A stretch of DNA of 64,000 bases from Acidimicrobiaceae bacterium (lineage in GTDB: Bacteria; Actinomycetota; Acidimicrobiia; Acidimicrobiales; Aldehydirespiratoraceae), in assembly GCA_028819505.1 (NCBI GenBank), contig JAPPLH010000053.1:67563-131562 (forward strand), written 5' to 3'. Within the stretch, counting starts at the first letter, position 1; every line of letters starts with the position of its first letter. Positions 1 through 64,000 of this stretch are shown here, piece after piece. The notes below the pieces were generated by a model. That model did no database searches. It had not been told where the DNA came from and saw only the letters and a program-made list of their open reading frames with translations. Position numbers and translations under genes: made by a program.

Positions 1-124
1 CCGGGGGGGGTTATCCCGCGGGGTCTCCCCCGGGGGCCCTCCTACCAATAAAATTCCCCGGGGGGGTTATTTGGGGGTGGGGGGGGGGGTTTTTCTGGGG
101 GGGGGGGGGGGGGGCGCGCCCCCC
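1..124. other. low-complexity G/C sequence at window edge
   Basis: The first ~124 bases are dominated by runs of G and C with a few T/A interruptions, unlike the balanced high-GC coding sequence that begins at about 125. No open frame here matches the kinase that follows. It looks like an assembly or read-end artefact rather than biological sequence, so the true N-terminal part of the first gene is lost. Confidence 0.7.
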
Positions 125-685
125 GATTCCGACTGGCTCATTGCCGGCGGCAGCCTGCCGCCGGGCTCGCCGACCGACCTCTACGCGCGGTTGGCCACCG
201 CGCTGCCCGATGCCGACCGCAAGCTGGTGGTCGACACCAGCGGCGCGGCGCTCGACGCCCTGATCGGCACACCGTGCGCCCTGGTCAAGCCGAACCTCGC
301 GGAGTTGGCCGGCGTGATCGGTCGCCGCCTCGGCACCCTCAGCGAGGTGATCGACGCGGCCGGCAAGCTCCGTCGAGGCGGCTGGCGCTCGGTGCTCGTC
401 AGCATGGGACCGCGCGGAGCAGTGCTTCTGGCCGAGGACGTCTGCTACGGGCCGGCCCCGATGACCGAGGTACGCAACACGGTGGGGGCCGGCGACGCGT
501 TGCTGGCAGGATTCTTGTCGGCCGGCGGCCGCGGCGCTGCCGCGCTGGCTGAGGGCCTGGCGTGGGCGAGGGCCGCGGTCCAGTCAACGGACACGCTGGC
601 GCAGGCGGTCACCGACGGTGACCGGCGGGCCGTGCAGGTGACTGCGGACCCCGGTCAGCATCGGCGTGTGGGGGGACTCTCATGA
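125..685 (+). CDS. PfkB-family sugar kinase, C-terminal part (1-phosphofructokinase-like)
   Basis: This is the 3' part of a ribokinase/PfkB-family kinase, which phosphorylates sugars or sugar phosphates with ATP. Visible are the central segment ending in VKPNLAEL, typical of the 1-phosphofructokinase/tagatose-6-phosphate kinase branch, and the signature NTVGAGDALLAGF, whose GAGD contains the catalytic Asp and anion hole. About 185 residues remain of the usual ~310; the N-terminus lies in or beyond the corrupted window edge. Its stop overlaps the next gene by 4 bases (ATGA). Lying upstream of PTS genes, it probably phosphorylates the imported sugar phosphate (fructose-1-phosphate or similar). 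The exact substrate cannot be told from this fragment. Confidence 0.8.
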   Translation, partial: DSDWLIAGGSLPPGSPTDLYARLATALPDADRKLVVDTSGAALDALIGTPCALVKPNLAELAGVIGRRLGTLSEVIDAAGKLRRGGWRSVLVSMGPRGAVLLAEDVCYGPAPMTEVRNTVGAGDALLAGFLSAGGRGAAALAEGLAWARAAVQSTDTLAQAVTDGDRRAVQVTADPGQHRRVGGLS

Positions 686-1359
686 CTGAGGCGTTCCCTG
701 TGCGCATCTCCGCCATGTTCCGTGAGGGGTGGACCGGCTACATCCGGAACGTCGGCCCGCTGACAATGGGCGCCCTGGCCACCTTCGCCACCTACGGCGT
801 CTTCCGGTTGCTGGCGGATCGGGCGCTCGACGACGGTCAGGAGATCGCGTCGGTCGTCCTCGATCTCGTGGGACTCGTGCTGGCCGGAACAGTCTCTGCG
901 CCCTGGTACGCGTACGCGATCGACGCCTTCCGGGCGAGGCCGGTCGACCTCGGTGGACCGTGGCGCGAGAGCTCCCTCTTCTCCGCTCAATTCGTGTGCG
1001 CCTTCTGGTTCTGGGCCGCGGTGATGCTCGGTCTGCGCTACCTGTTCGGCCTGCCGTCGATTCTCGCCTTCCTGTTCTACGGCTTCCACGGATATGTCGT
1101 TGCCGACCGGGCCGCCAAGGGCGGCCTCCGGGCGCTCGGGACGAGCGTGAGGCTCGGCCACAAGCGCAGGATGGCGCTGTTCGCCATCCTCACACTCTTT
1201 ATCCTGTTCAACTTCGTGTCCGCCCTTCCGCTCGGCTACGGGGCCTCGCCCTTGACCATCGCGATAAGCGTGGCCGCCTTCTCGGCGACGGCCAGCGTCA
1301 CCTTGGTGTCGGGCGCCTGCCTCTACGACGCCCTGACCGCGCGTTTGGACGAGCAGTGA
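682..1359 (+). CDS. multi-pass membrane protein of unknown function
   Basis: A 225-residue protein with about five hydrophobic segments (roughly residues 24-45, 54-80, 100-140, 165-188 and 191-218) joined by short charged loops, so it is an integral membrane protein. I do not recognise the family; there is no EIIC, kinase or transporter signature. It overlaps the kinase stop by 4 bases (ATGA) and the enzyme I start by 4 bases (GTGA), so it is almost certainly co-translated with the PTS genes. A role in PTS-linked transport or envelope function is only a guess from position. Confidence 0.75.
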   Translation: MTEAFPVRISAMFREGWTGYIRNVGPLTMGALATFATYGVFRLLADRALDDGQEIASVVLDLVGLVLAGTVSAPWYAYAIDAFRARPVDLGGPWRESSLFSAQFVCAFWFWAAVMLGLRYLFGLPSILAFLFYGFHGYVVADRAAKGGLRALGTSVRLGHKRRMALFAILTLFILFNFVSALPLGYGASPLTIAISVAAFSATASVTLVSGACLYDALTARLDEQ

Positions 1360-3062
1360 CCGAGCGCCCCGAACTCCGTGTCGCCGGCACCCCCGCGTCA
1401 GCCGGAGTCGCGCTGGGGCCCGCGATGGTGATCGACGATCAAGAGGTGACGGTGATCGACAGCGCCGATCCGCAGGCGGCGTTCACGGCCGCGGTGGCCG
1501 AGGCGAGCCGAGAGCTCCAGTCGATGTGCGAGGCGGCCCGATCCGCGGGACGGGCCGAGGCCGGCGACGTCCTCGAGGCCCAGGCCCTGATGGCGCGCGA
1601 TCCGATGCTTGTCGACGCGGTGAGCGCCGCCCTCGACGACGGGATGAGCCTGGATGCCGCGCTGAGGAGAGTCGATGAGGAGATCAGCGGCCTCTTCGCC
1701 TCCATCGACGACCCCTACATGGCACAGCGAGCGCAGGACGTGAGCGAGGTTATCGATCGGATCCGCCGGCGCCTCGCCGGCGTCGACTCGCCCGACCCGC
1801 GGCTGATCGGGGTTCCATCCGTCTTGGTGGCGAGGTCGTTGACCGCGGCCGACACCGCCGTCCTCGATCCCGAGCTCGTGCTCGGGTTCGTCACCGAGGC
1901 CGGCGGCCCGACCAGCCACGTGGCCATCATCGCCCGCTCGCTGGGCGTCGCCGCCGTGGTGGGCGCCAGCGGCGTAGTCGCCGGTGTGAGCCCGGGCGAG
2001 CAGGTCGCACTGGACGGATCCACAGGCGATGTGGTCATTCACCCGAGCGAGAGCACGGCCGCGGACTTCCGGGCCCGCCGGGCCGCGGCCGAGGCGGAGA
2101 CGGCCGCGGCCGAGCGGTTCCGGGGGATAGGCGTGTCCTTCGGCGGACGGCCGATCGGGGTGTCGGCCAATGTCGGGTCCAGCGAGGACATCGCTCGCGC
2201 CGTCGAAGCGGGCGCAGAGGGCATCGGGTTGCTTCGCACCGAGTTCTTGTTCCTCGACCGCACCGAGGCGCCCACGGAGCAGGAACAGGTGGACTTCTAC
2301 TCGCTCGCCGGATCGTCCTTCAGTGAGCCGGTGGTTGTACGGACGTTCGACATCGGCGGGGACAAGCCGGCGCCGTACCTGGAGGTCGAGACGGAGGAGA
2401 ACCCATTCCTCGGCGTGCGGGGCGCGCGCCTGTACAGCCGATGCCCGGAGGTATTCGACACCCAGGTGCGCGCCATCCTGCGGGCTGCCGGAACCGGTGA
2501 CGTGCAGATGATGCTCCCCATGGTCTCCACCGTCGAGGAAGTCATCGATCTGCGCGGCCGGGTCGAGCAAGCGGCGGCGAGCCTCGAAGCGGAGGGTGTC
2601 CCCCATGCCGTGCCGCCGATCGGGGTGATGGTCGAGGTCCCGTCGGTGGCCCTGACGGCCGCGGCGGTGGCCCCGCACGTCGACTTCTTCTCGATCGGGA
2701 CGAACGACCTCACCCAGTACGCGATGGCAGCAGACCGCACGAACGGAGCGCTCGACAACCTCCAGGATGCGCTCCACCCCGCCGTGCTCGCCCTCTGCGA
2801 GCGCACCGTGGCAGCCGCCCGGCGTCACGGCATCAGCGTCTCTGTCTGCGGTCTCCTGGCGGCCGATCCTCTGGGCGCGGCAGTGCTCACTGCCATGGGC
2901 GTCGACAAGCTCTCGGTGAGCGCCCGGTTCGTCAACATCATCAAGTCGGTGGTCGACTCGCTGGATCGGGCCGGGACAGGCCCGATGGTGGAGGCGGCCC
3001 TGAGCGCGCCGACGGCCGGCGACGTTCGACGCATCGTCCGGGACGCACTGGGCCGGACGTGA
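1356..3062 (+). CDS. ptsI: phosphoenolpyruvate-protein phosphotransferase (PTS enzyme I)
   Basis: Enzyme I takes phosphate from PEP and passes it to HPr, the first step of all PTS sugar uptake; it is cytosolic. The 568-residue length matches the family (~570). The phosphorylated His is H188 in GGPTSHVAIIARS, and the C-terminal PEP-binding barrel shows GIGLLRTEFLF, GARLYSRCPEVF and FSIGTNDLTQYAMAADR. The GTG start at 1356 is chosen because it overlaps the preceding stop (GTGA) and puts the His at the usual position near 189; the frame stays open further upstream but that part is antisense-like filler. Its own stop overlaps the regulator start in the same way. With HPr and EIIABC in one locus, this organism probably keeps its general PTS proteins here. 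Confidence 0.95.
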   Translation: MTERPELRVAGTPASAGVALGPAMVIDDQEVTVIDSADPQAAFTAAVAEASRELQSMCEAARSAGRAEAGDVLEAQALMARDPMLVDAVSAALDDGMSLDAALRRVDEEISGLFASIDDPYMAQRAQDVSEVIDRIRRRLAGVDSPDPRLIGVPSVLVARSLTAADTAVLDPELVLGFVTEAGGPTSHVAIIARSLGVAAVVGASGVVAGVSPGEQVALDGSTGDVVIHPSESTAADFRARRAAAEAETAAAERFRGIGVSFGGRPIGVSANVGSSEDIARAVEAGAEGIGLLRTEFLFLDRTEAPTEQEQVDFYSLAGSSFSEPVVVRTFDIGGDKPAPYLEVETEENPFLGVRGARLYSRCPEVFDTQVRAILRAAGTGDVQMMLPMVSTVEEVIDLRGRVEQAAASLEAEGVPHAVPPIGVMVEVPSVALTAAAVAPHVDFFSIGTNDLTQYAMAADRTNGALDNLQDALHPAVLALCERTVAAARRHGISVSVCGLLAADPLGAAVLTAMGVDKLSVSARFVNIIKSVVDSLDRAGTGPMVEAALSAPTAGDVRRIVRDALGRT

Positions 3063-4567
3063 CCGCCTCGCTCGACACCCGCGTGCTCCGGATAACTCGG
3101 TGGCTCCTCGACCAGGAGCAGCCGAGAAGCACCGCGTCGGTGGCCGCCGACCTGGGGCTGAGCGAACGAGTGGTCCGGTATCGCTTGGACCACATCGATC
3201 GGTACCTGCGTTCCTGCGGCGCCGAACTGGTGCGAAAGCGGGGCTTGGGCCTGGTGGTCGAGGGGCCGCCCGATATCCGGGCCCGGATCACCGCCGATCT
3301 CCCGCCCCTCTCCGATGCGCCCAGGGTCTACGCCCCCGAGGAGCGGATGCGCATCCTTCTCGCCGCGCTGCTCTGGTCCGCGCCTTCGGTGGTGTCCCTC
3401 GATCAGCTCCACCGCGAACTCCAGGTGTCGAAGACATCGGCGCGCCGCGATCTGCGGGCGGGCGAGCCATGGCTGGAGCGCAAGGGGCTGCCTCTGGTGC
3501 GCCGACCCGGGAAGGGAATAACCGTTGTCGGAACCGAGCGCCGCATCCGGCAAGTCATCGTGCAACTCATTCTCGAGGCCATCCCCGAGGAGGTGCTGCT
3601 GCTTCAACTGGCAGACGACGCAGCGGCGCGGTCGACGGCGAACGTCCGCGTTCCAGTGGGGCTGCGAGAGCGGATCTTCACGCTGCCGCTGCGGGACACG
3701 GCGGCGATCGTGCGCTCGAGCGCCCTGGGCCAGACCCTCACATCGGGCCGCAGCGACCTGGTGTTCGCGCTGTTCCTGGCGGTGTCGGTGGCGAGGACCC
3801 GCGAAGGGCACAGCGTGGCCGTCGAAGCCGGCCTGCACCGATCGGTGATGGACCATCCCATCGCCGCAAGCGTCGCCGACATCGTTCCCGGCCTCGAGAG
3901 CCTCGTCGGGGCGTTCCTGCCCGCTCCCGAGGTTGCGGCGGTCACCGAGTATCTCCTCGGTCTTGACTCGCTCGACACCGTGAGGTCGGACTCGGCCTCC
4001 ATCAGCGCGGATCTGCTCGATCGGATCATGGGATTCGCGGGCGAGCATCTGCATGCCGCGCTCCGCGAGGACTTGGAGCTCCGGCGCGGTCTGGCGGCGC
4101 ACCTGGAGCGGCTCGGCGTCCGCCTGCGCTACGGCCTGCCGGTCCACAACCCGCTCCTGCACGAGGTGCGTGAGCGCTATCCCGACGTCTACGACGTCGC
4201 GGTGGAGGTCGGCGCGGTGATCGAGTCGGCGATGCAGCTGCCGGTCGTTGAGGACGAGATCGGCTTCATCACGATGTACCTGTCCGGCGCGATGGAGCGT
4301 GCCCGTCTGAGACCCCGGCGTCGCGCCCTGATCGTGTGTCCGAGCGGGATGGCGACCGTCTGGGTCCTGGTGTCCCGGATCCAGGCCGAGTTCCCGGAAC
4401 TCGATCTCGTCGAGGTTCTCTCGGAGAGGGGCTACGAGGAGCTCGCCCACGGCGAGTTCGACCTAGTGATCTCCACGGTTCCCCTGGTGGACAACAAGAT
4501 GCCGGTCGTGGTGGTCAGCCCATTGTTGTCGGCGACAGACGTCGGCAGATTGGCCCGTTACGCCTGA
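3059..4567 (+). CDS. PRD-containing PTS transcriptional regulator (MtlR/LicR type)
   Basis: A 502-residue regulator of sugar PTS genes. The N-terminus carries a helix-turn-helix (about residues 14-45, SVAADLGLSERVVRYRL) and a second winged-helix-like region, so it is likely a DNA-binding activator rather than an RNA-binding antiterminator. The middle (about 185-400) resembles tandem PTS regulation domains, phosphorylated on His by HPr or EIIB. The C-terminus has an EIIB-like fold starting ALIVCPSGMATVW, with a Cys at the phosphorylation position. It overlaps ptsI by 4 bases and precedes the mannitol-type EIIC by 149 bases, the expected position for a regulator of that transporter. MtlR-type members often also carry an EIIA domain, which I do not see here. 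Confidence 0.85.
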   Translation: MTASLDTRVLRITRWLLDQEQPRSTASVAADLGLSERVVRYRLDHIDRYLRSCGAELVRKRGLGLVVEGPPDIRARITADLPPLSDAPRVYAPEERMRILLAALLWSAPSVVSLDQLHRELQVSKTSARRDLRAGEPWLERKGLPLVRRPGKGITVVGTERRIRQVIVQLILEAIPEEVLLLQLADDAAARSTANVRVPVGLRERIFTLPLRDTAAIVRSSALGQTLTSGRSDLVFALFLAVSVARTREGHSVAVEAGLHRSVMDHPIAASVADIVPGLESLVGAFLPAPEVAAVTEYLLGLDSLDTVRSDSASISADLLDRIMGFAGEHLHAALREDLELRRGLAAHLERLGVRLRYGLPVHNPLLHEVRERYPDVYDVAVEVGAVIESAMQLPVVEDEIGFITMYLSGAMERARLRPRRRALIVCPSGMATVWVLVSRIQAEFPELDLVEVLSERGYEELAHGEFDLVISTVPLVDNKMPVVVVSPLLSATDVGRLARYA

Positions 4568-4716
4568 GCCGCCCGGTCGGTGGGCACCTGGCACCTGCAT
4601 TGTGTGCCGAAATGTCGTATGGCGGTGGTGCGGTATTGGCAGTAGGCAAAGCTCACATCGCCAAGCGTCGAGGTGCGAAGCTTGAAGCCGTCACTCGACG
4701 CGAGGAGGACCCGCGC
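4568..4716 (+). promoter_or_regulatory. leader region of PTS EIIC gene with inverted repeat
   Basis: This 149-base gap separates the regulator from the EIIC gene. It holds a 7-bp inverted repeat (cgtcgag at 4666-4672, ctcgacg at 4694-4700) directly before a strong ribosome binding site, gaggagg at 4702-4708. The repeat could be an operator for the PRD regulator or an RNA hairpin that masks the binding site. No convincing -35/-10 pair was found. Confidence 0.35.
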
Positions 4717-5856
4717 ATGCTACAGCGTGTTCAACGTTTCGGCGGCTTCCTCTCCAGCATGGTCATACCGAACATCGGTGCGTTCATTGCATGGGGATTC
4801 ATAACCGCCCTGTTCATTCCGCCCGGCTGGCTGGAGAAGACCGGCCTCGACTGGGACTGGGGGGCGATCACCGGGAACACGGTCGGCCCGATGATCAAGT
4901 ACCTGCTGCCCCTGCTCGTCGCGTACACCGGCGGCAAGCTGATCCACGGCCACCGGGGCGGCGTCCTCGGCGCGGTCGCGGTGATGGGTGTCATCGGCGG
5001 TGCCTCGTTCGAGCTGGCGGAGGGCGCCGTCATCGGCGATCCGCCGCAGTTCCTGGGCGCCATGGTCGTCGGCCCGCTCGCCGGCTGGGTGATGAGGGAG
5101 ATCGACAAGTACCTGGAGGACAAGCGCCCCGCCGGGTTCGAGATGCTCATCAACAACTTCTCCCAAGGCATCGCGGGCCTTTTCCTGGCCATGCTCGGCT
5201 ACGTCGTCATCGGCCCCATCATGTCGTGGCTCGCCGAGCGCTTCGGCGACATGGTGGAGGGCCTCAGCGACGCCGGGCTGCTGCCGTTGATGGACCTGCC
5301 CATCGAGGTCGGCAAGGTGCTGTTCCTCAACAACGCCATCAACCACGGCGTGCTGACGCCGCTCGGCGCCACGGACGTGACTGAGAGCGGCCGGTCGATC
5401 TACTACATGCTCGAGTCGAATCCCGGACCCGGTCTGGGTCTGCTGCTCGCCTACTGGTTCGCCGGCAAGGGTCTGGCGAAGCTGTCCGCTCCGGGCGCCA
5501 TCATCATCCACTTCTTCGGCGGCATCCACGAGGTCTACTTCCCGTTCGTCCTGATGAACCCGGTGATGATCGGGGCCATGTGGGCAGGTGGAATCATCGC
5601 CGACATCGTGTTCGTGATATTCGATGCGGGCCTAACCGGGCCTCCGTCCCCGGGAAGCATCTTCGCCTACTTCACCTTCACGCCGAGCGATGGAGCCGCG
5701 GCAGCCGGGGTGTATCTGGGCATGGCCGCGGGAGCGGCTGCGGCGTTCGTGGTCGGAACGATCCTGCTGCGGTTGTTCCCAGTCAAGGAGATGGACGACA
5801 CCGATGACGACGACACGTCGCTGGGAGACGCCATGGAGGGTGTCCCCTTGGCGTAA
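4717..5856 (+). CDS. mtlA: PTS mannitol-type transporter subunit EIIC
   Basis: The membrane channel subunit of a mannitol-family PTS permease; it moves the sugar while EIIB phosphorylates it. The 379-residue protein begins QRFGGFLSSMVIPNIGAFIAWG, a hallmark of mannitol EIIC, and shows the family's later signatures NNAINHGVLTPLG and FFGGIHEVYFPFVLMNP, containing the conserved GIHE substrate motif. Unlike Escherichia coli MtlA, which is a single CBA chain, it ends after EIIC with an acidic tail; EIIB and EIIA are separate downstream genes. The start at ATG 4717 is chosen for its gaggagg binding site nine bases upstream. Mannitol is the likeliest substrate, though a related polyol is possible. 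Confidence 0.93.
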   Translation: MLQRVQRFGGFLSSMVIPNIGAFIAWGFITALFIPPGWLEKTGLDWDWGAITGNTVGPMIKYLLPLLVAYTGGKLIHGHRGGVLGAVAVMGVIGGASFELAEGAVIGDPPQFLGAMVVGPLAGWVMREIDKYLEDKRPAGFEMLINNFSQGIAGLFLAMLGYVVIGPIMSWLAERFGDMVEGLSDAGLLPLMDLPIEVGKVLFLNNAINHGVLTPLGATDVTESGRSIYYMLESNPGPGLGLLLAYWFAGKGLAKLSAPGAIIIHFFGGIHEVYFPFVLMNPVMIGAMWAGGIIADIVFVIFDAGLTGPPSPGSIFAYFTFTPSDGAAAAGVYLGMAAGAAAAFVVGTILLRLFPVKEMDDTDDDDTSLGDAMEGVPLA

Positions 5857-5907
5857 TCAGGCACGGGGGTTGCGTTGGTCCCCCAATGGCGCAACCTCAG
5901 GAGGTCG

Positions 5908-5932
5908 GAGCGGCGGAGGTGTTCCGCCGCTC
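5908..5932 (+). promoter_or_regulatory. hairpin between EIIC and EIIB genes
   Basis: A perfect 10-bp stem (gagcggcgga at 5908-5917, tccgccgctc at 5923-5932) with a 5-base loop lies in the 144-base gap between the EIIC stop and the EIIB start. A weaker pairing (ggttgcg/cgcaacc) lies just before it. There is no T-run. It may act as an attenuator or an mRNA-stabilising element giving different amounts of EIIC and of the soluble PTS proteins. Confidence 0.5.
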
Positions 5933-6000
5933 CGGCACCCCTGCCTTGAATGGGTACCGTGTTGAGACCCGACCACACCGACGATCGACGGGAGGCAGTT

Positions 6001-6330
6001 GTGACAGAGCGAGTCACGAAGACAGCAGACGAAGTGAAGCTCATCGCCTTCGCCTGCGAAGCGGGCATGGGAAGCAGCCTGATGGGGGCCAACCAGCTGA
6101 AGCGCATGGTCAAGAAGGCGAAGCTGGACATCTCGGTCACTCACACCCCTGTGGGTCAGCTGACCGGCGACGCCGATGTGGTGGTCGTCCACAAGGGGCT
6201 GGCCAGGCAGGCCCGGCAGAAGGTTCCCGGCGCGGTCATCGTGCCGTTCACCCTGTTCGTGAACGATCCAGCCGTGAAGCAGTTGGTCTCCACGCTCGCC
6301 GCGGGCGACCCGATCGTCTCGAAGTTGTGA
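6001..6330 (+). CDS. PTS mannitol-type EIIB subunit
   Basis: A stand-alone EIIB protein (109 residues) that accepts phosphate from EIIA on a cysteine and gives it to the sugar bound in EIIC. The active Cys is C19 in the loop FACEAGMGSSLMGA, very like the mannitol EIIB loop (C-x-AGMGSS). The start at GTG 6001 is preferred over an upstream ATG at 5950 because ggagg lies at 5991-5995 and the shorter form begins close to the first beta strand as usual. Its stop overlaps the EIIA start by 4 bases (GTGA), so the two are co-translated. Confidence 0.9.
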   Translation: MTERVTKTADEVKLIAFACEAGMGSSLMGANQLKRMVKKAKLDISVTHTPVGQLTGDADVVVVHKGLARQARQKVPGAVIVPFTLFVNDPAVKQLVSTLAAGDPIVSKL

Positions 6331-6791
6331 ATGCCGTGGCCGACGACGGCCTCGGAAGGGTCCTGACCCCGGACGACATCGTGCTCGGGTGCCGGGCCGA
6401 ATCCAGGGACGAGGCCATTGAGTTCTCCGGCGGCCTGCTGGTCGCCCGAGGCTCGGTGTCCCCCGAGTACGTCGACGCCATGTTGCAGCGTGAGGAAGTC
6501 GTCTCGACCTATCTGGGCAACGGCGTAGCGCTTCCCCATGGGGTGCTGGAGAGCAAGGGCTCCATACGCTCGACCGGGATAGTGGTGGCCCAGTACCCCG
6601 ACGGCGTCGACTGGGGACCGGGAACGGCCCGCCTGGTGGTGGGGCTGGCCGCGGCCGGCGACGATCACGTGCGTGTGCTGTCAAGGCTCGCTGAAGTCCT
6701 TCAGGACGAGGAACTCTGCGAGAGGCTCGCGCAATCGGACGACGTCTCCTTCGTCCATGATCGGCTGACTGCTCCGCCGTCCGACGACTGA
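6327..6791 (+). CDS. PTS mannitol/fructose-type EIIA subunit
   Basis: A 154-residue EIIA of the mannitol/fructose class. It takes phosphate from HPr on a histidine, here H71 in YLGNGVALPHGVLE, the family's conserved site, and passes it to EIIB. The N-terminus LTPDDIVLGCRAESRDEAI also matches the family. The start at GTG 6327 overlaps the EIIB stop. It lies between EIIB and HPr, completing the phosphate chain enzyme I-HPr-EIIA-EIIB-EIIC within one locus. Confidence 0.92.
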   Translation: MNAVADDGLGRVLTPDDIVLGCRAESRDEAIEFSGGLLVARGSVSPEYVDAMLQREEVVSTYLGNGVALPHGVLESKGSIRSTGIVVAQYPDGVDWGPGTARLVVGLAAAGDDHVRVLSRLAEVLQDEELCERLAQSDDVSFVHDRLTAPPSDD

Positions 6792-6809
6792 GCCTGATTG
6801 GAGGGACTT

Positions 6810-7064
6810 GTGTATCTGGAGGTTGTCATCACCAACAGCCATGGTCTTCATGCCAGACCGGCCGCTGAGCTGGTCGAGCGGATGGCGCGATTCGATGCGG
6901 GTGTCCAGATCGAGGTGGGCGACAAGACGGCCAGCGCGGCCAGCATCATGAGCCTCCTCGCCTTGGGGGCCAGTGCCGGCAACACGGCTCGCATCACCTC
7001 CGACGGGCCTGACGCCGAGGAAGCCATGAACGCGGTCGTGGCAGTTCTCACCGAGGACGGCTGA
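6810..7064 (+). CDS. ptsH: phosphocarrier protein HPr
   Basis: HPr (84 residues) carries phosphate from enzyme I to EIIA. The phosphorylated histidine is H14 in NSHGLHARPAAEL, and the second signature ASIMSLLALGAS contains the regulatory serine region around position 46. The start is GTG 6810, with ggaggg at 6800-6805 four bases upstream; an in-frame TTG at 6798 would place the binding site inside the gene. No HPr kinase gene is seen nearby, so whether the serine is used is unknown. Confidence 0.93.
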   Translation: MYLEVVITNSHGLHARPAAELVERMARFDAGVQIEVGDKTASAASIMSLLALGASAGNTARITSDGPDAEEAMNAVVAVLTEDG

Positions 7065-7065
7065 C

Positions 7066-7368
7066 ATGGCCCGGCTCGATCATGACGGCCTGTCGGCGGC
7101 GGTCGCCGCCGCTGTCGGCGCGTCCCCGGACACATCCGGCGCCGCCGACCTCGTTTCCGAGCGGGGCTTCATTGTCGTGGCGGCCGAAGTCGGCGATCTC
7201 AAGAGCGCCTTCAAGAGGGCCAAGAAGATCGACGGCTACCGGTGGGTGGCGATCAACCGCGAAGACCTGTTCGGCGCCAATCCGCTCTCAATCGGATCCA
7301 AGGTCGGGATCCTCGACGCCAACGGCCGCGTCCTGAAGAACGCAGACTCGCCCCGCAAGAAGGTCTGA
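7066..7368 (+). CDS. small hypothetical protein following HPr
   Basis: A 100-residue protein starting one base after the HPr stop, so surely in the same transcript. It is soluble, with an Ala-rich N-terminal half and a basic Lys-rich middle (SAFKRAKKIDGYRWVAINREDLFG) followed by SKVGILDANGRVL, which reads like a small beta-rich fold. I do not recognise a family. Its position suggests a link to PTS function or regulation, but no motif shows a reaction. Confidence 0.6.
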   Translation: MARLDHDGLSAAVAAAVGASPDTSGAADLVSERGFIVVAAEVGDLKSAFKRAKKIDGYRWVAINREDLFGANPLSIGSKVGILDANGRVLKNADSPRKKV

Positions 7369-7460
7369 TCCCCCGCCCAGGCGCTGCGTCGGCGTCCTCC
7401 GGCCGGCCACCCAGCCTGGGGTTGCGTGCGCTTGGCCCGGACGAAGGCGCGGTGCGCCCC

Positions 7461-7466
7461 TATAAT
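7461..7466 (+). promoter_or_regulatory. perfect -10 element upstream of membrane protein gene
   Basis: The hexamer tataat at 7461-7466 stands out in very GC-rich sequence 37 bases before the ATG at 7503. The nearest -35-like hexamer (ttggcc at 7432) is too far away for a normal spacer, so the promoter may rely on an activator or an unusual -35. Confidence 0.5.
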
Positions 7467-7502
7467 GCGCTCTCGTCGACTTGCCTATCGATGGGAGGCA
7501 CA

Positions 7503-7985
7503 ATGCCAACGGCGAACTCATCCGGATCGGGGCTCAGAGGCATGCTCGCCAGGGTCGATGCGAGCGTGTCGATGGCGGCGGTGCTGAGCTTTCACTGGTG
7601 CCTGTTCTGGCTTCTCAACGGATTCGACAAGTTCTTCAATTCGACCGACTTCTTCGGCGCCAACTTCAAGGGGATGCTCGAGGGCGAGCTGCTGGGGCGC
7701 CTGAACCTGGACGCGTCGCTGGCGCAGCCAATCGCCGTGGTCGTCGGGATCATCGAGCTGGTGCTCGGCGTGCTGTTCCTGGCTGCGCTGGCCGGGGTGC
7801 TCGGGCGCCGCGCCGGCGCAGGACGGGCTCTCTCGGGGTGCATCACGCTGAGCGTGCTGTTCTTCGCGCTGCTCACGGCCGGCTCGATCCTCTTCGGCGC
7901 CCGTGACCAGATGCTCCAGCAAGGCGTGTTCATCGCCGCGCTGCTGGGCTCGCGCCTGGTGGTCGGGTCCGGCGACTCCGCCTGA
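7503..7985 (+). CDS. DoxX-like small membrane protein
   Basis: A 160-residue protein with four hydrophobic segments: around residues 23-38, 72-96, 112-130 and 135-152. The early motif HWCLFWLLNGFDKFF and the four-helix plan resemble the DoxX/DUF417-like group of small membrane proteins, whose biochemical role is mostly unclear. The start at ATG 7503 follows gggagg at 7492-7497. It is a single-gene unit with its own -10 element upstream and a hairpin terminator downstream. The family assignment is tentative. Confidence 0.65.
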   Translation: MPTANSSGSGLRGMLARVDASVSMAAVLSFHWCLFWLLNGFDKFFNSTDFFGANFKGMLEGELLGRLNLDASLAQPIAVVVGIIELVLGVLFLAALAGVLGRRAGAGRALSGCITLSVLFFALLTAGSILFGARDQMLQQGVFIAALLGSRLVVGSGDSA

Positions 7986-7992
7986 GGACCGC

Positions 7993-8018
7993 CCCGGCCC
8001 TGCGTCGTCAGGGCCGGG
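7993..8018 (+). terminator. hairpin terminator after membrane protein gene
   Basis: A perfect 10-bp stem (cccggccctg at 7993-8002 and cagggccggg at 8009-8018) with a 6-base loop begins 8 bases after the stop codon. It lacks a T-run, as many actinobacterial terminators do. Confidence 0.7.
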
Positions 8019-8331
8019 TGAACACCCTGGCGCCCGGACCGGCGGGCACCGGCACGGCGCGCTAGCAGGGGCCCGAGCCTGAGGCCGGGGTTGCCGGGTG
8101 GCCGCTCCCCGGACCAGGAGACGGCGCAGGGACTTCAAGCTCGCAGGAAGACCCTTCCGGCGGATGTGAATGTCTGTACATTCCGTGATCCGCCCTTTTT
8201 TCCGGTATTTGTATTGCAGTCACGATGCACGTCGTGTATTGTGCGGTGCAAGCTTCGCGCCGGCTTCGACGGGTGCGCCTCGGCAAGTCATTGCCTTTAC
8301 GCCCATGCCGAACGCCGAAGCGAGGCAGCCC
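8019..8331. other. gap upstream of coiled-coil protein gene
   Basis: About 310 bases without a convincing gene. The right half (8150-8290) is less GC-rich than its surroundings, with a T-run (ccctttttt) and ttgcag at 8214, consistent with a promoter for the following gene. The coiled-coil frame itself is open back to 8170, so an earlier start (ATG 8170 or 8305) is possible. Confidence 0.4.
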
Positions 8332-9033
8332 ATGAGCCCGACCGCTCGCTCCCAGACCGTCCCGATGGCCCCAGCGACACACGAGATGCCAGACTCTCAG
8401 CCGTCCGATCCGCGGCCGTCCGATCCGCGCCCCGAGGCAGTTGCCGCAGCGGCCGGGGCTGCGTCGCCGGAGGCGGCGGGCGCACTCCGGCGCGAGATGC
8501 GGGCCAATGTGCGCAAGGTCGTGGAGAGGTCGCCCGCAGCCCTGCTCGTCGGCGCCCTCGTCGGGCTGGTGCCCGTGGTGGTCACGATGATGATCTACAC
8601 GCTCAGCTCCTTCGGCGCCCGCATCGACGACACCAACGCCAAGATCGACGACGCTGTGGTCGCGCTCGGCGCCCGCATCGACGACACCAACGCCAAGATC
8701 GACGACGCTGTGGTCGCGCTCGGCGCCCGCATCGACGACACCAACGCCCATGTCGTGAGACTGGATGGGAGGATCACGTCCTTGGAGGAGAGGATGGACG
8801 CCCGTTTCGCGGCGCAGGACGCCAAGATCTCGCAACTCGGCCAGGACGTCGCGCAGCTGAACCGAGACGTCGCGCAGCTGGGGCAGAGCGTCGCGCAGGT
8901 CGGCCTGGACGTGGCCAGGGTGTTGGCGGTGCTGGTGGCACAGTTCGGGGCCGGCCCCGAGTCCGCGGCGTCGCCGGGGGCACTGCCGGACGCTGCTGCC
9001 GCGGGGGTGCTCCGCCCGCTGGCAGGGGGTTGA
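8332..9033 (+). CDS. membrane-anchored coiled-coil protein with internal repeats
   Basis: A 233-residue protein with a Pro/Ala-rich N-terminus, one hydrophobic helix (AALLVGALVGLVPVVVTMMIY) and a long C-terminal coiled coil made of heptad-like repeats. The coiled coil contains two exact copies and a half copy of GARIDDTNAKIDDAVVAL, followed by shorter QLGQDVAQLNRDVAQL-type repeats. This architecture is common in actinobacterial proteins of unknown role and resembles phage or toxin-associated fibre stalks only superficially. ATG 8332 is preferred because gaggcag precedes it; ATG 8305 and ATG 8170 are alternatives in the same frame. The function is unknown. Confidence 0.65.
   Translation: MSPTARSQTVPMAPATHEMPDSQPSDPRPSDPRPEAVAAAAGAASPEAAGALRREMRANVRKVVERSPAALLVGALVGLVPVVVTMMIYTLSSFGARIDDTNAKIDDAVVALGARIDDTNAKIDDAVVALGARIDDTNAHVVRLDGRITSLEERMDARFAAQDAKISQLGQDVAQLNRDVAQLGQSVAQVGLDVARVLAVLVAQFGAGPESAASPGALPDAAAAGVLRPLAGG
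8614..8748 (+). repeat. 54-base tandem repeat, 2.5 copies, in coiled-coil gene
   Basis: Two identical 54-base units (8614-8667 and 8668-8721) and a half unit (8722-8748) encode the 18-residue coiled-coil repeat. Identity at the DNA level, including third positions, shows recent duplication, so the copy number probably varies between strains. Confidence 0.9.
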
Positions 9034-9036
9034 GCC

Positions 9037-9124
9037 CAGGGCCCCTATCCGGAGGGGTCCGAGCAAGAAGAGCTCCGCCAGCGGCGACGGTCGCCGCCAG
9101 GGCCCTTATCCGGAGGGGTCCGAG
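9037..9124. repeat. 27-base direct repeat with hairpin potential, two copies
   Basis: Copies at 9037-9063 and 9098-9124 differ by one base. Each contains an imperfect stem-loop (ggcccct, loop atccgg, aggggtcc). They lie between two convergent genes; on the minus strand each copy carries a stop codon preceded by codons for SDPSG, and the second copy forms the end of the minus-strand gene. They may act as a two-way terminator, or be the trace of a partial 3'-end duplication. Confidence 0.75.
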
Positions 9125-9618
9125 GTCCCGGATCCGCGGCGGGCCGCGTCTTCGCCGCCGCCGGCCGCACGCTCGTGGTCGGCGGGGGCGCTGGCCCCGT
9201 CGTGGCCGGCCTTGGTTGCCGGGACCTCGCTGGTGTCCGAGCTGTCCGTGCCGTCGTCGGCGTCCTCAGCGTCCTCAGCGTCTTCAGCGCCGCTGTTCGC
9301 CGCGTCGGCCTCAGTTTCTTCGTCGTCGTCGGTGTCGGGGGCCGGGGCGGCGCCGCCGCGCAGACGCTGGAGCGCCTCAACCGCCTCGCGGTAGCGGGCC
9401 TCGGCCTCGGAGGTCTCAGCGGCAGGGGCCTTGCGGTCGTTCAGCTTGCGCACGGACGCCGCCGCGTCGTCCTTCGCCTTCTCAGCCTTCCTCAGGGCGC
9501 GCTCGTGAGCCTGCTGCTCGCGGTCGGCCACGAGGTATGTGTTGTACAGGGTCAGCGCCGCGGCCGTCCCGTCGTCGATGGGCCGATGCTCATGGATCTT
9601 GGTCGCATTCTCGGACAT
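9106..9618 (-). CDS. acidic coiled-coil hypothetical protein
   Basis: A 170-residue protein. The N-terminal third (MSENATKIHEHRPIDDGTAA onward) leads into a charged helical region rich in Ala, Lys and Glu that should form a coiled coil (about residues 30-95). The C-terminal half is low-complexity Asp/Glu/Ala sequence. I do not know the family. The start at ATG 9618 avoids overlap with the divergent ABC ATPase gene; the frame is open to 9753. It may be an accessory or scaffold protein, but nothing shows a function. Confidence 0.55.
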   Translation of the reverse strand: MSENATKIHEHRPIDDGTAAALTLYNTYLVADREQQAHERALRKAEKAKDDAAASVRKLNDRKAPAAETSEAEARYREAVEALQRLRGGAAPAPDTDDDEETEADAANSGAEDAEDAEDADDGTDSSDTSEVPATKAGHDGASAPADHERAAGGGEDAARRGSGTSDPSG

Positions 9619-9727
9619 CTGTGGCACACGCGTCCCGGTCGGCGTCGGGTCGCCGCGGCGCAGGAGCCTGCGTCCCGCGGCTGGACGTACTACGGTAGCG
9701 GGCCGATCGCTCGGGGAGGAGTGCCGC

Positions 9728-10951
9728 ATGGTAGAGATGGGCGAGGAGATCATCGTCCTCGACGAGGTCTACAAGATCTTCGGGCCCCAGCCGCGGGGCC
9801 GGGCCTTCGACTTGGCCCGCGCCGGGATGGACAAGAATCGGGTGCAGGCCGAGACCGGCCATGTGGTGGGCTTGGACAACGTGTCCTTCTCGGTCAACAA
9901 GGGCGAGCTGTTCGTGGTGATGGGACTGTCGGGTTCGGGCAAGTCCACCGCCCTCCGCACCGTCAACAAGCTCCACGACATCACCTACGGCTCGGTGATC
10001 GTGGACGGCACCGACGTCCAAGCGCTCGAGGGATCGGACTTGCAGGTGTTCCGCCGCAAGTACATGGGCATGGTGTTCCAGCACTTCGCGCTGTTCCCCC
10101 ACCGCAAGGTGATCGACAACGTCAGCTACGGCCTCAAGGTGCAGGGGGTGGAGAAGCAGGCTCGCGAGGACGCCGCCATGCGGGCGCTGTCGCTGGTCGG
10201 GCTGGGCTCATACGCCCAGAGCTTTCCCTCGGAGCTGTCCGGCGGGATGCAGCAGCGGGTCGGCCTGGCCCGCGGCCTGGCTTCCGACCCCGACATCCTG
10301 CTCATGGACGAGGCCTTCAGCGCGCTCGATCCCTTGATCCGACGCCAGATGCAGGACGAGATGATGGAGATCCAGGCCGATCTCCACAAGACGATCCTGT
10401 TCATCACCCACGACCTGAACGAGGCGCTGCGCATCGGCGACCGCGTGTGCATCATGAAGGATGGGGCCGTCGTGCAGATCGGGACTCCCGAGGAGATCCT
10501 CACCCAGCCCGCGACCGGGTACGTGGCCGAGTTCGTGCAGGACGTCGACCAGGGCCGGGTCATCCAGGTCCACGAGATCATGCAGGAGCCGAGGCCCGTC
10601 TCTGCCGACGCCACCCTGGCCGAGGCCCTCAACCGCATCGGCGGACGGTCGGGCGCCTTCGTCGTCGACGACTCCGGGTCGCCGACCCACCTGCTCACCG
10701 CGGACGACGGCATGCGGGCCGCCGGCATGGGCACCACCGCTCTGGGCCCGGCCCTGCGAACCGACTTCGATCGCTGTGAGCGCGAGGACTGTCTCAACAC
10801 GGTGTATGCCGCAGCCGGCCGCGGCCTGCCCATCGCTGTCTGCGACGAGTCCGGAACCTTGATCGGCAACCTCGATCCCCGCCACATCATGGAGGAGATG
10901 GGCCGGGTCGAGCACCTCATCGACGACTTCGAGCGAGAGGTGTTCATGTGA
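9728..10951 (+). CDS. proV: glycine betaine/proline-type ABC transporter ATP-binding protein
   Basis: The ATPase of an osmolyte importer of the ProU/OpuA family. It shows Walker A GLSGSGKST, signature LSGGMQQRVGLARGLA, Walker B ILLMDEAFSALD and the switch His in FITHD. The N-terminal KIFGPQPRGRAFDLARAGMD extension is typical of ProV. After about residue 280 there are two CBS-type segments that in OpuA/ProV sense ionic strength. The length of 407 fits. The start at ATG 9728 follows ggggagga with 7-base spacing. The stop overlaps the first permease gene (GTGA). Possible substrates are glycine betaine, proline betaine, choline or DMSP; the downstream DddP-like gene favours DMSP or betaine. Confidence 0.93.
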   Translation: MVEMGEEIIVLDEVYKIFGPQPRGRAFDLARAGMDKNRVQAETGHVVGLDNVSFSVNKGELFVVMGLSGSGKSTALRTVNKLHDITYGSVIVDGTDVQALEGSDLQVFRRKYMGMVFQHFALFPHRKVIDNVSYGLKVQGVEKQAREDAAMRALSLVGLGSYAQSFPSELSGGMQQRVGLARGLASDPDILLMDEAFSALDPLIRRQMQDEMMEIQADLHKTILFITHDLNEALRIGDRVCIMKDGAVVQIGTPEEILTQPATGYVAEFVQDVDQGRVIQVHEIMQEPRPVSADATLAEALNRIGGRSGAFVVDDSGSPTHLLTADDGMRAAGMGTTALGPALRTDFDRCEREDCLNTVYAAAGRGLPIAVCDESGTLIGNLDPRHIMEEMGRVEHLIDDFEREVFM

Positions 10952-13056
10952 GAGTTCTGGCCCAGGGGTCCGGGCAGGTGGAGCTGCCCGAGGCCGGGTT
11001 GATGGACAACAGGGTCCTCGACCTGTACCTCGTGCCGTTCGGCAGTTGGATGGAGCAGGCGAGCGACTGGATCAACGCGAACCTCGGCTGGCTGCTGGCG
11101 ATCATCGAATGGCCGTTCAGAACGCTGAACGATCGCCTCGTGGAGGACGTTCTGCAGCCGATGTCATGGGTCGGGGTGGTGGCGGCGTTCTTCGTGGTCG
11201 GCACCCTGGTGCGCAACCTGCGAGTCGGCGTCTTCGCCGGCGTGGCCATCGCCCTGTGCGGGTTCCTCGGCGACTTCTTCTGGCGGCCGACGATCGAGAC
11301 CATCAGCTTCGTGATCGTCGCGGTGCTGGCGTGCGTGCTCATCGGGCTGCCCTTGGGCGTCGCCTGCGGGCGGTTGGACTCCGTCTGGCAGGTCGTCAGA
11401 CCGATTCTCGACGCCATGCAGGTGGTCCACGCATTCGTGTACATGATTCCGTTCGTGTACTTCTTCGGCACCGGCAACGTCGGGGCCACAATTGTGACGA
11501 TGGCGTTCGCGATCCCGCCGCTGGTGCGCCTGACCAACCTCGGCATCCGCCAAGTGCCCGCGGATGTGGTGGAGGCGAGCCGGGCCTACGGCGCCCCGGA
11601 GTGGCGGGTCCTGTTCGACGTCCAGATTCCCCTGGCCCGCTCGGCCATCATGACCGGGATCAACCAGACGCTCCTGCTGGCCATCTCGATGCTCGGCATC
11701 GCCGCGATCATGGGCGCCAAGGGCCTCGGCGGGCTGCTGTTCGGCGCGATCAGCCGTCAGAGCGTCATCGACGCCGTGCCCGCCGGTCTGGCCTTCTACC
11801 TGGTTGCCGTGGTGTTCGACCGCATCTCGCAGCCCGAGGCCTCGGGCTCGGGCAGCCTGCTTCGCCGCATGCGCCGGGCCTGGGCCCACCGCCGTGAGCC
11901 GGAAGCACTGATTCCGGACGGGACGCCGGCGACCGCCGACCGGGGGTCAGAGGATGAGGCGCCGAGCGATCACGGCGCCATCGCGCCGCTCACAAGCGCG
12001 GAGCGCAAGCCGATGGTTGTCGCGGCGGTCGGCGGCGCGGTGGCCGCGGTGTCCGTGCTGCTCACATGGACCGCCGACGCAGGGTTCCTCAGCGCCTTCG
12101 GCCGCCGCAGCGACGAGTCCCTCGTCGGCGAGTCCTTCAACGGTCTGTCGGCTTCCGGTGGCTCGTGGTTCGGCTGGCTCGCGCTCGTCCTGGGACTGTT
12201 CGTCGTGGCTGCGGTGGTCAACACCTGGGTCTCGCCCGGCCGGGGGCCGCGCGGGCTCACCAGCGACGGGGCGGTGATCGCCTCGCTGGCGCTCCTGGTG
12301 CTGATGGCCTCCTACCTGCTGGCCGCGCCGTCCGAGCTGGCCGCGAGTTCGGACACTCCTGCGGGTCCGTGGGTGGCGCTGGTCGGCGCGCTGGCCGCGT
12401 CCGCGGGGTCGGTGGGGTGGATCCGGCGCTCGCCCCATGTCGCGGCCCGTCCTCTCAGCACCCGAATCCGCTGGGGCTCCGTCGGGGCGGCGGTGTTCGC
12501 AGTGCTCGTCTTCGCCGTGGGCGCGGTGTCCGTCTGGAGCTTCGACGAGCGCGGCGAGGTGGTCGTGACGCCCGCAGTCCGAGCACAACTCGACGAGCTC
12601 GAAGCGAGAGCCGAGGCGAATCCTGAGGACGCGGGGGTGATCTCGCTGGAGATTGCTGCGCTGAGGGACGAGCTGAAGGCCGACTTCCGCATCATCATCG
12701 ATGGGGTCAGCAGCAAGGGCGCCCGTCTCGGCATCTGGACCCTTGTAGCCGGACTGGCGGGCCTGGCCGCGGCGCTGCCCGCAGCCGGCGTGCTCGGCCG
12801 TGACGAGCACCGGCAATGGCGCTGGAGCGCCATCACCGCGGGCATCGGCGCCGGCGCAGCCTGCGTCGCCTTCGGCTGGATATTCACTCAAGTCCGTTCA
12901 GCAGACCCCGACTACGTGAGCGGGATCGGCGCCTTCCTCGCCATGGCGGCCGGCCTCGTGCTGGCGGCCGCGGCGGCCGCGGTCATCAAGGAGTTCGGTC
13001 GGGCCAAGATCTACGCCGACGAGGTTGCGGCGCTTGCAGAGGAGTCTCGGCCGTGA
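10948..13056 (+). CDS. proW: glycine betaine-type ABC permease with long C-terminal membrane extension (copy 1)
   Basis: The first ~310 residues are a normal ProW/OpuAB permease: a helical N-terminus, about six TM segments, and the coupling-loop motif EASRAYGAPEWRVLFDVQIPLARSAI split across the EAA loop. Family members are usually ~300-350 residues; this one is 702. The extra ~370 residues form a second membrane domain with about six hydrophobic segments and a soluble coiled stretch (about 555-600, rich in Leu, Glu and Ala), plus the motif SFNGLSASGGSWFG. The next gene has the same architecture. The GTG start at 10948 overlaps proV. The extension has no function I know; it could be an osmosensor or a partner-binding domain. 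Confidence 0.9.
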   Translation: MRVLAQGSGQVELPEAGLMDNRVLDLYLVPFGSWMEQASDWINANLGWLLAIIEWPFRTLNDRLVEDVLQPMSWVGVVAAFFVVGTLVRNLRVGVFAGVAIALCGFLGDFFWRPTIETISFVIVAVLACVLIGLPLGVACGRLDSVWQVVRPILDAMQVVHAFVYMIPFVYFFGTGNVGATIVTMAFAIPPLVRLTNLGIRQVPADVVEASRAYGAPEWRVLFDVQIPLARSAIMTGINQTLLLAISMLGIAAIMGAKGLGGLLFGAISRQSVIDAVPAGLAFYLVAVVFDRISQPEASGSGSLLRRMRRAWAHRREPEALIPDGTPATADRGSEDEAPSDHGAIAPLTSAERKPMVVAAVGGAVAAVSVLLTWTADAGFLSAFGRRSDESLVGESFNGLSASGGSWFGWLALVLGLFVVAAVVNTWVSPGRGPRGLTSDGAVIASLALLVLMASYLLAAPSELAASSDTPAGPWVALVGALAASAGSVGWIRRSPHVAARPLSTRIRWGSVGAAVFAVLVFAVGAVSVWSFDERGEVVVTPAVRAQLDELEARAEANPEDAGVISLEIAALRDELKADFRIIIDGVSSKGARLGIWTLVAGLAGLAAALPAAGVLGRDEHRQWRWSAITAGIGAGAACVAFGWIFTQVRSADPDYVSGIGAFLAMAAGLVLAAAAAAVIKEFGRAKIYADEVAALAEESRP

Positions 13057-15143
13057 CCGTTCTAGCGCAGCAGGGCGGCGAGTCCGCGGGTCCGGGATTC
13101 TTCAGCGAGGACGTTCTCGATCAGTTCCGGATCCCGGTCGGCAACTGGGCGGACCAGGCGGTGGACTGGATCGCGGTGAGGCTCGAGCCGCTGCTCCGAG
13201 TCATCGAGTGGCCCTTCTCCGCGCTGATCGACTTCGTCGTGGACGACGTGCTGGAACCCCTCTCGTGGGTGTGGGTGGTGCTCGCCTTCTTCGTGATCGG
13301 CACCCTGGTCCGCGGCGTCAAGGTCGGCGTCTTCTCCGCGGTCGCTCTCGGCCTGTGCGCGCTCCTGGGAGTCGACTTCTGGCTGCAGACGGCCAGGACC
13401 ATCGGGTACATCGGTGTGGCGGTGCTGCTGTGCGTCGTCGTCGGACTGCCCCTGGGCGTCCTGTGCGGACGCGTCGATTCGGCCTGGCGGGTCGTGAGAC
13501 CCGTGCTCGACGGCATGCAGGTCATCCACTCGTTCGTCTACATGCTGCCGTTCATCTTCTTCTGGGGGACCGGGGTGGTGTCGGCCACGATGGTGACGAT
13601 GGTCTTCGCCCTGCCCCCCCTTGTGCGCCTCACCAACTTGGGCATCCGTCAAGTGCGCGAGGACGTGGTGGAGGCCAGCCGGGCCTACGGCGCGCCCGAG
13701 TGGCGGGTGCTGTTCGACGTGCAGCTGCCGCTGGCGCGCCCCGCCATCGCCACCGGGATCAACCAGACGCTGCTGCTGGCCATCTCGATGCTCGGGATCG
13801 CCGCCATCATGGGAGCGGGCGGCCTCGGCCAGCTCCTCCTCAAGGCCATCACCGATCAGAGCGTGTCGAAGGGCGCGGCCAGCGGCCTCGCGTTCTTCTT
13901 GGTGGCTGTGGTGCTGGACCGCCTCTCGCAGCCCCAGTCGGACGGGTCCGGTGGTCTGCTCAGGCGCATCAGGCGCGCCTGGGCCCATCGCCGCGACCCC
14001 GAGAAGCTGCTCGAGGACGCCGGGGACGCGCAGGACGCCGGGGACGCGCAGGACGCCGAGGACGCCCCGTCTCCGCAGCCCGCGGGCTCTGCCGGAGACT
14101 TCGAGCCGGCCACGGCCGAGGAGAAGCCCGGGATGGTCCTAGCCGGCATCGGCGGCCTGCTCGCCGTCGTCTCGGTGTTCCTCGTCTGGACAACGGATGC
14201 GGGCTTCATGAGCGCCTACGGCCGGCGCACGGACGAGACTCTCGCAGGCGAGTCCTTCAACGGCCTCTCGGCCTCGGGCGGTTCGTGGTTCGGTTTCCTG
14301 ACACTCGCGCTGGGCCTCCTGGTGGTTGGCGCCGTCGTGACGGCCTGGCTCGCGCCGGGGCGGGGTCCGCGGTACCTCACGACCGACGGGGCCCTCATCG
14401 GGGCTCTGGCGCTGCTGGTGATGATGGCCTGCTACGTCTTGGCGTCCCCGTCGGACCTGTCCTCGCCGGGCACCGGGCTGGGGGTCTGGGTCGCGCTCGC
14501 CGGCGGCCTGGTCGCCAGCGTCGGCGCGCTGAGGTGGATCCGCCGGGCGCCGCACACGCCGCTGCATCCGCTCAGCCTCAAGATCGGCTGGGGTCGCCTG
14601 ATCGGGGGCACGGTCGCCGCGGTCATCATCCTGGTGGGCATGTTCTCGGCCTGGTCGTTCGATCGCCGTTCCGACCAGGTCATAAGCCAGGAGACCCTGG
14701 CGAGGATCGAGGAGTTGAGGCAGAGGGCCGTCGACAACCCGGCGGACGCGGGACCCATCTCTGCCGAGATCTCGGCCCTGACCGCCCAGATGAGCGTGTC
14801 GCAGGTTGCTGTCACCGATGGCATCAGCAGCGAGGGCACCCGTTTGGGGCTCTGGACGCTCATAGGCGGGCTGCTGGGTCTGGCCACGGTGCTGCCCGCC
14901 GCGGGCGCCATGGGCCGCGACGAGCACCGACAATGGCGCTGGAGCACGATCACGGCCGGCATTGGGGCGGGCGTCGCATGCGCGGCGTTCGGTTGGATAG
15001 CTGTCCATGTGCGCAGCGCTGATCCCAACTACCTCAGCGGCATCGGTTCGTTCCTGGCCCTGATGGGCGGTGTGCTGCTGATGGCCACCGCGGCGGGGAT
15101 CCTCGCGGAGTTCCGCCGGTCGAAGGTCTACGCGGACGGATAG
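13053..15143 (+). CDS. proW: glycine betaine-type ABC permease with long C-terminal membrane extension (copy 2)
   Basis: A 696-residue paralogue of the preceding gene, similar over its whole length, including the permease core (EASRAYGAPEWRVLFDVQLP) and the C-terminal extension (SFNGLSASGGSWFG, DEHRQWRWS, ITAGIGAG). It starts at a GTG overlapping the stop of copy 1 (GTGA). Between the two domains there is a small Asp-Ala-Gly repeat (AGDAQDAGDAQDAEDA). The two copies probably form a heterodimeric permease served by one ATPase. The duplication is old enough for the DNA to have diverged clearly, so both copies seem to be kept by selection. Confidence 0.9.
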   Translation: MTVLAQQGGESAGPGFFSEDVLDQFRIPVGNWADQAVDWIAVRLEPLLRVIEWPFSALIDFVVDDVLEPLSWVWVVLAFFVIGTLVRGVKVGVFSAVALGLCALLGVDFWLQTARTIGYIGVAVLLCVVVGLPLGVLCGRVDSAWRVVRPVLDGMQVIHSFVYMLPFIFFWGTGVVSATMVTMVFALPPLVRLTNLGIRQVREDVVEASRAYGAPEWRVLFDVQLPLARPAIATGINQTLLLAISMLGIAAIMGAGGLGQLLLKAITDQSVSKGAASGLAFFLVAVVLDRLSQPQSDGSGGLLRRIRRAWAHRRDPEKLLEDAGDAQDAGDAQDAEDAPSPQPAGSAGDFEPATAEEKPGMVLAGIGGLLAVVSVFLVWTTDAGFMSAYGRRTDETLAGESFNGLSASGGSWFGFLTLALGLLVVGAVVTAWLAPGRGPRYLTTDGALIGALALLVMMACYVLASPSDLSSPGTGLGVWVALAGGLVASVGALRWIRRAPHTPLHPLSLKIGWGRLIGGTVAAVIILVGMFSAWSFDRRSDQVISQETLARIEELRQRAVDNPADAGPISAEISALTAQMSVSQVAVTDGISSEGTRLGLWTLIGGLLGLATVLPAAGAMGRDEHRQWRWSTITAGIGAGVACAAFGWIAVHVRSADPNYLSGIGSFLALMGGVLLMATAAGILAEFRRSKVYADG

Positions 15144-15294
15144 TCGGTGCCGGAGGGCGGACGCCCGTCGCCGCGGACCATGGTCGGGCCCCGGGGTGGC
15201 TTGCTCGCTTCCAGTCAGGTAGCCTTGTGGCTCACGCGGCGGTTCCGCCAACGCGCCGCGCGAAAGAGAAACCACCCAGGAGGGAAACCAGCTC

Positions 15295-16572
15295 ATGAAG
15301 AGGAAGCAAGCGGGTCTGTGGCTCGCACTACTCGCCGTCTTCGCCCTCGTCGCCGCCTCGTGCGGTGATGACGACGACGACACGACGGCAGCGACCCCGA
15401 CCACTGCGGCTCCAGCCGAGGAGCCGATGGCCGAGGAAGAGCCCATGGCCGAGGAAGAGCCCATGGCCGAGGAAGAGCCCATGGAAGAGATGTCGATGAC
15501 ACCCGGCGAGGGCGTGTCGATCACCATGGGAAGGGCCGACTGGACAACGGGGTACTTCCAGGCGCAGGTCTACAAGCAGCTGCTCGAGGAGCTCGGCTAC
15601 GAGGTGTCCGAGCCGTCCGAGCTCGAGCTCGGCCCGTCGCTGGCCTACCTGTCGATGGCCCAGGGCGACATCGACTTCTGGGTCAACAGCTGGTACCCGG
15701 GCCACGTGTCGTGGTGGCTGCCCGAGCTGCCGGACGGCTCGCTGGTCGGTGACCACCTCACCATTGTCGGCAACGAGATGATCGCGGGCGGCCTGCAGGG
15801 CTACCTGATCACCAAGTCCTTCGCCGACGAGCACGGGATCACCCATCTCGACCAGATCAACGACGACCCGGCGATCCTGGCCGCGTACGACGCCGGGGAC
15901 CAGAACCCCGGCGACGGGATCGCCCAGATCTACGGCTGCCCCGACAGCTGGACGTGTGACAACATCATCGACAGCCAGATCGCCTTCTCCGGCTGGGAGA
16001 ACATCGCCCAGGTCAAGGCCGGCTACGACGCGATGTTCGCCGAAGCTGTGTCGAAGGCAGACGCGGGCGAGCCCGCCATTGTCTACACGTGGACTCCGAG
16101 CGCCTACATCACCCAGCTGCGCCCCGGCGACAACGTCTACTGGCTGGCCGCCGAGGACGTGATCGATGACTCCAACCCGACCGGCATCGAGGGCGGCGAG
16201 GGCCACGACCAGCGGCCCGGCCAGGCCAACATCGGCGCCGACTCCTGCCCGGCCGCCGCGGGCGCAGACACATGCCAGCTGGCATGGGTCGCGGCCGACA
16301 TCCAGGTCACGGCCAACACCGAGTGGCTGAGCGCCAACCCGTACGCCGCGGAGTTGCTCTGCGCGGTGCAGCTGTCGGTCATCGACGTGTCGCTGGCCAA
16401 CGTCGAGCAGAACGCCGCCGGCGACGCGGCCACCGAGGACTTCATCGCCGGGCTTGCCTCCGGCTGGATCGCGGGCAACCGCGCCGCCGCCGACGGATGG
16501 CTGGACCAGGCCCGCAACGCCCCGATGGAGCCGTCGTGCCCCGGTACCACCATTCCGACGGCGCTCCAGTAG
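15295..16572 (+). CDS. proX: glycine betaine-type substrate-binding lipoprotein
   Basis: A 425-residue extracellular binding protein anchored as a lipoprotein: the signal peptide MKRKQAGLWLALLAVFALVA leads into lipobox AASC, followed by a run of Asp. A linker carries three copies of MAEEEP, encoded by an 18-base tandem repeat. The mature domain shows ProX/OpuAC features, with repeated aromatic residues for a quaternary-amine cage (WTTGYFQAQVYKQLL, FWVNSWYPGHVSWW, VYTWTPSAYI). The start at ATG 15295 follows aggaggg, 151 bases after the second permease gene, so it may also have its own promoter. It sets the importer's specificity; the ligand could be glycine betaine, DMSP or a relative. Confidence 0.92.
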   Translation: MKRKQAGLWLALLAVFALVAASCGDDDDDTTAATPTTAAPAEEPMAEEEPMAEEEPMAEEEPMEEMSMTPGEGVSITMGRADWTTGYFQAQVYKQLLEELGYEVSEPSELELGPSLAYLSMAQGDIDFWVNSWYPGHVSWWLPELPDGSLVGDHLTIVGNEMIAGGLQGYLITKSFADEHGITHLDQINDDPAILAAYDAGDQNPGDGIAQIYGCPDSWTCDNIIDSQIAFSGWENIAQVKAGYDAMFAEAVSKADAGEPAIVYTWTPSAYITQLRPGDNVYWLAAEDVIDDSNPTGIEGGEGHDQRPGQANIGADSCPAAAGADTCQLAWVAADIQVTANTEWLSANPYAAELLCAVQLSVIDVSLANVEQNAAGDAATEDFIAGLASGWIAGNRAAADGWLDQARNAPMEPSCPGTTIPTALQ

Positions 16573-16623
16573 ACGCTTAGCGCTGCAACGCGCGTGAGCC
16601 CTTAGCGGCTCGAACGACACGCC

Positions 16624-16653
16624 AAGAGGGCGGGGCTTCGACCCCGCCCTCTT
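16624..16653 (+). terminator. strong hairpin terminator after importer operon
   Basis: A 12-bp perfect stem (aagagggcgggg at 16624-16635, ccccgccctctt at 16642-16653) with loop cttcga begins 52 bases after the binding-protein stop. It should end the importer transcript, so the DddP-like gene 25 bases further on needs its own promoter or read-through. Confidence 0.85.
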
Positions 16654-16678
16654 CGCGTCCGGGCGCAATACTGCGGGT

Positions 16679-17992
16679 GTGAGCAGCGCTCGTCGGCACC
16701 GCCCGAGGATCGGCGCGGCCCGCGCGGCGCCGCCGGACTGGCTGCTCGACCACGGGGACCGCAACATGCATGCGCTGGGACCCGGGCCGGAACTGGAGGC
16801 GGAGTGGGTGGCGACGGGTCTGAGGCTGCCAGACCGTTCGGCGATCCGGCGCTACCGGCTCGAGCGGGTGCGCTCGCAGCTGCGGGCCGCGGGATGCGAC
16901 GCCGCGCTGCTGTACGACCCCTTGAACGTCCGCTACGCCACCGACACCACCAACATGTCGGTCTGGACCATGCACAACGCGGTGCGCTACGCGTTCGTGG
17001 CCGCCGACGGCCCGGTGGTTGTCTTCGAGTTCTCCAAGGGCGAGTTCCTCGACACCCACTCCGAGGTCGTCGACGAGATCCGCCCGGGCATCTCGTACAT
17101 CTACTTCTACGCGGGGACCCGGGCCACCGAGACAGCCGACCTCTGGGCTGCCGAGATCGGTGAGCTCCTCGACGAGCACGGCCGGGGCGACCGGCGGCTG
17201 GCCGTCGACCGGCTGGACATGATCGGTGTGCGGGCACTGGAGCGCCGCGGCGTGGACCTGGTCGACGCCGGTGAGTTGATGGAGGAGGCCAGGGTCGTGA
17301 AGTCCTCCCAGGAGATCGCGGCCATGCGCTGCGCGGTCCACGCCTGCGAGGCGGCGATCGCCGACATGCGGGCCGCGTTCGAGCCCGGCGTCACCGAGAT
17401 GGCGCTGTGGTCGGTGCTCCACGCCGGCAACATCGCCCGTTACGGCGAATGGATCGAGACCCGCCTGCTGGCGTCGGGGCCCCGCACCAACCCGTGGTAC
17501 CAGGAGGCCGGCAGCCGCCGGGTCCGGGCCGGGGAGCTGATGGGCTTCGACACCGACATGATCTGCGCCTACGGCGCCTGCGTGGACATGTCGCGCACCT
17601 GGCTCTGCGGCGGCGGACGACCCAGCGCGGCCCAGCACGACGTGTGGTCGCTGGCGGCCGAGCAGATCGAGCGCAACATCGAGTTGCACCAGCCCGGCGC
17701 CTCCGTGCGAGAGATCGTGGAGCGCGCCTGGTACCCGTCGTTGGACGACTACAACTGCTACACGGTGCTGTCGCACGGCGTGGGGCTGTGCGACGAGTAC
17801 CCGTCGGTGTTCACCCGTGAGCGCTGGGGCCGCGCCGGCTACGACGCCGTGCTGGCGCCGGGCACGGTGATGTGCGTCGAGGCCTTCGTCGGCCCCAAGT
17901 CCGGCGGCGAGGGCGTCAAGCTCGAGGAGCAGATCCTCATCACCGGGACCGGCCACGAGCGGCTGTCCACCTACCCCCTCGACCTGGTCTAG
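16679..17992 (+). CDS. dddP: DddP-like M24-family protein (candidate DMSP lyase)
   Basis: A 437-residue M24 (creatinase/aminopeptidase P fold) protein. The metal ligands are D291, D293, D303, H366, E401 and E416; as I recall the published DddP ligands (D295, D297, D307, H371, E406, E421), spacing and residue types agree throughout, and stretches such as RYATDTTNM and WIETRLLASGPRTNPW also look DddP-like. DddP cleaves DMSP to dimethyl sulfide and acrylate and differs from peptidases in using D-x-D for the first ligand, as here (FDTDM). The position directly after a betaine/DMSP-type importer supports this. A related M24 hydrolase on another methylated substrate remains possible. The GTG start has a weak binding site. 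Confidence 0.78.
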   Translation: MSSARRHRPRIGAARAAPPDWLLDHGDRNMHALGPGPELEAEWVATGLRLPDRSAIRRYRLERVRSQLRAAGCDAALLYDPLNVRYATDTTNMSVWTMHNAVRYAFVAADGPVVVFEFSKGEFLDTHSEVVDEIRPGISYIYFYAGTRATETADLWAAEIGELLDEHGRGDRRLAVDRLDMIGVRALERRGVDLVDAGELMEEARVVKSSQEIAAMRCAVHACEAAIADMRAAFEPGVTEMALWSVLHAGNIARYGEWIETRLLASGPRTNPWYQEAGSRRVRAGELMGFDTDMICAYGACVDMSRTWLCGGGRPSAAQHDVWSLAAEQIERNIELHQPGASVREIVERAWYPSLDDYNCYTVLSHGVGLCDEYPSVFTRERWGRAGYDAVLAPGTVMCVEAFVGPKSGGEGVKLEEQILITGTGHERLSTYPLDLV

Positions 17993-18003
17993 GTTGCCGG
18001 ACC

Positions 18004-18954
18004 GTGACGGCGTCGCAGTCGAGGCGCGGGCCGGGCGGAAGCGGGCCCGGGGTCGGGTTCGTGGGGCTGGGCACCATGGGCGGGCCGATGTGCCGGCGGC
18101 TGGTGGAAGCGGGCTGCTCGGTGACGGCCCATGACCGTGACGCGGCTGCGTTGGCGGCGGCGGCGGACGCCGGGGCCGCGGCTGCGGTGTCGGCACGAGA
18201 TTGCGCGCGGGACGCCGACCTGTTCATGACGTCGCTGCCGGGGCCGGCGGAGGTCGAGGCGGTGATGGCCGGCACCGGCGGCGCGCTGGGCGCCATGGGG
18301 CCCGGGTCGGTTTGGGTGGATCTCACCACCAACAGCCGGGAACTGGTGCTCGGCCTGGCTTCGACCGCGCCCGATGGGGTGGCCGTGGTCGACTCGCCGG
18401 TGACGGGCGCGGTCGACGGCGCCCGGAGGGGCGAGCTCACGCTGTTCGTGGGCGGCGAGCCGGGGCCCGTGGCTGTGGTTCGGCCGGTGCTGGAGCACCT
18501 CGGAGCAGTCATCGAGTGCGGTTCGCTCGGTGCAGGCAATGTGGTCAAGCTGGTCACCAACCAGCTGTGGTTCGCGGCTGCGGCCGCGCTGGGGGAGGGC
18601 TTCGCTGTCGGGGTGGCCAACGGCGTGGAGTTGCGGACCCTGTGGGAGGCCGTCCTCAACAGCGTGGGTGACAGCTTCGTCGCCCGCCACGACGCCCCCA
18701 GCATCTTCGCCGGCCACTACGACCCGTCGTTCCCGCTCGCCCTGTGCGTCAAGGACCTGGGCCTGCTGGCCGATCTCGAGGCGATCGTGGACGCCGATCT
18801 GCCGGTGACCGCGGCGGCCCGGAGTGCCTTCGAGCGGGCTGCGGCTCGCTACGGCCTGGACGCGGGAGAGATGTGCGTCGCCCGGCGCATCGCCGACGAT
18901 GCCAGAATGTCGATGCAGCTGGAGGGCGACTGGACACCCCACTGGGAGAAGTGA
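18004..18954 (+). CDS. 3-hydroxyisobutyrate dehydrogenase-family oxidoreductase
   Basis: A 316-residue beta-hydroxyacid dehydrogenase. It has the NAD(P) motif VGFVGLGTMGGPM (GxGxMG, residues 21-26), substrate loop DSPVTGAVDGARRG and catalytic Lys K182 in GSLGAGNVVKLVTNQ with the helper Asn N186. The family oxidises 3-hydroxyisobutyrate, tartronate semialdehyde or similar acids; the substrate cannot be read from sequence. The GTG start at 18004 lies 11 bases after the DddP-like gene. In DMSP breakdown, acrylate can go to 3-hydroxypropionate, which would need a dehydrogenase; this enzyme might serve there, but that is inference from position. Confidence 0.88.
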   Translation: MTASQSRRGPGGSGPGVGFVGLGTMGGPMCRRLVEAGCSVTAHDRDAAALAAAADAGAAAAVSARDCARDADLFMTSLPGPAEVEAVMAGTGGALGAMGPGSVWVDLTTNSRELVLGLASTAPDGVAVVDSPVTGAVDGARRGELTLFVGGEPGPVAVVRPVLEHLGAVIECGSLGAGNVVKLVTNQLWFAAAAALGEGFAVGVANGVELRTLWEAVLNSVGDSFVARHDAPSIFAGHYDPSFPLALCVKDLGLLADLEAIVDADLPVTAAARSAFERAAARYGLDAGEMCVARRIADDARMSMQLEGDWTPHWEK

Positions 18955-18970
18955 AGCGGAAGGGGAAGCA

Positions 18971-19843
18971 ATGCAGCAGGCCGTGCCCGAGAACCTCCCG
19001 GAGCTTGTCGATCTGCACGCCTTCCCGATCCACGCCCCGGACTCCGCGGGCTATGTGGCCGCGGTGGACGACGCCCGGATTGGGCTGCGATCAGAGGGTT
19101 GCGCCGTGCTGGGCAGTTTCGTGCGGCCCGGGGCGGTGGCGAGGCTCAACGATGAGATCGTTGAACGCAAGCACGCCACCCACTACTCCACCCAGGTCAT
19201 CAACCCGTACTTCCACACCGCTCTCAACCCGGACTACCCGGCCGACCATCCGGTCAACACGTTCATCGAGCGATCCAGCGGCTTCATCCCCGGCGATGCC
19301 TGGGGTACCGGTTGTGCCACCGACGTGCTGTTCCGGGCACCCGAGGTTGCGCGGTTCATAGCCGACTGCTTGGAGATCGGTGCGCTGTACTGCTACGACG
19401 ATCCGCTGGCCGGGCTCACCTCGAACATCTGCGACCCGGGCCAGCAGTTCACCTGGCATTTCGACACCAACGACTTCGCGGTGACCGTGCTGGTGCAGCC
19501 GGCGGACGAGGGCGGGCTGTTCGAATACGTGCCCCAGATCCGCTCAGCGGACGACGAGGGGTTCGACGCCATCGCCGCCGTGCTTGCCGGCGGTCGCGTC
19601 GGGGTACGCACCCTGGAATTGCGTCCGGGCGACCTGCAGATCTTCAGGGGCCGCTACTCGCTGCACCGGGTCACCAGGGTGGGTGCCGGATCCCGGCCCC
19701 GCCATGCCGCCATCTTCGCCTACACGCTGGCGCCGGGCGTGATCGGCCGGGTCGCGCGCACCCGCCAACTGTTCGGCCGGGTGCTTCCCGCCCACGAGGA
19801 GGCCGAACGGCGCCGGGTCCGCTCCGACGCCCTGCTCGACTGA
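18971..19843 (+). CDS. Fe(II)/2-oxoglutarate-dependent oxygenase-like protein
   Basis: A 290-residue protein with the signature of a non-heme iron oxygenase: H163-x-D165 in TWHFDTNDFAV, distal H232 in RYSLHRVT, and an Arg about ten residues later (RVGAGSRPRH) for 2-oxoglutarate. Such enzymes hydroxylate or demethylate small molecules. The start at ATG 18971 follows aaggggaag. It lies 16 bases after the dehydrogenase, so the three genes form a unit. A role in opening or demethylating a betaine-type compound is plausible, but the substrate is unknown. Confidence 0.75.
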   Translation: MQQAVPENLPELVDLHAFPIHAPDSAGYVAAVDDARIGLRSEGCAVLGSFVRPGAVARLNDEIVERKHATHYSTQVINPYFHTALNPDYPADHPVNTFIERSSGFIPGDAWGTGCATDVLFRAPEVARFIADCLEIGALYCYDDPLAGLTSNICDPGQQFTWHFDTNDFAVTVLVQPADEGGLFEYVPQIRSADDEGFDAIAAVLAGGRVGVRTLELRPGDLQIFRGRYSLHRVTRVGAGSRPRHAAIFAYTLAPGVIGRVARTRQLFGRVLPAHEEAERRRVRSDALLD

Positions 19844-19991
19844 GAGGCCGAGCGGGTAGGCGAGCGAATCTGGTTCATACGGGCGAGGCCGTGGCCCGAG
19901 CGGCCCATGAGCGAAGCGAACAGGAGCGGGAAACCCTCCGCCCCGGCGTGACGGACTCGCACCTGCCCGCGCATGTTCTGATCGCTCGGAC

Positions 19992-20474
19992 TCAGACCAG
20001 CGTGAAGCGCTCGACGTTCGTGTAGGAGCCGGACGGCTCGGTCCTCACGAGCGCGATCTCCGTGACCGCGAACGACGCCTCCAGCGCCGGCCGGTCGCCG
20101 GGCGGGGGCTTGCGCTTGAACCGGGCCACGGTGAGGTGGCCGGTGAAGGGATGGTCGGCCGGCGGCAGGCCCACCGGCGCGATGGCTGCCTCGACTGCTG
20201 CCGCCAGGTCGTCGAGACCCTGAGCTGGGATCATCAGCACACCGCGGCCCAGCCGCTCGACACGCGGCCCCAAGGTCGCTTGGGTCGCTGGCAGTTGGGC
20301 CGCGGCCAGCGCCGCCTGGACGTCGGCTTCGTCGCACTGGCCAAGAAACCGGAGGGTGACATGCAGCCGCTCGGGCTTGGTCCAGCGCAGCCCGTCAGTC
20401 GCGGGCCCGGGCATGGCAAGCAGCTCCCCCAGCACATCCTCGGGCGGCCAGACAGCAACAAACAGCCGCGGCAT
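19992..20474 (-). CDS. thpR: RNA 2',3'-cyclic phosphodiesterase (2H superfamily)
   Basis: A 160-residue 2H phosphoesterase, formerly called 2'-5' RNA ligase. Both catalytic HxT motifs are present: H38-V-T40 in LHVTLRFLG and H113-L-T115 in GHLTVARFK. The family opens 2',3'-cyclic phosphate RNA ends. The start at ATG 20474 gives the standard beginning MPRLFVAVWPP; a longer form from 20546 has no support. It is convergent with the oxygenase gene and divergent from the DMT transporter. Confidence 0.88.
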   Translation of the reverse strand: MPRLFVAVWPPEDVLGELLAMPGPATDGLRWTKPERLHVTLRFLGQCDEADVQAALAAAQLPATQATLGPRVERLGRGVLMIPAQGLDDLAAAVEAAIAPVGLPPADHPFTGHLTVARFKRKPPPGDRPALEASFAVTEIALVRTEPSGSYTNVERFTLV

Positions 20475-20587
20475 GCTCCGAGGGTACGCGCCGAGCTGGG
20501 CCGGGCGGCCGGTGTCGTGGCTGCGTCCACCTCGCGGCCTCGGCAAGTCAGCGATCAGTCGGCCAGACTCACGCGGGTGATGTCGTC

Positions 20588-21421
20588 ATGACGGTGCTGT
20601 TGGGATTGCTGGCCGCGCTGTCAGTCGGGACATCGGACTTTCTGGGCGGTCTGGCCAGCCGGCGAGCCGACCCGGTCGTCGTGACTGCCGCCTCCAGTGT
20701 GGTGGGCCTGGTGTTGGCGTTCGTGGCCGCGTTGGTGGTGGTGGGCGAGGCGAGCATGGCCGATGTGGCGTGGGGGGCATTGGGCGGGGTCGTCCTGGCG
20801 GGCGGTCTGGTTGCGCTGTATGCGGGATACGCCCGCGCTCGGGTCAGCATCGCGGCGCCGGTGGCCGGCGTGGGCGCGGCCGCACTGCCGGTGATCGTCG
20901 CATCACTCTTCGGTGATGATGCCTTGTCGCCGATCGCAACCGCAGGGGTCCTGCTCGGGTTGCCGGCCATCGGGCTGGTCAGCATGGCCCGTTCCGAGCA
21001 GCGAGGCTCCGTCGGCTCCAGCGTGCTCTACGGGCTGGGTGGCGCCGTCGGTGTCGGGATGCTGCTGGTCTGCCTCGCCAATACGTCCGAGGACAGCGGG
21101 CTGTGGCCCATCGTGGCGGCGCGCGGGTCCGGGTTCGTGGTGCTGGCCGTGATCATTGCCGCCAAGCGGTTCCCTCTGGCTACGTCTCGCGGCGTCTGGC
21201 CGCACGTGATCGGCATCGCGGCACTGGTGACGGCCGGCAACGCGCTGTTCCTGACTGCGGCCCGGCTGGGGTCCACATCCGTGGCGGCTGTCCTCGCGTC
21301 CCTGTTCCCCGCCGCAACGGTGTTCTGGGCGTGGCTGGTGTTCCGGGAGAGACTGCGGGGGGTCCAAGTGCTGGGACTGGGGATTGCGCTGGTGGCCGTA
21401 GCGCTCATCGCGAGCGGCTGA
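20588..21421 (+). CDS. DMT-superfamily (EamA-like) transporter
   Basis: A 277-residue membrane protein with about ten TM segments in two repeated EamA-like halves, starting [19 protein letters not shown] and ending with the typical [23 protein letters not shown]. Members export or import metabolites such as amino acids or nucleosides; the substrate here is unknown. It stands alone, between the phosphodiesterase and macro domain genes. Confidence 0.85.
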
Positions 21422-21470
21422 GAGTCAGCGGCCTTCCGAACCGAGAGTTGCACCGGCTTCCGCGGGCAGA

Positions 21471-22025
21471 ATGGCCGCCATGGACGGAGAGCCTGCTCGT
21501 GTCGAGGCCGACCGATCGGGGCTGAGACTCGAGGCTGGGCTGGGTGACATCACTGCCGAGCAGGTGGATGCCATCGTCAACGCGGCCAACTCGTCGCTGC
21601 TGGGCGGCGGGGGAGTGGACGGGGCCATACACCGGGCGGCCGGACCCGAACTGCTCGAGTGCTGCCGGGGACTGGGCGGCTGCGCTACTGGCGACGCCAA
21701 GATCACGCCCGGCTTCGGGCTGACTGCTCGCTGGGTGATCCACACCGTCGGCCCCGTCTGGCATGGCGGCAACCAGGGTGAGCCCGATCTGCTGGCGTCG
21801 TGCTACCGGGAGTCGCTGGCCCGAGCCGACGAGGTCGGGGCCGAGTCGGTGGCATTCCCGGCCATCTCGACCGGCGTCTACGGCTATCCCGTGCAACCGG
21901 CGGCAGCCATCGCGGTCCGCACTGTCCGGTCGACGCCGACTCGAGTGCGTGCCGTGCGCTTCGTCTGCTTCAACTCCGAGACGCTCGACGCCTACCAGGC
22001 TCTACTGGGCTCCCAGCGGCCCTAG
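21471..22025 (+). CDS. macro domain protein (ADP-ribose/O-acetyl-ADP-ribose hydrolase-like)
   Basis: A single macro domain of 184 residues. It shows [30 protein letters not shown], split by the conserved Asn of VNAAN, then the Gly-rich loop and [10 protein letters not shown], which bind ADP-ribose. This pattern is that of the YmdB/MacroD class, which removes ADP-ribose from proteins or deacetylates O-acetyl-ADP-ribose. ATG 21471 or 21480 could start it. No partner ADP-ribosyltransferase lies beside it; a TIR-like gene lies far away in the defence island. Confidence 0.9.
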
Positions 22026-22088
22026 CCCGCCCTTCGTCGATCCTCGCCCCCTGCACGAGACGGATCCATGACAAGCGTCACGATGGCG

Positions 22089-23504
22089 CTAGTCGGGCGA
22101 GACGACGTCGACCACGGCAGGGCGGATCGCTAGGACCTGCTCGATGTGGGTGGCCAGCGAGAACAGTTCCAGCTCGCCATGGGGTCGTCCGATCAACTGG
22201 ATTCCGGCCGGGAGACCGGTCTCGGTCCGGCCGCAGGGGATCGTGATGACAGGCAGCGTGGTGACGCTCACGGCCGCGGCGATCGACAGCCAGCGGTAGT
22301 ACTCGCTCGGTGGCAACCCGTCGCGGTAGCCGACATAACGCTCCTCGACCGGGAAGGGCAGCACGCCGGCAGCCGGACACACGAGCAGGTCGTAGCCGTC
22401 CATGAACTCGGCGGCGAGCTGGAAGATGCGTCCCTGCGCTGCGATCGCGGCCCGCACGTCGTCGCCGTCGATTGCCAGCCCTCGCTCTATGTTCCACACC
22501 AGCTCGGGCTTGAGGATGTCGCGGGCCTCGGGGAGTTCGTCGCCCAAGAGGGCGGCGAACAACAGCGCCCGCGGGACGTCGAAGGCCGCTCTGGCGTCGG
22601 ACAGATCGGGGTAGTCGGCCACGATCTCGATGCCGTCCCGTTCAAGGGCATGGACCGCTCGACTGCACACGTCAGATACCTCTGGAGCCGTCTCGGCCAC
22701 ACCGAGATCGACGCTGAAGGCCACCCGCACCGGCCGCGACGGCTCAGCCGCAGCGCTGCGGAACGACCGCTGAGGTGGCGGCTTGCCAAGCCCGGCGCGG
22801 GGGCTCTCGCCCACCATCGCGTCGGTCAGCAGGGCGAGGTCGCCGATGTCGCGCGCCATCGGTCCCTGTTGAGAATGCACCTGGAACGGCACGACGCTCG
22901 GTCCGTTGGCAATGCGTCCCGGCGAAGGGCGCAGGCTGGCGATGCCGCAGAAACTGGCCGGAGTGCGCAACGAGCCGGCCAGATCCGAGCCGTGGGCCAG
23001 CCAGGCCATGCCGGTGGCCACCGCCGCGGCCGCGCCGCCCGAAGACCCGCCGGCGGTGAGGCGCAGGTCGTGGGGGTTGCGGGTAGCCCCGAACACGTCG
23101 TTGAAGGTGTTCCCGCCCGCCCCGAACTCCGGGGTGTTCGATTTTGCGTAGACCACGGCGCCGTGAGCTTCGAGTGTCTCGACGATGACGTCGGACTGTT
23201 CCGGCACGAAGTCCTCCATCAGCCGTGACCCGTGCGTCGTTCTGACGCCGGCGACGGCCGTGAGGTCCTTGATGGGAACAGGCAGGCCGGCCAGCACGCC
23301 GCGTTCGTCGGGCGGGACTGCCATGAGACGGTCGGCGTGATCTCGGGCCCGGTCGAAGCAGCGGGTCGGCAGCGCATTGACCACGGGGTCGACGGTCTCG
23401 ACCCGGCCTTGCACCGCGTCGAGAGCGTCGTGGGGGCGGAGGTCGCCCGCGGCTAGAGCGGCCACGACCTGGCGGGCGCTCTGCCTGATCAGATCGTCGG
23501 TCAT
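22089..23504 (-). CDS. amidase signature family hydrolase
   Basis: A 471-residue amidase. The Ser-cisSer-Lys triad is visible: K79 in VPIKDLT, S155 in GGSSGG and nucleophile S178 in DLAGSLRTPASF. It cleaves small amides; a GatA role is unlikely because gatB and gatC are absent. It is the last gene of a minus-strand unit with an FAD amine oxidase-like protein (15-base gap) and an MDR dehydrogenase, so it may release a product of an amine or amino-acid breakdown route. Confidence 0.9.
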   Translation of the reverse strand: MTDDLIRQSARQVVAALAAGDLRPHDALDAVQGRVETVDPVVNALPTRCFDRARDHADRLMAVPPDERGVLAGLPVPIKDLTAVAGVRTTHGSRLMEDFVPEQSDVIVETLEAHGAVVYAKSNTPEFGAGGNTFNDVFGATRNPHDLRLTAGGSSGGAAAAVATGMAWLAHGSDLAGSLRTPASFCGIASLRPSPGRIANGPSVVPFQVHSQQGPMARDIGDLALLTDAMVGESPRAGLGKPPPQRSFRSAAAEPSRPVRVAFSVDLGVAETAPEVSDVCSRAVHALERDGIEIVADYPDLSDARAAFDVPRALLFAALLGDELPEARDILKPELVWNIERGLAIDGDDVRAAIAAQGRIFQLAAEFMDGYDLLVCPAAGVLPFPVEERYVGYRDGLPPSEYYRWLSIAAAVSVTTLPVITIPCGRTETGLPAGIQLIGRPHGELELFSLATHIEQVLAIRPAVVDVVSPD

Positions 23505-23519
23505 GGGCGAGCGGGCCTG

Positions 23520-24863
23520 TCAACCGTGGACTGACATCGACGAGTTGGGGTTGATCTCCCGGTTGCGGCTGAAGGTGCCCATGTCGATGGGCAGGCCGGT
23601 GTAGCGGCCCTCGACCACGAGCGGGTCGGCGTCGTGGTCGTGGCCGGCCTCCACCGCCTCGATGAGCTCGGCCATGCAGTGTCCCGCCACGCCGGCGTTC
23701 TTGAACTGGTTGCCGCTGGTGCCGACAGCCACGTAGAAGCCGTCGAGATCGGTGCGGTCGTAGATCGGGATCCAGTCGTCGCTCACGTCGTACAGGTCCA
23801 CCACGCCCTTGCGTTCGTGAGGCACGCCCACCGGCGGCAGGCGCCGGCTGAGCCGCAGGACCTGGGCCTCCCACTGCTCGGCGCTGAGCCGCTGGTCGTA
23901 GTCGTCGGGGTCGACCCAGTCCTGGGGGTCGCAGCGGGGGTCGGTGCTGCCCACCAGGATGTGGTTGCCGGTCTCCGGGCGGAAGTAGATGCCGTTGTCG
24001 TCGTCGGCGATGTTGAAGCCGTCGCGCTCATAGTCGTAGGTGGACGGCCCCGGCGCGTGGTGCACTTCGTGACGAAGCGCCCTGGTCTTGATGTTCATCG
24101 AGTCGTACACGCCGGCCATCTGGTTGATGAGGTACGAGTGGGGTCCGGCCACGTTCACCACGACCGGTGCGGCCACAGATGTGCCGTCGTCGAGGGTCAC
24201 GCTCGTGATCCGCCCGTTGCTCCGGCCGATGCCGGTCACGGCGGTGGCGAAACGGAACTCGGCGCCGGCCGACTCCGCCGCCCGCTGCAGGTTGTGGGCG
24301 GTCAACTGAGGGTCGCTTACATAGCCCGCCTCGGGCGTGAAGATCGCGCCGGGCAGGTCCTCGGTGGCGTCGGCCCAGAAGTCGGGGTCGTCGGGCCGCT
24401 TCGGCGGTCCGAAGATGCCGGGGTCGAGGATGGGCATGCGTCGCAGCAGTTCGGCTGTCGACCAGTCCTCGTAGGCGACCCCGATCGCGTCGAAGTGGGG
24501 AAGCACCTTCAGGTAGTGGCCGCCGGGATCCTTCAGCGCTGCCATCCCGCACTGCTTGTAGGCGATGAGGCCGAGCTCGTCACCGGCTTCGAGGTAGTCG
24601 GGCCACTCCAGCCAGTACTGCAGGCCCTCGTACGACATGGCCACGCCGGTGAAGGTGGAGTAGGTGAAGCGCACGATGGCGCACGAGTTGACGGTGGAGC
24701 CGAATCCCGCGGCCGGCAGCTTGTCCACGCACAGGGCGCGCCGTCCCCGCCGACCGAGCTCGAAGGCGATGGCGGCGCCGATCACACCCGCGCCGACCAC
24801 CACCGCGTCGAAGCTGTTGGCGGCTCGTTCAGATGCTTGTCTCGGGGACGGCTTCCGGGTCAT
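23520..24863 (-). CDS. FAD-dependent oxidoreductase (DAO/sarcosine oxidase-like)
   Basis: A 447-residue DAO-fold flavoenzyme. The N-terminal dinucleotide motif VVVGAGVIGAAIAFELGRRG and the C-terminal FAD/substrate motif VAVGTSGNQFKNAGVAGHCM are clear. Relatives oxidise N-methyl amines such as sarcosine, dimethylglycine or other secondary amino acids. It starts 60 bases after the MDR dehydrogenase stop. With the MttB homologue and betaine importer elsewhere in the window, a methylated-amine substrate is a reasonable guess. Confidence 0.88.
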   Translation of the reverse strand: MTRKPSPRQASERAANSFDAVVVGAGVIGAAIAFELGRRGRRALCVDKLPAAGFGSTVNSCAIVRFTYSTFTGVAMSYEGLQYWLEWPDYLEAGDELGLIAYKQCGMAALKDPGGHYLKVLPHFDAIGVAYEDWSTAELLRRMPILDPGIFGPPKRPDDPDFWADATEDLPGAIFTPEAGYVSDPQLTAHNLQRAAESAGAEFRFATAVTGIGRSNGRITSVTLDDGTSVAAPVVVNVAGPHSYLINQMAGVYDSMNIKTRALRHEVHHAPGPSTYDYERDGFNIADDDNGIYFRPETGNHILVGSTDPRCDPQDWVDPDDYDQRLSAEQWEAQVLRLSRRLPPVGVPHERKGVVDLYDVSDDWIPIYDRTDLDGFYVAVGTSGNQFKNAGVAGHCMAELIEAVEAGHDHDADPLVVEGRYTGLPIDMGTFSRNREINPNSSMSVHG

Positions 24864-24923
24864 GGCGCTGAGGTTCCCGTGGACCGCGCCCGCGGCTTGG
24901 GTGCTGTCGTGGACGCCGGGCGA

Positions 24924-26108
24924 TCAGATGCCACGGTGGCGCTCGTTGCGCATGTCGAAGGCGATCTTGACCGCGCCGCGCCGGCCTGCCTCGGCGGCGT
25001 GGCCCAGCGCGTCGACGTAACGGTCGAGCGGGTAGAGGGCCGTCACGAGCCGGTCGAAGGCGGTCTTGCCGGCCAGTTCCATGGCCAGATCGAAGCTCGA
25101 GGCGATCCGGCCGTCGGCGCGGACCTCGGTGCCGTAGGCGTAGCAACCGGCCAGTTCGATCTCGCGGTGCCACAGGCCGGTCAGCTCCGCGGTCACCGTT
25201 GCGGGCATCCCCAGCATCAGCACCCGGCCCCGAGGCCGGCACAGCGACAGGGCCTCAGCCAACGAAGCCGAAGAGCCCACCGCGTCGATGACCACGTCGG
25301 CGCCTCCCGAGAGGTGGTCGCCGACGATGAACGAGCCGGTGGCCCGCCGCACGACCCGCCGCAGCTCGCCGGGCTCGACGGCCGAGTCGGCGCCGAGCTC
25401 GAGCGCGAGCGCTCGCTGGGTCGAGTATCGCCCGCCGACCAGGATCGAGGCTGGTCCGGTCAGGCCCCGCAGGGCGGCCACCGCCAGCAGGCCCATTGTC
25501 CCGGCCCCGACCACGGCCACGGTGTCGCCGGGCTGCGCGCCGGACCGGAGCGCGGCGTGCACGCCTCCCGCCAACGGCTCGATCATCACGGCCAGTTCGT
25601 CGCTCATCCAGTCCGGGACGTCGTGCAGCTGCGAGTCGTGGGCCACCAGCTCGGTGGACCATCCGCCGCCGGTGGAGCGGCAGAAGCCGGTCTGGAGTCC
25701 CGGCTTGAGATGGCCGCTCATGAGATGCCGGTAGTCGTCGCCGTCGCCGGGCGCCGCCCCCGGACAGGGCAGGTCGAAGCCCCGGGCCGCGTGGCCCAGC
25801 ACCGGCTCGACGATCACCCGGCGCCCATCCGCGGTGTCGGCCACGATCTCGTGGCCGGGAACGAACGGGAACGAGACATAGTCCTCGAAGTAGCGAGACG
25901 ACCGGCCGTCGATCGTGGCCAGATCCGATCCGCAGATGCCGGTGAGCCGCGGGTAGATGCGCTGCCAGCCCTCGCCGGGCAGGTCGGGCGGGTCGTCGTC
26001 GACCAGCTTGAGCGGCCCCCAGGTCGCTCCCGCTCCGGGCCGCAGCCGCGACGCCAGGGCAGCAGCCGCGTAGCGGGCCTCCTTGCGCGAGAAGCGCAGC
26101 GCCTTCAC
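24924..26108 (-). CDS. zinc-type MDR alcohol/polyol dehydrogenase
   Basis: A 394-residue medium-chain dehydrogenase. Catalytic-zinc ligands are seen in TGICGSDLATIDG (Cys) and VPGHEIV (His-Glu), with EPLAGGVHAAL at the third site; the four-Cys structural zinc lobe is absent, with an unusual insertion FDLPCPGAAPGDGDD there. The coenzyme motif is VAVVGAGTMGLLAVAALRG. It begins with GTG 26108 (VKALRF); the frame stays open beyond it but upstream residues are low quality. It leads a three-gene minus-strand unit with an FAD oxidase and amidase. The substrate is unknown. Confidence 0.85.
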   Translation of the reverse strand: MKALRFSRKEARYAAAALASRLRPGAGATWGPLKLVDDDPPDLPGEGWQRIYPRLTGICGSDLATIDGRSSRYFEDYVSFPFVPGHEIVADTADGRRVIVEPVLGHAARGFDLPCPGAAPGDGDDYRHLMSGHLKPGLQTGFCRSTGGGWSTELVAHDSQLHDVPDWMSDELAVMIEPLAGGVHAALRSGAQPGDTVAVVGAGTMGLLAVAALRGLTGPASILVGGRYSTQRALALELGADSAVEPGELRRVVRRATGSFIVGDHLSGGADVVIDAVGSSASLAEALSLCRPRGRVLMLGMPATVTAELTGLWHREIELAGCYAYGTEVRADGRIASSFDLAMELAGKTAFDRLVTALYPLDRYVDALGHAAEAGRRGAVKIAFDMRNERHRGI

Positions 26109-26440
26109 GGGCACGGATCGTAGCGAGACCAGAGGCCGAGCGAATGGGGTCGCGGACTGCCCGTGTTGCGCCCTGCGGCCGAACGTCCCCGTCACCAGAG
26201 CCTCGAACCGAGTGAATGGGGTCGGGCTCGGACTCGGTGCTCTTCGGCGGCGCCCCGGTGGATGCCCTCTGCCCGTCTCGAACGTTTCATCAGCACACGG
26301 GCCTAATCCAGATTTTTGAGATGTTTCAAGATGTTCTCCCCTCTTTGGGTTGTTGTTGTCGTGCCAGCCTGCCATGATGGTGTGACAATCACATGAAACA
26401 GCACAAGAAAGGTTGTGTTGTCGATCAAGGGAGGGTGACA
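26109..26440. promoter_or_regulatory. divergent intergenic region between MDR gene and WXG100 gene
   Basis: This 332-base gap separates two divergent genes. Its left part has a near repeat (gcgaatggggtcg and gtgaatggggtcg around 26147 and 26211). The right part is notably A/T-richer and includes an inverted repeat tgtgacaatcaca at 26381-26393 (5-bp arms, 3-base spacer) and a strong ribosome binding site aagggaggg at 26427-26435 just before the WXG100 start. No certain -35/-10 pair was identified. Confidence 0.4.
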
Positions 26441-26716
26441 ATGGCTGGCGACATGCTGGTGATGTCCAAGTCGCAGATGGAGCAGCTCGCGGTGATCTTC
26501 GCCCGGCAGAAGGAGACGGCGGAGGGGGTGATCAGCGCCATCGGCGCCGGCATCGAAGGCACCACCTGGCAGGGGGCCCGAGCCGACCGCTTCCGGCAAC
26601 TCTGGGAGACCGAGTTCCGGCCCAACCTGCGGGCGCTCTGCGACGCGCTGGGTGAGCACTCGACGTTCATCTCCGCCGAACTCCAGGCGGGGGTCAGCGC
26701 GCTCGACACGGTCTAG
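26441..26716 (+). CDS. WXG100-family protein (ESX/type VII secretion substrate)
   Basis: A 91-residue helical-hairpin protein with the W-x-G turn at TTWQGARADRF in the middle, flanked by two amphipathic helices, the classic WXG100 layout. Such proteins are exported as dimers by type VII secretion. ATG 26441 is preferred over an ATG at 26393 because of the aagggaggg site and the normal length. The FtsK/FHA ATPase gene follows after 56 bases, so the two form a secretion pair. Only one WXG100 gene is present, suggesting a homodimer. Confidence 0.88.
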   Translation: MAGDMLVMSKSQMEQLAVIFARQKETAEGVISAIGAGIEGTTWQGARADRFRQLWETEFRPNLRALCDALGEHSTFISAELQAGVSALDTV

Positions 26717-26772
26717 CCGCCGCGACGGCGGCCGGGTTCGCCGCACAGAGCCGGCCGCGGGAACAGAAGCCG

Positions 26773-29700
26773 GTGAGGGTCCGGCACCGACGCGACGGCG
26801 TCGAGACGACCGTGGAGATCGACTCCCGTCTCGACGGCCACACGGTGGCGGACCTCGCCGCGGCGCTCCGCGGCGCAGTCGACCAGGCCGGCCGAGCCGG
26901 CGACGGGGACGGCCTGCGCATCGACGGGTGCTGGCACGGCCCCGACACGCCGCTGTCGTCGGTCCCGATCTGGGAGGGGACGCTGCTCGAGATCGCTCCC
27001 GGATGTGAGCAGCTCCCCTCCCAACCGCCACAGACGAATGGCAACCGGTCCGGCCGCCGGGCCACGCTGGTCGTGACCGGGGGCCTGCGGGCCGGCACCC
27101 GCCTGCTGCCCCCTTCGGGCGACACCTGGGTCATAGGGCGTTCGGAGGACTGCGACCTCGTGCTCGACGACCCGACGATCTCCCGCCGCCACGCCCGTTT
27201 GACGGTGAGCAGGGCCGGCAGGAGACTCGTGATCGGCGACCTCCGCTCCCGCAACGGGACGGTGGTGGCCGGCCGGGCGGTGACTGCCCCGACCCGGGTG
27301 CCGGTCCGGACCGCCATCCGCCTGGGCGCAACCTGCCTGCAGTGGAGGGCGCCGGTGACGGACCGGCCCGCGGCCGTGCGCGCCGGACTGGGCGCGGCCG
27401 CGGGGCGCATCCCGTTCAACCGGCCGCCCCGCCGCCGGCCGCCGACGTCGCCGGTCCCGTTGCGAGTGCCGGCCGAGCCGCCGGCCCGACCCGAGCCGGA
27501 GCCTCTGTCGTGGGCGGGAATCGCCCTGCCCGCGGCGGCCGGGCTCGTGCTGGCCGTCGTGTGGAGCCCGTTCATGGCGGTGTTCGCGGCCCTCGGGCCG
27601 CTCATCACGGTGGGCACCTGGCTGGAGCGGCGCCGCCGGGCCGCTCGCTCCCACGGGCAGGCCTGCGCCGACGTCGTCCGGAGGGTCGAGGGCTTCGTCG
27701 CTGCCCTGCCCGCGGCCCACGCCGCCGAGCGGCGCAGGCGCATCGCCCTCGTGCCGGACCTGGCCGAGCTGGTCCGCCGGGCCGAGACGCCGTCGCAGCG
27801 CTGCTGGGAACGCCGCCGCGGCGATCCCGACGCCATGCGGCTCGGCGTCGGCACCGCGGAGGTGCCCTACACGCCGCCGCTGGAGGTGGACGGGGGCGGA
27901 CTGGCCGCGCCGGAGGCTCTCAAGGCTCTGAACGGCATCGAGCCTCTGGCCGATGTGCCGGTGGCGGTGTCGTTGCTGCCCGGCGAGGTCGTGGGGGTGG
28001 TCGGCCCGCTGCCTGCAGCCCGGGCCGTGGCCCGCGGCCTGATCCTGCAGGCCGCGGTGCTTCACGGCCCGGCCGCCCTGGCCATCGCGGGCCTGGCCCC
28101 CGGATTCGCCGCCGAATGGTCGTGGATGGGCTGGCTTCCCCACACCATCGACGTCGGGGGCGAGCCCGGAGCGCTGGTGGCCACAGAGCCCGGTTCCACC
28201 GCCGCGGCCGCGGAGGCGGCAGCCGCGAGCGCCGGCCACCGGACACTGCTGGCCGTCATCGACGGCGCCGAGACGCTCACCGGCCGCACGGCGCCGGGCC
28301 GGACGGTGCTCGGACACGAGCAGTGCAGCGGGATCGTGATCACCAGCGATGTGTGCGACCTGCCCTCGAGTTGCACCACCATCGTGGACATCGGCCACGG
28401 CGCCGGCCGGCTGAGGCTTGTGGATCCTAGATCCTCGGCGGTGATGGGTCCGCTGGTGGCGTGGGGCGTGACGGTCGCAACCGCCACCGGCGCCGCGGCC
28501 CGCCTGGCCCGGCTGGACGACCCCGAGCTGCGGGCGGCTACAGCCAACCTCCCCGACTCGATGTCGCTGCTGGACCTCCTCGGCGGCGAGCCGACCCCCG
28601 AGACGGTGGAGAATCGGTGGGCCGCCACCCGCGGCACCGACGACCTGCGGGCGCCCATCGGAGCGACCGCGGAGGGACCCCTGGTGCTCGACCTGGTGGC
28701 CGACGGCCCCCACCTGCTCGTCGGGGGCACGACCGGCTCGGGCAAGTCCGAGCTGCTGCGGTCCATGGTGGCCGGTCTGGCCCTGTCCGCGGACCCCGAC
28801 CATCTGGCCTTCGTCCTCATCGACTACAAGGGCGGGGCCGCCTTCGACCGCTGCGCGGAGATGCCCCACGTGGCCGGCATGGTCACCGACCTCGACGACC
28901 GCCTGGCCGAGCGGGCGCTGGTGTGCCTGGAGGCAGAACTGCGCCATCGCGAGGAGCGCCTGCGAGCCGCGGGCGCCGAGGACCTGGCCGCATTCCGGGC
29001 CCGAGCCGGCCACGCGGGCGGCGATCCCCTGCCCAGGCTGGTGGTCGTCGTGGACGAGTTCGCCACGCTGGCCGCCGAGTTGCCCGAGTTCCTCCGCTCG
29101 CTGGTCGGGATCGCGCAGCGGGGCCGCAGCCTCGGCGTCCACATGGTGCTGGCCACCCAGCGGCCGGCCGGGGTGGTGACCGACGACATCAGGGCCAACA
29201 CCTCGTGCCGGATCGCCCTGCGGGTCACCGACCGCCACGACTCCAACGACGTGATCGGTTCGCCCGACGCGGCCCGCATCCCCCGCCAGAGGCCTGGCCG
29301 GGCGATGGCCCGCTTCGGGCCGGGAGAGCTCGTCGCGTTCCAGTCGGCGCTCGTGACCGGCAGCACGCCCCGATGCTCGACCGGCCTGCGGGTCGGACCG
29401 GTCGGGCCCCGGCCCAGCCCTACCCCCGGCGACCAGCGCAGCGACCTCGACTCGGTGGTGGAGGCCGTTCGAGCGGCCCACCGCAACCTCGGGGGTGCCG
29501 AGCCCCGGCCGCCCTGGCCGGCGCCCCTCCCCAGCGAGGTCGCCGCTGCCCGCCTCGCCGAGATGGCCGACCCGGGCCGGCCCGCGGCCTGGCTGGCGGA
29601 CGACCCCGCCCGCCAGCGGCAGTTCCCCGGCGGATGGCAGCCGGCCGACGGACACTTGGCCGTCATCGGAGGCCCCGGGTCGGGCAAGACCACCACCCTG

Positions 29701-30963
29701 GGCGCGGTCGCCCTCGACCTGTGCCGCACCCACGGCCCCGACGAACTGCACGTCTACGGTATCGACCTCGACGCTGGCACGTTGCCGGCGCTCGGGCGCC
29801 TTCCCCACGTCGGCGCGGTCGTCGCCCCGACGGAAGGGGACCGGCGAACCCGCCTGCTGCGCCTACTCGACGACGAGGTCGCCGCCCGGCGAGCCGGCGG
29901 CCGGTCCGGGCGCCCCGCCGGAATCGTGCTGCTGGTCGATGACCTCGCCGGGCTTGCCCGAGCCCACGACCCGGTGCGGGAGCCGGAGCCCCACGACCGG
30001 TTCGCCCGCATCTGGGGCGACGGTCCGGCGGTGGGGGTGCGGGCGGCGGTGAGCATCGGCCGGGCCGCCGACCTACCGCCGGGCCTCGCCGCCTCCGCCG
30101 GCGTGGTTCTCGTCCACGCCACCTCCGACACCAGCGACGGCCTGCGCTTCGGGCTCAAGCAGCCCACCGCCCATCTCGTCGCGGGCCGGGCCGTCAGGGT
30201 CGGCGACGGCCTGGAGGTTCATGTCGCCCGCCCCGTCCACGGCGACCTGGCTGCAGCCGCGGCGGCACTGGCGGCCGAGTCGCCGCCGGCCAGGCGCGAA
30301 CCGGTCCGGGTCGGGTCCCTGCCCCAGCACATCGGCCTGGAGGACCTGCCCGCCGGCGCGCGCGTCGAGGATCGATGCATCCGCATCCGCTTCGCCGTCC
30401 GCGACCTCGACCTCGAACCGGCCGGTCTCACCCTCCACGACGGCGAGCACGCCCTGGTGCTGGGACCTCCCCGCACCGGACGCACCAGCGCCCTGGCCGC
30501 GATGGGCGCAGCCGCCCGCACTGCCGGAGCGCACGTGGTAGTCGTGGCCGACCGGCCCGGCAGGCTGTCGACCATGCTGGGACTGGAGCCGGTGCCGTCC
30601 GGCTCGCTCGGCGGCGCCGCCGGCGCGGACGGCCGCCGCCTGCTGCTGGTGGACGATGCCGACCGGATCGGCGACGCTGCCGGGGTGCTGGCCGGACTGG
30701 CCGCGTCCACCACCGGTCGCAGCCATCTGGTGGTCTCGACGACCGCCGACCGGCTGCGCTCGTCCTACGGCGGCTGGCTCCATGAGCTGCGGTCGTGCCG
30801 CACCGGTGTGCTGTTCAGGCCCGGCCCCCTCGATGCCGACCTGCTCGGCGCGACCCTGCCCGCCCGCTTGGCCCTCGCGCCGGTGCCGGGACGATGTCTC
30901 GTCATCGCCGACGGGGCCGCCGAGGTGATGCAGGTGGCCCTTGCGGCCCAGGCCGCGGTCTGA
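26773..30963 (+). CDS. FHA domain-containing FtsK/SpoIIIE ATPase, EccC/EssC type
   Basis: A 1396-residue motor ATPase of a type VII-like secretion system. Layout: a small ubiquitin-like N-terminus (1-75), an FHA domain that binds phospho-Thr (about 98-190, with GRSEDCDLVL, ISRRHARL and SRNGT), two TM helices (about 246-283), then three FtsK-like ATPase modules. P-loops 1 and 2 are intact (GGTTGSGKSE near 652 and GGPGSGKTT near 967). The third, GPPRTGRTS near 1229, has Arg in place of the catalytic Lys and is probably inactive, as is common in this family. The FHA/EssC-like plan points to a Firmicutes-type or actinobacterial FHA variant. No EccB, EccD, EccE or mycosin gene is beside it. Confidence 0.9.
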   Translation: MRVRHRRDGVETTVEIDSRLDGHTVADLAAALRGAVDQAGRAGDGDGLRIDGCWHGPDTPLSSVPIWEGTLLEIAPGCEQLPSQPPQTNGNRSGRRATLVVTGGLRAGTRLLPPSGDTWVIGRSEDCDLVLDDPTISRRHARLTVSRAGRRLVIGDLRSRNGTVVAGRAVTAPTRVPVRTAIRLGATCLQWRAPVTDRPAAVRAGLGAAAGRIPFNRPPRRRPPTSPVPLRVPAEPPARPEPEPLSWAGIALPAAAGLVLAVVWSPFMAVFAALGPLITVGTWLERRRRAARSHGQACADVVRRVEGFVAALPAAHAAERRRRIALVPDLAELVRRAETPSQRCWERRRGDPDAMRLGVGTAEVPYTPPLEVDGGGLAAPEALKALNGIEPLADVPVAVSLLPGEVVGVVGPLPAARAVARGLILQAAVLHGPAALAIAGLAPGFAAEWSWMGWLPHTIDVGGEPGALVATEPGSTAAAAEAAAASAGHRTLLAVIDGAETLTGRTAPGRTVLGHEQCSGIVITSDVCDLPSSCTTIVDIGHGAGRLRLVDPRSSAVMGPLVAWGVTVATATGAAARLARLDDPELRAATANLPDSMSLLDLLGGEPTPETVENRWAATRGTDDLRAPIGATAEGPLVLDLVADGPHLLVGGTTGSGKSELLRSMVAGLALSADPDHLAFVLIDYKGGAAFDRCAEMPHVAGMVTDLDDRLAERALVCLEAELRHREERLRAAGAEDLAAFRARAGHAGGDPLPRLVVVVDEFATLAAELPEFLRSLVGIAQRGRSLGVHMVLATQRPAGVVTDDIRANTSCRIALRVTDRHDSNDVIGSPDAARIPRQRPGRAMARFGPGELVAFQSALVTGSTPRCSTGLRVGPVGPRPSPTPGDQRSDLDSVVEAVRAAHRNLGGAEPRPPWPAPLPSEVAAARLAEMADPGRPAAWLADDPARQRQFPGGWQPADGHLAVIGGPGSGKTTTLGAVALDLCRTHGPDELHVYGIDLDAGTLPALGRLPHVGAVVAPTEGDRRTRLLRLLDDEVAARRAGGRSGRPAGIVLLVDDLAGLARAHDPVREPEPHDRFARIWGDGPAVGVRAAVSIGRAADLPPGLAASAGVVLVHATSDTSDGLRFGLKQPTAHLVAGRAVRVGDGLEVHVARPVHGDLAAAAAALAAESPPARREPVRVGSLPQHIGLEDLPAGARVEDRCIRIRFAVRDLDLEPAGLTLHDGEHALVLGPPRTGRTSALAAMGAAARTAGAHVVVVADRPGRLSTMLGLEPVPSGSLGGAAGADGRRLLLVDDADRIGDAAGVLAGLAASTTGRSHLVVSTTADRLRSSYGGWLHELRSCRTGVLFRPGPLDADLLGATLPARLALAPVPGRCLVIADGAAEVMQVALAAQAAV

Positions 30964-31049
30964 CACCGCCGCGACGTTCCGGTCTCGCAGCTGCCCGCGC
31001 TCGTCGATAGCGTCGCGGCACCACTGGCCGAGCATTCCGGGAGTCCCCG

Positions 31050-31844
31050 TTGCCGCATCCCAACATCCACATCGAGTCCGTCGGCGCCATAACCACGGTG
31101 ACCGTCGACCGGCCCCGCCGCAAGAACGCCTGCACACCGGACATGTGGGCCGGGCTGCGGCACGGCTTCCGCGACATCGCCGAGTCCTCGACCCGAGCGG
31201 TGGTGCTCACCGGAGCGGGCGGCGACTTCTGCGCCGGTGCCGACGTGGGACCCGGAGACGACACCGAAGCGGCCGCAGACCGGCCGCCCCGGCACCGCAC
31301 CGACCACATGCGCGACATCGCCGACACGGTGATGGCCATACACGACTGCCCCCGCCCGGTGATCGCCAAGGTCGACGGGGTGGCGGTGGGCGCCGGCTTC
31401 GGCTTGGCCCTGGCCGCCGACCTGGTCTGGTGCTCGGAGCGGGCGAGGTTCTCGCTGATCTTCGCCAGGCGGGGCCTGAGCCTCGACTTCGGAACCTCGT
31501 GGCTGCTGCCCAAGCGGATCGGGCTGCACGAGGCCAAGCGCTTGGCCTTCACCGGGGACATCATCGGCGCGTCCCGGGCCGCCGAGCTCGGAATCGTCAA
31601 CGAGGTCGTCGCCGTCGGAGACCTCGACGCCGCCGTGGACGAGATGGCGGCCACGCTCGCGTCCGGCCCGCCCATCGCGCTGGCCAACTCCAAGCGCCTC
31701 CTGAACAACGCCTCCAACATCTCGCTGTTCCAGGCGCTGGAGGCCGAGGCCCTGGGCCAGGGCGTGAACTTCGCCACCCACGACACCAAGGAGGCTATGC
31801 GGGCCTTCGTGGAGAAGCGCGACCCCGCCTTCGAAGGCTGGTGA
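31050..31844 (+). CDS. enoyl-CoA hydratase/isomerase-family protein
   Basis: A 264-residue crotonase-fold protein. The CoA/oxyanion-hole segments are present (GGDFCAGADVG and GVAVGAGFGLALAADLVW). Neither of the two Glu residues of classical enoyl-CoA hydratase is conserved: they are replaced in GAGFGLA and ARRGLSLDFG. Instead an Asp in LDFGTSWLLP lies where PaaG-type isomerases keep theirs. So it is more likely an isomerase or another crotonase activity than a hydratase. It uses a TTG start, with cgggag upstream, and stands alone before the MttB homologue. Confidence 0.85.
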   Translation: MPHPNIHIESVGAITTVTVDRPRRKNACTPDMWAGLRHGFRDIAESSTRAVVLTGAGGDFCAGADVGPGDDTEAAADRPPRHRTDHMRDIADTVMAIHDCPRPVIAKVDGVAVGAGFGLALAADLVWCSERARFSLIFARRGLSLDFGTSWLLPKRIGLHEAKRLAFTGDIIGASRAAELGIVNEVVAVGDLDAAVDEMAATLASGPPIALANSKRLLNNASNISLFQALEAEALGQGVNFATHDTKEAMRAFVEKRDPAFEGW

Positions 31845-31887
31845 CTCCGGCCCGCCCATCGGCCGGGCGGAGCATCTGAATCAACCC

Positions 31888-31973
31888 TTTGCCATGCCCG
31901 CGCCGGGCATAACGGGCCTGCCCGGTGCCTAGGACGGGGTGGTGGCATTTTGCCACGCCCGCGCCGGGCATAA
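31888..31973. repeat. two copies of a palindromic element upstream of mttB-like gene
   Basis: Near-identical ~25-base units begin at 31888 and 31948, exactly 60 bases apart. Each includes a palindrome built on gcccg-cgc-cgggc followed by ataa. The second ends ten bases before the MttB-homologue ATG (31983). Two helical-phase dyads in front of a start codon look like operator sites for a repressor or activator; a terminator role for the upstream crotonase gene is also possible. Confidence 0.6.
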
Positions 31974-31982
31974 GATCCGAGC

Positions 31983-33524
31983 ATGGTCGGGGCGCCAGCA
32001 TCGGCCCGCAGGGGGCGCGGCCGGATCCGCCGGCGTGTGTCGGCGGCGGCGCCGCGGGCGGTGATCGCCGGCGTCCGCAGGGAGATCCCCCCGTACGTGC
32101 TGCTGCGCGACGAGGGGCTGGAGCTGATCGAGGCTCGCACGGACCAGCTGCTCAAGGAGGTAGGCGTCGAGTTCCGGGGCGACCGGCGCGCCCTGGAACT
32201 GTGGCGCGGCGCGGGCGCGGACGTCGACGGCACGCGGGTCCGCTTAGATCCGGGCCACGTGCGCTCGATCATCGGCTCGTCGGCGCCCCGGTCGTTCGTC
32301 CAGCACGCCCGGAACCCCGAGCGGTCCGTGCTCATCGGCGAGAACAACGTGGTATTCGCCCCGGCCTACGGGATGCCCTTCGTGCGCGACCTCGACCGGG
32401 GTCGCCGTTACGGGTCGTTGGACGACTTCGAGAACCTGATCAAGCTCACCTACTCGACGCCATGGCTGCACCACTCAGGGGGAACGGTCTGCGAGCCGGT
32501 GGACCTGCCGGTCAACAAGCGCCACCTCGACATGGTGTACGCCCATCTCCGCTGGACCGACAAGCCGTTCATGGGCTCGGTGACCGCACCGGAGCGGGCC
32601 GAGGACTCCGTCGAGATGGCCCGGATCGCCTTCGGCGCCGGCTTCGTCGACGAGCACTGCGTGGTGATGGGCAACATCAACATGAACTCGCCGCTGGTCT
32701 ACGACCAGGCCATGTCGGGTTCGCTGCGGGCCTACGCGGCGGCCAACCAGTGCCCGGTGGTGGTGCCGTTCGTGCTGGGCGGGGCGACCGCTCCGGTGAC
32801 CATGGCCGGGGCCATCACCCAGGCGCTGGCCGAGGTGATGGTCGGCGTGGCGCTGGGCCAGCTCGAGCGCCCGGGCTCGCCGGCGGTGTTCGGCAACTTC
32901 CTCACGTCGGTCGACCTGCGCTCGGGCGCGCCCACCTTCGGGACCCCCGAGCCCGCCCTCGGCTCGTTCGTCGCCGCGCAGCTAGCCCGACGGGTGGGCC
33001 TGCCCATCCGGTGCAGCGGGGGGTTCACCAGCTCGAAGGTGCCCGACGCCCAGTCCATGCAGGAGACCGTCAACTCGCTGAACACCGCAGTCCTGTGCGG
33101 GGCGAACTTCGTGCTGCAGGCGGCCGGCTGGCTCGAGGGGGCGCTGACGATCAGCTACGAGAAGCTCATGCTCGACGCCGACCATCTGGGCGCTATGCAC
33201 ACCTTCCTGCGGGGGCTGGCCCTCGACGACAACGCCTTCGCCATGGACGCCTTCGCCGAGGTCGGTCCGGGCAGCCACTTCTTCGGCGCGTCCCACACCC
33301 TCGCCAACTATGAGACCGCCTTCCACGAGAGCGAACTGGCCGATGTGCAGTCCTTCGAGAACTGGCACGACGCTGGCGAGCTGGACTCGGCGGCCCGGGC
33401 CAACCGCCGGTGGAAGCAGCTCCTCGCCGACTACGAGCCCCCACCGCTCGACGGCGCGGTCGACGAGGCCCTCCGAGACTTCATGGCTCAGCGCAAGCAG
33501 TCGATGCCCGACATCTGGGCCTGA
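31983..33524 (+). CDS. trimethylamine methyltransferase (MttB)-family protein, non-pyrrolysine
   Basis: A 513-residue TIM-barrel methyltransferase of the MttB superfamily. Family stretches include LLKEVGVEFRGD, the GGT and substrate region HHSGGTVCEPVD, and GGFTSSKVPDAQS. No in-frame stop interrupts it, so it lacks the pyrrolysine of archaeal/clostridial MttB and belongs with MtgB-like proteins that demethylate glycine betaine or other quaternary amines, passing the methyl group to a corrinoid protein. No corrinoid protein gene is seen nearby. The N-terminus is basic (RRGRGRIRRR) and may start later. Two palindromic repeats precede it. Confidence 0.88.
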   Translation: MVGAPASARRGRGRIRRRVSAAAPRAVIAGVRREIPPYVLLRDEGLELIEARTDQLLKEVGVEFRGDRRALELWRGAGADVDGTRVRLDPGHVRSIIGSSAPRSFVQHARNPERSVLIGENNVVFAPAYGMPFVRDLDRGRRYGSLDDFENLIKLTYSTPWLHHSGGTVCEPVDLPVNKRHLDMVYAHLRWTDKPFMGSVTAPERAEDSVEMARIAFGAGFVDEHCVVMGNINMNSPLVYDQAMSGSLRAYAAANQCPVVVPFVLGGATAPVTMAGAITQALAEVMVGVALGQLERPGSPAVFGNFLTSVDLRSGAPTFGTPEPALGSFVAAQLARRVGLPIRCSGGFTSSKVPDAQSMQETVNSLNTAVLCGANFVLQAAGWLEGALTISYEKLMLDADHLGAMHTFLRGLALDDNAFAMDAFAEVGPGSHFFGASHTLANYETAFHESELADVQSFENWHDAGELDSAARANRRWKQLLADYEPPPLDGAVDEALRDFMAQRKQSMPDIWA

Positions 33525-33582
33525 ATTCTGCCGGGCGCTTCATTCGGTGAGGAGCGACCCCATCAAATCTTGTTAGGCAAAC

Positions 33583-33611
33583 TTGACAAAGCTTGCAATA
33601 CAGCCTATATT
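33583..33611 (+). promoter_or_regulatory. consensus promoter of iron-importer operon, probably leaderless
   Basis: A perfect -35 ttgaca (33583-33588), a 17-base spacer and -10 tatatt (33606-33611, 5 of 6) lie directly before ATG 33619. Transcription would begin at or next to the A of the start codon, giving a leaderless mRNA; no ribosome binding site is seen. The A/T-rich sequence ttaggcaaacttga overlapping the -35 could be a metal-repressor site, but its symmetry is weak. Confidence 0.8.
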
Positions 33612-33618
33612 GGCGGCC

Positions 33619-34686
33619 ATGCGTTTCCGAACAGTCGTCTCCGCCCTAGCGCTCACCCTCGTCGCCGTTGCTTGCTCCGGCGACGAGACCCGCTCCCTCG
33701 AGGGGACAGCTGCGCAGGTCTTCGCGGGTGAGTGCTCCGCCAGCAGCGGCAGCACTGTCACCGTCTACTCCGGCCGGTCCGAGAACCTGATCGGACCGGT
33801 CCTGGAGGCGTTCTCGTGCGAGACCGGCACCGAAGTGTCGGTTCGATGGGGGAGTTCCACCGACCTGGCCCTGCTGCTGGCCGAGGAGGGCGACCGCACC
33901 GCGGCCGACGTCTTCCTGTCGCGTTCGCCCGGGCCGGTCGGATTCCTGGAGAGCCGGGGCCTGCTCGGCGCCATCGGGCCCGACGTGCTCGCGCTGTCCG
34001 CGGCGGAGAACCGTTCCTCGTCGGGCACCTGGGTGGGTTTCTCGGGCCGCAAGCGGGTGCTGGTCCACAACCTCGACGGGGTGCCCCCCGGCGACCTGCC
34101 CAGGTCGGTGTTCGACCTCACCGGCGAGCGCTACCGGGACCGGGTGGCCATTCCCGCCACCAACGGCTCCTTCCTCGACTGGTTCACCGTGTTCCGCGAC
34201 CTGCACGGCACCGACGTCGCCGCCCGGTGGCTCGACGACATGGTGGCCAACGGCGCCCGCTACTACCCGAACAACCGCTCGATCGTGGAGGCCGCCGGGC
34301 GGGGCGAGATCGACATGGGCCTGGTCAACCACTACTACCAGTACCAGGAGGCCGCGGCCGCGGGCGACCGCCACCGGGCCGCCAACCACGACTTCGCCGA
34401 CGACGACATCGGGTCGCTGCTCATCATCACCGCGGCCACCGTCACCGCGGGCAGCGAGAACCCCGAGGCGGCCAACGATCTGATCGCCTACCTGCTGTCA
34501 GAGCCCGTCCAGCGCTACCTCACCACCGAGACCCTCGAGTATCCGCTGGCCGCGGGAGTCGCCCCGGACCAGGTGCTGCCTCCGCTGAAGGCCCTGGAGA
34601 TTGGCACCGTCGACTTCGACGCCCTCGGTGGCGGCTTCGAGGAGAGCATCGCCGTCGTCGAGGCCAGCGGCATCCTCAACGAGTGA
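33619..34686 (+). CDS. iron(III) ABC transporter substrate-binding lipoprotein
   Basis: A 355-residue periplasmic-type binding protein of the FbpA/AfuA class. A signal peptide (MRFRTVVSALALTLVAVA) ends in a lipobox Cys followed by SGDE. It then shows VTVYSGRSENLIGPVLEAF, a typical FbpA start, and the iron-binding tyrosine region LVNHYYQYQEAA. It is anchored on the cell surface and delivers ferric ion to the permease encoded next. ATG 33619 fits the strong promoter and signal peptide. The stop overlaps the permease start (GTGA). Confidence 0.92.
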   Translation: MRFRTVVSALALTLVAVACSGDETRSLEGTAAQVFAGECSASSGSTVTVYSGRSENLIGPVLEAFSCETGTEVSVRWGSSTDLALLLAEEGDRTAADVFLSRSPGPVGFLESRGLLGAIGPDVLALSAAENRSSSGTWVGFSGRKRVLVHNLDGVPPGDLPRSVFDLTGERYRDRVAIPATNGSFLDWFTVFRDLHGTDVAARWLDDMVANGARYYPNNRSIVEAAGRGEIDMGLVNHYYQYQEAAAAGDRHRAANHDFADDDIGSLLIITAATVTAGSENPEAANDLIAYLLSEPVQRYLTTETLEYPLAAGVAPDQVLPPLKALEIGTVDFDALGGGFEESIAVVEASGILNE

Positions 34687-34731
34687 CAGCCGTGCTCCAG
34701 GCGAAGCGGCATCCTCGACCGGTGACAGCCG
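34666..34731 (+). repeat. 27-base direct repeat at binding protein/permease junction
   Basis: Units at 34666-34692 and 34705-34731 are 24/27 identical and 39 bases apart (13 codons). The first spans the end of the binding-protein gene and the overlapping GTGA start of the permease; the second repeats this junction inside the permease gene, creating another GTG (34722). It looks like a small tandem duplication of the coupling site. Confidence 0.75.
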
Positions 34732-36356
34732 CCCATCCGGCCGGGGCCGGTCGCCGGGGGGACTTCCGCCCGTCCGGCGCCCCGCCGCTGCTGCGGGTCG
34801 CGGGCCTTGCGCTGGCCCTGGCGTTCGCGTTCCCCGGCGTGTACCTCGTGTACCGGAACTTCGCGGAGGGCGCCGACCCGGCCGGGCTGCTCATCAGCGA
34901 CCGCACCCTGGGGCCGCTGTGGCGCTCGGTGCGGCTCGCGGTGTCGGTGTCGGGCACCGCGCTGGTGCTGGGCGCCGCGCTGGCCTGGCTCACCACCCGC
35001 ACCGACCTCGCCTGGCGCCGGCTGTGGCGGGTGCTTCTGCCGCTGCCCCTGGTCTTCCCCACCTTCGTGGGAGCGGCCGCGTTCATCCACACCCTCAATC
35101 CCGGCGGCCTGGCCAACGACCTCCTGGCCGGGATCGGCCTGGACCGGACACCAGAGCTCCGGGGCTTCTACGGCGCGTGGCTCGTCCTGACCCTCATGAC
35201 CTACCCGTACGTGTACCTGCCGGTGGCGGCCCGGTTGCGGCAGTTGCCGGGCTCGCTGGAGGAGAGCGCCCGGGTGCTGGGCGAGACCGCGCTGAGGGTC
35301 TTCGGGCGGATCTGCCTCCCCCAGATCGCTACCGCCATGGGCGCGGGGACGCTGCTGGTGTTCCTCTACACGCTCAGCGACTTCGGCGCGGTGCAGCTCA
35401 TGCGCTACGACACCCTCACAAGGGCCATCGCCACCAACCAGCTCGCCAACCCGCCGGTGGCCCTGGCGCTCAGCCTGCTGCTGCTCGTGCTGGCCGCACT
35501 GGTGGTGCTGGCCGAGCGGCGCTTCTCGCGCCGCCTGCCCGACGCCGCAACCGTGCAGTCGAGCCGACCCATGGTCTACCACCTCGGCCGCTGGCGGGTT
35601 CCCGCGCTGGGCTTCGTGGCCCTGTCGGCCGGCGCGGGCGTGGGAGCGCCGCTGGTGGCGCTGGTGGACTGGGCGGCGCGCGGCCTGGCGCGATCGGCGA
35701 CAGGCGGGAGATCCCTGACCATCGACGGTGCCAAGGTGCTGGAGGCGACCACCAACACGCTGGGCGCGAGCCTGGCGGCGGCGGTGCTGTCGACTGCCGC
35801 GGTGCTGCCCATCGCGCTGCTGGTCGGCCGGCACCGGTCGCGCCTGGGGTCGTTCGCGCACGCCGTCGTGGTGAGCACCTTCGCCCTCCCCGGCATTCTC
35901 ATCGCGCTGTCGATGCGCTTCTGGACGTTGCGGTCGGATCTGGCGTTCGAGCTGCTCAACGACACCATGGCCCTGCTGATCTTCGCCTACATGGTCCGGT
36001 TCGGGTCGCTGGCGATGGGGGTGACGCTGGTCGCGGTCCGCAGCGTCCCGGCGCGGCTGCACGACTCGGCCCGCATCCTGGGCGCGGGCCGGCTGCGCCG
36101 GTTCCTCGCAGTCGACCTTCCCATGATGGGTCCCGGCCTGCTGGCCGGCACCGGCCTGGTGCTCCTCTCGGTGATGAAGGAACTGCCGATCAGCCTGTTC
36201 GTCTCGCCGCCGGGCTTCTTCACGCTCACGACGCAGATCTTCGGCGCCTTCGAGGAGGCCTTCATCGCCGAGGCCGGGATCATGGCGGTGGTGCTCGTGG
36301 GCCTGTCGTTCGTGCTGACGTGGTTCCTGGTGATCCGCCGTGATCACCTCATGTGA
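34683..36356 (+). CDS. iron(III) ABC transporter permease (FbpB-like, two fused halves)
   Basis: A 557-residue permease with about twelve TM segments, made of two related halves as in FbpB/SfuB. Each half has an EAA-type coupling loop: EESARVLGETALRVFGRICLP and HDSARILGAGRLRRFLAVDLP mark them. It takes iron from the preceding lipoprotein. It starts at GTG 34683, overlapping the upstream stop; GTG 34722 in a repeated junction is the alternative. No ATP-binding subunit is encoded nearby, so one must be supplied from elsewhere in the genome. Bacterioferritin follows, giving iron uptake plus storage. Confidence 0.9.
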   Translation: MTAVLQAKRHPRPVTAAHPAGAGRRGDFRPSGAPPLLRVAGLALALAFAFPGVYLVYRNFAEGADPAGLLISDRTLGPLWRSVRLAVSVSGTALVLGAALAWLTTRTDLAWRRLWRVLLPLPLVFPTFVGAAAFIHTLNPGGLANDLLAGIGLDRTPELRGFYGAWLVLTLMTYPYVYLPVAARLRQLPGSLEESARVLGETALRVFGRICLPQIATAMGAGTLLVFLYTLSDFGAVQLMRYDTLTRAIATNQLANPPVALALSLLLLVLAALVVLAERRFSRRLPDAATVQSSRPMVYHLGRWRVPALGFVALSAGAGVGAPLVALVDWAARGLARSATGGRSLTIDGAKVLEATTNTLGASLAAAVLSTAAVLPIALLVGRHRSRLGSFAHAVVVSTFALPGILIALSMRFWTLRSDLAFELLNDTMALLIFAYMVRFGSLAMGVTLVAVRSVPARLHDSARILGAGRLRRFLAVDLPMMGPGLLAGTGLVLLSVMKELPISLFVSPPGFFTLTTQIFGAFEEAFIAEAGIMAVVLVGLSFVLTWFLVIRRDHLM

Positions 36357-36387
36357 GGCTTCGGGCGGGCCGGTTAGGGTGGGGCCC

Positions 36388-36858
36388 ATGAAAGGCTCAC
36401 CGGAGATCATCGAGTTCCTCAACGAGGCGCTTGCCGCCGAGGTCACAGCCATCAACCAGTACTTCGTCAATTCCAAGGTGTGCGAGGACTGGGGCTGGAC
36501 CCGCCTGGCCGCCAAGATGCGCGAGGAGTCCATCGAGGAGATGCACGACGCCGAGAAGCTCATGGACCGCATCCTGTTCCTGGACGGCATGCCCCGGCTC
36601 GACAGCCTCGCGCCGGTGCGGGCCGGCAAGTCGGTCGAGGAGCAGATGGATAACGACCGGTTGCTGGAGGTGGCCGCCATCGAGCGCTACCGCCGGGGTG
36701 TGGTACTGGCGGGGGAGCACGGCGACGTAGGCACCCGCGAGTTGCTCGAAGACTTGGTGGTCGGCGAGGAGGAGCACCTCGACTGGATCGAGACCCAGCA
36801 GACCATGATCGCCGACATCGGCATCCAGAGGTACCTCCAGTCGCAGATCGGCGACTGA
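36388..36858 (+). CDS. bfr: bacterioferritin
   Basis: A 156-residue ferritin-like protein that stores iron in a 24-subunit shell. It has E18, E51, heme-ligand M52, E94, E127 and H130. The sixth ferroxidase ligand, normally H54, is Asp (EEMHDAEKL: H53, D54), an unusual change at the di-iron site. The C-terminus YLQSQIGD is typical of bacterioferritins. ATG 36388 starts 31 bases after the iron permease. Ferroxidase activity may be altered, with H53 possibly compensating. Confidence 0.93.
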   Translation: MKGSPEIIEFLNEALAAEVTAINQYFVNSKVCEDWGWTRLAAKMREESIEEMHDAEKLMDRILFLDGMPRLDSLAPVRAGKSVEEQMDNDRLLEVAAIERYRRGVVLAGEHGDVGTRELLEDLVVGEEEHLDWIETQQTMIADIGIQRYLQSQIGD

Positions 36859-36904
36859 GCGGCCCATCCCGCCGGCACCCCCGGCGCTGAGCCAGCGGGC
36901 ACGC

Positions 36905-39286
36905 GTGGACGGGACTGAGTCGTTCCCCAGGCGCCAGGCCCTCACCCGGCGTTTCACGCTGGGCGAGCCCCGCGACATCAGAGTGTCCGACGACGGCGCC
37001 CGGGTGGTGTTCCTTCGCTCGTCAGGACCGGTCGACCCCGTCAACTCGCTGTGGGTGCTCGACGTCGCCACCGGCGTGGAGCGCGTGGTGGCCGATCCGC
37101 GCCGCCTCACCGCGCTCAGTGACGGCGGTGGGGATCGCGACGAGGGCACAGTCGGGAACGGCGGCCCGAGCGACGTCGACGGCCACAGCGACGGCGACGT
37201 GCCGGCGGCCGAGCGGGCTCGGCGCGAGCGGGTACGGGAGACGGCCGGGGGCATCGTGTCCTATGACGCCGACGAGGGACTGACCGCCGCGGTGTTCGCC
37301 CTGGGCGGACGGCTGTGGCGGGCGAGCCTTGTCGAGGGCGGTCCGCCCGCGCCGCTGGCCGCGTCGCCGGGCGCGTTCGATCCTCGCCTGTCACCAGACG
37401 GTGCCCGGGTGGCCTACGTGGCCGGACCGAGCCTGCGGGTGACCGGCGACGCCGCCGGTGACCGGGTTGTCGTCGAGGAGTCCTGCGAGACGGTGACCTG
37501 GGGTTCGGCGGAGTTCGTGGCCGCCGAGGAGATGGGCCGCACCCGGGGGCACTGGTGGTCCCCCGACGGCCGGCGCCTGCTGGCGGCCCGGGTGGACACA
37601 TCGCCGGTGCCGCGCTGGTGGATCGCGGATCCGGCGTCGCCCGGCCGCGAGCCCACGGAGGTCCGCTACCCGGCCGCGGGCGAAGCCAACGCCGAGGTCG
37701 CCCTGGCCGTGTTCGACCTCGACGACGATGCCGAACCGGTCACGCTCGCTTGGGACGAGGACGGTTGGGAATACCTGGCCGCAGTTCGCTGGAGTGCTGA
37801 CGGCTTGCTTCTCACCGTGCAGACCAGGGACCAGCGCACGCTCGGCGTGCTGCAGGCCGACCCGGACTCGGAGACCTGCCGCCTGCTGCGAACGGTCACG
37901 GACGATGCCTGGGTGGAGCTCGTCCCCGGCGCCCCCCGGCTGGTCGGCCGCAAGCTTGTCACCGTCGAGGACACCGGCTCAGGTGGACCACCCGCGACGT
38001 CTCCACCTCAGAGGTGGAAGACTGACAGGAACTCGATCCGGGCCGAGGACCGCGGCCCGGCCCGCAGGCTGTGCGTCGACGGAGAAGCGCTCACACCCGT
38101 CGACATGCAAGTCCGCGCCGTCCACCGCGCCGATGACGACGGCGTGATCGTCACCGCGTCGGTCGACCCGACCGAGGTCCATGTGGCCAGGGTGGGCTGG
38201 GACGGCGAGATCTGCTGGCTGACCAGCGCCTCGGGGGTCCACGGCGTCGCCGCAGGGGGCGGCACGACCGTCATCACCAGCCGCTGGCTCGACCGGCCCG
38301 GCCGGCGCTGCACGGTGCAGTCGCCCCGGCAGTCCGAGTCGGGTGGTTCTGTCGCCTCCCCGCAGTCCGAGTCGGGTGGTTCTGTCGCCTCCCCGCAGTC
38401 CGAGCCGGGTGGTTCTGTCGCCTCCCCGCAGTCCGAACCGGGCCTTCCCATTGCCTCCCACGCAGCCGATCCGGGCCAGGAGCTCAACGTCGAGATCGTC
38501 GAGCTCGGACCCCGTCGCCTGGTCTCGGCCCTGGTCCTGCCCTCGGGGCCGGCCGCGGCAGGCCATGGTCCGCTGCCGGTGCTGCTCGACCCCTACGGCG
38601 GTCCCCACGCCCAGCGGGTGCAGCGGGCCGAGGCGCTGTTCCACACCTCGCAGTGGTTCGCTGACCAGGGCTTCGCCGTGCTGGTCGTGGACGGGCGGGG
38701 GACGCCGGGCCGCGGCCCGGCCTTCGAGCGGGCCGTGCGGGGCGACCTCGCAGGCCCTGTCCTGGAGGACCAGATCGAGGCGCTGCGCGACGCCGCCGAC
38801 CGCTATCCGGTACTCGACCCGGCGCGGGTGGCCGTCCGGGGCTGGTCCTTCGGCGGCTACCTGGCCGCGCTGGCCGTGCTGCGCCGGCCCGACGTGTTCG
38901 CGGCGGCCATCGCCGGCGCGCCGGTCACCGACTGGCGGCTCTACGACACCCACTACACCGAGCGCTACCTGGGGCACCCGGCGGACGAGCCCGGCAACTA
39001 CGAGCGCACCGACCTCGGCCCGCTGGCGCCCGGCCTGCAACGCCCCCTGATGCTCATCCACGGCCTCGCCGACGACAACGTGGTGGCCGCCCACACCCTG
39101 AGGCTCTCGCGGGCGCTGACCGAGGCGGGCCGGCCCCACACCGTGCTGCCCCTCAGCGGGATCACCCACATGACCCCCCAGGAGGAGGTGGCCGAGAACC
39201 TGCTCCTCCTGCAGCTCCGCTTCCTCCAGGACGCGCTGGGCCCGCAATCCTCGACGACGGGAGGACTCCATGAACCCGGACCCTGA
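36905..39286 (+). CDS. S9-family serine peptidase (dipeptidyl peptidase IV-like)
   Basis: A 793-residue prolyl oligopeptidase-family enzyme with an N-terminal beta-propeller (about 1-520) and a C-terminal alpha/beta hydrolase. The catalytic triad is Ser in GWSFGGYLA (about 648), Asp in HGLADDNV (about 722) and His in GITHMTP (about 755). It trims peptides, probably those with Pro or Ala next to the N-terminus. No signal peptide is evident, so it may be cytosolic. A low-complexity insertion of [11 protein letters not shown]-type repeats lies between the domains. GTG 36905 starts it. It overlaps the next gene by 17 bases. Confidence 0.9.
38330..38461 (+). repeat. 33-base tandem repeat inside S9 peptidase gene
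   Basis: Three near-identical 33-base units (38330-38362, 38363-38395, 38396-38428) and a diverged fourth encode [11 protein letters not shown]-type repeats of 11 residues. They form a flexible linker just before the hydrolase domain and keep the frame. Near identity at DNA level implies recent expansion. Confidence 0.9.
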
Positions 39287-40451
39287 GCAGATCGCCGCCG
39301 AGCGGGAGGCCCGGCTGCTCGACGGGCGAGCCTGGGAGGATTTCTGCGACACGCTCAAGGCCGCCGGTCGCATCGTGCTTCGCGAGACCCCCGACGGCGA
39401 CGGCCAGGACCGCGTGGAGGGCTTCCGCTACCTCACCCGCATGATCATGATGGCCTCGGCCCGGGCCATCGAGCGCCGCGCCCCCGGTACCCGCCCCCGG
39501 CCGATCCGGCTCATCCCGCCCCCGCTGAGGGGCGGGCAGGGCGTGCAGTCGCCCAACCAGGACCACATCGTCCAGCCGGTGGACGCCCGCTACCGCTACC
39601 GGGTCACGGGCACGCTTGGCAGCGCGTACACCCACCTGTCGGCGTGGAGCCCGCCCATCCCCGCCGATGTCGGCGCGTTCGATGCCGGCCCGGGCGCCGA
39701 GGACCTGCTACCAGGATTCAATCCGAACATGGCGCTGACCCCCCACAGCTTCGTGCTGGCCGATCTGGCCGCCGCCGACGGCGCCGTGGACTTCGTGATG
39801 TCGGTCGACGACCCCGGCCCGGACGAGGTGTGGTTCCCGATGACGCCGCAAACCCGCGAGCTGATGGGCCGGGTCGTCTACGCGGACCGCGGTTCTCAGT
39901 CACCGCCCCGGCTGGAGATCGGCTGCCTCGACGAGCATCCCCGCCCGGCCACGCCCGAGCCCGACGACATGGCGGTCCGGCTGGCCGTGGCCGCGCAGCT
40001 GGTGCTGGGACTGCTCAGCGACTACGGCGGGTGGACCCGCGACCTGCTGAACCGCGAGAACCGGCTGGAGTACACCAAGGAGTGGTACGAGCGCATCGGA
40101 GGGTCGCCCGACGACCGCCACTTCGAGTTCGGCTACTGGCGGCTGGCGCCGGGCACCGCTCTGGTGGTGGAGTTCGTCGAGCCTCACTGCCAGCAGTGGA
40201 ACTTCCAGCTGTGCAACCACTGGATGGAGAACCTCGCCGACTATTTCCGGGGCCGGGGCTACGTGGACAGCGAGAACGCGACCCGCACGTCCGACGGCAG
40301 GGTGCGGATCGTGGTGGCCGGCGCCGACCCGGGTGTCGCCAACTGGATAGACCCCGGCGACCGGGACCACGGCGTGATGGGCCTGCGCTTCGTCCAGCCC
40401 GACGCGCCGCCCGAGATCTCGTGCCGTCTGGTGCCCCTGGAGGAGCTGTGA
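39270..40451 (+). CDS. DUF1214-like protein of unknown function
   Basis: A 393-residue soluble protein. The C-terminal third ([54 protein letters not shown]) resembles the DUF1214 domain found in proteins often paired with DUF1254, for which no reaction is known. The start at ATG 39270 has gggagg upstream and lies within the end of the S9 peptidase gene, so the two are co-expressed. No catalytic motif is recognised. Confidence 0.7.
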
Positions 40452-40776
40452 GGGTCCTGAGGCCGAGCGGCAGAGCCAACCGCGGAGGATCGCTGCCAAC
40501 GCCCAGCGAGGCCGTGTCCCGAACGGCCCGCGAGCCGCCGCGGGCAATGGCCGCGAGACACTGATCGCAGCGGCCCGCGACGCGTTCGGGTTGTGGCCGG
40601 GCTCAGAGTGCGCGAACATGGAACCGGCGTTCCTTCCTTGACCGAAGCCGCGTGGGCGTTCGGTCACCTAGCGGGGCGGTGGTGCGCACTACCGGGGGGA
40701 GGAGGTGCGCACCACCGCCACCGCACGAGCCGCGGCGGCGCTAGTGCCCGCAAGGACGCACCGCGATTGGTGCCGA
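40452..40776. other. convergent intergenic region
   Basis: A 325-base gap between convergent genes. Apart from the strong inverted repeat at 40675-40719 it holds nothing I can support; short open frames in it look like chance. Confidence 0.6.
40675..40719. terminator. bidirectional hairpin terminator
   Basis: A perfect 14-bp inverted repeat (ggcggtggtgcgca at 40675-40688, tgcgcaccaccgcc at 40706-40719) with a 17-base loop, between two convergent transcription units. The symmetric stem and position suit termination of both. Confidence 0.75.
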
Positions 40777-41196
40777 TCAGTTGGCGCGGTGCTGGTAGGC
40801 GGCGATCAGCATCAGCATGCTGGCGAGCACCAAGTGGAACACCGTCGGGATCCAGGTGCTGAACCACCCGAAGTCCGACAGCACGCTCAATCCGAGCACC
40901 AGCCGCACGGCCATCACGACGAAGTAGAGGGCGGAGAACAACGTCACCGGGAGGATCAGTCGGGGGCTGATGAGTCCTTTGCCGCGGTGCATGCGGACCA
41001 GGACCACGGCGATGATTGCCAGGATGAGAACCTGCGCCCCCAGCAGCACCGTGTACGGCAGTCCGCTGCCCTGGAAGTCGTCGAAGGGCGGGAGGAACGA
41101 CACCGGTCCCCAGCGCTGAACGGCCTGGGCCAGGACTCGGGCCCCGAACGCGAGACTCAACACACCGAAAGCCACGGAATAGCGGCGGCGCGTCAT
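40777..41196 (-). CDS. small four-TM membrane protein
   Basis: A 139-residue protein with four hydrophobic segments (about 9-24, 46-68, 78-102 and 108-133). I do not recognise a family. The start overlaps the epimerase-like gene stop by 4 bases (ATGA), making it the last gene of a four-gene minus-strand operon. It may move or hold a hydrophobic product of the operon's enzymes; that is inference from position only. Confidence 0.7.
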   Translation of the reverse strand: MTRRRYSVAFGVLSLAFGARVLAQAVQRWGPVSFLPPFDDFQGSGLPYTVLLGAQVLILAIIAVVLVRMHRGKGLISPRLILPVTLFSALYFVVMAVRLVLGLSVLSDFGWFSTWIPTVFHLVLASMLMLIAAYQHRAN

Positions 41197-42359
41197 GGTT
41201 GTGCGCCCCGGAGTTCAAGGCCTTTCGTAGCCTGCTCGTCGACGGTCAGCCCGAAACCACCGCGGCCTGCGTCGACAGCTTCGGCGGCGGCGAGCGCTCC
41301 GCCCCGATCGAACATGATGCTGGGCGCAGTCAGGTCGCCCTGCAGCAGGTGGGTGCCGAAGGCGCCCTCGGCCGCCACCAGGTCCGGCTCGACCGACTGC
41401 ATCACGGTCAGGGCAGCTCTGGTGAGGATGCTGGTCTCTCCGACCTGGCAGCCGACGATCACGCCGATGCCGAGGTCGGTCGCCCTCACGGCCACGTCGA
41501 GCGAGCGGATGACACCCCCCATCTTCGACACCCGGACGTTGGCGATCCACCTGTCCGGCTCCCCGGCGACCGGGTCGAGTTGGTCGACGCGCAGCATGCT
41601 CTCGTCGAGCACTATCCGCGTCCCGCACTCCGCGGCCACTTCGCGGAACCCGTCGATGTCGTCGGCCTGAAGGGGCTCCTCCACGGCGAAGACGGGACGG
41701 CCCAAGCCCTCTATGTGCTCGATGCAGGTGTCGGCCGACCGCCAGAGGTTGTTGGCGTCGATCCGGACCCGCAGAGTTCCGTCGGATCGACCCGGCTGCG
41801 GGGAGTCGAGGGCCGCCATCTTGCGTCGATCGCGGCGCAGCCTGCCTGACACCTTCACCTTGAAGTCGCGGAATCCCTCGGCCAGGTATCGGCGGGACTG
41901 GCGCAGGTACACGGGCCAGGGCGAGTCGCCGAGCACTGCCGAGTAGTGGAATTCGGCGGTCGGCCGGTCGACGCCCAGCAGGTCCTCGACCGGCAGACCC
42001 TCGTGCTTGCCCAGCAGGTCAAGCACGGCGATCTCGGCCGCGCAGAACGCGGCCGGGTTGCGGTCGACAGCATCCTGATGGGCCGCGATCCAGGCGCGCA
42101 GGCTCTCCACGTCGGCGATCTCGGCCGCCATTGCGTCGCGGTGCTCGAGGACGAAGGCAGCCGCGCCGTCGACGGTCTCGGCGGTGACGTACGGGCGCGG
42201 GCAGCTCTCGCCCCATCCGGTGGCTCCATCGGGCCCGCGTGCGGCCACGATCAGGTTGCGGGCCCTGCGACGGCTCGCCGATGCGTGGCGGAACACCGTC
42301 TTGAACGGCACGCTGAACGTGAAGACGTCGAAGCGCTCGATCCGCATGCGAGCCGTCAA
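41193..42359 (-). CDS. enolase-superfamily enzyme, dipeptide epimerase/muconate cycloisomerase-like
   Basis: A 388-residue enolase-superfamily protein of the MLE branch. Catalytic Lys K167 and K169 (FKVKVSG), metal ligands D201 (RIDANN), E228 (VEEPL) and D252 (LDES), and the second Lys K279 (VSKMGG) are all present. Relatives epimerise dipeptides or N-acyl amino acids, or make o-succinylbenzoate. Beside a GH3-like amide synthetase, an N-acylamino-acid racemase role is attractive: the synthetase could make an acyl-amino acid that this enzyme epimerises. It overlaps the GH3-like gene by 4 bases. Confidence 0.88.
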   Translation of the reverse strand: MTARMRIERFDVFTFSVPFKTVFRHASASRRRARNLIVAARGPDGATGWGESCPRPYVTAETVDGAAAFVLEHRDAMAAEIADVESLRAWIAAHQDAVDRNPAAFCAAEIAVLDLLGKHEGLPVEDLLGVDRPTAEFHYSAVLGDSPWPVYLRQSRRYLAEGFRDFKVKVSGRLRRDRRKMAALDSPQPGRSDGTLRVRIDANNLWRSADTCIEHIEGLGRPVFAVEEPLQADDIDGFREVAAECGTRIVLDESMLRVDQLDPVAGEPDRWIANVRVSKMGGVIRSLDVAVRATDLGIGVIVGCQVGETSILTRAALTVMQSVEPDLVAAEGAFGTHLLQGDLTAPSIMFDRGGALAAAEAVDAGRGGFGLTVDEQATKGLELRGAQP

Positions 42360-44062
42360 CCGGCCTCGGCGAACGCGTCGAAGTCGAAGGCGCAGTCGTG
42401 GCCGTACTGCACATGCAAGTACTTGAACTGGGCATCCCTCTGGCCGGCGGCCACCAGCGCCCGCCGGTACTCGGCGCCCGTGCCGGACTGCAGCCGGTGC
42501 AGGGTCATCTCGGTGAGCCGGCCGCTAGCGCGCTTGCTGTCGTACTCGATGTTCAGCCTGCGCAGCCGGGAGTCGACTCCGGTCGCGATCGACTGGTCTG
42601 CGTTCGCCCCGTGGCCCGCGGAGGGCGACCAACCGGCTGTGGCGCTTGCCGGCAGTCCACTGGGCTCCACGTAGAGCCTGTAGCAGGCCGCGTCCACGTC
42701 GGCGAGCATGATGAAGAAGTCGGCGATCAAACCGTGCTCGCCGAGAGCTGCCGGAACCGCGTCCAGCACCTGAGCCTCGTGGAGTTTCTCGCCGGTGATG
42801 CTGGTGATCCCGCTGCCCTTCTGCACGAAGACCAGCGCCGGGGTAGAGCCAACCCACCCGGTGACCCTGACGATGTCGCTCATGTCGTAGCGGTAGAGGC
42901 CGTCGGGCGTGGTCACCACCACGTAGTAGTCGCATCCTGTGTCCAGTTCGCTCATCGAGAGCATCTCCGGCGAGCCGGACTCCCACGCGTCCCGCTCGGC
43001 GAACTCGAAGAACGTGTCATAGAGCGCCGGCAGGCAGGTGTTCGACGCAGGATCGATGTTTATGGTGCCCTGCATCTCGCTGGCCACGTAGCCGGCCTCC
43101 ATCACGATGCACGACTCCGGAAGCGAGGGCTGGACGCTGGCGATGGCCACGCCGCAGCTACCTCCGGTCCACGTCACCACGCCTGCGAGCCGGGACCAGA
43201 TGTCGCGGTAGGTCAGCCGGCCGCTGGCGTCCAGTCGCCTCTGAAGCTCGGCCGCCCTGCCGGGCTGGGGCCTGAGGCCGGGATCCTCGGAGGGGTCCAG
43301 CAGGGCGGCTAGTCGATCGGGCAGCCGGCCATCGGCCACCGCGGGCAGGATCGTGTCAACGTGTTCATGCATCACGGTCAGCAGCCGCATCATCGTGGAC
43401 GGGTTGGCGGTCCCGAAGGAGGTCACCCTGGCGTCGGCCAGTCCCAGGATGGCCATGATGATGTAGCGGGACTCGTAGTCCTCGACCGTGTTGATCCACG
43501 CGGGCAGTGTGTAGCGCCGCTTCAGGAGGCGGGGCTGGTTCTCCCGCAGCTTGCCGGTGGCCGATCCGTACGGCGTGCCCCCGGCCATGTGGCCCTCGAC
43601 CCCGGCACCGCCCACCATGAACACCCGGCCCGAGAGGATCGGAGCGCTCTTGGACCAAACGTGCGTGGCCAGGCGCTGGTGGGTCTTCATGCGCTTGAGG
43701 CCGGACGGGGTCAGCGGGATGTTCTTGGGATCACCGCCGGTGCCGCTGGTGCGGTTGTAGTACACGGGCTGCTCGGCGGTGAGACGCTTCTCGCCGGTGA
43801 GTTCCTGGCGCTCCACATGATGGCGGAGATCCTCGTAGATCTGCACCGGCACGGCCCGGCGGTAGTCGGCGACGCTGCGGATCGTCTCGAAGGAGTGGTC
43901 GACACCGAAGGAGGTGCGAGCATTGGCAGTCAGGACTCGGCTCAGCAGCGCCCATTGGGTCTTCTCCGGTCGGCGTGCAGAGTCCAGGAACCGCCGCAGC
44001 CCGGGCTCCTGGCCCATCGTCAGCGCCGCTCTGAGGGCGAGATAGCCGGCATCCGCCGGCAT
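42356..44062 (-). CDS. GH3-family acyl-amide synthetase-like protein
   Basis: A 568-residue protein with the GH3 fold first known from plants, where it joins amino acids to jasmonate or auxin through an acyl-adenylate. Family motifs: the nucleotide loop NRTSGTGGDPKNIPLT (about 103-117), the GYVASEMQGTIN region (about 310) and YRYDMSDIVRVTG (about 390). Bacterial GH3 proteins are widespread but few are characterised; they are thought to activate a carboxylic acid and link it to an amine. It is sandwiched, with start/stop overlaps, between a desaturase-like oxidase and an epimerase. The acid substrate is unknown. Confidence 0.85.
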   Translation of the reverse strand: MPADAGYLALRAALTMGQEPGLRRFLDSARRPEKTQWALLSRVLTANARTSFGVDHSFETIRSVADYRRAVPVQIYEDLRHHVERQELTGEKRLTAEQPVYYNRTSGTGGDPKNIPLTPSGLKRMKTHQRLATHVWSKSAPILSGRVFMVGGAGVEGHMAGGTPYGSATGKLRENQPRLLKRRYTLPAWINTVEDYESRYIIMAILGLADARVTSFGTANPSTMMRLLTVMHEHVDTILPAVADGRLPDRLAALLDPSEDPGLRPQPGRAAELQRRLDASGRLTYRDIWSRLAGVVTWTGGSCGVAIASVQPSLPESCIVMEAGYVASEMQGTINIDPASNTCLPALYDTFFEFAERDAWESGSPEMLSMSELDTGCDYYVVVTTPDGLYRYDMSDIVRVTGWVGSTPALVFVQKGSGITSITGEKLHEAQVLDAVPAALGEHGLIADFFIMLADVDAACYRLYVEPSGLPASATAGWSPSAGHGANADQSIATGVDSRLRRLNIEYDSKRASGRLTEMTLHRLQSGTGAEYRRALVAAGQRDAQFKYLHVQYGHDCAFDFDAFAEAG

Positions 44063-44955
44063 CAGCGCGGGACCTTGTCCAGCTTGGGAACGAACGGTGT
44101 TCGCATCTGCTTCCAGAACCCGGCCGGATAGCTGCGGTTGATGAGTCCCAGGTCGCCGACCTCCCGTCTAGGGGGAAGGAACCGCGTCCCGAACAGCACG
44201 TCCCACACGATCAGGTTGTTCCCGTAGTTGCTGTTCGACTCAGCGATCACTTCCGAGTGGTGCCAGCGGTGCAACTCCGGGCCGCTGATGAGGTAGTTGA
44301 GCGGCCCCAGCCGCACATCGCAGTTCGAGTGCTGGAAGAACCCGTTGACCGCGTAGAACACGAGATAGGCGCCGAGCACCTCTCTCCCCACGCCCATCAC
44401 CGCGAAGGGCAGGGTGTCGAGCGCGAGCTGCACCGCCTTCTCGAAGGGATGGAAGCGGCCGACGTTGAGCCAGTACAGCCGGTGGGGCGAGTGGTGGACG
44501 GCGTGGTAGCTCCACATGAACTGGTAGCGGTGGAAGGCTCGGTGCAGCCAGTACCGGCCGAAGTCGGCCGCCAGGAGCATCATCATGACCTGCGCCGCGA
44601 CCGGGAGGCCGTGCGGCCACAGCGTGTCGACGGTCAGCCCGCTGGACTGGAGCAGGTCGGCGAGCCAGATGGTGACCGTGATCGACACCAGGTACGGCAA
44701 CGCCATCTGCACCACCACCATGAACAGCAGGTCGGTGCCGACCTCGTTCCGACGGGGCTTCCACCACTGCCGGTAGGGAAGCGCCAACTCGTGCCAGGTC
44801 ACGAGGGCCGCTGCGACCACGGCCGCCACGTACGCCGCGGGTGTGACGTGAAGGCCTGCCGCCGAGAGCAGTCCGAACACCCCGAGGGTGATGAGCACGA
44901 CTGCCGGATAGGAGGTTCTGACGACGAGGTCCGCTGCTCTCGTCCGTTCGGGCAT
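44062..44955 (-). CDS. sterol desaturase/fatty acid hydroxylase-family protein
   Basis: A 297-residue integral membrane di-iron oxidase. It carries the family's histidine boxes: HRAFH, HAVHH, a single-His FQHSN and HRWHH, plus about five TM segments. Members hydroxylate or desaturate fatty acids, sterols or carotenoids. It is the first gene of the four-gene operon; its stop overlaps the GH3-like start by one base (TGATG). It may oxidise a lipid acid that the GH3-like enzyme then conjugates. Confidence 0.9.
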   Translation of the reverse strand: MPERTRAADLVVRTSYPAVVLITLGVFGLLSAAGLHVTPAAYVAAVVAAALVTWHELALPYRQWWKPRRNEVGTDLLFMVVVQMALPYLVSITVTIWLADLLQSSGLTVDTLWPHGLPVAAQVMMMLLAADFGRYWLHRAFHRYQFMWSYHAVHHSPHRLYWLNVGRFHPFEKAVQLALDTLPFAVMGVGREVLGAYLVFYAVNGFFQHSNCDVRLGPLNYLISGPELHRWHHSEVIAESNSNYGNNLIVWDVLFGTRFLPPRREVGDLGLINRSYPAGFWKQMRTPFVPKLDKVPR

Positions 44956-45125
44956 CGCTGCAAGTCTGGCATCAGACGGCGGCCGTCCTCAAGGGCGCCG
45001 ACGGGCCGGCATGGCGCGCTCAGGCGTCGGCGGCCGACGACCGGGGCGCATGTTCCGGGCGGTCATCCGCATCCCCGTTCCTCTCGACGGCGCCCCCTGA
45101 GCCTGGCCGGACCTGTTCCGTGGGC

Positions 45126-45530
45126 TCAGGCGTTGGCGGGGGGAACGATGATCTCGCACCGGGGCCCGGTGGCTCGGCTCAGGCGGCGATCAAGGGTGAG
45201 CATCGGCCAGTCCAGCACCTCGGCCACCGCCACATACCAGGCGTCGTAGGCGGTGAGGTTCGCCCGGAGCTCCCACACGCGCCCAGCGAATGGCCTGAAC
45301 GGGTAGAACTCGATGTCGAGATCGAGCAGGTTGCCATGAGCGGAGGTGGACTCGAGGCGAGTGATCCCTCCAGACAACTCCATCCGGCGAAATAGATTGG
45401 TGGCTTCGGCCAGTGCCAATTCGGGTGCGGCGATGTCGGACTGAACGAGCGCCGATCTGCACCACTGCGTCTCGTGGTCGGAACTTGTCAGGGCGCCGAC
45501 GAGCAGCGACGCGTCAACGACCGCGCTCAT
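45126..45530 (-). CDS. vapC: PIN-domain toxin (VapC-like)
   Basis: A 134-residue PIN-domain ribonuclease. Acidic active-site residues: D6 (VVDAS), E42 (LAEATNLF), D96 (AYDAWYV) and D114 (TLDRRL). VapC toxins cut tRNA or rRNA when freed from the antitoxin. It overlaps the antitoxin gene by 17 bases and starts at ATG 45530. Spacing and residues are intact, so it is likely active. Confidence 0.88.
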   Translation of the reverse strand: MSAVVDASLLVGALTSSDHETQWCRSALVQSDIAAPELALAEATNLFRRMELSGGITRLESTSAHGNLLDLDIEFYPFRPFAGRVWELRANLTAYDAWYVAVAEVLDWPMLTLDRRLSRATGPRCEIIVPPANA

Positions 45531-45762
45531 TGCGGTCCTCCTCCAGCATTCTGACGATGTCCGCGGACGTGATCCTGGAGTCCGATGCCTCAACTCGGCG
45601 CCGAGCCCTCTCCAGGACGACCTCGCGTGAGGGTCTGCTGGCCATGCGCTCCAGCGCCTCCCGCAGGTACTCCTGCATGGACTGGCGCTTGAGCGCGGCT
45701 CGCGACGCCAGTTCGTCGCGGACTTCCTCGGGCACGTTCCTGATGGTGATCTGCACTCCCAT
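45514..45762 (-). CDS. vapB: antitoxin of PIN toxin pair (FitA/VapB-like)
   Basis: An 82-residue antitoxin with an N-terminal ribbon-helix-helix DNA-binding motif (MGVQITIRNVPEEVRDELA) and a charged C-terminal tail that would wrap the toxin. It is followed immediately by the toxin gene. It should repress its own promoter, which holds a direct repeat spanning the -10 element. Confidence 0.87.
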   Translation of the reverse strand: MGVQITIRNVPEEVRDELASRAALKRQSMQEYLREALERMASRPSREVVLERARRRVEASDSRITSADIVRMLEEDRNERGR

Positions 45763-45797
45763 GACAGCATTATGACAGCAATGCCCGCATTTTGCAA
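45763..45797 (-). promoter_or_regulatory. promoter/operator of toxin-antitoxin pair, probably leaderless
   Basis: On the minus strand, -35 ttgcaa (45797-45792), a 17-base spacer and -10 cataat (45774-45769) end six bases before the antitoxin ATG, implying a leaderless transcript. The octamer tgctgtca occurs twice, separated by taa, across the -10 element; this direct repeat is the likely autorepressor site. Confidence 0.75.
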
Positions 45798-45816
45798 GCA
45801 GCTATTTCGACTACTG

Positions 45817-46860
45817 TCAAGTTACCACCGTCAGCTCAGTCGCCTTGAGTGAGGCCCACACCGTGAGCCCAGGACGCAGTTCGAGTTCGTCGGCGGAACG
45901 GCGGGTGATGTCGGCCCTCACCGCGAGCGGGCCTGCGAGATGCACACGGGCACGCTCTCCGTCGAGGTCGACCCGCTCCAGTTCGGCCTGCCAAGCGTTG
46001 CGGGCGCTGCCGCCGGGACGGTCGTGGTGCAGGGTCACGGCGTGGGCCGGAAAGGTGACGTATACGGGCCCGTCGGCCTCGGAGGCCACCGTGAGCACGA
46101 GACCGGTTCCGGTGGTGACCGACGTGCCGTGCGCCCGGCCGGGGACCACGTTGGCGCCCAGGAAGCTGGCCGCCCACTCGCAGCCCGGTGAGGCGGTCAC
46201 CTCCGCCGCCGAGCCCCGGCTGGCAACGGCAGCGCCGTCGAGCACCACCACCCGCTCCGCCAGCGTGGCCACGTCCACCGGGTCGTGGGTGATGAGCAGC
46301 GTGTGGCGGGCCGGTGAGCCGTCGATGAGGGCTCGCAGGCTGGCCCGGCCAGAGGAGTCCACCGAGGCCAGCGGCTCGTCCACGATCAGCACCTCGGGCT
46401 CGGGTGCCAGGGCCCGGGCGACGGCCACGCGCTGGCGTTGCCCGCCCGACAGCGCCGCCGGGCGCCGCTGCCAGGCCGCCGAGTCCACGCCGACCCGTTC
46501 CAGCAGGGCCGCAGCCTGCCGCCGGGCGCCGGCCCGGCCCGCTCCGGCCCGGCGCAGACCGAAGGCCACGTTGTCGATCACCCTGAGGTGGCCGAATAGC
46601 CGCAGGTCCTGGAACACCATGGCCACCCGGCGCCGGTGGGCGGGAACGAACACACCGGCCGCCGGGTCGTCGGCCACGGCCCCGGCGATCTCTAGGCGGC
46701 CACTGGCCAGGCGGTCGAGCCCGGCCACGGCCCGTCCCAGCGTCGTCTTGCCCGTGCCGTTGGCCCCGATCACCGCGGTGACCCCCTCGCCGATGTCGAG
46801 CCCGTCCACCTGCAGCTTCCATCCTGGACGGACCACCCGGCCGTCGAACGAGACCGTCAT
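45817..46860 (-). CDS. modC: molybdate ABC transporter ATP-binding protein
   Basis: A 347-residue ATPase with Walker A GANGTGKT (32-39), signature LSGGQRQRVAVARALA (137 on), Walker B VLIVDEP and a C-terminal TOBE/MOP-like domain (about 280-345) that binds oxyanion in ModC. The start at ATG 46860 gives MTVSFDGRVV; the frame runs further up into a repeat-containing gap and is not counted. With modB and modA upstream this is a molybdate importer; tungstate is possible. Confidence 0.9.
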   Translation of the reverse strand: MTVSFDGRVVRPGWKLQVDGLDIGEGVTAVIGANGTGKTTLGRAVAGLDRLASGRLEIAGAVADDPAAGVFVPAHRRRVAMVFQDLRLFGHLRVIDNVAFGLRRAGAGRAGARRQAAALLERVGVDSAAWQRRPAALSGGQRQRVAVARALAPEPEVLIVDEPLASVDSSGRASLRALIDGSPARHTLLITHDPVDVATLAERVVVLDGAAVASRGSAAEVTASPGCEWAASFLGANVVPGRAHGTSVTTGTGLVLTVASEADGPVYVTFPAHAVTLHHDRPGGSARNAWQAELERVDLDGERARVHLAGPLAVRADITRRSADELELRPGLTVWASLKATELTVVT

Positions 46861-46874
46861 CCGCAGATCACCGC

Positions 46875-47001
46875 CGGGAATTGGCAGCAGAATGCACGTA
46901 TAGCGAGCAAAACCCTGCCAATTCGGCTGGAAGCTGGATGGGATCCGGGAATTGGCAGAAGAATGCACGTATAGCGGGCAAAACCCTGCCAATTCGGCTG
47001 G
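46875..47001 (-). repeat. two copies of a 56-base palindromic repeat between modB and modC
   Basis: Copies at 46875-46930 and 46946-47001 differ at two bases. Each has 10-bp arms (gaattggcag ... ctgccaattc) around a 27-base loop containing atgcacgtatagcg. They fill most of the 153-base gap between modB and modC. They resemble repetitive intergenic palindromes; they may also act as RNA structures setting modC levels. I found no third copy in the window. Confidence 0.85.
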
Positions 47002-47013
47002 GCGGCGCGACCG

Positions 47014-47841
47014 TCATCGCGGCATCCACCGGTCGCGCAGGGTGACCAGCACGGCCAGAGCCACCGCCATCAACACCAGGCTGATGGCCACCGCCGCCTC
47101 CGGGTCGCGCTCCAGGGCCAGGTAGGTCTCCAGCGGCAGGGTGCGGGTCCGGCCGGGGAAGCTGCCTGCGAACGTGAGCGTGGCCCCGAACTCGCCCAGA
47201 GCCCTCGCCCACGCCAGGGCGGTTCCGACCGCCAGCGCGGGACGGATCGTGGGCAGCGTGACGTGGGCCATGGTGGCCCAGGCGCCCGCGCCGAGGGTGG
47301 CGGCGGCCTCGTCGAGCCCGTCGCCGGCTTGGCGCAGGGCGGCCTCGACGGTCACCACGAAGAACGGGAGGGCCACGAAAGCGGCCGCCACCACCGACCC
47401 GGCCGTCGTGAACGGCAGGCTCACCCCGAACCACGAGTCGAGCCGCTGGCCCACCAGGCCCCGGCGGCCCAGCGCGAACAGCAGGGCGGTGCCCGCCACG
47501 ACGGGCGGCAGCACCATGGGCAGCATCACCACGGCCCTGACGATCCGGGGGAACCGCAGCCGGCGGCGGGCCAGCACGAGCGCGAGGGGGAGGCCCAGCA
47601 CTATGCAGGCTGCGGCAGCGGCCAGGCTGACGATCAACGAGACACGCAGTGCCTCCAGCACCTCGGACTCGCCCAGGATCGACGGGAGGGCCGACCACGG
47701 CGCCCGTTGCAGCAGACCGACGACGGGCAGCAGCAGCAGGCCGAGAGCAACAAGCCCGACCCAGGTCACCGCCGCGGGAAGCCGGCCGGCGGGCCTCGGC
47801 CCGGTGCCCGCCTCGGCTCGGACTCGGGTCGGGGAGCTCAC
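47014..47841 (-). CDS. modB: molybdate ABC transporter permease
   Basis: A 275-residue permease with five to six TM segments and the EAA loop DEAAATLGAGAWATMAHVTLP, followed by ARALGEFGATLTFAGSFPG, a strong ModB signature. It moves molybdate taken from ModA. It overlaps modA by 4 bases. The gap to modC is unusually long for this operon and is filled with repeats. Confidence 0.92.
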   Translation of the reverse strand: MSSPTRVRAEAGTGPRPAGRLPAAVTWVGLVALGLLLLPVVGLLQRAPWSALPSILGESEVLEALRVSLIVSLAAAAACIVLGLPLALVLARRRLRFPRIVRAVVMLPMVLPPVVAGTALLFALGRRGLVGQRLDSWFGVSLPFTTAGSVVAAAFVALPFFVVTVEAALRQAGDGLDEAAATLGAGAWATMAHVTLPTIRPALAVGTALAWARALGEFGATLTFAGSFPGRTRTLPLETYLALERDPEAAVAISLVLMAVALAVLVTLRDRWMPR

Positions 47842-48620
47842 GGCCGTCCGAACCCGTGCGCGTGCAGAGCCTCGGCGCCGCTGCTGCCGGGGTCGGTGAA
47901 GTCGTCGATGACCGTCTGCACCTCGGGTGCGGGCTCGTCGGCGATGGCGGCCATGTGGTAGCCGTTGCGGTGATCGAGCAGTTCGGGAGCGCCGACCGTG
48001 GCCAGTCCCGCCGTTCTCGCGTCGGTGGCGTACACCAACCCGGCGTCGAGCTCACCGAGCGAGATCTTGGCGGCCAGGGCCCGCACGTTGGGTTCCAGCG
48101 TGTCGGCAGAGGGTGTGACGCCCGCCTCGCCGAGTGCCCGCTGAGCCAGCGCGCCGCAGGGCACCTCGGCCGCGCACAGACCGACAAGAAGGCCCCTCCG
48201 GGACAGGTCGGCCAGACCGGTGACGCCGCCCGGATTGCCGGCCGGAGTGGCGAGGACGAGGTTGTTGGTGGCGATCAGGACGGGCTCGCCCCGGACCGAG
48301 CCCTCGGCGACGGCCCGGTCCATGGTGGCCGCATCGGCGGTGATCAGAACGTCGGCCTCGGCGCCGGCCGCGAGCTGGGCGACCAGCGTCGAGCTCGCCG
48401 CGAACACTGGAGTGACGCTCTCACGGCCCTCGAACACGGCTTCCAGCACATCAGACAGCGAAGAGGCGGCCATGACCACCACGCCGTCGTCTTCGGCGCG
48501 GCTGCCGGCCGTGCTGCCGCATCCGGCGGCCAGCATCGACGCCGACACCACCGCGGCCGCCACTGCCAGCCGCGCGGCCCGCGGCCGACGCCGGCGGCCG
48601 GTAATGGTGCCCCGCGCCAT
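47838..48620 (-). CDS. modA: molybdate-binding lipoprotein
   Basis: A 260-residue binding protein. A basic start and hydrophobic segment (ARLAVAAAVVSASMLAAG) lead to a lipobox Cys (AGCGS). The mature part shows VVMAASSLSDVLEAVF and FAASSTLVAQLAAGAEADVLITAD, the ModA oxyanion-binding loops. ATG 48620 gives a normal signal peptide; the frame is open to 48791 but the extra residues do not fit. Its upstream region has several palindromes. Confidence 0.9.
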   Translation of the reverse strand: MARGTITGRRRRPRAARLAVAAAVVSASMLAAGCGSTAGSRAEDDGVVVMAASSLSDVLEAVFEGRESVTPVFAASSTLVAQLAAGAEADVLITADAATMDRAVAEGSVRGEPVLIATNNLVLATPAGNPGGVTGLADLSRRGLLVGLCAAEVPCGALAQRALGEAGVTPSADTLEPNVRALAAKISLGELDAGLVYATDARTAGLATVGAPELLDHRNGYHMAAIADEPAPEVQTVIDDFTDPGSSGAEALHAHGFGRP

Positions 48621-48722
48621 AGTCCGCCGGATCAATCGAAGTAGCCATGGGGCGATCTTCCGCTGTCTCCCGCTCGGGAGCGAGCGTTCGAATCCTGGGA
48701 GACTGCTGAGCGATGCCCGATT

Positions 48723-48776
48723 TCGCGCGACACACAAGCCGTAGACCGGAGGTTTAGTGATCACGAAATCGCGATT
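48723..48776. promoter_or_regulatory. cluster of palindromes upstream of modA
   Basis: Three short perfect palindromes lie in the 178-base gap between drmC and modA: tcgcgcga (48723-48730), gtgatcac (48757-48764) and aatcgcgatt (48767-48776). They could be sites for a molybdate-responsive or other regulator of modA, or the end of the drmC transcript. No -10/-35 pair was identified with confidence. Confidence 0.4.
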
Positions 48777-48798
48777 CTGGGACTTGCTCATCTCTCTC

Positions 48799-49587
48799 CT
48801 AGGCGGCGGGCAGCGGCTTCAGGAGGCTGGCGTCGATCATGCCTTGGAAGTGGGTGGTGACGCTGGCGGCGAGGGCTCGGTCGCGGGTCAGGAGGCCGAG
48901 TTCGATGTTGCGGTCCAGCGCGGCATCCGTGAGGTTGGCAGAGGTGATGAAGACGGCTTCGTCGTCCACGACGACTGCCTTGGCGTGGAGGACGCCGGAT
49001 GGACCGTCGGGTTCGAGGGAGCGCGGGTCGTAGAAGACGGCCGGTCTGGAGGTGCCGGGCCAATCTGTTCCCCAGAAGCGGTCCGCGAATCGCCGTACGA
49101 GCTGGTCTGGTGCAGTGGTGTCGCCTCTGACTCGCTGGATGTTCAGCATGAGAACAACCCGCAGGCCGAGGATCTCTTCCATGCGCTGGGCGAGGTCCGC
49201 GAAGGCTCGGGGGCCGTCGAAGTAGACGTATGTGCTCATCCACACCGACTGGGTGGCGGTGCGCACGAGTTCCTCGTAGACGCGACGGGTGTCGCGGGCG
49301 TGGAGGCCGAGAACCTCCGGGCCTGACCACACCAGGTCGAGAGCCGGGACTCCGTCAGCGGCTCGATCCAGGGAGCGCACCCATGCCGAGACGGCACGCC
49401 CCGTGATTCCGACCTGCGCCAGTTCGGCTAGGTCGGCGGCGAGTTCGTCGGTCCCGGTCGGCATTCCCAGCACGGATCGCAGGGCGAGCGGCGAGGGGGC
49501 GTCGGGCAGGGCCCCGGTCTCGTAGGCGTCGGCGAGGCGCTTACGGAGGTGTGCTGGGAGAGCCGCGACTCGGCTGCCTGGGGCCAT
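48799..49587 (-). CDS. drmC: DISARM PLD-family protein DrmC
   Basis: A 262-residue phospholipase D-fold protein with one HKD motif (LHAKAVVVDDEAVFITSANLT split over H201, K203 and D208), as in DrmC of DISARM phage-defence systems. PLD-family proteins may act as nucleases; DrmC is reported to be dispensable for some DISARM activity. It follows drmB by about 20 bases. An in-frame GTG at 49590 directly precedes the ATG and may be used instead. Confidence 0.85.
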   Translation of the reverse strand: MAPGSRVAALPAHLRKRLADAYETGALPDAPSPLALRSVLGMPTGTDELAADLAELAQVGITGRAVSAWVRSLDRAADGVPALDLVWSGPEVLGLHARDTRRVYEELVRTATQSVWMSTYVYFDGPRAFADLAQRMEEILGLRVVLMLNIQRVRGDTTAPDQLVRRFADRFWGTDWPGTSRPAVFYDPRSLEPDGPSGVLHAKAVVVDDEAVFITSANLTDAALDRNIELGLLTRDRALAASVTTHFQGMIDASLLKPLPAA

Positions 49588-49608
49588 CACGGTGTCACGC
49601 CGTCAGGC

Positions 49609-51396
49609 TCACGGCACAGGGAAGAACGCGGCGTCGGGCACTCCGAGCACGGGTACGACCAGAGCCCTGTCGAGGTAGTCGTTGCGCATCTCGCAGGAGG
49701 TCTCGGCGATCAGGGCGCAACCGTGGCAGGCGGCGCCGTGCAGGAAGCGCTGCTCCATGCCGTCGCCGGCGGCGTGCTGGGCGCAGATCGGGTCGTTGGA
49801 GCACAGCAGCGCCATCTCCAGCGCGTTGGCGAGGTGGTTCTCGATGTGGCGGGCCTGCTGCACTAGCCCGCCGAGCGTGCCTTCGGCGTCGGGGGTGCCG
49901 GTGTAGAGCAGCAGGCCGTGGTGGCCGTCCTCGACGTAGACCCGCTCGCGGATGGAGCTCGCCGGGTAGCCGCAGCGCATCGACATCGATTGGATCAGCA
50001 GGTGCGCCAGGGTGTGCAGCAGGATGTAGGGGCCGCCTGGGAACGGGCGTTGCCTGCGGCGGTCCTGCTGCCAAGCGTTGTGCTGAGCGAGGAGCCGGTC
50101 GAGGCGCTGGGCCACTGGCGCGCGCCTCAGCCACGCCCGAACCGCGGCTTGGCTGAGATGCACGAACACGCCTTCGCCACGGTTCTCCACCGCGGGGAAC
50201 CAGAGCGGCTCGACGGCGATGTCGGCGCGCTCCACGTCGGTGTCGTATTCGCCGTGGATGTCGCGCATGGCAGCCTCGAAGCGGGTGAACCCGATCAGCG
50301 CCTGGACCTCGCGCAGCCGGTGGAGTTGCACCACCGACTCGACGCCGCTGCTCAGCCGCGACTCGCCGTGCCGCCAGGAGATGTCGGGTAGTCGGCGGGC
50401 GTGGAAGTTTGGGTCAACGGGCACGTCGTCGCCGTAGCCCTCGGGAGCGGCGAGCAGCGCCTCGAGTTCGGCCACCTTGACGGGACGGTCGCCGGTGCCG
50501 CCTCGCTTCAGCCTCGCTATCGCCGTCAGTACCTCGTCGTCTGAGAACGCGCTCAGCCTTTCGGTGATCTTCGGCTTCTTCTTGATGAACTGCAAGTCAT
50601 CGGAGTCGTCCACGATCGCCAGGTCGTCCCACAGCTCGCGCACGGCCTGCTCGACGGCCGAGCCGCGGTCGGGCAGCGACAAGGCGCTCAGGACCTGAGC
50701 GAAGTAGGCGTTGGACGCTGTGCGGATGAGCAGCCGGCTCGGCTGGTCGCAGTCCTCGTCGGTGTCAAGGCCGAGCCACGGCCGCTTGCCCCGGCAGTAG
50801 CCGAGCGGCCTGCGCTCGAGCTCTGTCGCCTCGTACAGGCGCCGGGACTTCCCGCACTCGCACCGCACTACGAGTTCGGCCAGGTCGCCGGTGGTGCCGC
50901 GCTCGTCGAGCCATAGCTGGCGCCGGCAGCGCTCGCCGCGGCCGTGTGCGAACCCGGACCAGTCGAGGTCATCCACATGGCCTCGGGGGCAGGCTCGCAC
51001 GAAGCGGGTCGGCACCACGGCTTTGCTGTCGAAGCGGCGTCGCTCGTCCAGCGCCAGGCGGTGCACGAGGCGCCGGGAGCGCTGACGTTCGGGGTCGCCG
51101 TCGTCGTCCTGGACCACGAACCACTCCGGGAAGCTCCACGCACCGATCCCCTGACCCGGCGACCAGGGATCCGGGGGCTCCGGCGGCGGTGCGTACATCC
51201 GAGGGGACGCGACACCGGTGACGGCCCGGAGCAAGCCGGTGAGCCGCTCGTCGACAATCTCCTCCAGGCTGCCGGTGTAGGGCCATGTCTCGAGCCCGGC
51301 GACTATGGCTGCGTGCTCGGGCAGGTCCAAGAGTGCACCCGGCCCGTAGGTGGTGATCACCTGGCTCTGGCGGAGTTGCCCGTGGCCTCGGCTCAC
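49609..51396 (-). CDS. drmB: DISARM protein DrmB (DUF1998)
   Basis: A 595-residue protein of the DUF1998 family, a core DISARM component that forms a complex with the DrmA helicase and holds DNA. Cys clusters suggest zinc sites: CPRGH and RCECGK in the N-terminal half, and CSNDPIC, CHGC and TSCEMRNDYLDR at the C-terminus, the last being the typical DUF1998 ending. The GTG start at 51396 (VSRGHGQLRQSQVITTYGPG) matches the conserved N-terminus; further upstream the open frame is a shadow of drmA. The gap to drmA is 64 bases. Confidence 0.9.
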   Translation of the reverse strand: MSRGHGQLRQSQVITTYGPGALLDLPEHAAIVAGLETWPYTGSLEEIVDERLTGLLRAVTGVASPRMYAPPPEPPDPWSPGQGIGAWSFPEWFVVQDDDGDPERQRSRRLVHRLALDERRRFDSKAVVPTRFVRACPRGHVDDLDWSGFAHGRGERCRRQLWLDERGTTGDLAELVVRCECGKSRRLYEATELERRPLGYCRGKRPWLGLDTDEDCDQPSRLLIRTASNAYFAQVLSALSLPDRGSAVEQAVRELWDDLAIVDDSDDLQFIKKKPKITERLSAFSDDEVLTAIARLKRGGTGDRPVKVAELEALLAAPEGYGDDVPVDPNFHARRLPDISWRHGESRLSSGVESVVQLHRLREVQALIGFTRFEAAMRDIHGEYDTDVERADIAVEPLWFPAVENRGEGVFVHLSQAAVRAWLRRAPVAQRLDRLLAQHNAWQQDRRRQRPFPGGPYILLHTLAHLLIQSMSMRCGYPASSIRERVYVEDGHHGLLLYTGTPDAEGTLGGLVQQARHIENHLANALEMALLCSNDPICAQHAAGDGMEQRFLHGAACHGCALIAETSCEMRNDYLDRALVVPVLGVPDAAFFPVP

Positions 51397-51460
51397 GGCT
51401 CGCCCCCACCGGACCCGGAGCCGCAGCCTGCCACGGCTGCGGAGAGGATGCGGGCGCGGT

Positions 51461-54400
51461 TCATGATCCGTCGGCCTTGCGGGACGCCGACAGGGGCTTG
51501 ATGTAGAGGTCCACTTCGGGTTCCACGTCGCGCAGTGAGCGGTTGGCCCGGAACTTGCGCTGGTGGGGCGACTCGAAGTCCTCTTCGAGCATCTCGCGCA
51601 GCAGAGGCCGGGGCGTGCGAAGCTCGTACTTCTGGTACTGGACCTCGGCGTTGGCGTCCCGGTAGTCCTCGACCACCGTGAGCCACGAGTCGAGCAGGTC
51701 GACGATGCGGGACCGGACGCTGCGCAGCCGTTCGGCCCGCTCGGCCTCATCCGCGAAGGGCTGGCGGTCCACGCGGTCGATGAAGAACCCGAGAAGGGCG
51801 CGCTCGACGTCGACACGCGTCGCAGCCAGCGACTCGACACCCCTGGGAGGTGTCAAGGTCGCGTCGGCGTGCCGGGCCAGCCCCACCATCGCCCCGGCGA
51901 GGCCGCGGTCGAGGGCGCGGGCCGAGAACGGCGTCACGCTCGACACCTCGACTGACCGGTAGAAGGTCTCGTGGTAGTGGCGGAATCGCTCGTAGTGCGA
52001 CCGGTCCCGCGGCTTGTGCACGTTGAGCAGGGTGACCACCAGCCCCGGCTTGTCGTCGACCCGGCCCACCCGGCTGGTGGCCTGGATGTACTCTGCGTGG
52101 GTCTTGGGCTGGCCGAGCACGACCATGAGTCCCAGCCGCGGAATGTCGAGGCCGACCGAGATCATGTTGGTGGCGATCGCGCTGTCCACCCGTCCCTGCT
52201 CGTGGGCGCCGCGGCTCAGCCGCGCCCGAGCCTGTGCCACCTTGTCGGTGGACACCCGGGAGGTCAACTCCACGACCTCCGACATGGTCCTGCGGTCCTG
52301 GAATAGGCCACGGGCCTCGCCGATGCGCTTGCGCAGGCCGTAGGTCTTGACGGTGTTCTGGACCTCCTCCTCAAGGATGCGGCGGGCCCCGCCGAGTTCG
52401 CGCAGGCTGTTGAAGTAGCCGAGCACCGTCATGTACGGATCAGCGGGATTGCGCTCGTTGCGGTGCCCTCCGGCGTCTCGGTAGGCCCGCTCGGCTGCGC
52501 CCATCAGCGCCAGCCAGACCCGCCGCATGAGCACCTTGGGGTTGCGTCCCGGCGACGCGATACCCAGATACATGCGCCCTGGCAGTCGGTCCAGTGGCAC
52601 GACCTGCGCGAAGAATGAGTCCCGGCGGTCGGGTCCCGGCGGCGGGAACACCTCCGTGAGCGACCGAGCGAACAGCGCCTGTATCTGGTCCTGGGCCTGC
52701 CGGACGGTGGCGGTGGACGCCACGATCTTTGGGCGCGCCGGCCGGGCGACGGGGTCCTCGGAGGCGTCGACCGGGTGCTCCGAGGCCCGCACGCACAGGG
52801 CCTCAATAGCGGTCTCATACAGGCCCACCATCGTGCCGAGCGGTCCCGATATGAGATGCAACTCGTCCTGGATCACTAGATCGGGTCCGTCCAGCGGCCG
52901 CTCCAGCGGACTCCCCCGTCTCGGCTCGGCGGCGCTGTAGAAGCCGCTGCCGTCGAAGCGGTCCGCGCCGCCGAGCAGGGCGCCGGTCTGGCCGGTGAAC
53001 GGAAGCGACGCGAACTTGTCCACGGTGGCGATGAGGAACGCCGGCAGGCGCCGGTAGATCGGCTGGTCCACTGCCAGTATCGGCAGCGGCCGGTCGCCGC
53101 TGAAGTCGCACTCGAAGTTGGCGCAGACGATCCTCAGCTCGCTCGGCTGATCGTCGTCGGGCAAGAGCGTGAACGACGCCGGCTCGAACCGGGTTCCGCA
53201 CCACGGGCAACTCTCGAGCGGAATGGGCATCGGCTTGCCGGGGTCGCTCTTGAACCGTCGGGTCTTGGAGCGGGCGGTGTCGGATCGGCTGTCGCCCTTG
53301 CGGCCCATCACGTTGGGAGTGGCTGCCTTGCCGACCCACAGGCCGATCTCGATGGGCCATCTGCCGAAACGAGCCGGGTCGGCCTCGCGTTCAAGCTCCA
53401 GCGCGCACACGAGGCCCGCGGCCCGGCCGAACTGGTCGAGGGTGAGCAGCCGCAGCGTGTAGCGCATGATCACCGCTACCCCTGCCCCTTGCCGGCCTTC
53501 CTGTCCCGGCCACCGCAGCCGTCGCAGCATGATCGTGAAGGCGGCCAGCCCCAGGTACGCCTCGGTCTTGCCGCCACCGGTAGGGAAGAACAACAGATCG
53601 ACGATCTCACGCTCGGGACTGCGCCTATCGGCCAATCCGCCGACATTCAGCAGGATGAACGCGAGCTGGAAGGCCCGCCACTGCGGCGCCTCTTCGCCCG
53701 AACGCCAGCGGAGAGCCCGGGCCACGGCCCGGTTCGCCACCTTGAACGCGTCCAGCGCGTCCGGGTCCTCGACCAGCACGCCGATGCCCCGCTCGATGCG
53801 GTCCGCGGCCATCCCCGCCCGTCGCAGCAGTTCCTCACCGACGGCGTGGCGGTCACCGCCTAGAGCATCGAGCCCGTCGCGCTGCTGGCCGATCCATGTG
53901 CGGTAGCGGTCCACCAGAGGTTGCAGTGCCTCGGATGCGGTCCGCCCGTCGGCAAGCGCGCCGAGCTTCTCCATGGACAGCTCGGCACCGGGCACCGACG
54001 CGGTCTCAGTCTTGGCCACCGTGGCGCCCGGAATCCAGGCCGTGCGCAGCACCCGGCACCCGCCTTCGCCGATCTCCCAGTCCGCCGAGGTTCCGTGACC
54101 GACGGCGTACTCGGGAACGTCCGCGTAGTGGAGGTCGGCGACCTGGTCGTCCCACTCGGTGGCCAGCACGCCGCGGGGGTCGGGCCGTGGCACGAACGGT
54201 ACCTGGCCCACCACCTCTAGTTCCGCTTGGAAGACGTAAGCCTGCTCGACGTCGCCTCCGCTCTCGGGATCGTCGGGGCGTCCGGCCACTGAGGGCCGAT
54301 TGTTGACGAGGAACACCGACACCGACCGTGTGCCCTCATCGAGGCCCGCGAGCCGCGCCGTGTCGACCGGCCGGACTGCAACGTGCAGCCTGAGGCCGCC

Positions 54401-54910
54401 CGACTGCGGGACCGGATGGTCGGCGACTGCCTTGGAGAGGGCGACCGACACGGTGCGCTCCTGCGGCTCGCGCTGCCACACCGGCACCGTGTCGCCGTCC
54501 GGGCCTTCGTGCTCGGCCTTGCGGTAGTCGCCCCACCGCACCGTGACTGTCAGTTCCTCGGCAGCGTCGGGCACGAGGAAGCTCAGCCCGATCGACGACG
54601 GGAAGAAGCCCTTCTTGGCGGCAGTCCGCTCCTCGGTGGACTCCTCGGCCAGCCCCGCCACAGTCGGGGTCTCATCCAGCGGGTCGTCCTCGTCGGCATC
54701 GGAACGCTGCTCGGGCGGCGCATCCGAAGGCACCAGGAACCCTGTCAAGTACCAGTTCGACGGACGCACCCACCCCGGCAGCCGCTCCTCGGCCAGTTCA
54801 TGGCCCGCGCCCGGCCCCACCAGGTCAAGCCTCAGCGCCTCCGCTAGGTAATCGCGCACCTGCAGCGAGTCGGCGTCAACGAGAGCGGGAGGCGAGGTGA
54901 CAGCGTTCAT
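51461..54910 (-). CDS. drmA: DISARM helicase DrmA
   Basis: A 1149-residue SF2 helicase, the core motor of DISARM. Walker A is FFPTGGGKTEAYLG (about 441-449), the DEAH-type box is VIQDELHLISG (about 680) and motif VI is IQATSRVGR (about 945). A Cys-rich insertion (CPWCGTRFEP and CANFECDF, about 567-600) may bind zinc. The N-terminus MNAVTSPPALVDADSLQVRD leads into a helicase-specific N-domain. In known DISARM the DrmAB complex stays autoinhibited until it meets DNA ends. The upstream small gene overlaps its start by 35 bases if read to its annotated stop. Confidence 0.92.
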   Translation of the reverse strand: MNAVTSPPALVDADSLQVRDYLAEALRLDLVGPGAGHELAEERLPGWVRPSNWYLTGFLVPSDAPPEQRSDADEDDPLDETPTVAGLAEESTEERTAAKKGFFPSSIGLSFLVPDAAEELTVTVRWGDYRKAEHEGPDGDTVPVWQREPQERTVSVALSKAVADHPVPQSGGLRLHVAVRPVDTARLAGLDEGTRSVSVFLVNNRPSVAGRPDDPESGGDVEQAYVFQAELEVVGQVPFVPRPDPRGVLATEWDDQVADLHYADVPEYAVGHGTSADWEIGEGGCRVLRTAWIPGATVAKTETASVPGAELSMEKLGALADGRTASEALQPLVDRYRTWIGQQRDGLDALGGDRHAVGEELLRRAGMAADRIERGIGVLVEDPDALDAFKVANRAVARALRWRSGEEAPQWRAFQLAFILLNVGGLADRRSPEREIVDLLFFPTGGGKTEAYLGLAAFTIMLRRLRWPGQEGRQGAGVAVIMRYTLRLLTLDQFGRAAGLVCALELEREADPARFGRWPIEIGLWVGKAATPNVMGRKGDSRSDTARSKTRRFKSDPGKPMPIPLESCPWCGTRFEPASFTLLPDDDQPSELRIVCANFECDFSGDRPLPILAVDQPIYRRLPAFLIATVDKFASLPFTGQTGALLGGADRFDGSGFYSAAEPRRGSPLERPLDGPDLVIQDELHLISGPLGTMVGLYETAIEALCVRASEHPVDASEDPVARPARPKIVASTATVRQAQDQIQALFARSLTEVFPPPGPDRRDSFFAQVVPLDRLPGRMYLGIASPGRNPKVLMRRVWLALMGAAERAYRDAGGHRNERNPADPYMTVLGYFNSLRELGGARRILEEEVQNTVKTYGLRKRIGEARGLFQDRRTMSEVVELTSRVSTDKVAQARARLSRGAHEQGRVDSAIATNMISVGLDIPRLGLMVVLGQPKTHAEYIQATSRVGRVDDKPGLVVTLLNVHKPRDRSHYERFRHYHETFYRSVEVSSVTPFSARALDRGLAGAMVGLARHADATLTPPRGVESLAATRVDVERALLGFFIDRVDRQPFADEAERAERLRSVRSRIVDLLDSWLTVVEDYRDANAEVQYQKYELRTPRPLLREMLEEDFESPHQRKFRANRSLRDVEPEVDLYIKPLSASRKADGS

Positions 54911-55235
54911 CTGGCAAGCACACCCCGTCGCACTGTGACCGGCAAGCGGGATGTATCCGGAGTGGTGTCGAAGTCTCAGAAGTCATCGAAGAGCATCGGT
55001 GCTTCGTTGACTGCGGCCTCGATGTTCGTTCTGTTGAGCCGGCAATATCGCGAAGGGCTGAGACGGTCGGCTCGTCGGCCGCGACGAGCAGTCCTCGGCC
55101 GAGCGACTCCAACTCGTATCCGGCCGTGCGCAGGACCGGCCGCACGGCGGTGATGTCGGGGAGGTCCTCGAGCGCCCACAGCAGGACGTTGAGTTGGAAT
55201 ACGGGATCGGTGACGAGAACCGCGTCGGAGGTCAT
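54876..55235 (-). CDS. small hypothetical protein upstream of drmA, possibly frameshifted
   Basis: As read, 119 residues starting MTSDAVLVTDPVFQLNVLLW. The first ~67 residues look like a real alpha/beta protein. After ADEPTVSALRDIAG the codon use turns poor, while another frame gives LNRTNIEAAVNEAPMLFDDF and a stop at 54976 with normal GC-rich codons. A single-base change near 55037 would restore an ~86-residue protein ending 65 bases before drmA. So this is either a frameshifted gene, a sequence error, or a genuine longer form. The start overlaps the upstream gene stop by 4 bases (ATGA). The function is unknown. Confidence 0.55.
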   Translation of the reverse strand: MTSDAVLVTDPVFQLNVLLWALEDLPDITAVRPVLRTAGYELESLGRGLLVAADEPTVSALRDIAGSTERTSRPQSTKHRCSSMTSETSTPLRIHPACRSQCDGVCLPDERCHLASRSR

Positions 55236-56455
55236 GCGGCGATGCCGGCGGCATCGGCCACCGCCTGCTCGTAGGGCTCGCTGCCGAGCCAGGCTCTCGC
55301 GGTCGGAGCCAGCTCCCGTTGCACGTTGGTGACGAGCCGGTGGACTGTGTTCCCGCAGGTGCCGTGGGGCAGCACAGCGAGGAGATGCTGGCTGGTGGCC
55401 TCCAGTAGGAACGGTTGCCACAGGTGCCGGTCCACGGCAACGACATGTGCCTTGGTGGGCCCACGACGCGTGACGAAGCCTCCGATACGGAAGCGGCTCG
55501 TCCGTCGTTCGAGCGCGAGCTCGACGAAACGGTTGAACAGCGGCTCGCTCAGAGGCTCGCCGAAGTCGATTACCAGGGGGCTGCCGCGAATCTTGTACCC
55601 GTCATGGCCGGCGTCGGTGGTATCGACCCAGAGGCGGGCTTCGGCGTACTCGGTGACGCTGCGGTAGAGCGCGAGCACGCGCCGCACCGTTGCCCGGTGG
55701 TCGGCGAACGAGTCGCTGCGGTTCGTGGCGCGGCCGTCGTAGTTGAGGCGGTGGCCACCACGGCCGGCCGCTGGCATCTGCAGGTGCACCAGCGAGCGCA
55801 GCGGATCGTAGGAATCGATCAGCCGCTGCAGCTTCGCCTCCAGCACCGACAGGCTCTCGGTGAGCGTCACCACTGAGCGTCGGCGCTCCGCAAGGGCGTG
55901 CGGCGTCTCGTAGTCGGCATCGTCGGCGCCGTCGTCCTCGGTGCCCACGTCGAGACCGTCGATCGGCTCATAGCGCGCCTCGTGCTCGAATCCGAGCCGC
56001 GCGTAGCGCTGCGGCGGCGTGGTCGCTTGCACCTGCCGCCACAGCTCGAACAGGATCGGCGACGACAGCCAGAGCCGGTCGAGCCACGGGCTGGTGTCCA
56101 CCGTTTGGCGCACCCATCGGTCACTGTGCTCGACGGCCATCTTCGTGTAGAAGACGGGGTGCCTTTCATCGAGTTCCTCGATCAGGCCGACCACCTGGCC
56201 GCCGTGGCCAGCGTCCTCGACACGGAACAACGTGTCGTCGAGACGGTGAAGATGCACACGCCCGGCGAACCTGCTGGCCAGGTCAGGCATCTGTTGGTTG
56301 CTGCCCGCGGTCTCCAGCATGTAAGTCTTGACCAGTTTGCGGCCCGCGTCGGGGTGCTCGATGTCCGCCGCGGCGAACACGGGATGGCCCTCCAGGTAGT
56401 CGACGAACTCGCTGCGCCTCTCCAGCCGCGGCAGGTATCCGACATCGTCGGTCAT
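55232..56455 (-). CDS. hypothetical protein of DISARM locus
   Basis: A 407-residue soluble protein, MTDDVGYLPRLERRSEFVDY onward, with no motif I recognise. It is rich in Arg, Asp and Tyr, with a long helical middle (VVTLTESLSVLEAKLQRLIDSYDPLR) and a possible catalytic or structural region HLWQPFLLEATSQHLLAVLPHGTC split near the C-terminus. It is translationally coupled (ATGA) to the small gene before drmA, so both are probably part of the drmABC transcript. The large gap upstream holds its promoter. It may be an undescribed DISARM accessory protein. Confidence 0.75.
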   Translation of the reverse strand: MTDDVGYLPRLERRSEFVDYLEGHPVFAAADIEHPDAGRKLVKTYMLETAGSNQQMPDLASRFAGRVHLHRLDDTLFRVEDAGHGGQVVGLIEELDERHPVFYTKMAVEHSDRWVRQTVDTSPWLDRLWLSSPILFELWRQVQATTPPQRYARLGFEHEARYEPIDGLDVGTEDDGADDADYETPHALAERRRSVVTLTESLSVLEAKLQRLIDSYDPLRSLVHLQMPAAGRGGHRLNYDGRATNRSDSFADHRATVRRVLALYRSVTEYAEARLWVDTTDAGHDGYKIRGSPLVIDFGEPLSEPLFNRFVELALERRTSRFRIGGFVTRRGPTKAHVVAVDRHLWQPFLLEATSQHLLAVLPHGTCGNTVHRLVTNVQRELAPTARAWLGSEPYEQAVADAAGIAA

Positions 56456-56553
56456 GGCCGACAGCGTAGGCCGTGCCCCATCCCTCACCCCGCTGAGCCA
56501 CGGCCGAGGCACCGCTATGGCGGATCAGCCCTCCCAGCCCGGCGGTTGTGTCC

Positions 56554-56605
56554 GGTAGTTGTGCGTTGTGTCGGGTAGTTGTGCGTTGTGTCGTCCAGTT
56601 GTGCG
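56554..56605 (+). repeat. 20-base tandem repeat, two exact copies and a partial third
   Basis: The unit ggtagttgtgcgttgtgtcg occurs at 56554-56573 and 56574-56593, followed by a partial match (agttgtgcgg) to about 56605. The position between divergent defence genes suggests an operator array, but it may be a simple replication-slippage repeat. Confidence 0.85.
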
Positions 56606-56619
56606 GCTAGCGTGGCGGC

Positions 56620-56811
56620 ATGGGCAGCAGCGACTTCTGGGCGAATCCGTCCACCAGTCCGTTCGTGCCGCACTTCGGTGTCAGTCCGCCGCCGCTGGTG
56701 GGGCCCGACAAGCAGCGACGTCGCCGACGGCTCCGCCGTCCCAGCAAGATGCAACCGCTGGATGCCGCGGGCCCGGGCCCGGTGCGCCCTCGCAGCCGGG
56801 CACGCCGGTAG
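56620..56811 (+). CDS. possible small basic protein
   Basis: A 63-residue open frame beginning MGSSDFWANPSTSPFVPHFG directly after the tandem repeats, then turning very Arg/Pro-rich. The N-terminal part has a plausible composition, but there is no recognisable binding site and the C-terminus looks like chance translation of GC-rich DNA. It is included only as a candidate. Confidence 0.2.
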   Translation: MGSSDFWANPSTSPFVPHFGVSPPPLVGPDKQRRRRRLRRPSKMQPLDAAGPGPVRPRSRARR

Positions 56812-57031
56812 GTGCCGCTCACGCTGACCGCGCCAAACATGACCACCCGAACCTGCGCCCCACCCCGCGAGTTTGGAATCGTCATCCGCAGCCCTGCTGT
56901 CGACGAACGGACGCACTGCGTCCTCCTCCGCATCGTGTGCCTGCTGGCCACGCACACGGCCGCAACGGATCAGCCGGGCAGGGGCGATACCGGCAACGCG
57001 GATCCAGAGCCTTCCGCGTAGCATTCTTGTC

Positions 57032-57418
57032 GTGCGGTCCCCGACACGGCGCCGGGCCAGAAGGCGTGTGAGGTCCGTGCCTGCGGACGCTGACCTCGAC
57101 GCCGTGGCCGCTCGCGTCTCCTACCGCGGAAGCCCCGAGCACAAAGACATGATTACTTCGGCGGGAATGCCGCGTCCGCGTGGGGACGCTTCGATCTGCC
57201 CGCGCGAGTACAACGACATGGAACTGGCGACCGGTTGGCTACGGTCGGCCATCCGAGCCGGCTCGACCGGCGAACCGTGGGAGGGCGGCTTCCCGCGCTA
57301 CGTCTGGCATCGGGAGTGGGACACCGTCTTCGAGGCCAGGCTCGTCAACCGCGGCAACGGCTCCTACAAGGGGTATCCCCTGAAGGACCGCGAGCGACCA
57401 CCCCACTTGGCGGTTTGA
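57032..57418 (+). CDS. hypothetical protein paired with IrrE-like gene
   Basis: A protein of up to 128 residues. The N-terminus from GTG 57032 is very basic (RSPTRRRARRRVRS); the likely domain runs from about DLDAVAARVSYRGSPEHK through CPREYNDMELATGWLRSAI to FEARLVNRGNGSYKGYPL. I recall no named family. The start is uncertain; a later start is possible. It is on the plus strand, opposite to the DISARM genes, and ends two bases before the next gene, so the two form a cassette inserted in the island. Confidence 0.6.
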   Translation: MRSPTRRRARRRVRSVPADADLDAVAARVSYRGSPEHKDMITSAGMPRPRGDASICPREYNDMELATGWLRSAIRAGSTGEPWEGGFPRYVWHREWDTVFEARLVNRGNGSYKGYPLKDRERPPHLAV

Positions 57419-57420
57419 CG

Positions 57421-58722
57421 ATGGCCGGCATCAGTTTCCAGATCGACTGGCAGGACGGTGACGGACTGAAGGGCACCGAGTTGGCTGCGACGTTCGCGTC
57501 GCTGAGGATCGATGTGCAGGGCGAGACGCTGACCCAGGTCTTCGATTCGTGGGCGCGGACCGTGCGGGACCATTTGTTCGTACCGCTCTACCCCATCGCC
57601 GAATGGCTGGCCTCCAACTGGTGGTTCCTGTTGTTCGAGCACGAGAACGTCGTCAAGTGCGACGACCCGGCGTTCGCTTACAGACATTCGCTGGGCACCG
57701 CTGCCGACGGCTACGCGGTTCCCGACCTGACCGTAGTCGCGTCCGGCGCGCGGACACAGCTGAGATGGGCCCCTCAGCCGCAGCCATGGACCCGTGTCAA
57801 GTTCTTGAACTCGGGTTCCGCGATCGTGGATCGCGGGCAGTTCAGGCAGGATTGCGCGGACTTCGTCGACACCGTGATTCGCAGGCTGCTGGCGCACGGC
57901 ATCGGCTCGACGTTCCTGCAGGACGAGTGGACTGCCATACAGGCAGCGGACGACGAAGAGGCCAGCTTCTGCGAAATGTCGGCCGGGCTGGGCTGGGACC
58001 CCTACGACCTTGACGACGACTCGCGGGATAGGGTCATCTCGCTGTCGGAGCAGTTGGGGGATCTGAGCGAGGAAGCGGTCCCCGTAATCGATTCTGCCGA
58101 CCCTTCGAAGGATTGCTCTGCGATTCTGGCCGCCATCCGGGCCGCCAAGCCGAACGTGCTCCTCACCGACGACTCACTGCCTTCATTCATCCCCCACCAG
58201 TCCACCGCGGAACGGCCCTGGGAGGGTGGCTATCGACTCGCCCGGGAGGCGAGAAGCGAGTTCGGCCTCGACGGCCTACCCATTCCCGACACCGAGTCGC
58301 TGGCGTCCGCACTCAACCAGAGTTTGGCAACGCTGAGGCGCGCGACGGAGCCGGTCGCAGCCCTGGACGGCCTGCAACTGGTCGACGGCGTGGTGACGCG
58401 GGGCGCCTCCGGGGGAATGTCGCTCGGCCTGAAGGCAAGGGGCGAGACCGGCATGCGGTTCTTGTTGTGCCGCGCGCTCTGCGAAGCGATCTCTTCGCAC
58501 CAGGACTCGCTCGTGACCAGGGGCACGACCCAACGACAACAGCGCAACCGGGCATTCGCGGCCGAGTTCCTGGCGCCCGCCCGGAGCCTGAGGGAGCGCA
58601 TCACGCATCCGATCGTGGACGCGGAGCAAGTCGACGACCTAGCCGAGGAGTTCGGCGTGTCCACCCAGGTCATCCTCAACCAGATCGAGAACCACCGGAT
58701 CGCCCAGTTCTCCGCCATTTGA
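57421..58722 (+). CDS. hypothetical protein with degenerate IrrE-like C-terminal region
   Basis: A 433-residue protein. The N-terminal part (FQIDWQDGDG, then VFDSWARTVRDHLFVPLYPIAEWL split by NWWFLLFEH) looks like a conserved family I cannot name. The C-terminus (NRAFAAEFLAPARSLRERI, then VDDLAEEFGVSTQVILNQIENH) strongly resembles the tail of ImmA/IrrE peptidases, but the preceding zinc motif HExxH is missing: the equivalent stretch reads CRALCEAISSH. So it is probably not an active protease but may keep the sensing or binding role. It pairs with the upstream small gene and is convergent to the TIR-like gene. Confidence 0.65.
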   Translation: MAGISFQIDWQDGDGLKGTELAATFASLRIDVQGETLTQVFDSWARTVRDHLFVPLYPIAEWLASNWWFLLFEHENVVKCDDPAFAYRHSLGTAADGYAVPDLTVVASGARTQLRWAPQPQPWTRVKFLNSGSAIVDRGQFRQDCADFVDTVIRRLLAHGIGSTFLQDEWTAIQAADDEEASFCEMSAGLGWDPYDLDDDSRDRVISLSEQLGDLSEEAVPVIDSADPSKDCSAILAAIRAAKPNVLLTDDSLPSFIPHQSTAERPWEGGYRLAREARSEFGLDGLPIPDTESLASALNQSLATLRRATEPVAALDGLQLVDGVVTRGASGGMSLGLKARGETGMRFLLCRALCEAISSHQDSLVTRGTTQRQQRNRAFAAEFLAPARSLRERITHPIVDAEQVDDLAEEFGVSTQVILNQIENHRIAQFSAI

Positions 58723-58846
58723 GAGCGAGCGCATAGCCGCTGTGAACGAGATACGGCTGCCGCCCAACGTGGGAACCGTAGCTGGCACCCCCCATACACG
58801 CCAGCATGAAGACGCCGCCCCATCCGCCGCCGAGTGATCCCCCCGT

Positions 58847-59290
58847 CTAACGCCCGGCGGCCTCCGCAGCCTCCTCTATCCAGGCACCCATGTTCTTGTA
58901 TCCGTCGTCCTTGTACCACAGATAGAACGAGTAGCCTTTCGGAATCTTGCCGCACCGCTCCGTAGTGTTGCCGTTCAAGTCCTTTATCTTGCTAATATCG
59001 ATCCCTAGTAGTCCATTGCCCCGTTCTTCGCTCTGTTCGATTTCATACTTGACATACTTGCTAGAGCAAGTGCGAGATCCCACCAAGACAACCGTGACAG
59101 ATGTATTGCGAAGCTGATCTCTGATCCACCTCTTGATCGCTGGTTCTCCACCCTTCTTGATTTCTTCGAAGTCTGCTGCATCAATGAAGCCGGCAGCATC
59201 CTTTCCCTGCGTTACCCAGCTATTCCGAACTACGTTAGCGCGAGATGCATCGTGGTCGTACTCGAAGCTGAAGAAGACTCTACGGGCCAT
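58847..59290 (-). CDS. TIR-like domain protein (DUF1863/ThsB type)
   Basis: A 147-residue protein consisting almost wholly of a TIR-like domain of the MTH538/DUF1863 group: RRVFFSFEYDHDASRANVV, NSWV, AADFEEIKKGG, TSVTVVLVGSRTCSSKYVKY and E83 in YEIEQS, at the place of the catalytic Glu of TIR NADases. ThsB proteins of the Thoeris defence system are of this kind; on phage sensing they make a cyclic ADP-ribose-type signal from NAD. The start at ATG 59290 has gaggagg upstream. Base composition is visibly more A/T-rich than neighbours, a sign of transfer. Its partner is the membrane protein encoded 19 bases upstream, not a ThsA. Confidence 0.85.
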   Translation of the reverse strand: MARRVFFSFEYDHDASRANVVRNSWVTQGKDAAGFIDAADFEEIKKGGEPAIKRWIRDQLRNTSVTVVLVGSRTCSSKYVKYEIEQSEERGNGLLGIDISKIKDLNGNTTERCGKIPKGYSFYLWYKDDGYKNMGAWIEEAAEAAGR

Positions 59291-59309
59291 TCTGAATTAC
59301 CTCCTCAGG

Positions 59310-59705
59310 TCAGATTAGGGTTGAAGCCAGGACGACAGCTACAAGGACCGCCAAGTAGAAGGAAAAGAGTGTTCTTGAGAAGAAGGAACTGTGCCACGTA
59401 AGCCTCCGGCCGGTGAAGGTGTCGGTCTGCATTGAGAAGTCGATCTCGTGTGGGTCCAGCACCCTCACATGGTCGTAGAGGGCCCGGTACAGGCGCTCCT
59501 GGCGCAGGAAGTAGGCGTCGAGTCCCCAGAACACCAGAGCGGGCACGAGCCCGATCAGCGCGGCCTCGCCACTGCCCTCCCGTACTGTGAGCACCAAGAT
59601 CGCGGAGACCAGCACGACGCTCCACTCCTTCAATCGGAACGAGTTGAAGGCCATGCGGTCGATCACGCCTTGGATCAACTCAAGGTGCTTCAACTTGGCT
59701 TCCAT
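59310..59705 (-). CDS. small three-TM membrane protein, partner of TIR-like protein
   Basis: A 131-residue protein. It begins with a helical stretch (MEAKLKHLELIQGVIDRMAF), then TM1 (SVVLVSAILVLTV), TM2 (AALIGLVPALVFWGLDAYF), a soluble loop (LRQERLYRALYDHVRVLD) and a C-terminal TM3 (FYLAVLVAVVLAS). I recall similar proteins beside TIR-like genes, but not a named function. ATG 59705 is preferred for its aggagg with 8-base spacing; a GTG/ATG at 59744/59741 overlapping the drmMI stop is the alternative. It may be the membrane effector of a TIR-signalled abortive response. That role is inference. Confidence 0.7.
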   Translation of the reverse strand: MEAKLKHLELIQGVIDRMAFNSFRLKEWSVVLVSAILVLTVREGSGEAALIGLVPALVFWGLDAYFLRQERLYRALYDHVRVLDPHEIDFSMQTDTFTGRRLTWHSSFFSRTLFSFYLAVLVAVVLASTLI

Positions 59706-59740
59706 GGTGCCATCCTCCTGATGGTCCTCGGCTTGCGTCA

Positions 59741-62700
59741 TCACTGGCTACCAGAAATCGAGTCCGCCTCGAAGAGGGTGGCGGTCCCTGTACCCGGCCT
59801 TGACCGGCGTGCCTGCCCACGGCGGTCTCCCTTGCCCTTCTTGCCGCGCGTCAGGCGGGCCCGGGCCTCCTCTGCAGCTCGCTCAGCGTTGAGTTCCAGC
59901 AGTCGGGCGAGCACCTCGTCGCGGACGTCGTCGGGCCAGCGGTAGCGGTACGGCTTCTTCTTGTTGCCCCAAGTCGCCTCGTCGATCTCGTAGTCGAGCA
60001 GAAACTCGCAGTCGGTCGGGATGTCGTCCCAGCCGTAGGCGTCCAAGACGGCTCTGTCCATTGCAGCGTGCAGGCGGCGCAGGTCCAAGATGTCGGAGTC
60101 TTCCTCGTACGGGTCGTGGAACCGGTTGTAGGTCTTGGTCATCCCCGCATCGTTCCGCACCATCAGCGCCGCACGAAACTCGTAGTACTCCTGGCCGACC
60201 ACTTCCAAGTCAGATCTTGTCTCCCAGTCCTGTGGAAACGGAAACGTCTCAAAGCAGTCCGAAGGTGTATATCGAAGTCGTTCCTCCAGTGATGAAGCGA
60301 AGAAGATCGCCCATATCTCATGAGGGCGCGACTGCAGCGTACAGAAGGCAGCATATGTGTCGAGCGGATAGACATTCAATGTATGGCCGTAGACCATCTT
60401 GGAATGCAGGAAGGCAAACTGCACACGTTGACTAACCTGCGAGTTGGCAAGAACACGCTCACGGTCGTCAATTGCGTCCTTCAACAGCGGTCTATCGTTG
60501 GCATAATTCCACCAGCGTGACTTATGGCTACGATCAATCGGCGAATTCCCGAGCGACTCTCGATATGGCTTTACATTTTGCTCAACTATCTTGAGCAGTT
60601 CCGGCCAGTCTTCGGCAACGCTTGCCGGGTAGTCAGTCGGGACGACTCCCGCACGTAGCCATGCCCGTCGGTTCGTATCATCTGCGACCGTCCAATTTAG
60701 TTCTAGGGGAGCACGGCGCAGCGGATAGTTCCAGAAGTTTATCGCATAGCGATGGTGCGAATGAGTTGGATGAGAATTTAACTCCTCGCCACCGATATAT
60801 GGAAATAGCACCTCGCGATTCCGAGCATCTTCTGAGAGCAACCGATCCATCTCAGAGAGAGGGCTCGTAACATCACTATGTCCGCTATCGTCGAATGTGA
60901 ATCCCATACCTCGCAGGAAGCTACCAACGAAACTCTTGCCCCCATTCGCTTCTAGTCGAACTGGATCATCATTGGTTCCTCTGTGAAACAGAAAGGCTGT
61001 GATCTTTGTGACTTCATCGTCATCAAGACGAGGTTGTCTGGAGCATCGACCCCGGCTGACATGGACTACACTCACGACCACAGCAGCCGATCCGGGCCAC
61101 TTGACGCGTCGTCGAGCATCATATATTTCACCACTGTTCGTGCAGATCCAGAGTAAGCCTCCTGCTCGTGTATCGCCCTGCGCTATTGTGTTTGTGGCGA
61201 TCAACCCCGAAGTTCCGCCGATACGGATCAGATCGAAGGAGCGCCTAAAGAAATGGGCGACCAGATCAGAGTTTCGATTGGCTCCTTGGTGGAGCATGGA
61301 GAACCAATCGCGGCACTCTGAACCGAGTACTGTACTGATTCGCTTGCCGCCGAGGAAAGGTGGGTTGCCGACTATGGTGTCGAAGCCGGGGTTGTCTCGG
61401 TCGAAGACTTCGGGGAATTCGATTTGCCAGTGGAAGGGGGCCAGTGGTGTATCGGCGTTGCGCAGATCGCCCAGCCATGGGCGGTATGTGTCTGCTTCAC
61501 CGTCGATGACCTTGGCGGCGAACTCCTTTCGTCGGGCTTCGCGCTCCTTGGGCTTGGGCTTGTCGAAGAAGGCGGCGACCACGAGATCGCCGAGTAGGCG
61601 GACGGCTGCTGTCTCAGATTGGGCTTCGTCCCACAACTCTCGCAACTCGCCGTCGGACACGGAGTCGTCGGCCTCGCGGATGAGCTGGCGCAACCCGGCC
61701 GCCTTGTCCAAGTGGGCGCGTCCTCTCAGGGCTTCGAAGCCTTCCTCGAAGTGTGAGGCATCGCCCTTCCAGTGGAAGGCCTGAAGCTGCGGGATCGACA
61801 GGCCTACCAACGAGTCGCCGTGGCGCAGAACATGGTCGAGGAAGGTCAGCGGGTGCTCCTTGGCGAGGGTGGTTAGCCACAGCGACAGCTTGGCTAGATC
61901 CACCGCTTTGGGGTTGCGATCAACCCCGTACAGGCAGCGCTGAGCGACCTGACGGCGAGCGAAGATCACCTCGTCCTCGTCGGAGGGGATTCCTGGCGCT
62001 TCGCCGTGGGCCCGCCAGGACTCGATTAGGGCGTCTGCGAGCTGGCGGCACGCCTCCACGAGGAACGCGCCTGATCCCATGGCCGGGTCGCACACCTTGA
62101 GGTCGAGGATCTGCTCGGGGCGCAGCGGGCCGTCGGCTTCCTGCTGCAGGCGGTCGAAGATGGGCTCCAGCGCGATCCGCACGATCGGCTCGGTCAGCTC
62201 CCGCGGGGTGTAGTGCGAGCCTGAGCGACGACGCTCCTCGCTGGGCTGCAGCACCATGGAACCCGCTGGCACAAGATCAGGTGTGGCGTTCTTGTCGATG
62301 ACAGAATCTAAGGCGGCGTGCAGCGCATCGATCGTGCCGCCGGCCTGGAGGTCGACCTGCTGGACGGCCTTGCTGACGTTAGTCGTGAGCTTGCGGTCAG
62401 TGCGGTCCCGGAGCCACTTCGCCCGTTTGGTCGGGGCCTCGGCCAGAAGTTCCTCGACGTTGATCGTGGCTGGGGCGCCGTGCCTTTTGGCGGCCTTGAT
62501 GGCGATGCTCTGCCCGGCGGCGGTCTCGAGCCGGAAGCCCATCATGGTCTCGTAGACCGAGCCGATGTGCTCCACATCCAGGGCCCGATAGGAGATCCGC
62601 TCGGCATCGAGCACGATCAGCTTCTCGAGCACTCGGTGAATGGTGCCGTCGGACACAAGGGGCGGATCGATGCGCTCCTCCACCTGACGCACATCTCCTC

Positions 62701-63916
62701 GCAGCCCGCCTCGGCCCTCCAGGAACGGGTAGCGGTCGGGGTGGAACAGGTCGCCGTGCCGGGCCGAGAGACTCATGTCCGGGCCTCGGGCGCCGTCGTG
62801 GACCATGCGCCACAGCGCGAGCAGCTGCGCGTAGGCGCCGTAGCGCTGATCCATGGTGTCGGGATGCACAGCGGCGTCCTCGCGCAGCCTCTCGTAGAGG
62901 CCCGACACCGAGTAGGCGCCGAGGAACACCTCGCTCTGGGGGAGCATGTCACGCTCCTCGGCGTAGAGCAGGAACACGAGGCGCAGCACCACGGTGAGCA
63001 GGCCCCGGTAGATCTCGTCGGGCTCGTCGACGAGCTGGTGGCCTAGAAGCTCGCCCCGCGAGGCGTCGTGGGCGGCCTGGAAGCCGCGCAGCAACTCGTA
63101 GAGGGCGTGCAGCACCTGCTCCGCGAGGCGTTCGCTGACCTCGTTCTGGAACTTGCGACTGTCGCTCAGCAGCGCGGCGAGGCGCTTGTCGGCGGGCATC
63201 GCTAGCAGCCGGGTCTCGCCGAGCAGCTCGCGCATGGCCGCGCAGATCGGCCGGCCCGCGGTCTGGAGCATGTCCGCGACCCGGAAGTCGAGCCAGCCCG
63301 AGTTCTCGCCCGGCGGAGCGGACACGAGCCGCAGGGCGGTTCTGTTGAAGATCAGCCCGGCCGGGGCGCGGGTGTGGCGCAGCAGGCGCTCCATGCGGCC
63401 GTGGGCTGACATCTCCAAGCCGCCGACGGTCGCGCCGTCGAAGCTCTCGCCGGTGTCGATGACGCTCACGAGCAGCTGCCACGGCGACGGCTCGTCCTTG
63501 TCGCCTTCTGCCTCGGTCGCTTCGAGCACCGGCTCCGGCGGCGGGCTCCTCAGCGGCTCGGCGCGGACCGCGAAGTCAGGCCGGAAGGTGCCCCCGCCCT
63601 CCGGCAGCTGCACCGCCAGTTGGTCCGGGGTCGGAGCGTCCGATGTGCCTGCGTATCCCTTCGGAGAGAAGCTCCAGCCCAGAACCGACTCGGCGAAGGC
63701 ACGGAAGTCCACAAGACGCGGCCCGGATGCCGCCGGACCGTGATCGACACCGTCGTCTTGAACGCACTCGCGCAGCAGGCGCTGTCCCTCGGCGTCTCGA
63801 CGGTTCAGGATCACGCCGGCTCGCACCAGCGCAGGCGCCGACACCACCAAGCCGGTAGGGCGAACGAAGCCGACCCACTCCAAGTGCGCGGCTACCTGGG
63901 GGTCGAGCTTGGCCAT
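59741..63916 (-). CDS. drmMI: DISARM class 1 adenine-specific DNA methyltransferase
   Basis: A 1391-residue N6-adenine methyltransferase with a PglX-like plan. The SAM motif is VCDPAMGSGAFLVEA (about 612) and the catalytic motif IV is GNPPFLGGKR (about 852), preceded by GSHYTPRELTEPIVRIAL. It would mark host DNA so DISARM spares it. After motif IV (about residues 860-1230) the gene becomes visibly more A/T-rich; this is the expected target-recognition domain and may have been exchanged. The start is ATG 63916, which overlaps the previous stop (TGATG), giving MAKLDPQVAAHLEWVGF; an ATG at 63934 is inside the upstream gene. Confidence 0.88.
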   Translation of the reverse strand: MAKLDPQVAAHLEWVGFVRPTGLVVSAPALVRAGVILNRRDAEGQRLLRECVQDDGVDHGPAASGPRLVDFRAFAESVLGWSFSPKGYAGTSDAPTPDQLAVQLPEGGGTFRPDFAVRAEPLRSPPPEPVLEATEAEGDKDEPSPWQLLVSVIDTGESFDGATVGGLEMSAHGRMERLLRHTRAPAGLIFNRTALRLVSAPPGENSGWLDFRVADMLQTAGRPICAAMRELLGETRLLAMPADKRLAALLSDSRKFQNEVSERLAEQVLHALYELLRGFQAAHDASRGELLGHQLVDEPDEIYRGLLTVVLRLVFLLYAEERDMLPQSEVFLGAYSVSGLYERLREDAAVHPDTMDQRYGAYAQLLALWRMVHDGARGPDMSLSARHGDLFHPDRYPFLEGRGGLRGDVRQVEERIDPPLVSDGTIHRVLEKLIVLDAERISYRALDVEHIGSVYETMMGFRLETAAGQSIAIKAAKRHGAPATINVEELLAEAPTKRAKWLRDRTDRKLTTNVSKAVQQVDLQAGGTIDALHAALDSVIDKNATPDLVPAGSMVLQPSEERRRSGSHYTPRELTEPIVRIALEPIFDRLQQEADGPLRPEQILDLKVCDPAMGSGAFLVEACRQLADALIESWRAHGEAPGIPSDEDEVIFARRQVAQRCLYGVDRNPKAVDLAKLSLWLTTLAKEHPLTFLDHVLRHGDSLVGLSIPQLQAFHWKGDASHFEEGFEALRGRAHLDKAAGLRQLIREADDSVSDGELRELWDEAQSETAAVRLLGDLVVAAFFDKPKPKEREARRKEFAAKVIDGEADTYRPWLGDLRNADTPLAPFHWQIEFPEVFDRDNPGFDTIVGNPPFLGGKRISTVLGSECRDWFSMLHQGANRNSDLVAHFFRRSFDLIRIGGTSGLIATNTIAQGDTRAGGLLWICTNSGEIYDARRRVKWPGSAAVVVSVVHVSRGRCSRQPRLDDDEVTKITAFLFHRGTNDDPVRLEANGGKSFVGSFLRGMGFTFDDSGHSDVTSPLSEMDRLLSEDARNREVLFPYIGGEELNSHPTHSHHRYAINFWNYPLRRAPLELNWTVADDTNRRAWLRAGVVPTDYPASVAEDWPELLKIVEQNVKPYRESLGNSPIDRSHKSRWWNYANDRPLLKDAIDDRERVLANSQVSQRVQFAFLHSKMVYGHTLNVYPLDTYAAFCTLQSRPHEIWAIFFASSLEERLRYTPSDCFETFPFPQDWETRSDLEVVGQEYYEFRAALMVRNDAGMTKTYNRFHDPYEEDSDILDLRRLHAAMDRAVLDAYGWDDIPTDCEFLLDYEIDEATWGNKKKPYRYRWPDDVRDEVLARLLELNAERAAEEARARLTRGKKGKGDRRGQARRSRPGTGTATLFEADSISGSQ

Positions 63917-64000
63917 CAGTTCGACTCCGGCCACAGATAGACCAGCCCGACCGGCTCCACCCGCTGCACCTTCACCTCGTAGAACTCCCGCACCCGGGCA
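63916..64000 (-). CDS. drmD: C-terminal end of a gene upstream of drmMI, probably drmD
   Basis: The last 27 codons of a gene running out of the window, ending VEPVGLVYLWPESN, with a stop overlapping the drmMI start (TGATG). In class 1 DISARM the gene before drmMI is drmD, a SNF2-type helicase, so this is its likely identity. The fragment itself carries no helicase motif; the call rests on position. Confidence 0.55.
   Translation of the reverse strand, partial: ARVREFYEVKVQRVEPVGLVYLWPESN

Follow-up and report, generated by a model that had tools for sequence, protein, structure and literature searches.

The window, by which we mean the whole stretch of 64,000 nucleotides that was analysed, comes from contig C35 of G000, an Acidimicrobiia-type draft genome of 3.7 Mb (94% complete), and carries DISARM genes on its minus strand. 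The original prediction singled out two genes directly ahead of drmA, encoding a 407-residue protein (here P1) and a small protein, as candidate DISARM accessory factors. The genes and features that bear on this claim are the following.

48799..49590, minus strand: drmC (PLD-type nuclease; NF038319 over cut-off)
49609..51400, minus strand: drmB (DUF1998/MZB; NF038324 540 bits from ORF residue 154)
51461..54910, minus strand: drmA (DISARM helicase, DrmAS type; NF038325 1112 bits, over cut-off; PADLOC DrmA 3.5e-264)
54876..55235, minus strand: ORF of the predicted small protein, 119 aa, made of a P2 stump and out-of-frame residues and running 35 nt into drmA
54976..55035, minus strand: P2 remnant, C-terminal part, out of frame with the N-terminal part (sequence and alignment)
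55035..55036, minus strand: deletion junction, 805 bp of the relative L002 absent, PD...ExK core included (DNA alignment)
55036..55235, minus strand: in-frame remnant (~66 aa) of the N-terminus of P2, a PD-(D/E)XK nuclease-like protein
55232..56455, minus strand: P1, 407-aa protein with an ATG start, first gene of a two-gene module; matches phrog_22469
56463..56468, minus strand: TACGCT, -10-like element (leaderless-type promoter), 7 nt before the P1 start codon
59741..63934, minus strand: drmMI (class 1 DISARM methyltransferase; PADLOC DrmMI 1283 bits)

PADLOC firmly assigns DrmA, DrmB, DrmC and DrmMI, and NCBIfam does so for the first three; the true start of drmB is uncertain and lies somewhere inside the ORF 49609-51840 (minus strand). 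We found drmD just upstream of the window edge, with a product 95% identical to the DrmD of L002, and therefore a complete class 1 DISARM is present here. The gene order is drmD, drmMI, P1, drmA, drmB, drmC, such that all five class 1 genes surround P1. In addition, modA/modB-like molybdate-type ABC transporter genes follow immediately after drmC (47014-48791, minus strand), and a second, distant drmA/drmB-like pair is present in the same genome (G000:C40:5900-9852). Between drmMI and P1, the opposite strand carries an ORF of 495 aa (57235-58722, plus strand) that has a C-terminal IrrE/M78-type peptidase domain and gives a weak match to PADLOC RmrA. The G+C content drops to 0.57-0.62 at 58000-62000, across the end of drmMI and adjoining ORFs, compared with ~0.70 elsewhere, which suggests recent acquisition of this part.

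As originally predicted, the 407-aa ORF at 55232-56455 (minus strand) is joined by an ATGA overlap to the ORF starting at 55235, and the two lead into drmA on the same strand. The claim that P1 is not one of the Drm proteins was also confirmed, since no PADLOC or NCBIfam model matched it at E 0.1, which rules out P1 as DrmA, B, C, D, E, MI or MII. The locus is thus like class 1 DISARM in having DrmD, DrmMI, DrmA, DrmB and DrmC all around P1, whereas P1 and its partner P2, described below, fall in no Drm family; in a 2025 survey of the DISARM helicase family (PMC12458937) we saw no mention of such a DISARM partner. No known domain or family was detected in P1 with Pfam, NCBIfam or PADLOC, and its sequence had no match in the PDB. 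The predicted structure of P1 (pLDDT 78.6) gave no Foldseek match at E <= 0.001, its TBP-like and RnlA-like matches being weak only. The order of secondary-structure elements and these weak matches had raised the idea of three TBP-like repeats, which was rejected after hhalign profile self-comparison of the three parts gave no repeat. In PHROGs, phrog_22469 matched 7 of the 15 scanned proteins (best E 2e-53), a number equal to that of the P1 members in the set, and phrog_27163 matched two; judging from these counts, the former is P1 and the latter probably P2. PHROGs thus clusters both proteins without a function, as unnamed phage-protein clusters, and their pairing is not recorded there.

The small protein, on the other hand, proved not to be the product of a gene. 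When the window proteins were compared by tblastn with P1-bearing relatives, consistent matches were confined to the N-terminal ~70 residues encoded by the small ORF. At the same site L002, L003 and L019 have a single open frame of 354-362 aa, and L002, L003 and L018 carry 900-970 bp extra between the end of the matching part and drmA, the extra DNA in L018 being unrelated sequence. Aligned with L002, the window DNA is in register to ...GGCTC and picks up again at AACAGAACG...; the 805 bp that L002 has in between are absent. Since 805 is not divisible by three, the C-terminal P2 remnant is out of frame: the true P2 C-terminus (...NRTNIEAAVNEAPMLFDDF*) persists in another frame and ends at 54976, and the last ~50 residues of the small ORF are out-of-frame noise. 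A different deletion in the P2 gene was found in L008, whose P1 is 99% identical to that of the window, and between the window and L008 the share of replacement changes is higher in the N-terminal stump than in P1 (9:8 versus 7:28, p = 0.025). Because of the N-terminal-only match, the frameshifting deletion and the higher replacement share, we consider this second ORF a pseudogene remnant and reject it as a real gene; ~66 of its residues match the N-terminus of the ~355-aa protein of the relatives and the rest is frameshifted. As a general caution, when a small reading frame is coupled to a defence gene, it can be no more than the scar of a deletion.

Intact P2 proteins of close relatives are ~355 aa long and carry a PD...ExK nuclease motif. 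In an alignment of 14 intact members, drawn from Acidimicrobiia, two Bacillota, Halobacterium and Methanocaldococcus, P75, D76 and E91 were each conserved in at least 90% and K93 was invariant. The AlphaFold2 model of an intact P2 (pLDDT 85.5) gave sub-threshold Foldseek matches (all E > 0.001) to McrC, Can2, Bax1 and MGME1, all of them PD-(D/E)XK enzymes. P2 resembles these nucleases in its P-D...E/D-x-K signature and in a weak structural similarity, and differs from them in having no consistent Pfam family match and no significant structural match; the motif and the weak fold matches make it a probable PD-(D/E)XK nuclease-like protein. The same model also gave weak sub-threshold matches to the C-terminal domain of Cdt1, itself a winged helix, and from these the C-terminal part of P2 looks like a winged helix. 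In the window copy the catalytic motif is gone, as it lay inside the 805-bp deletion.

P1 and P2 are closely tied to each other. Of 395 Acidimicrobiia genomes, 12 have P1, and the 11 that have P2 are all among these 12. Outside this class, P1 homologues (19-30% identity) are followed immediately by a P2 homologue. The P1-P2 gene order, mostly with an overlap, was seen again in Metabacillus, Lysinibacillus, Halobacterium and Methanocaldococcus (M. jannaschii), in each case on a plasmid, and on a prophage-like contig (L026). On this contig the pair adjoins a gene that is ImmA-like and the beginning of another that is integrase-like, as judged from their sequence. A phylum-wide Actinomycetota sample of 396 genomes gave P1 matches only in two f1-family genomes, and a tblastn search of annotated phage genomes with the prophage-like P1 copy gave none; no part of the P2 alignment reached the conservation required for a scan of viral sequences. 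Pfam, NCBIfam and PADLOC held no model, or nothing convincing, for P1-P2, which is thus an uncatalogued nuclease-like two-gene module common to bacteria, archaea and phages. We also observed a C-terminal P1 fragment on a viral contig (L025:1405-3618), beside two DNA methyltransferase-like genes of which the longer is, by eye, apparently interrupted by an intein-like stretch. Furthermore, in the clade of L010, L012 and L016 an HNH/DUF222 protein is encoded directly 5' of P1 (identified in L012, the others belonging to the same cluster), and in L010 the P1 region is present a second time, in degraded form.

Several P1 copies away from DISARM have other defence genes next to them. A type I restriction-modification system adjoins P1 in L005, L006 and L013, and Gabija-like GajA and UvrD helicase genes adjoin it in L007, L011 and L013. 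In L012 (1319-8463), genes for a PLD-SNF2 helicase and a type IIG/DrmMI-like methyltransferase lie just upstream of the HNH/DUF222 gene and an intact P1-P2, and the neighbours of the M. jannaschii pair are HsdR and an OLD-type nuclease gene. Some P1 copies have no recognised defence neighbour. The restriction-modification, Gabija-like and nuclease neighbours therefore point to defence islands, a location that provides circumstantial support for a defensive role of P1-P2.

As regards DISARM itself, P1 adjoins class 1 DISARM in 8 of 24 loci in the P1 tree, all eight in Acidimicrobiia, and these copies fall in two supported clades with two different positions. In one, comprising the window, L002, L003, L008 and L018 and also a copy not linked to DISARM (L014), P1 precedes drmA. 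In the other (L009, L015, L017), P1-P2 precedes drmD; in L009 the P2 stop overlaps the drmD start, and in L015 drmD is the only DISARM gene on the contig. A real DrmA (E < 1e-60) is present in 6 of the 12 P1-bearing Acidimicrobiia genomes versus 21 of 395 overall (Fisher p ~8e-6, kinship ignored). Conversely, only 6 of those 21 genomes carry P1, which adjoins DISARM genes in 4 of them, and G388, a genome of the same genus as that of the window, carries P1-P2 intact and has no DrmA. Thus, the proposed co-occurrence with drmA stands in part: P1 and DrmA are found together above chance, and in two clades, but 16 of the 24 loci lie away from drmA. The pair is not specific to DISARM, since all copies from outside Acidimicrobiia are away from drmA and most DISARM genomes of the class have no P1. 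We conclude that the association between P1 and DISARM is real but local, that it arose at least twice, and that it concerns a minority of P1 copies. P1 may have a part in DNA loading or self-recognition with DrmAB, as had been proposed, but nothing here specifically points to either.

The P1 gene appears to have transcription signals of its own. A hexamer (TACGCT, TACGAT or TAGCAT) is found 7-9 nt 5' of the P1 start in all Acidimicrobiia P1 loci inspected, while the sequence farther upstream differs among these loci. Within the window, TANNNT occurs at a P1-like distance from 7 of 3678 ATG/GTG triplets, and the drmA start has no such -10-like element. Leaderless transcription is known in Actinobacteria (PMC3160421), and the spacing of the hexamer fits this mode, such that the element is a putative promoter and P1 probably heads a transcript running on into drmABC. 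Two further observations concern the same region. By eye, roughly three direct repeats of ~19 bp (tagttgtgcgttgtgtcgg), imperfect in sequence, lie at 56545-56604, between P1 and the divergent ORF; they were not seen in ~200 bp 5' of P1 in L008 or L002. In L011, ATA stands where the ATG start of P1 is usual (about 3198), and therefore a downstream start would be needed there; the start may have moved.

P2 is broken or missing in the DISARM-linked window, L008, L009, L015 and L018 and in the non-linked L011 and L013, while P1 is apparently intact in all seven loci (in L018 it is partial at the contig end). The breaks are of different kinds, the window and L008 having different deletions and L009, L015 and L018 being differently broken again, and no other P2 was found in the window's own genome (94% complete), which excludes a P2 acting in trans for that genome. 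Loss was seen in 5 of 8 DISARM-linked loci versus 2 of 18 others (p = 0.014, kinship ignored, small numbers), which is suggestive of P2 loss being commoner next to DISARM; P2 is intact in the DISARM-linked L002, L003 and L017, representing both clades. L011 and L013 share the junction of P2 loss, and therefore P2 was lost before their split. The P1 genes of these two differ by 19 replacement and 45 silent changes (dN 0.021, dS 0.168, dN/dS 0.126), and between the window and L008 the P1 dN/dS is about 0.08. Thus, in L011 and L013 P1 has been under purifying selection after complete loss of the adjacent P2, and its retention under selection implies that P1 alone still does something useful. The repeated loss of the nuclease with its partner kept amounts to a natural experiment, through which an independent role of P1 becomes testable.

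Taking these results together, we consider it probable that P1-P2 is an independent nuclease module, probably defensive, which DISARM has captured twice and of which P1 keeps a role without the nuclease. Of a mobile module made up of two genes, P1 and the PD-(D/E)XK nuclease-like P2, the P1 half would then be what survives in the window. The module is most likely a small stand-alone system against foreign DNA in which P1 may recognise or hold nucleic acid and P2 may cut it. As a cassette with its own putative promoter, it would have been taken up by class 1 DISARM in Acidimicrobiia before drmA and, separately, before drmD, a double capture seen in both gene position and phylogeny. The nuclease gene would subsequently have been destroyed, as is evident from the deletions in the window and several relatives, with P1 staying intact under the purifying selection that is directly visible for one lineage pair. 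Left alone, P1 may act by binding DNA so as to block or mark it, or it may partner another nuclease such as that of DISARM. A toxin-antitoxin or addiction module of mobile elements, with P2 as the toxic nuclease and P1 as the antitoxin, could explain an overlapping gene pair with a nuclease-like product on plasmids and a prophage-like contig, and P2 was not found without P1, while P1 persists without P2. However, the loss of a toxin should be followed by decay of its antitoxin, and P1 of L011 and L013 has not been lost but is under constraint with no P2 next to it (dN/dS about 0.13); P1 is, moreover, large and strongly conserved, unlike most antitoxins, and we regard this explanation as improbable. 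We find it most improbable that P1 is just a passenger gene that serves housekeeping or the maintenance of an element (DNA repair, replication or transfer) and was brought close to DISARM by insertion hotspots: its sparse and patchy spread (12 of 395 genomes) and its varied neighbours, some with no link to defence, would suit such a passenger, but its finding, time and again, near defence systems of several unrelated kinds and its strict pairing with a PD-(D/E)XK-like protein would not.

The reading closest to the original prediction makes P1 a dedicated DISARM accessory factor that works with DrmAB, P2 being dispensable since DISARM supplies the effector. The two P1 clades adjoining DISARM operons in two positions, the co-occurrence with DrmA above expectation, the excess of broken P2 in DISARM-linked loci, and the promoter-like element that places the window P1 upstream of drmABC on the same strand all speak for it. 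We nevertheless hold it to be unlikely, as P1 does not show the consistent association with drmA and drmB that is expected of a DISARM accessory gene: most P1 copies have no adjoining DISARM and most DISARM genomes of the class have no P1, P2 was also lost in the non-DISARM lineage of L011 and L013, and DISARM-linked copies with an intact P2 exist in both clades. Rather unlikely, too, is that P1 represents a new family of portable DNA-recognition proteins able to change effectors: it would normally work with its own PD-(D/E)XK nuclease, and in DISARM it would direct or regulate DrmABC after shedding that nuclease; if so, DISARM would evolve by taking in sensors from other systems. A combination of a TBP-like protein with nuclease effectors is described for TOTE and TALON in the 2025 survey (PMC12458937). 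P1-P2 differs from these systems in lacking a TPR or OB-fold partner as well as its own helicase, and P1 in showing neither a significant match to TBP nor, when its parts are compared as profiles, an internal repeat; the pair resembles them in the TBP-like matches, weak but recurring, of the P1 model.
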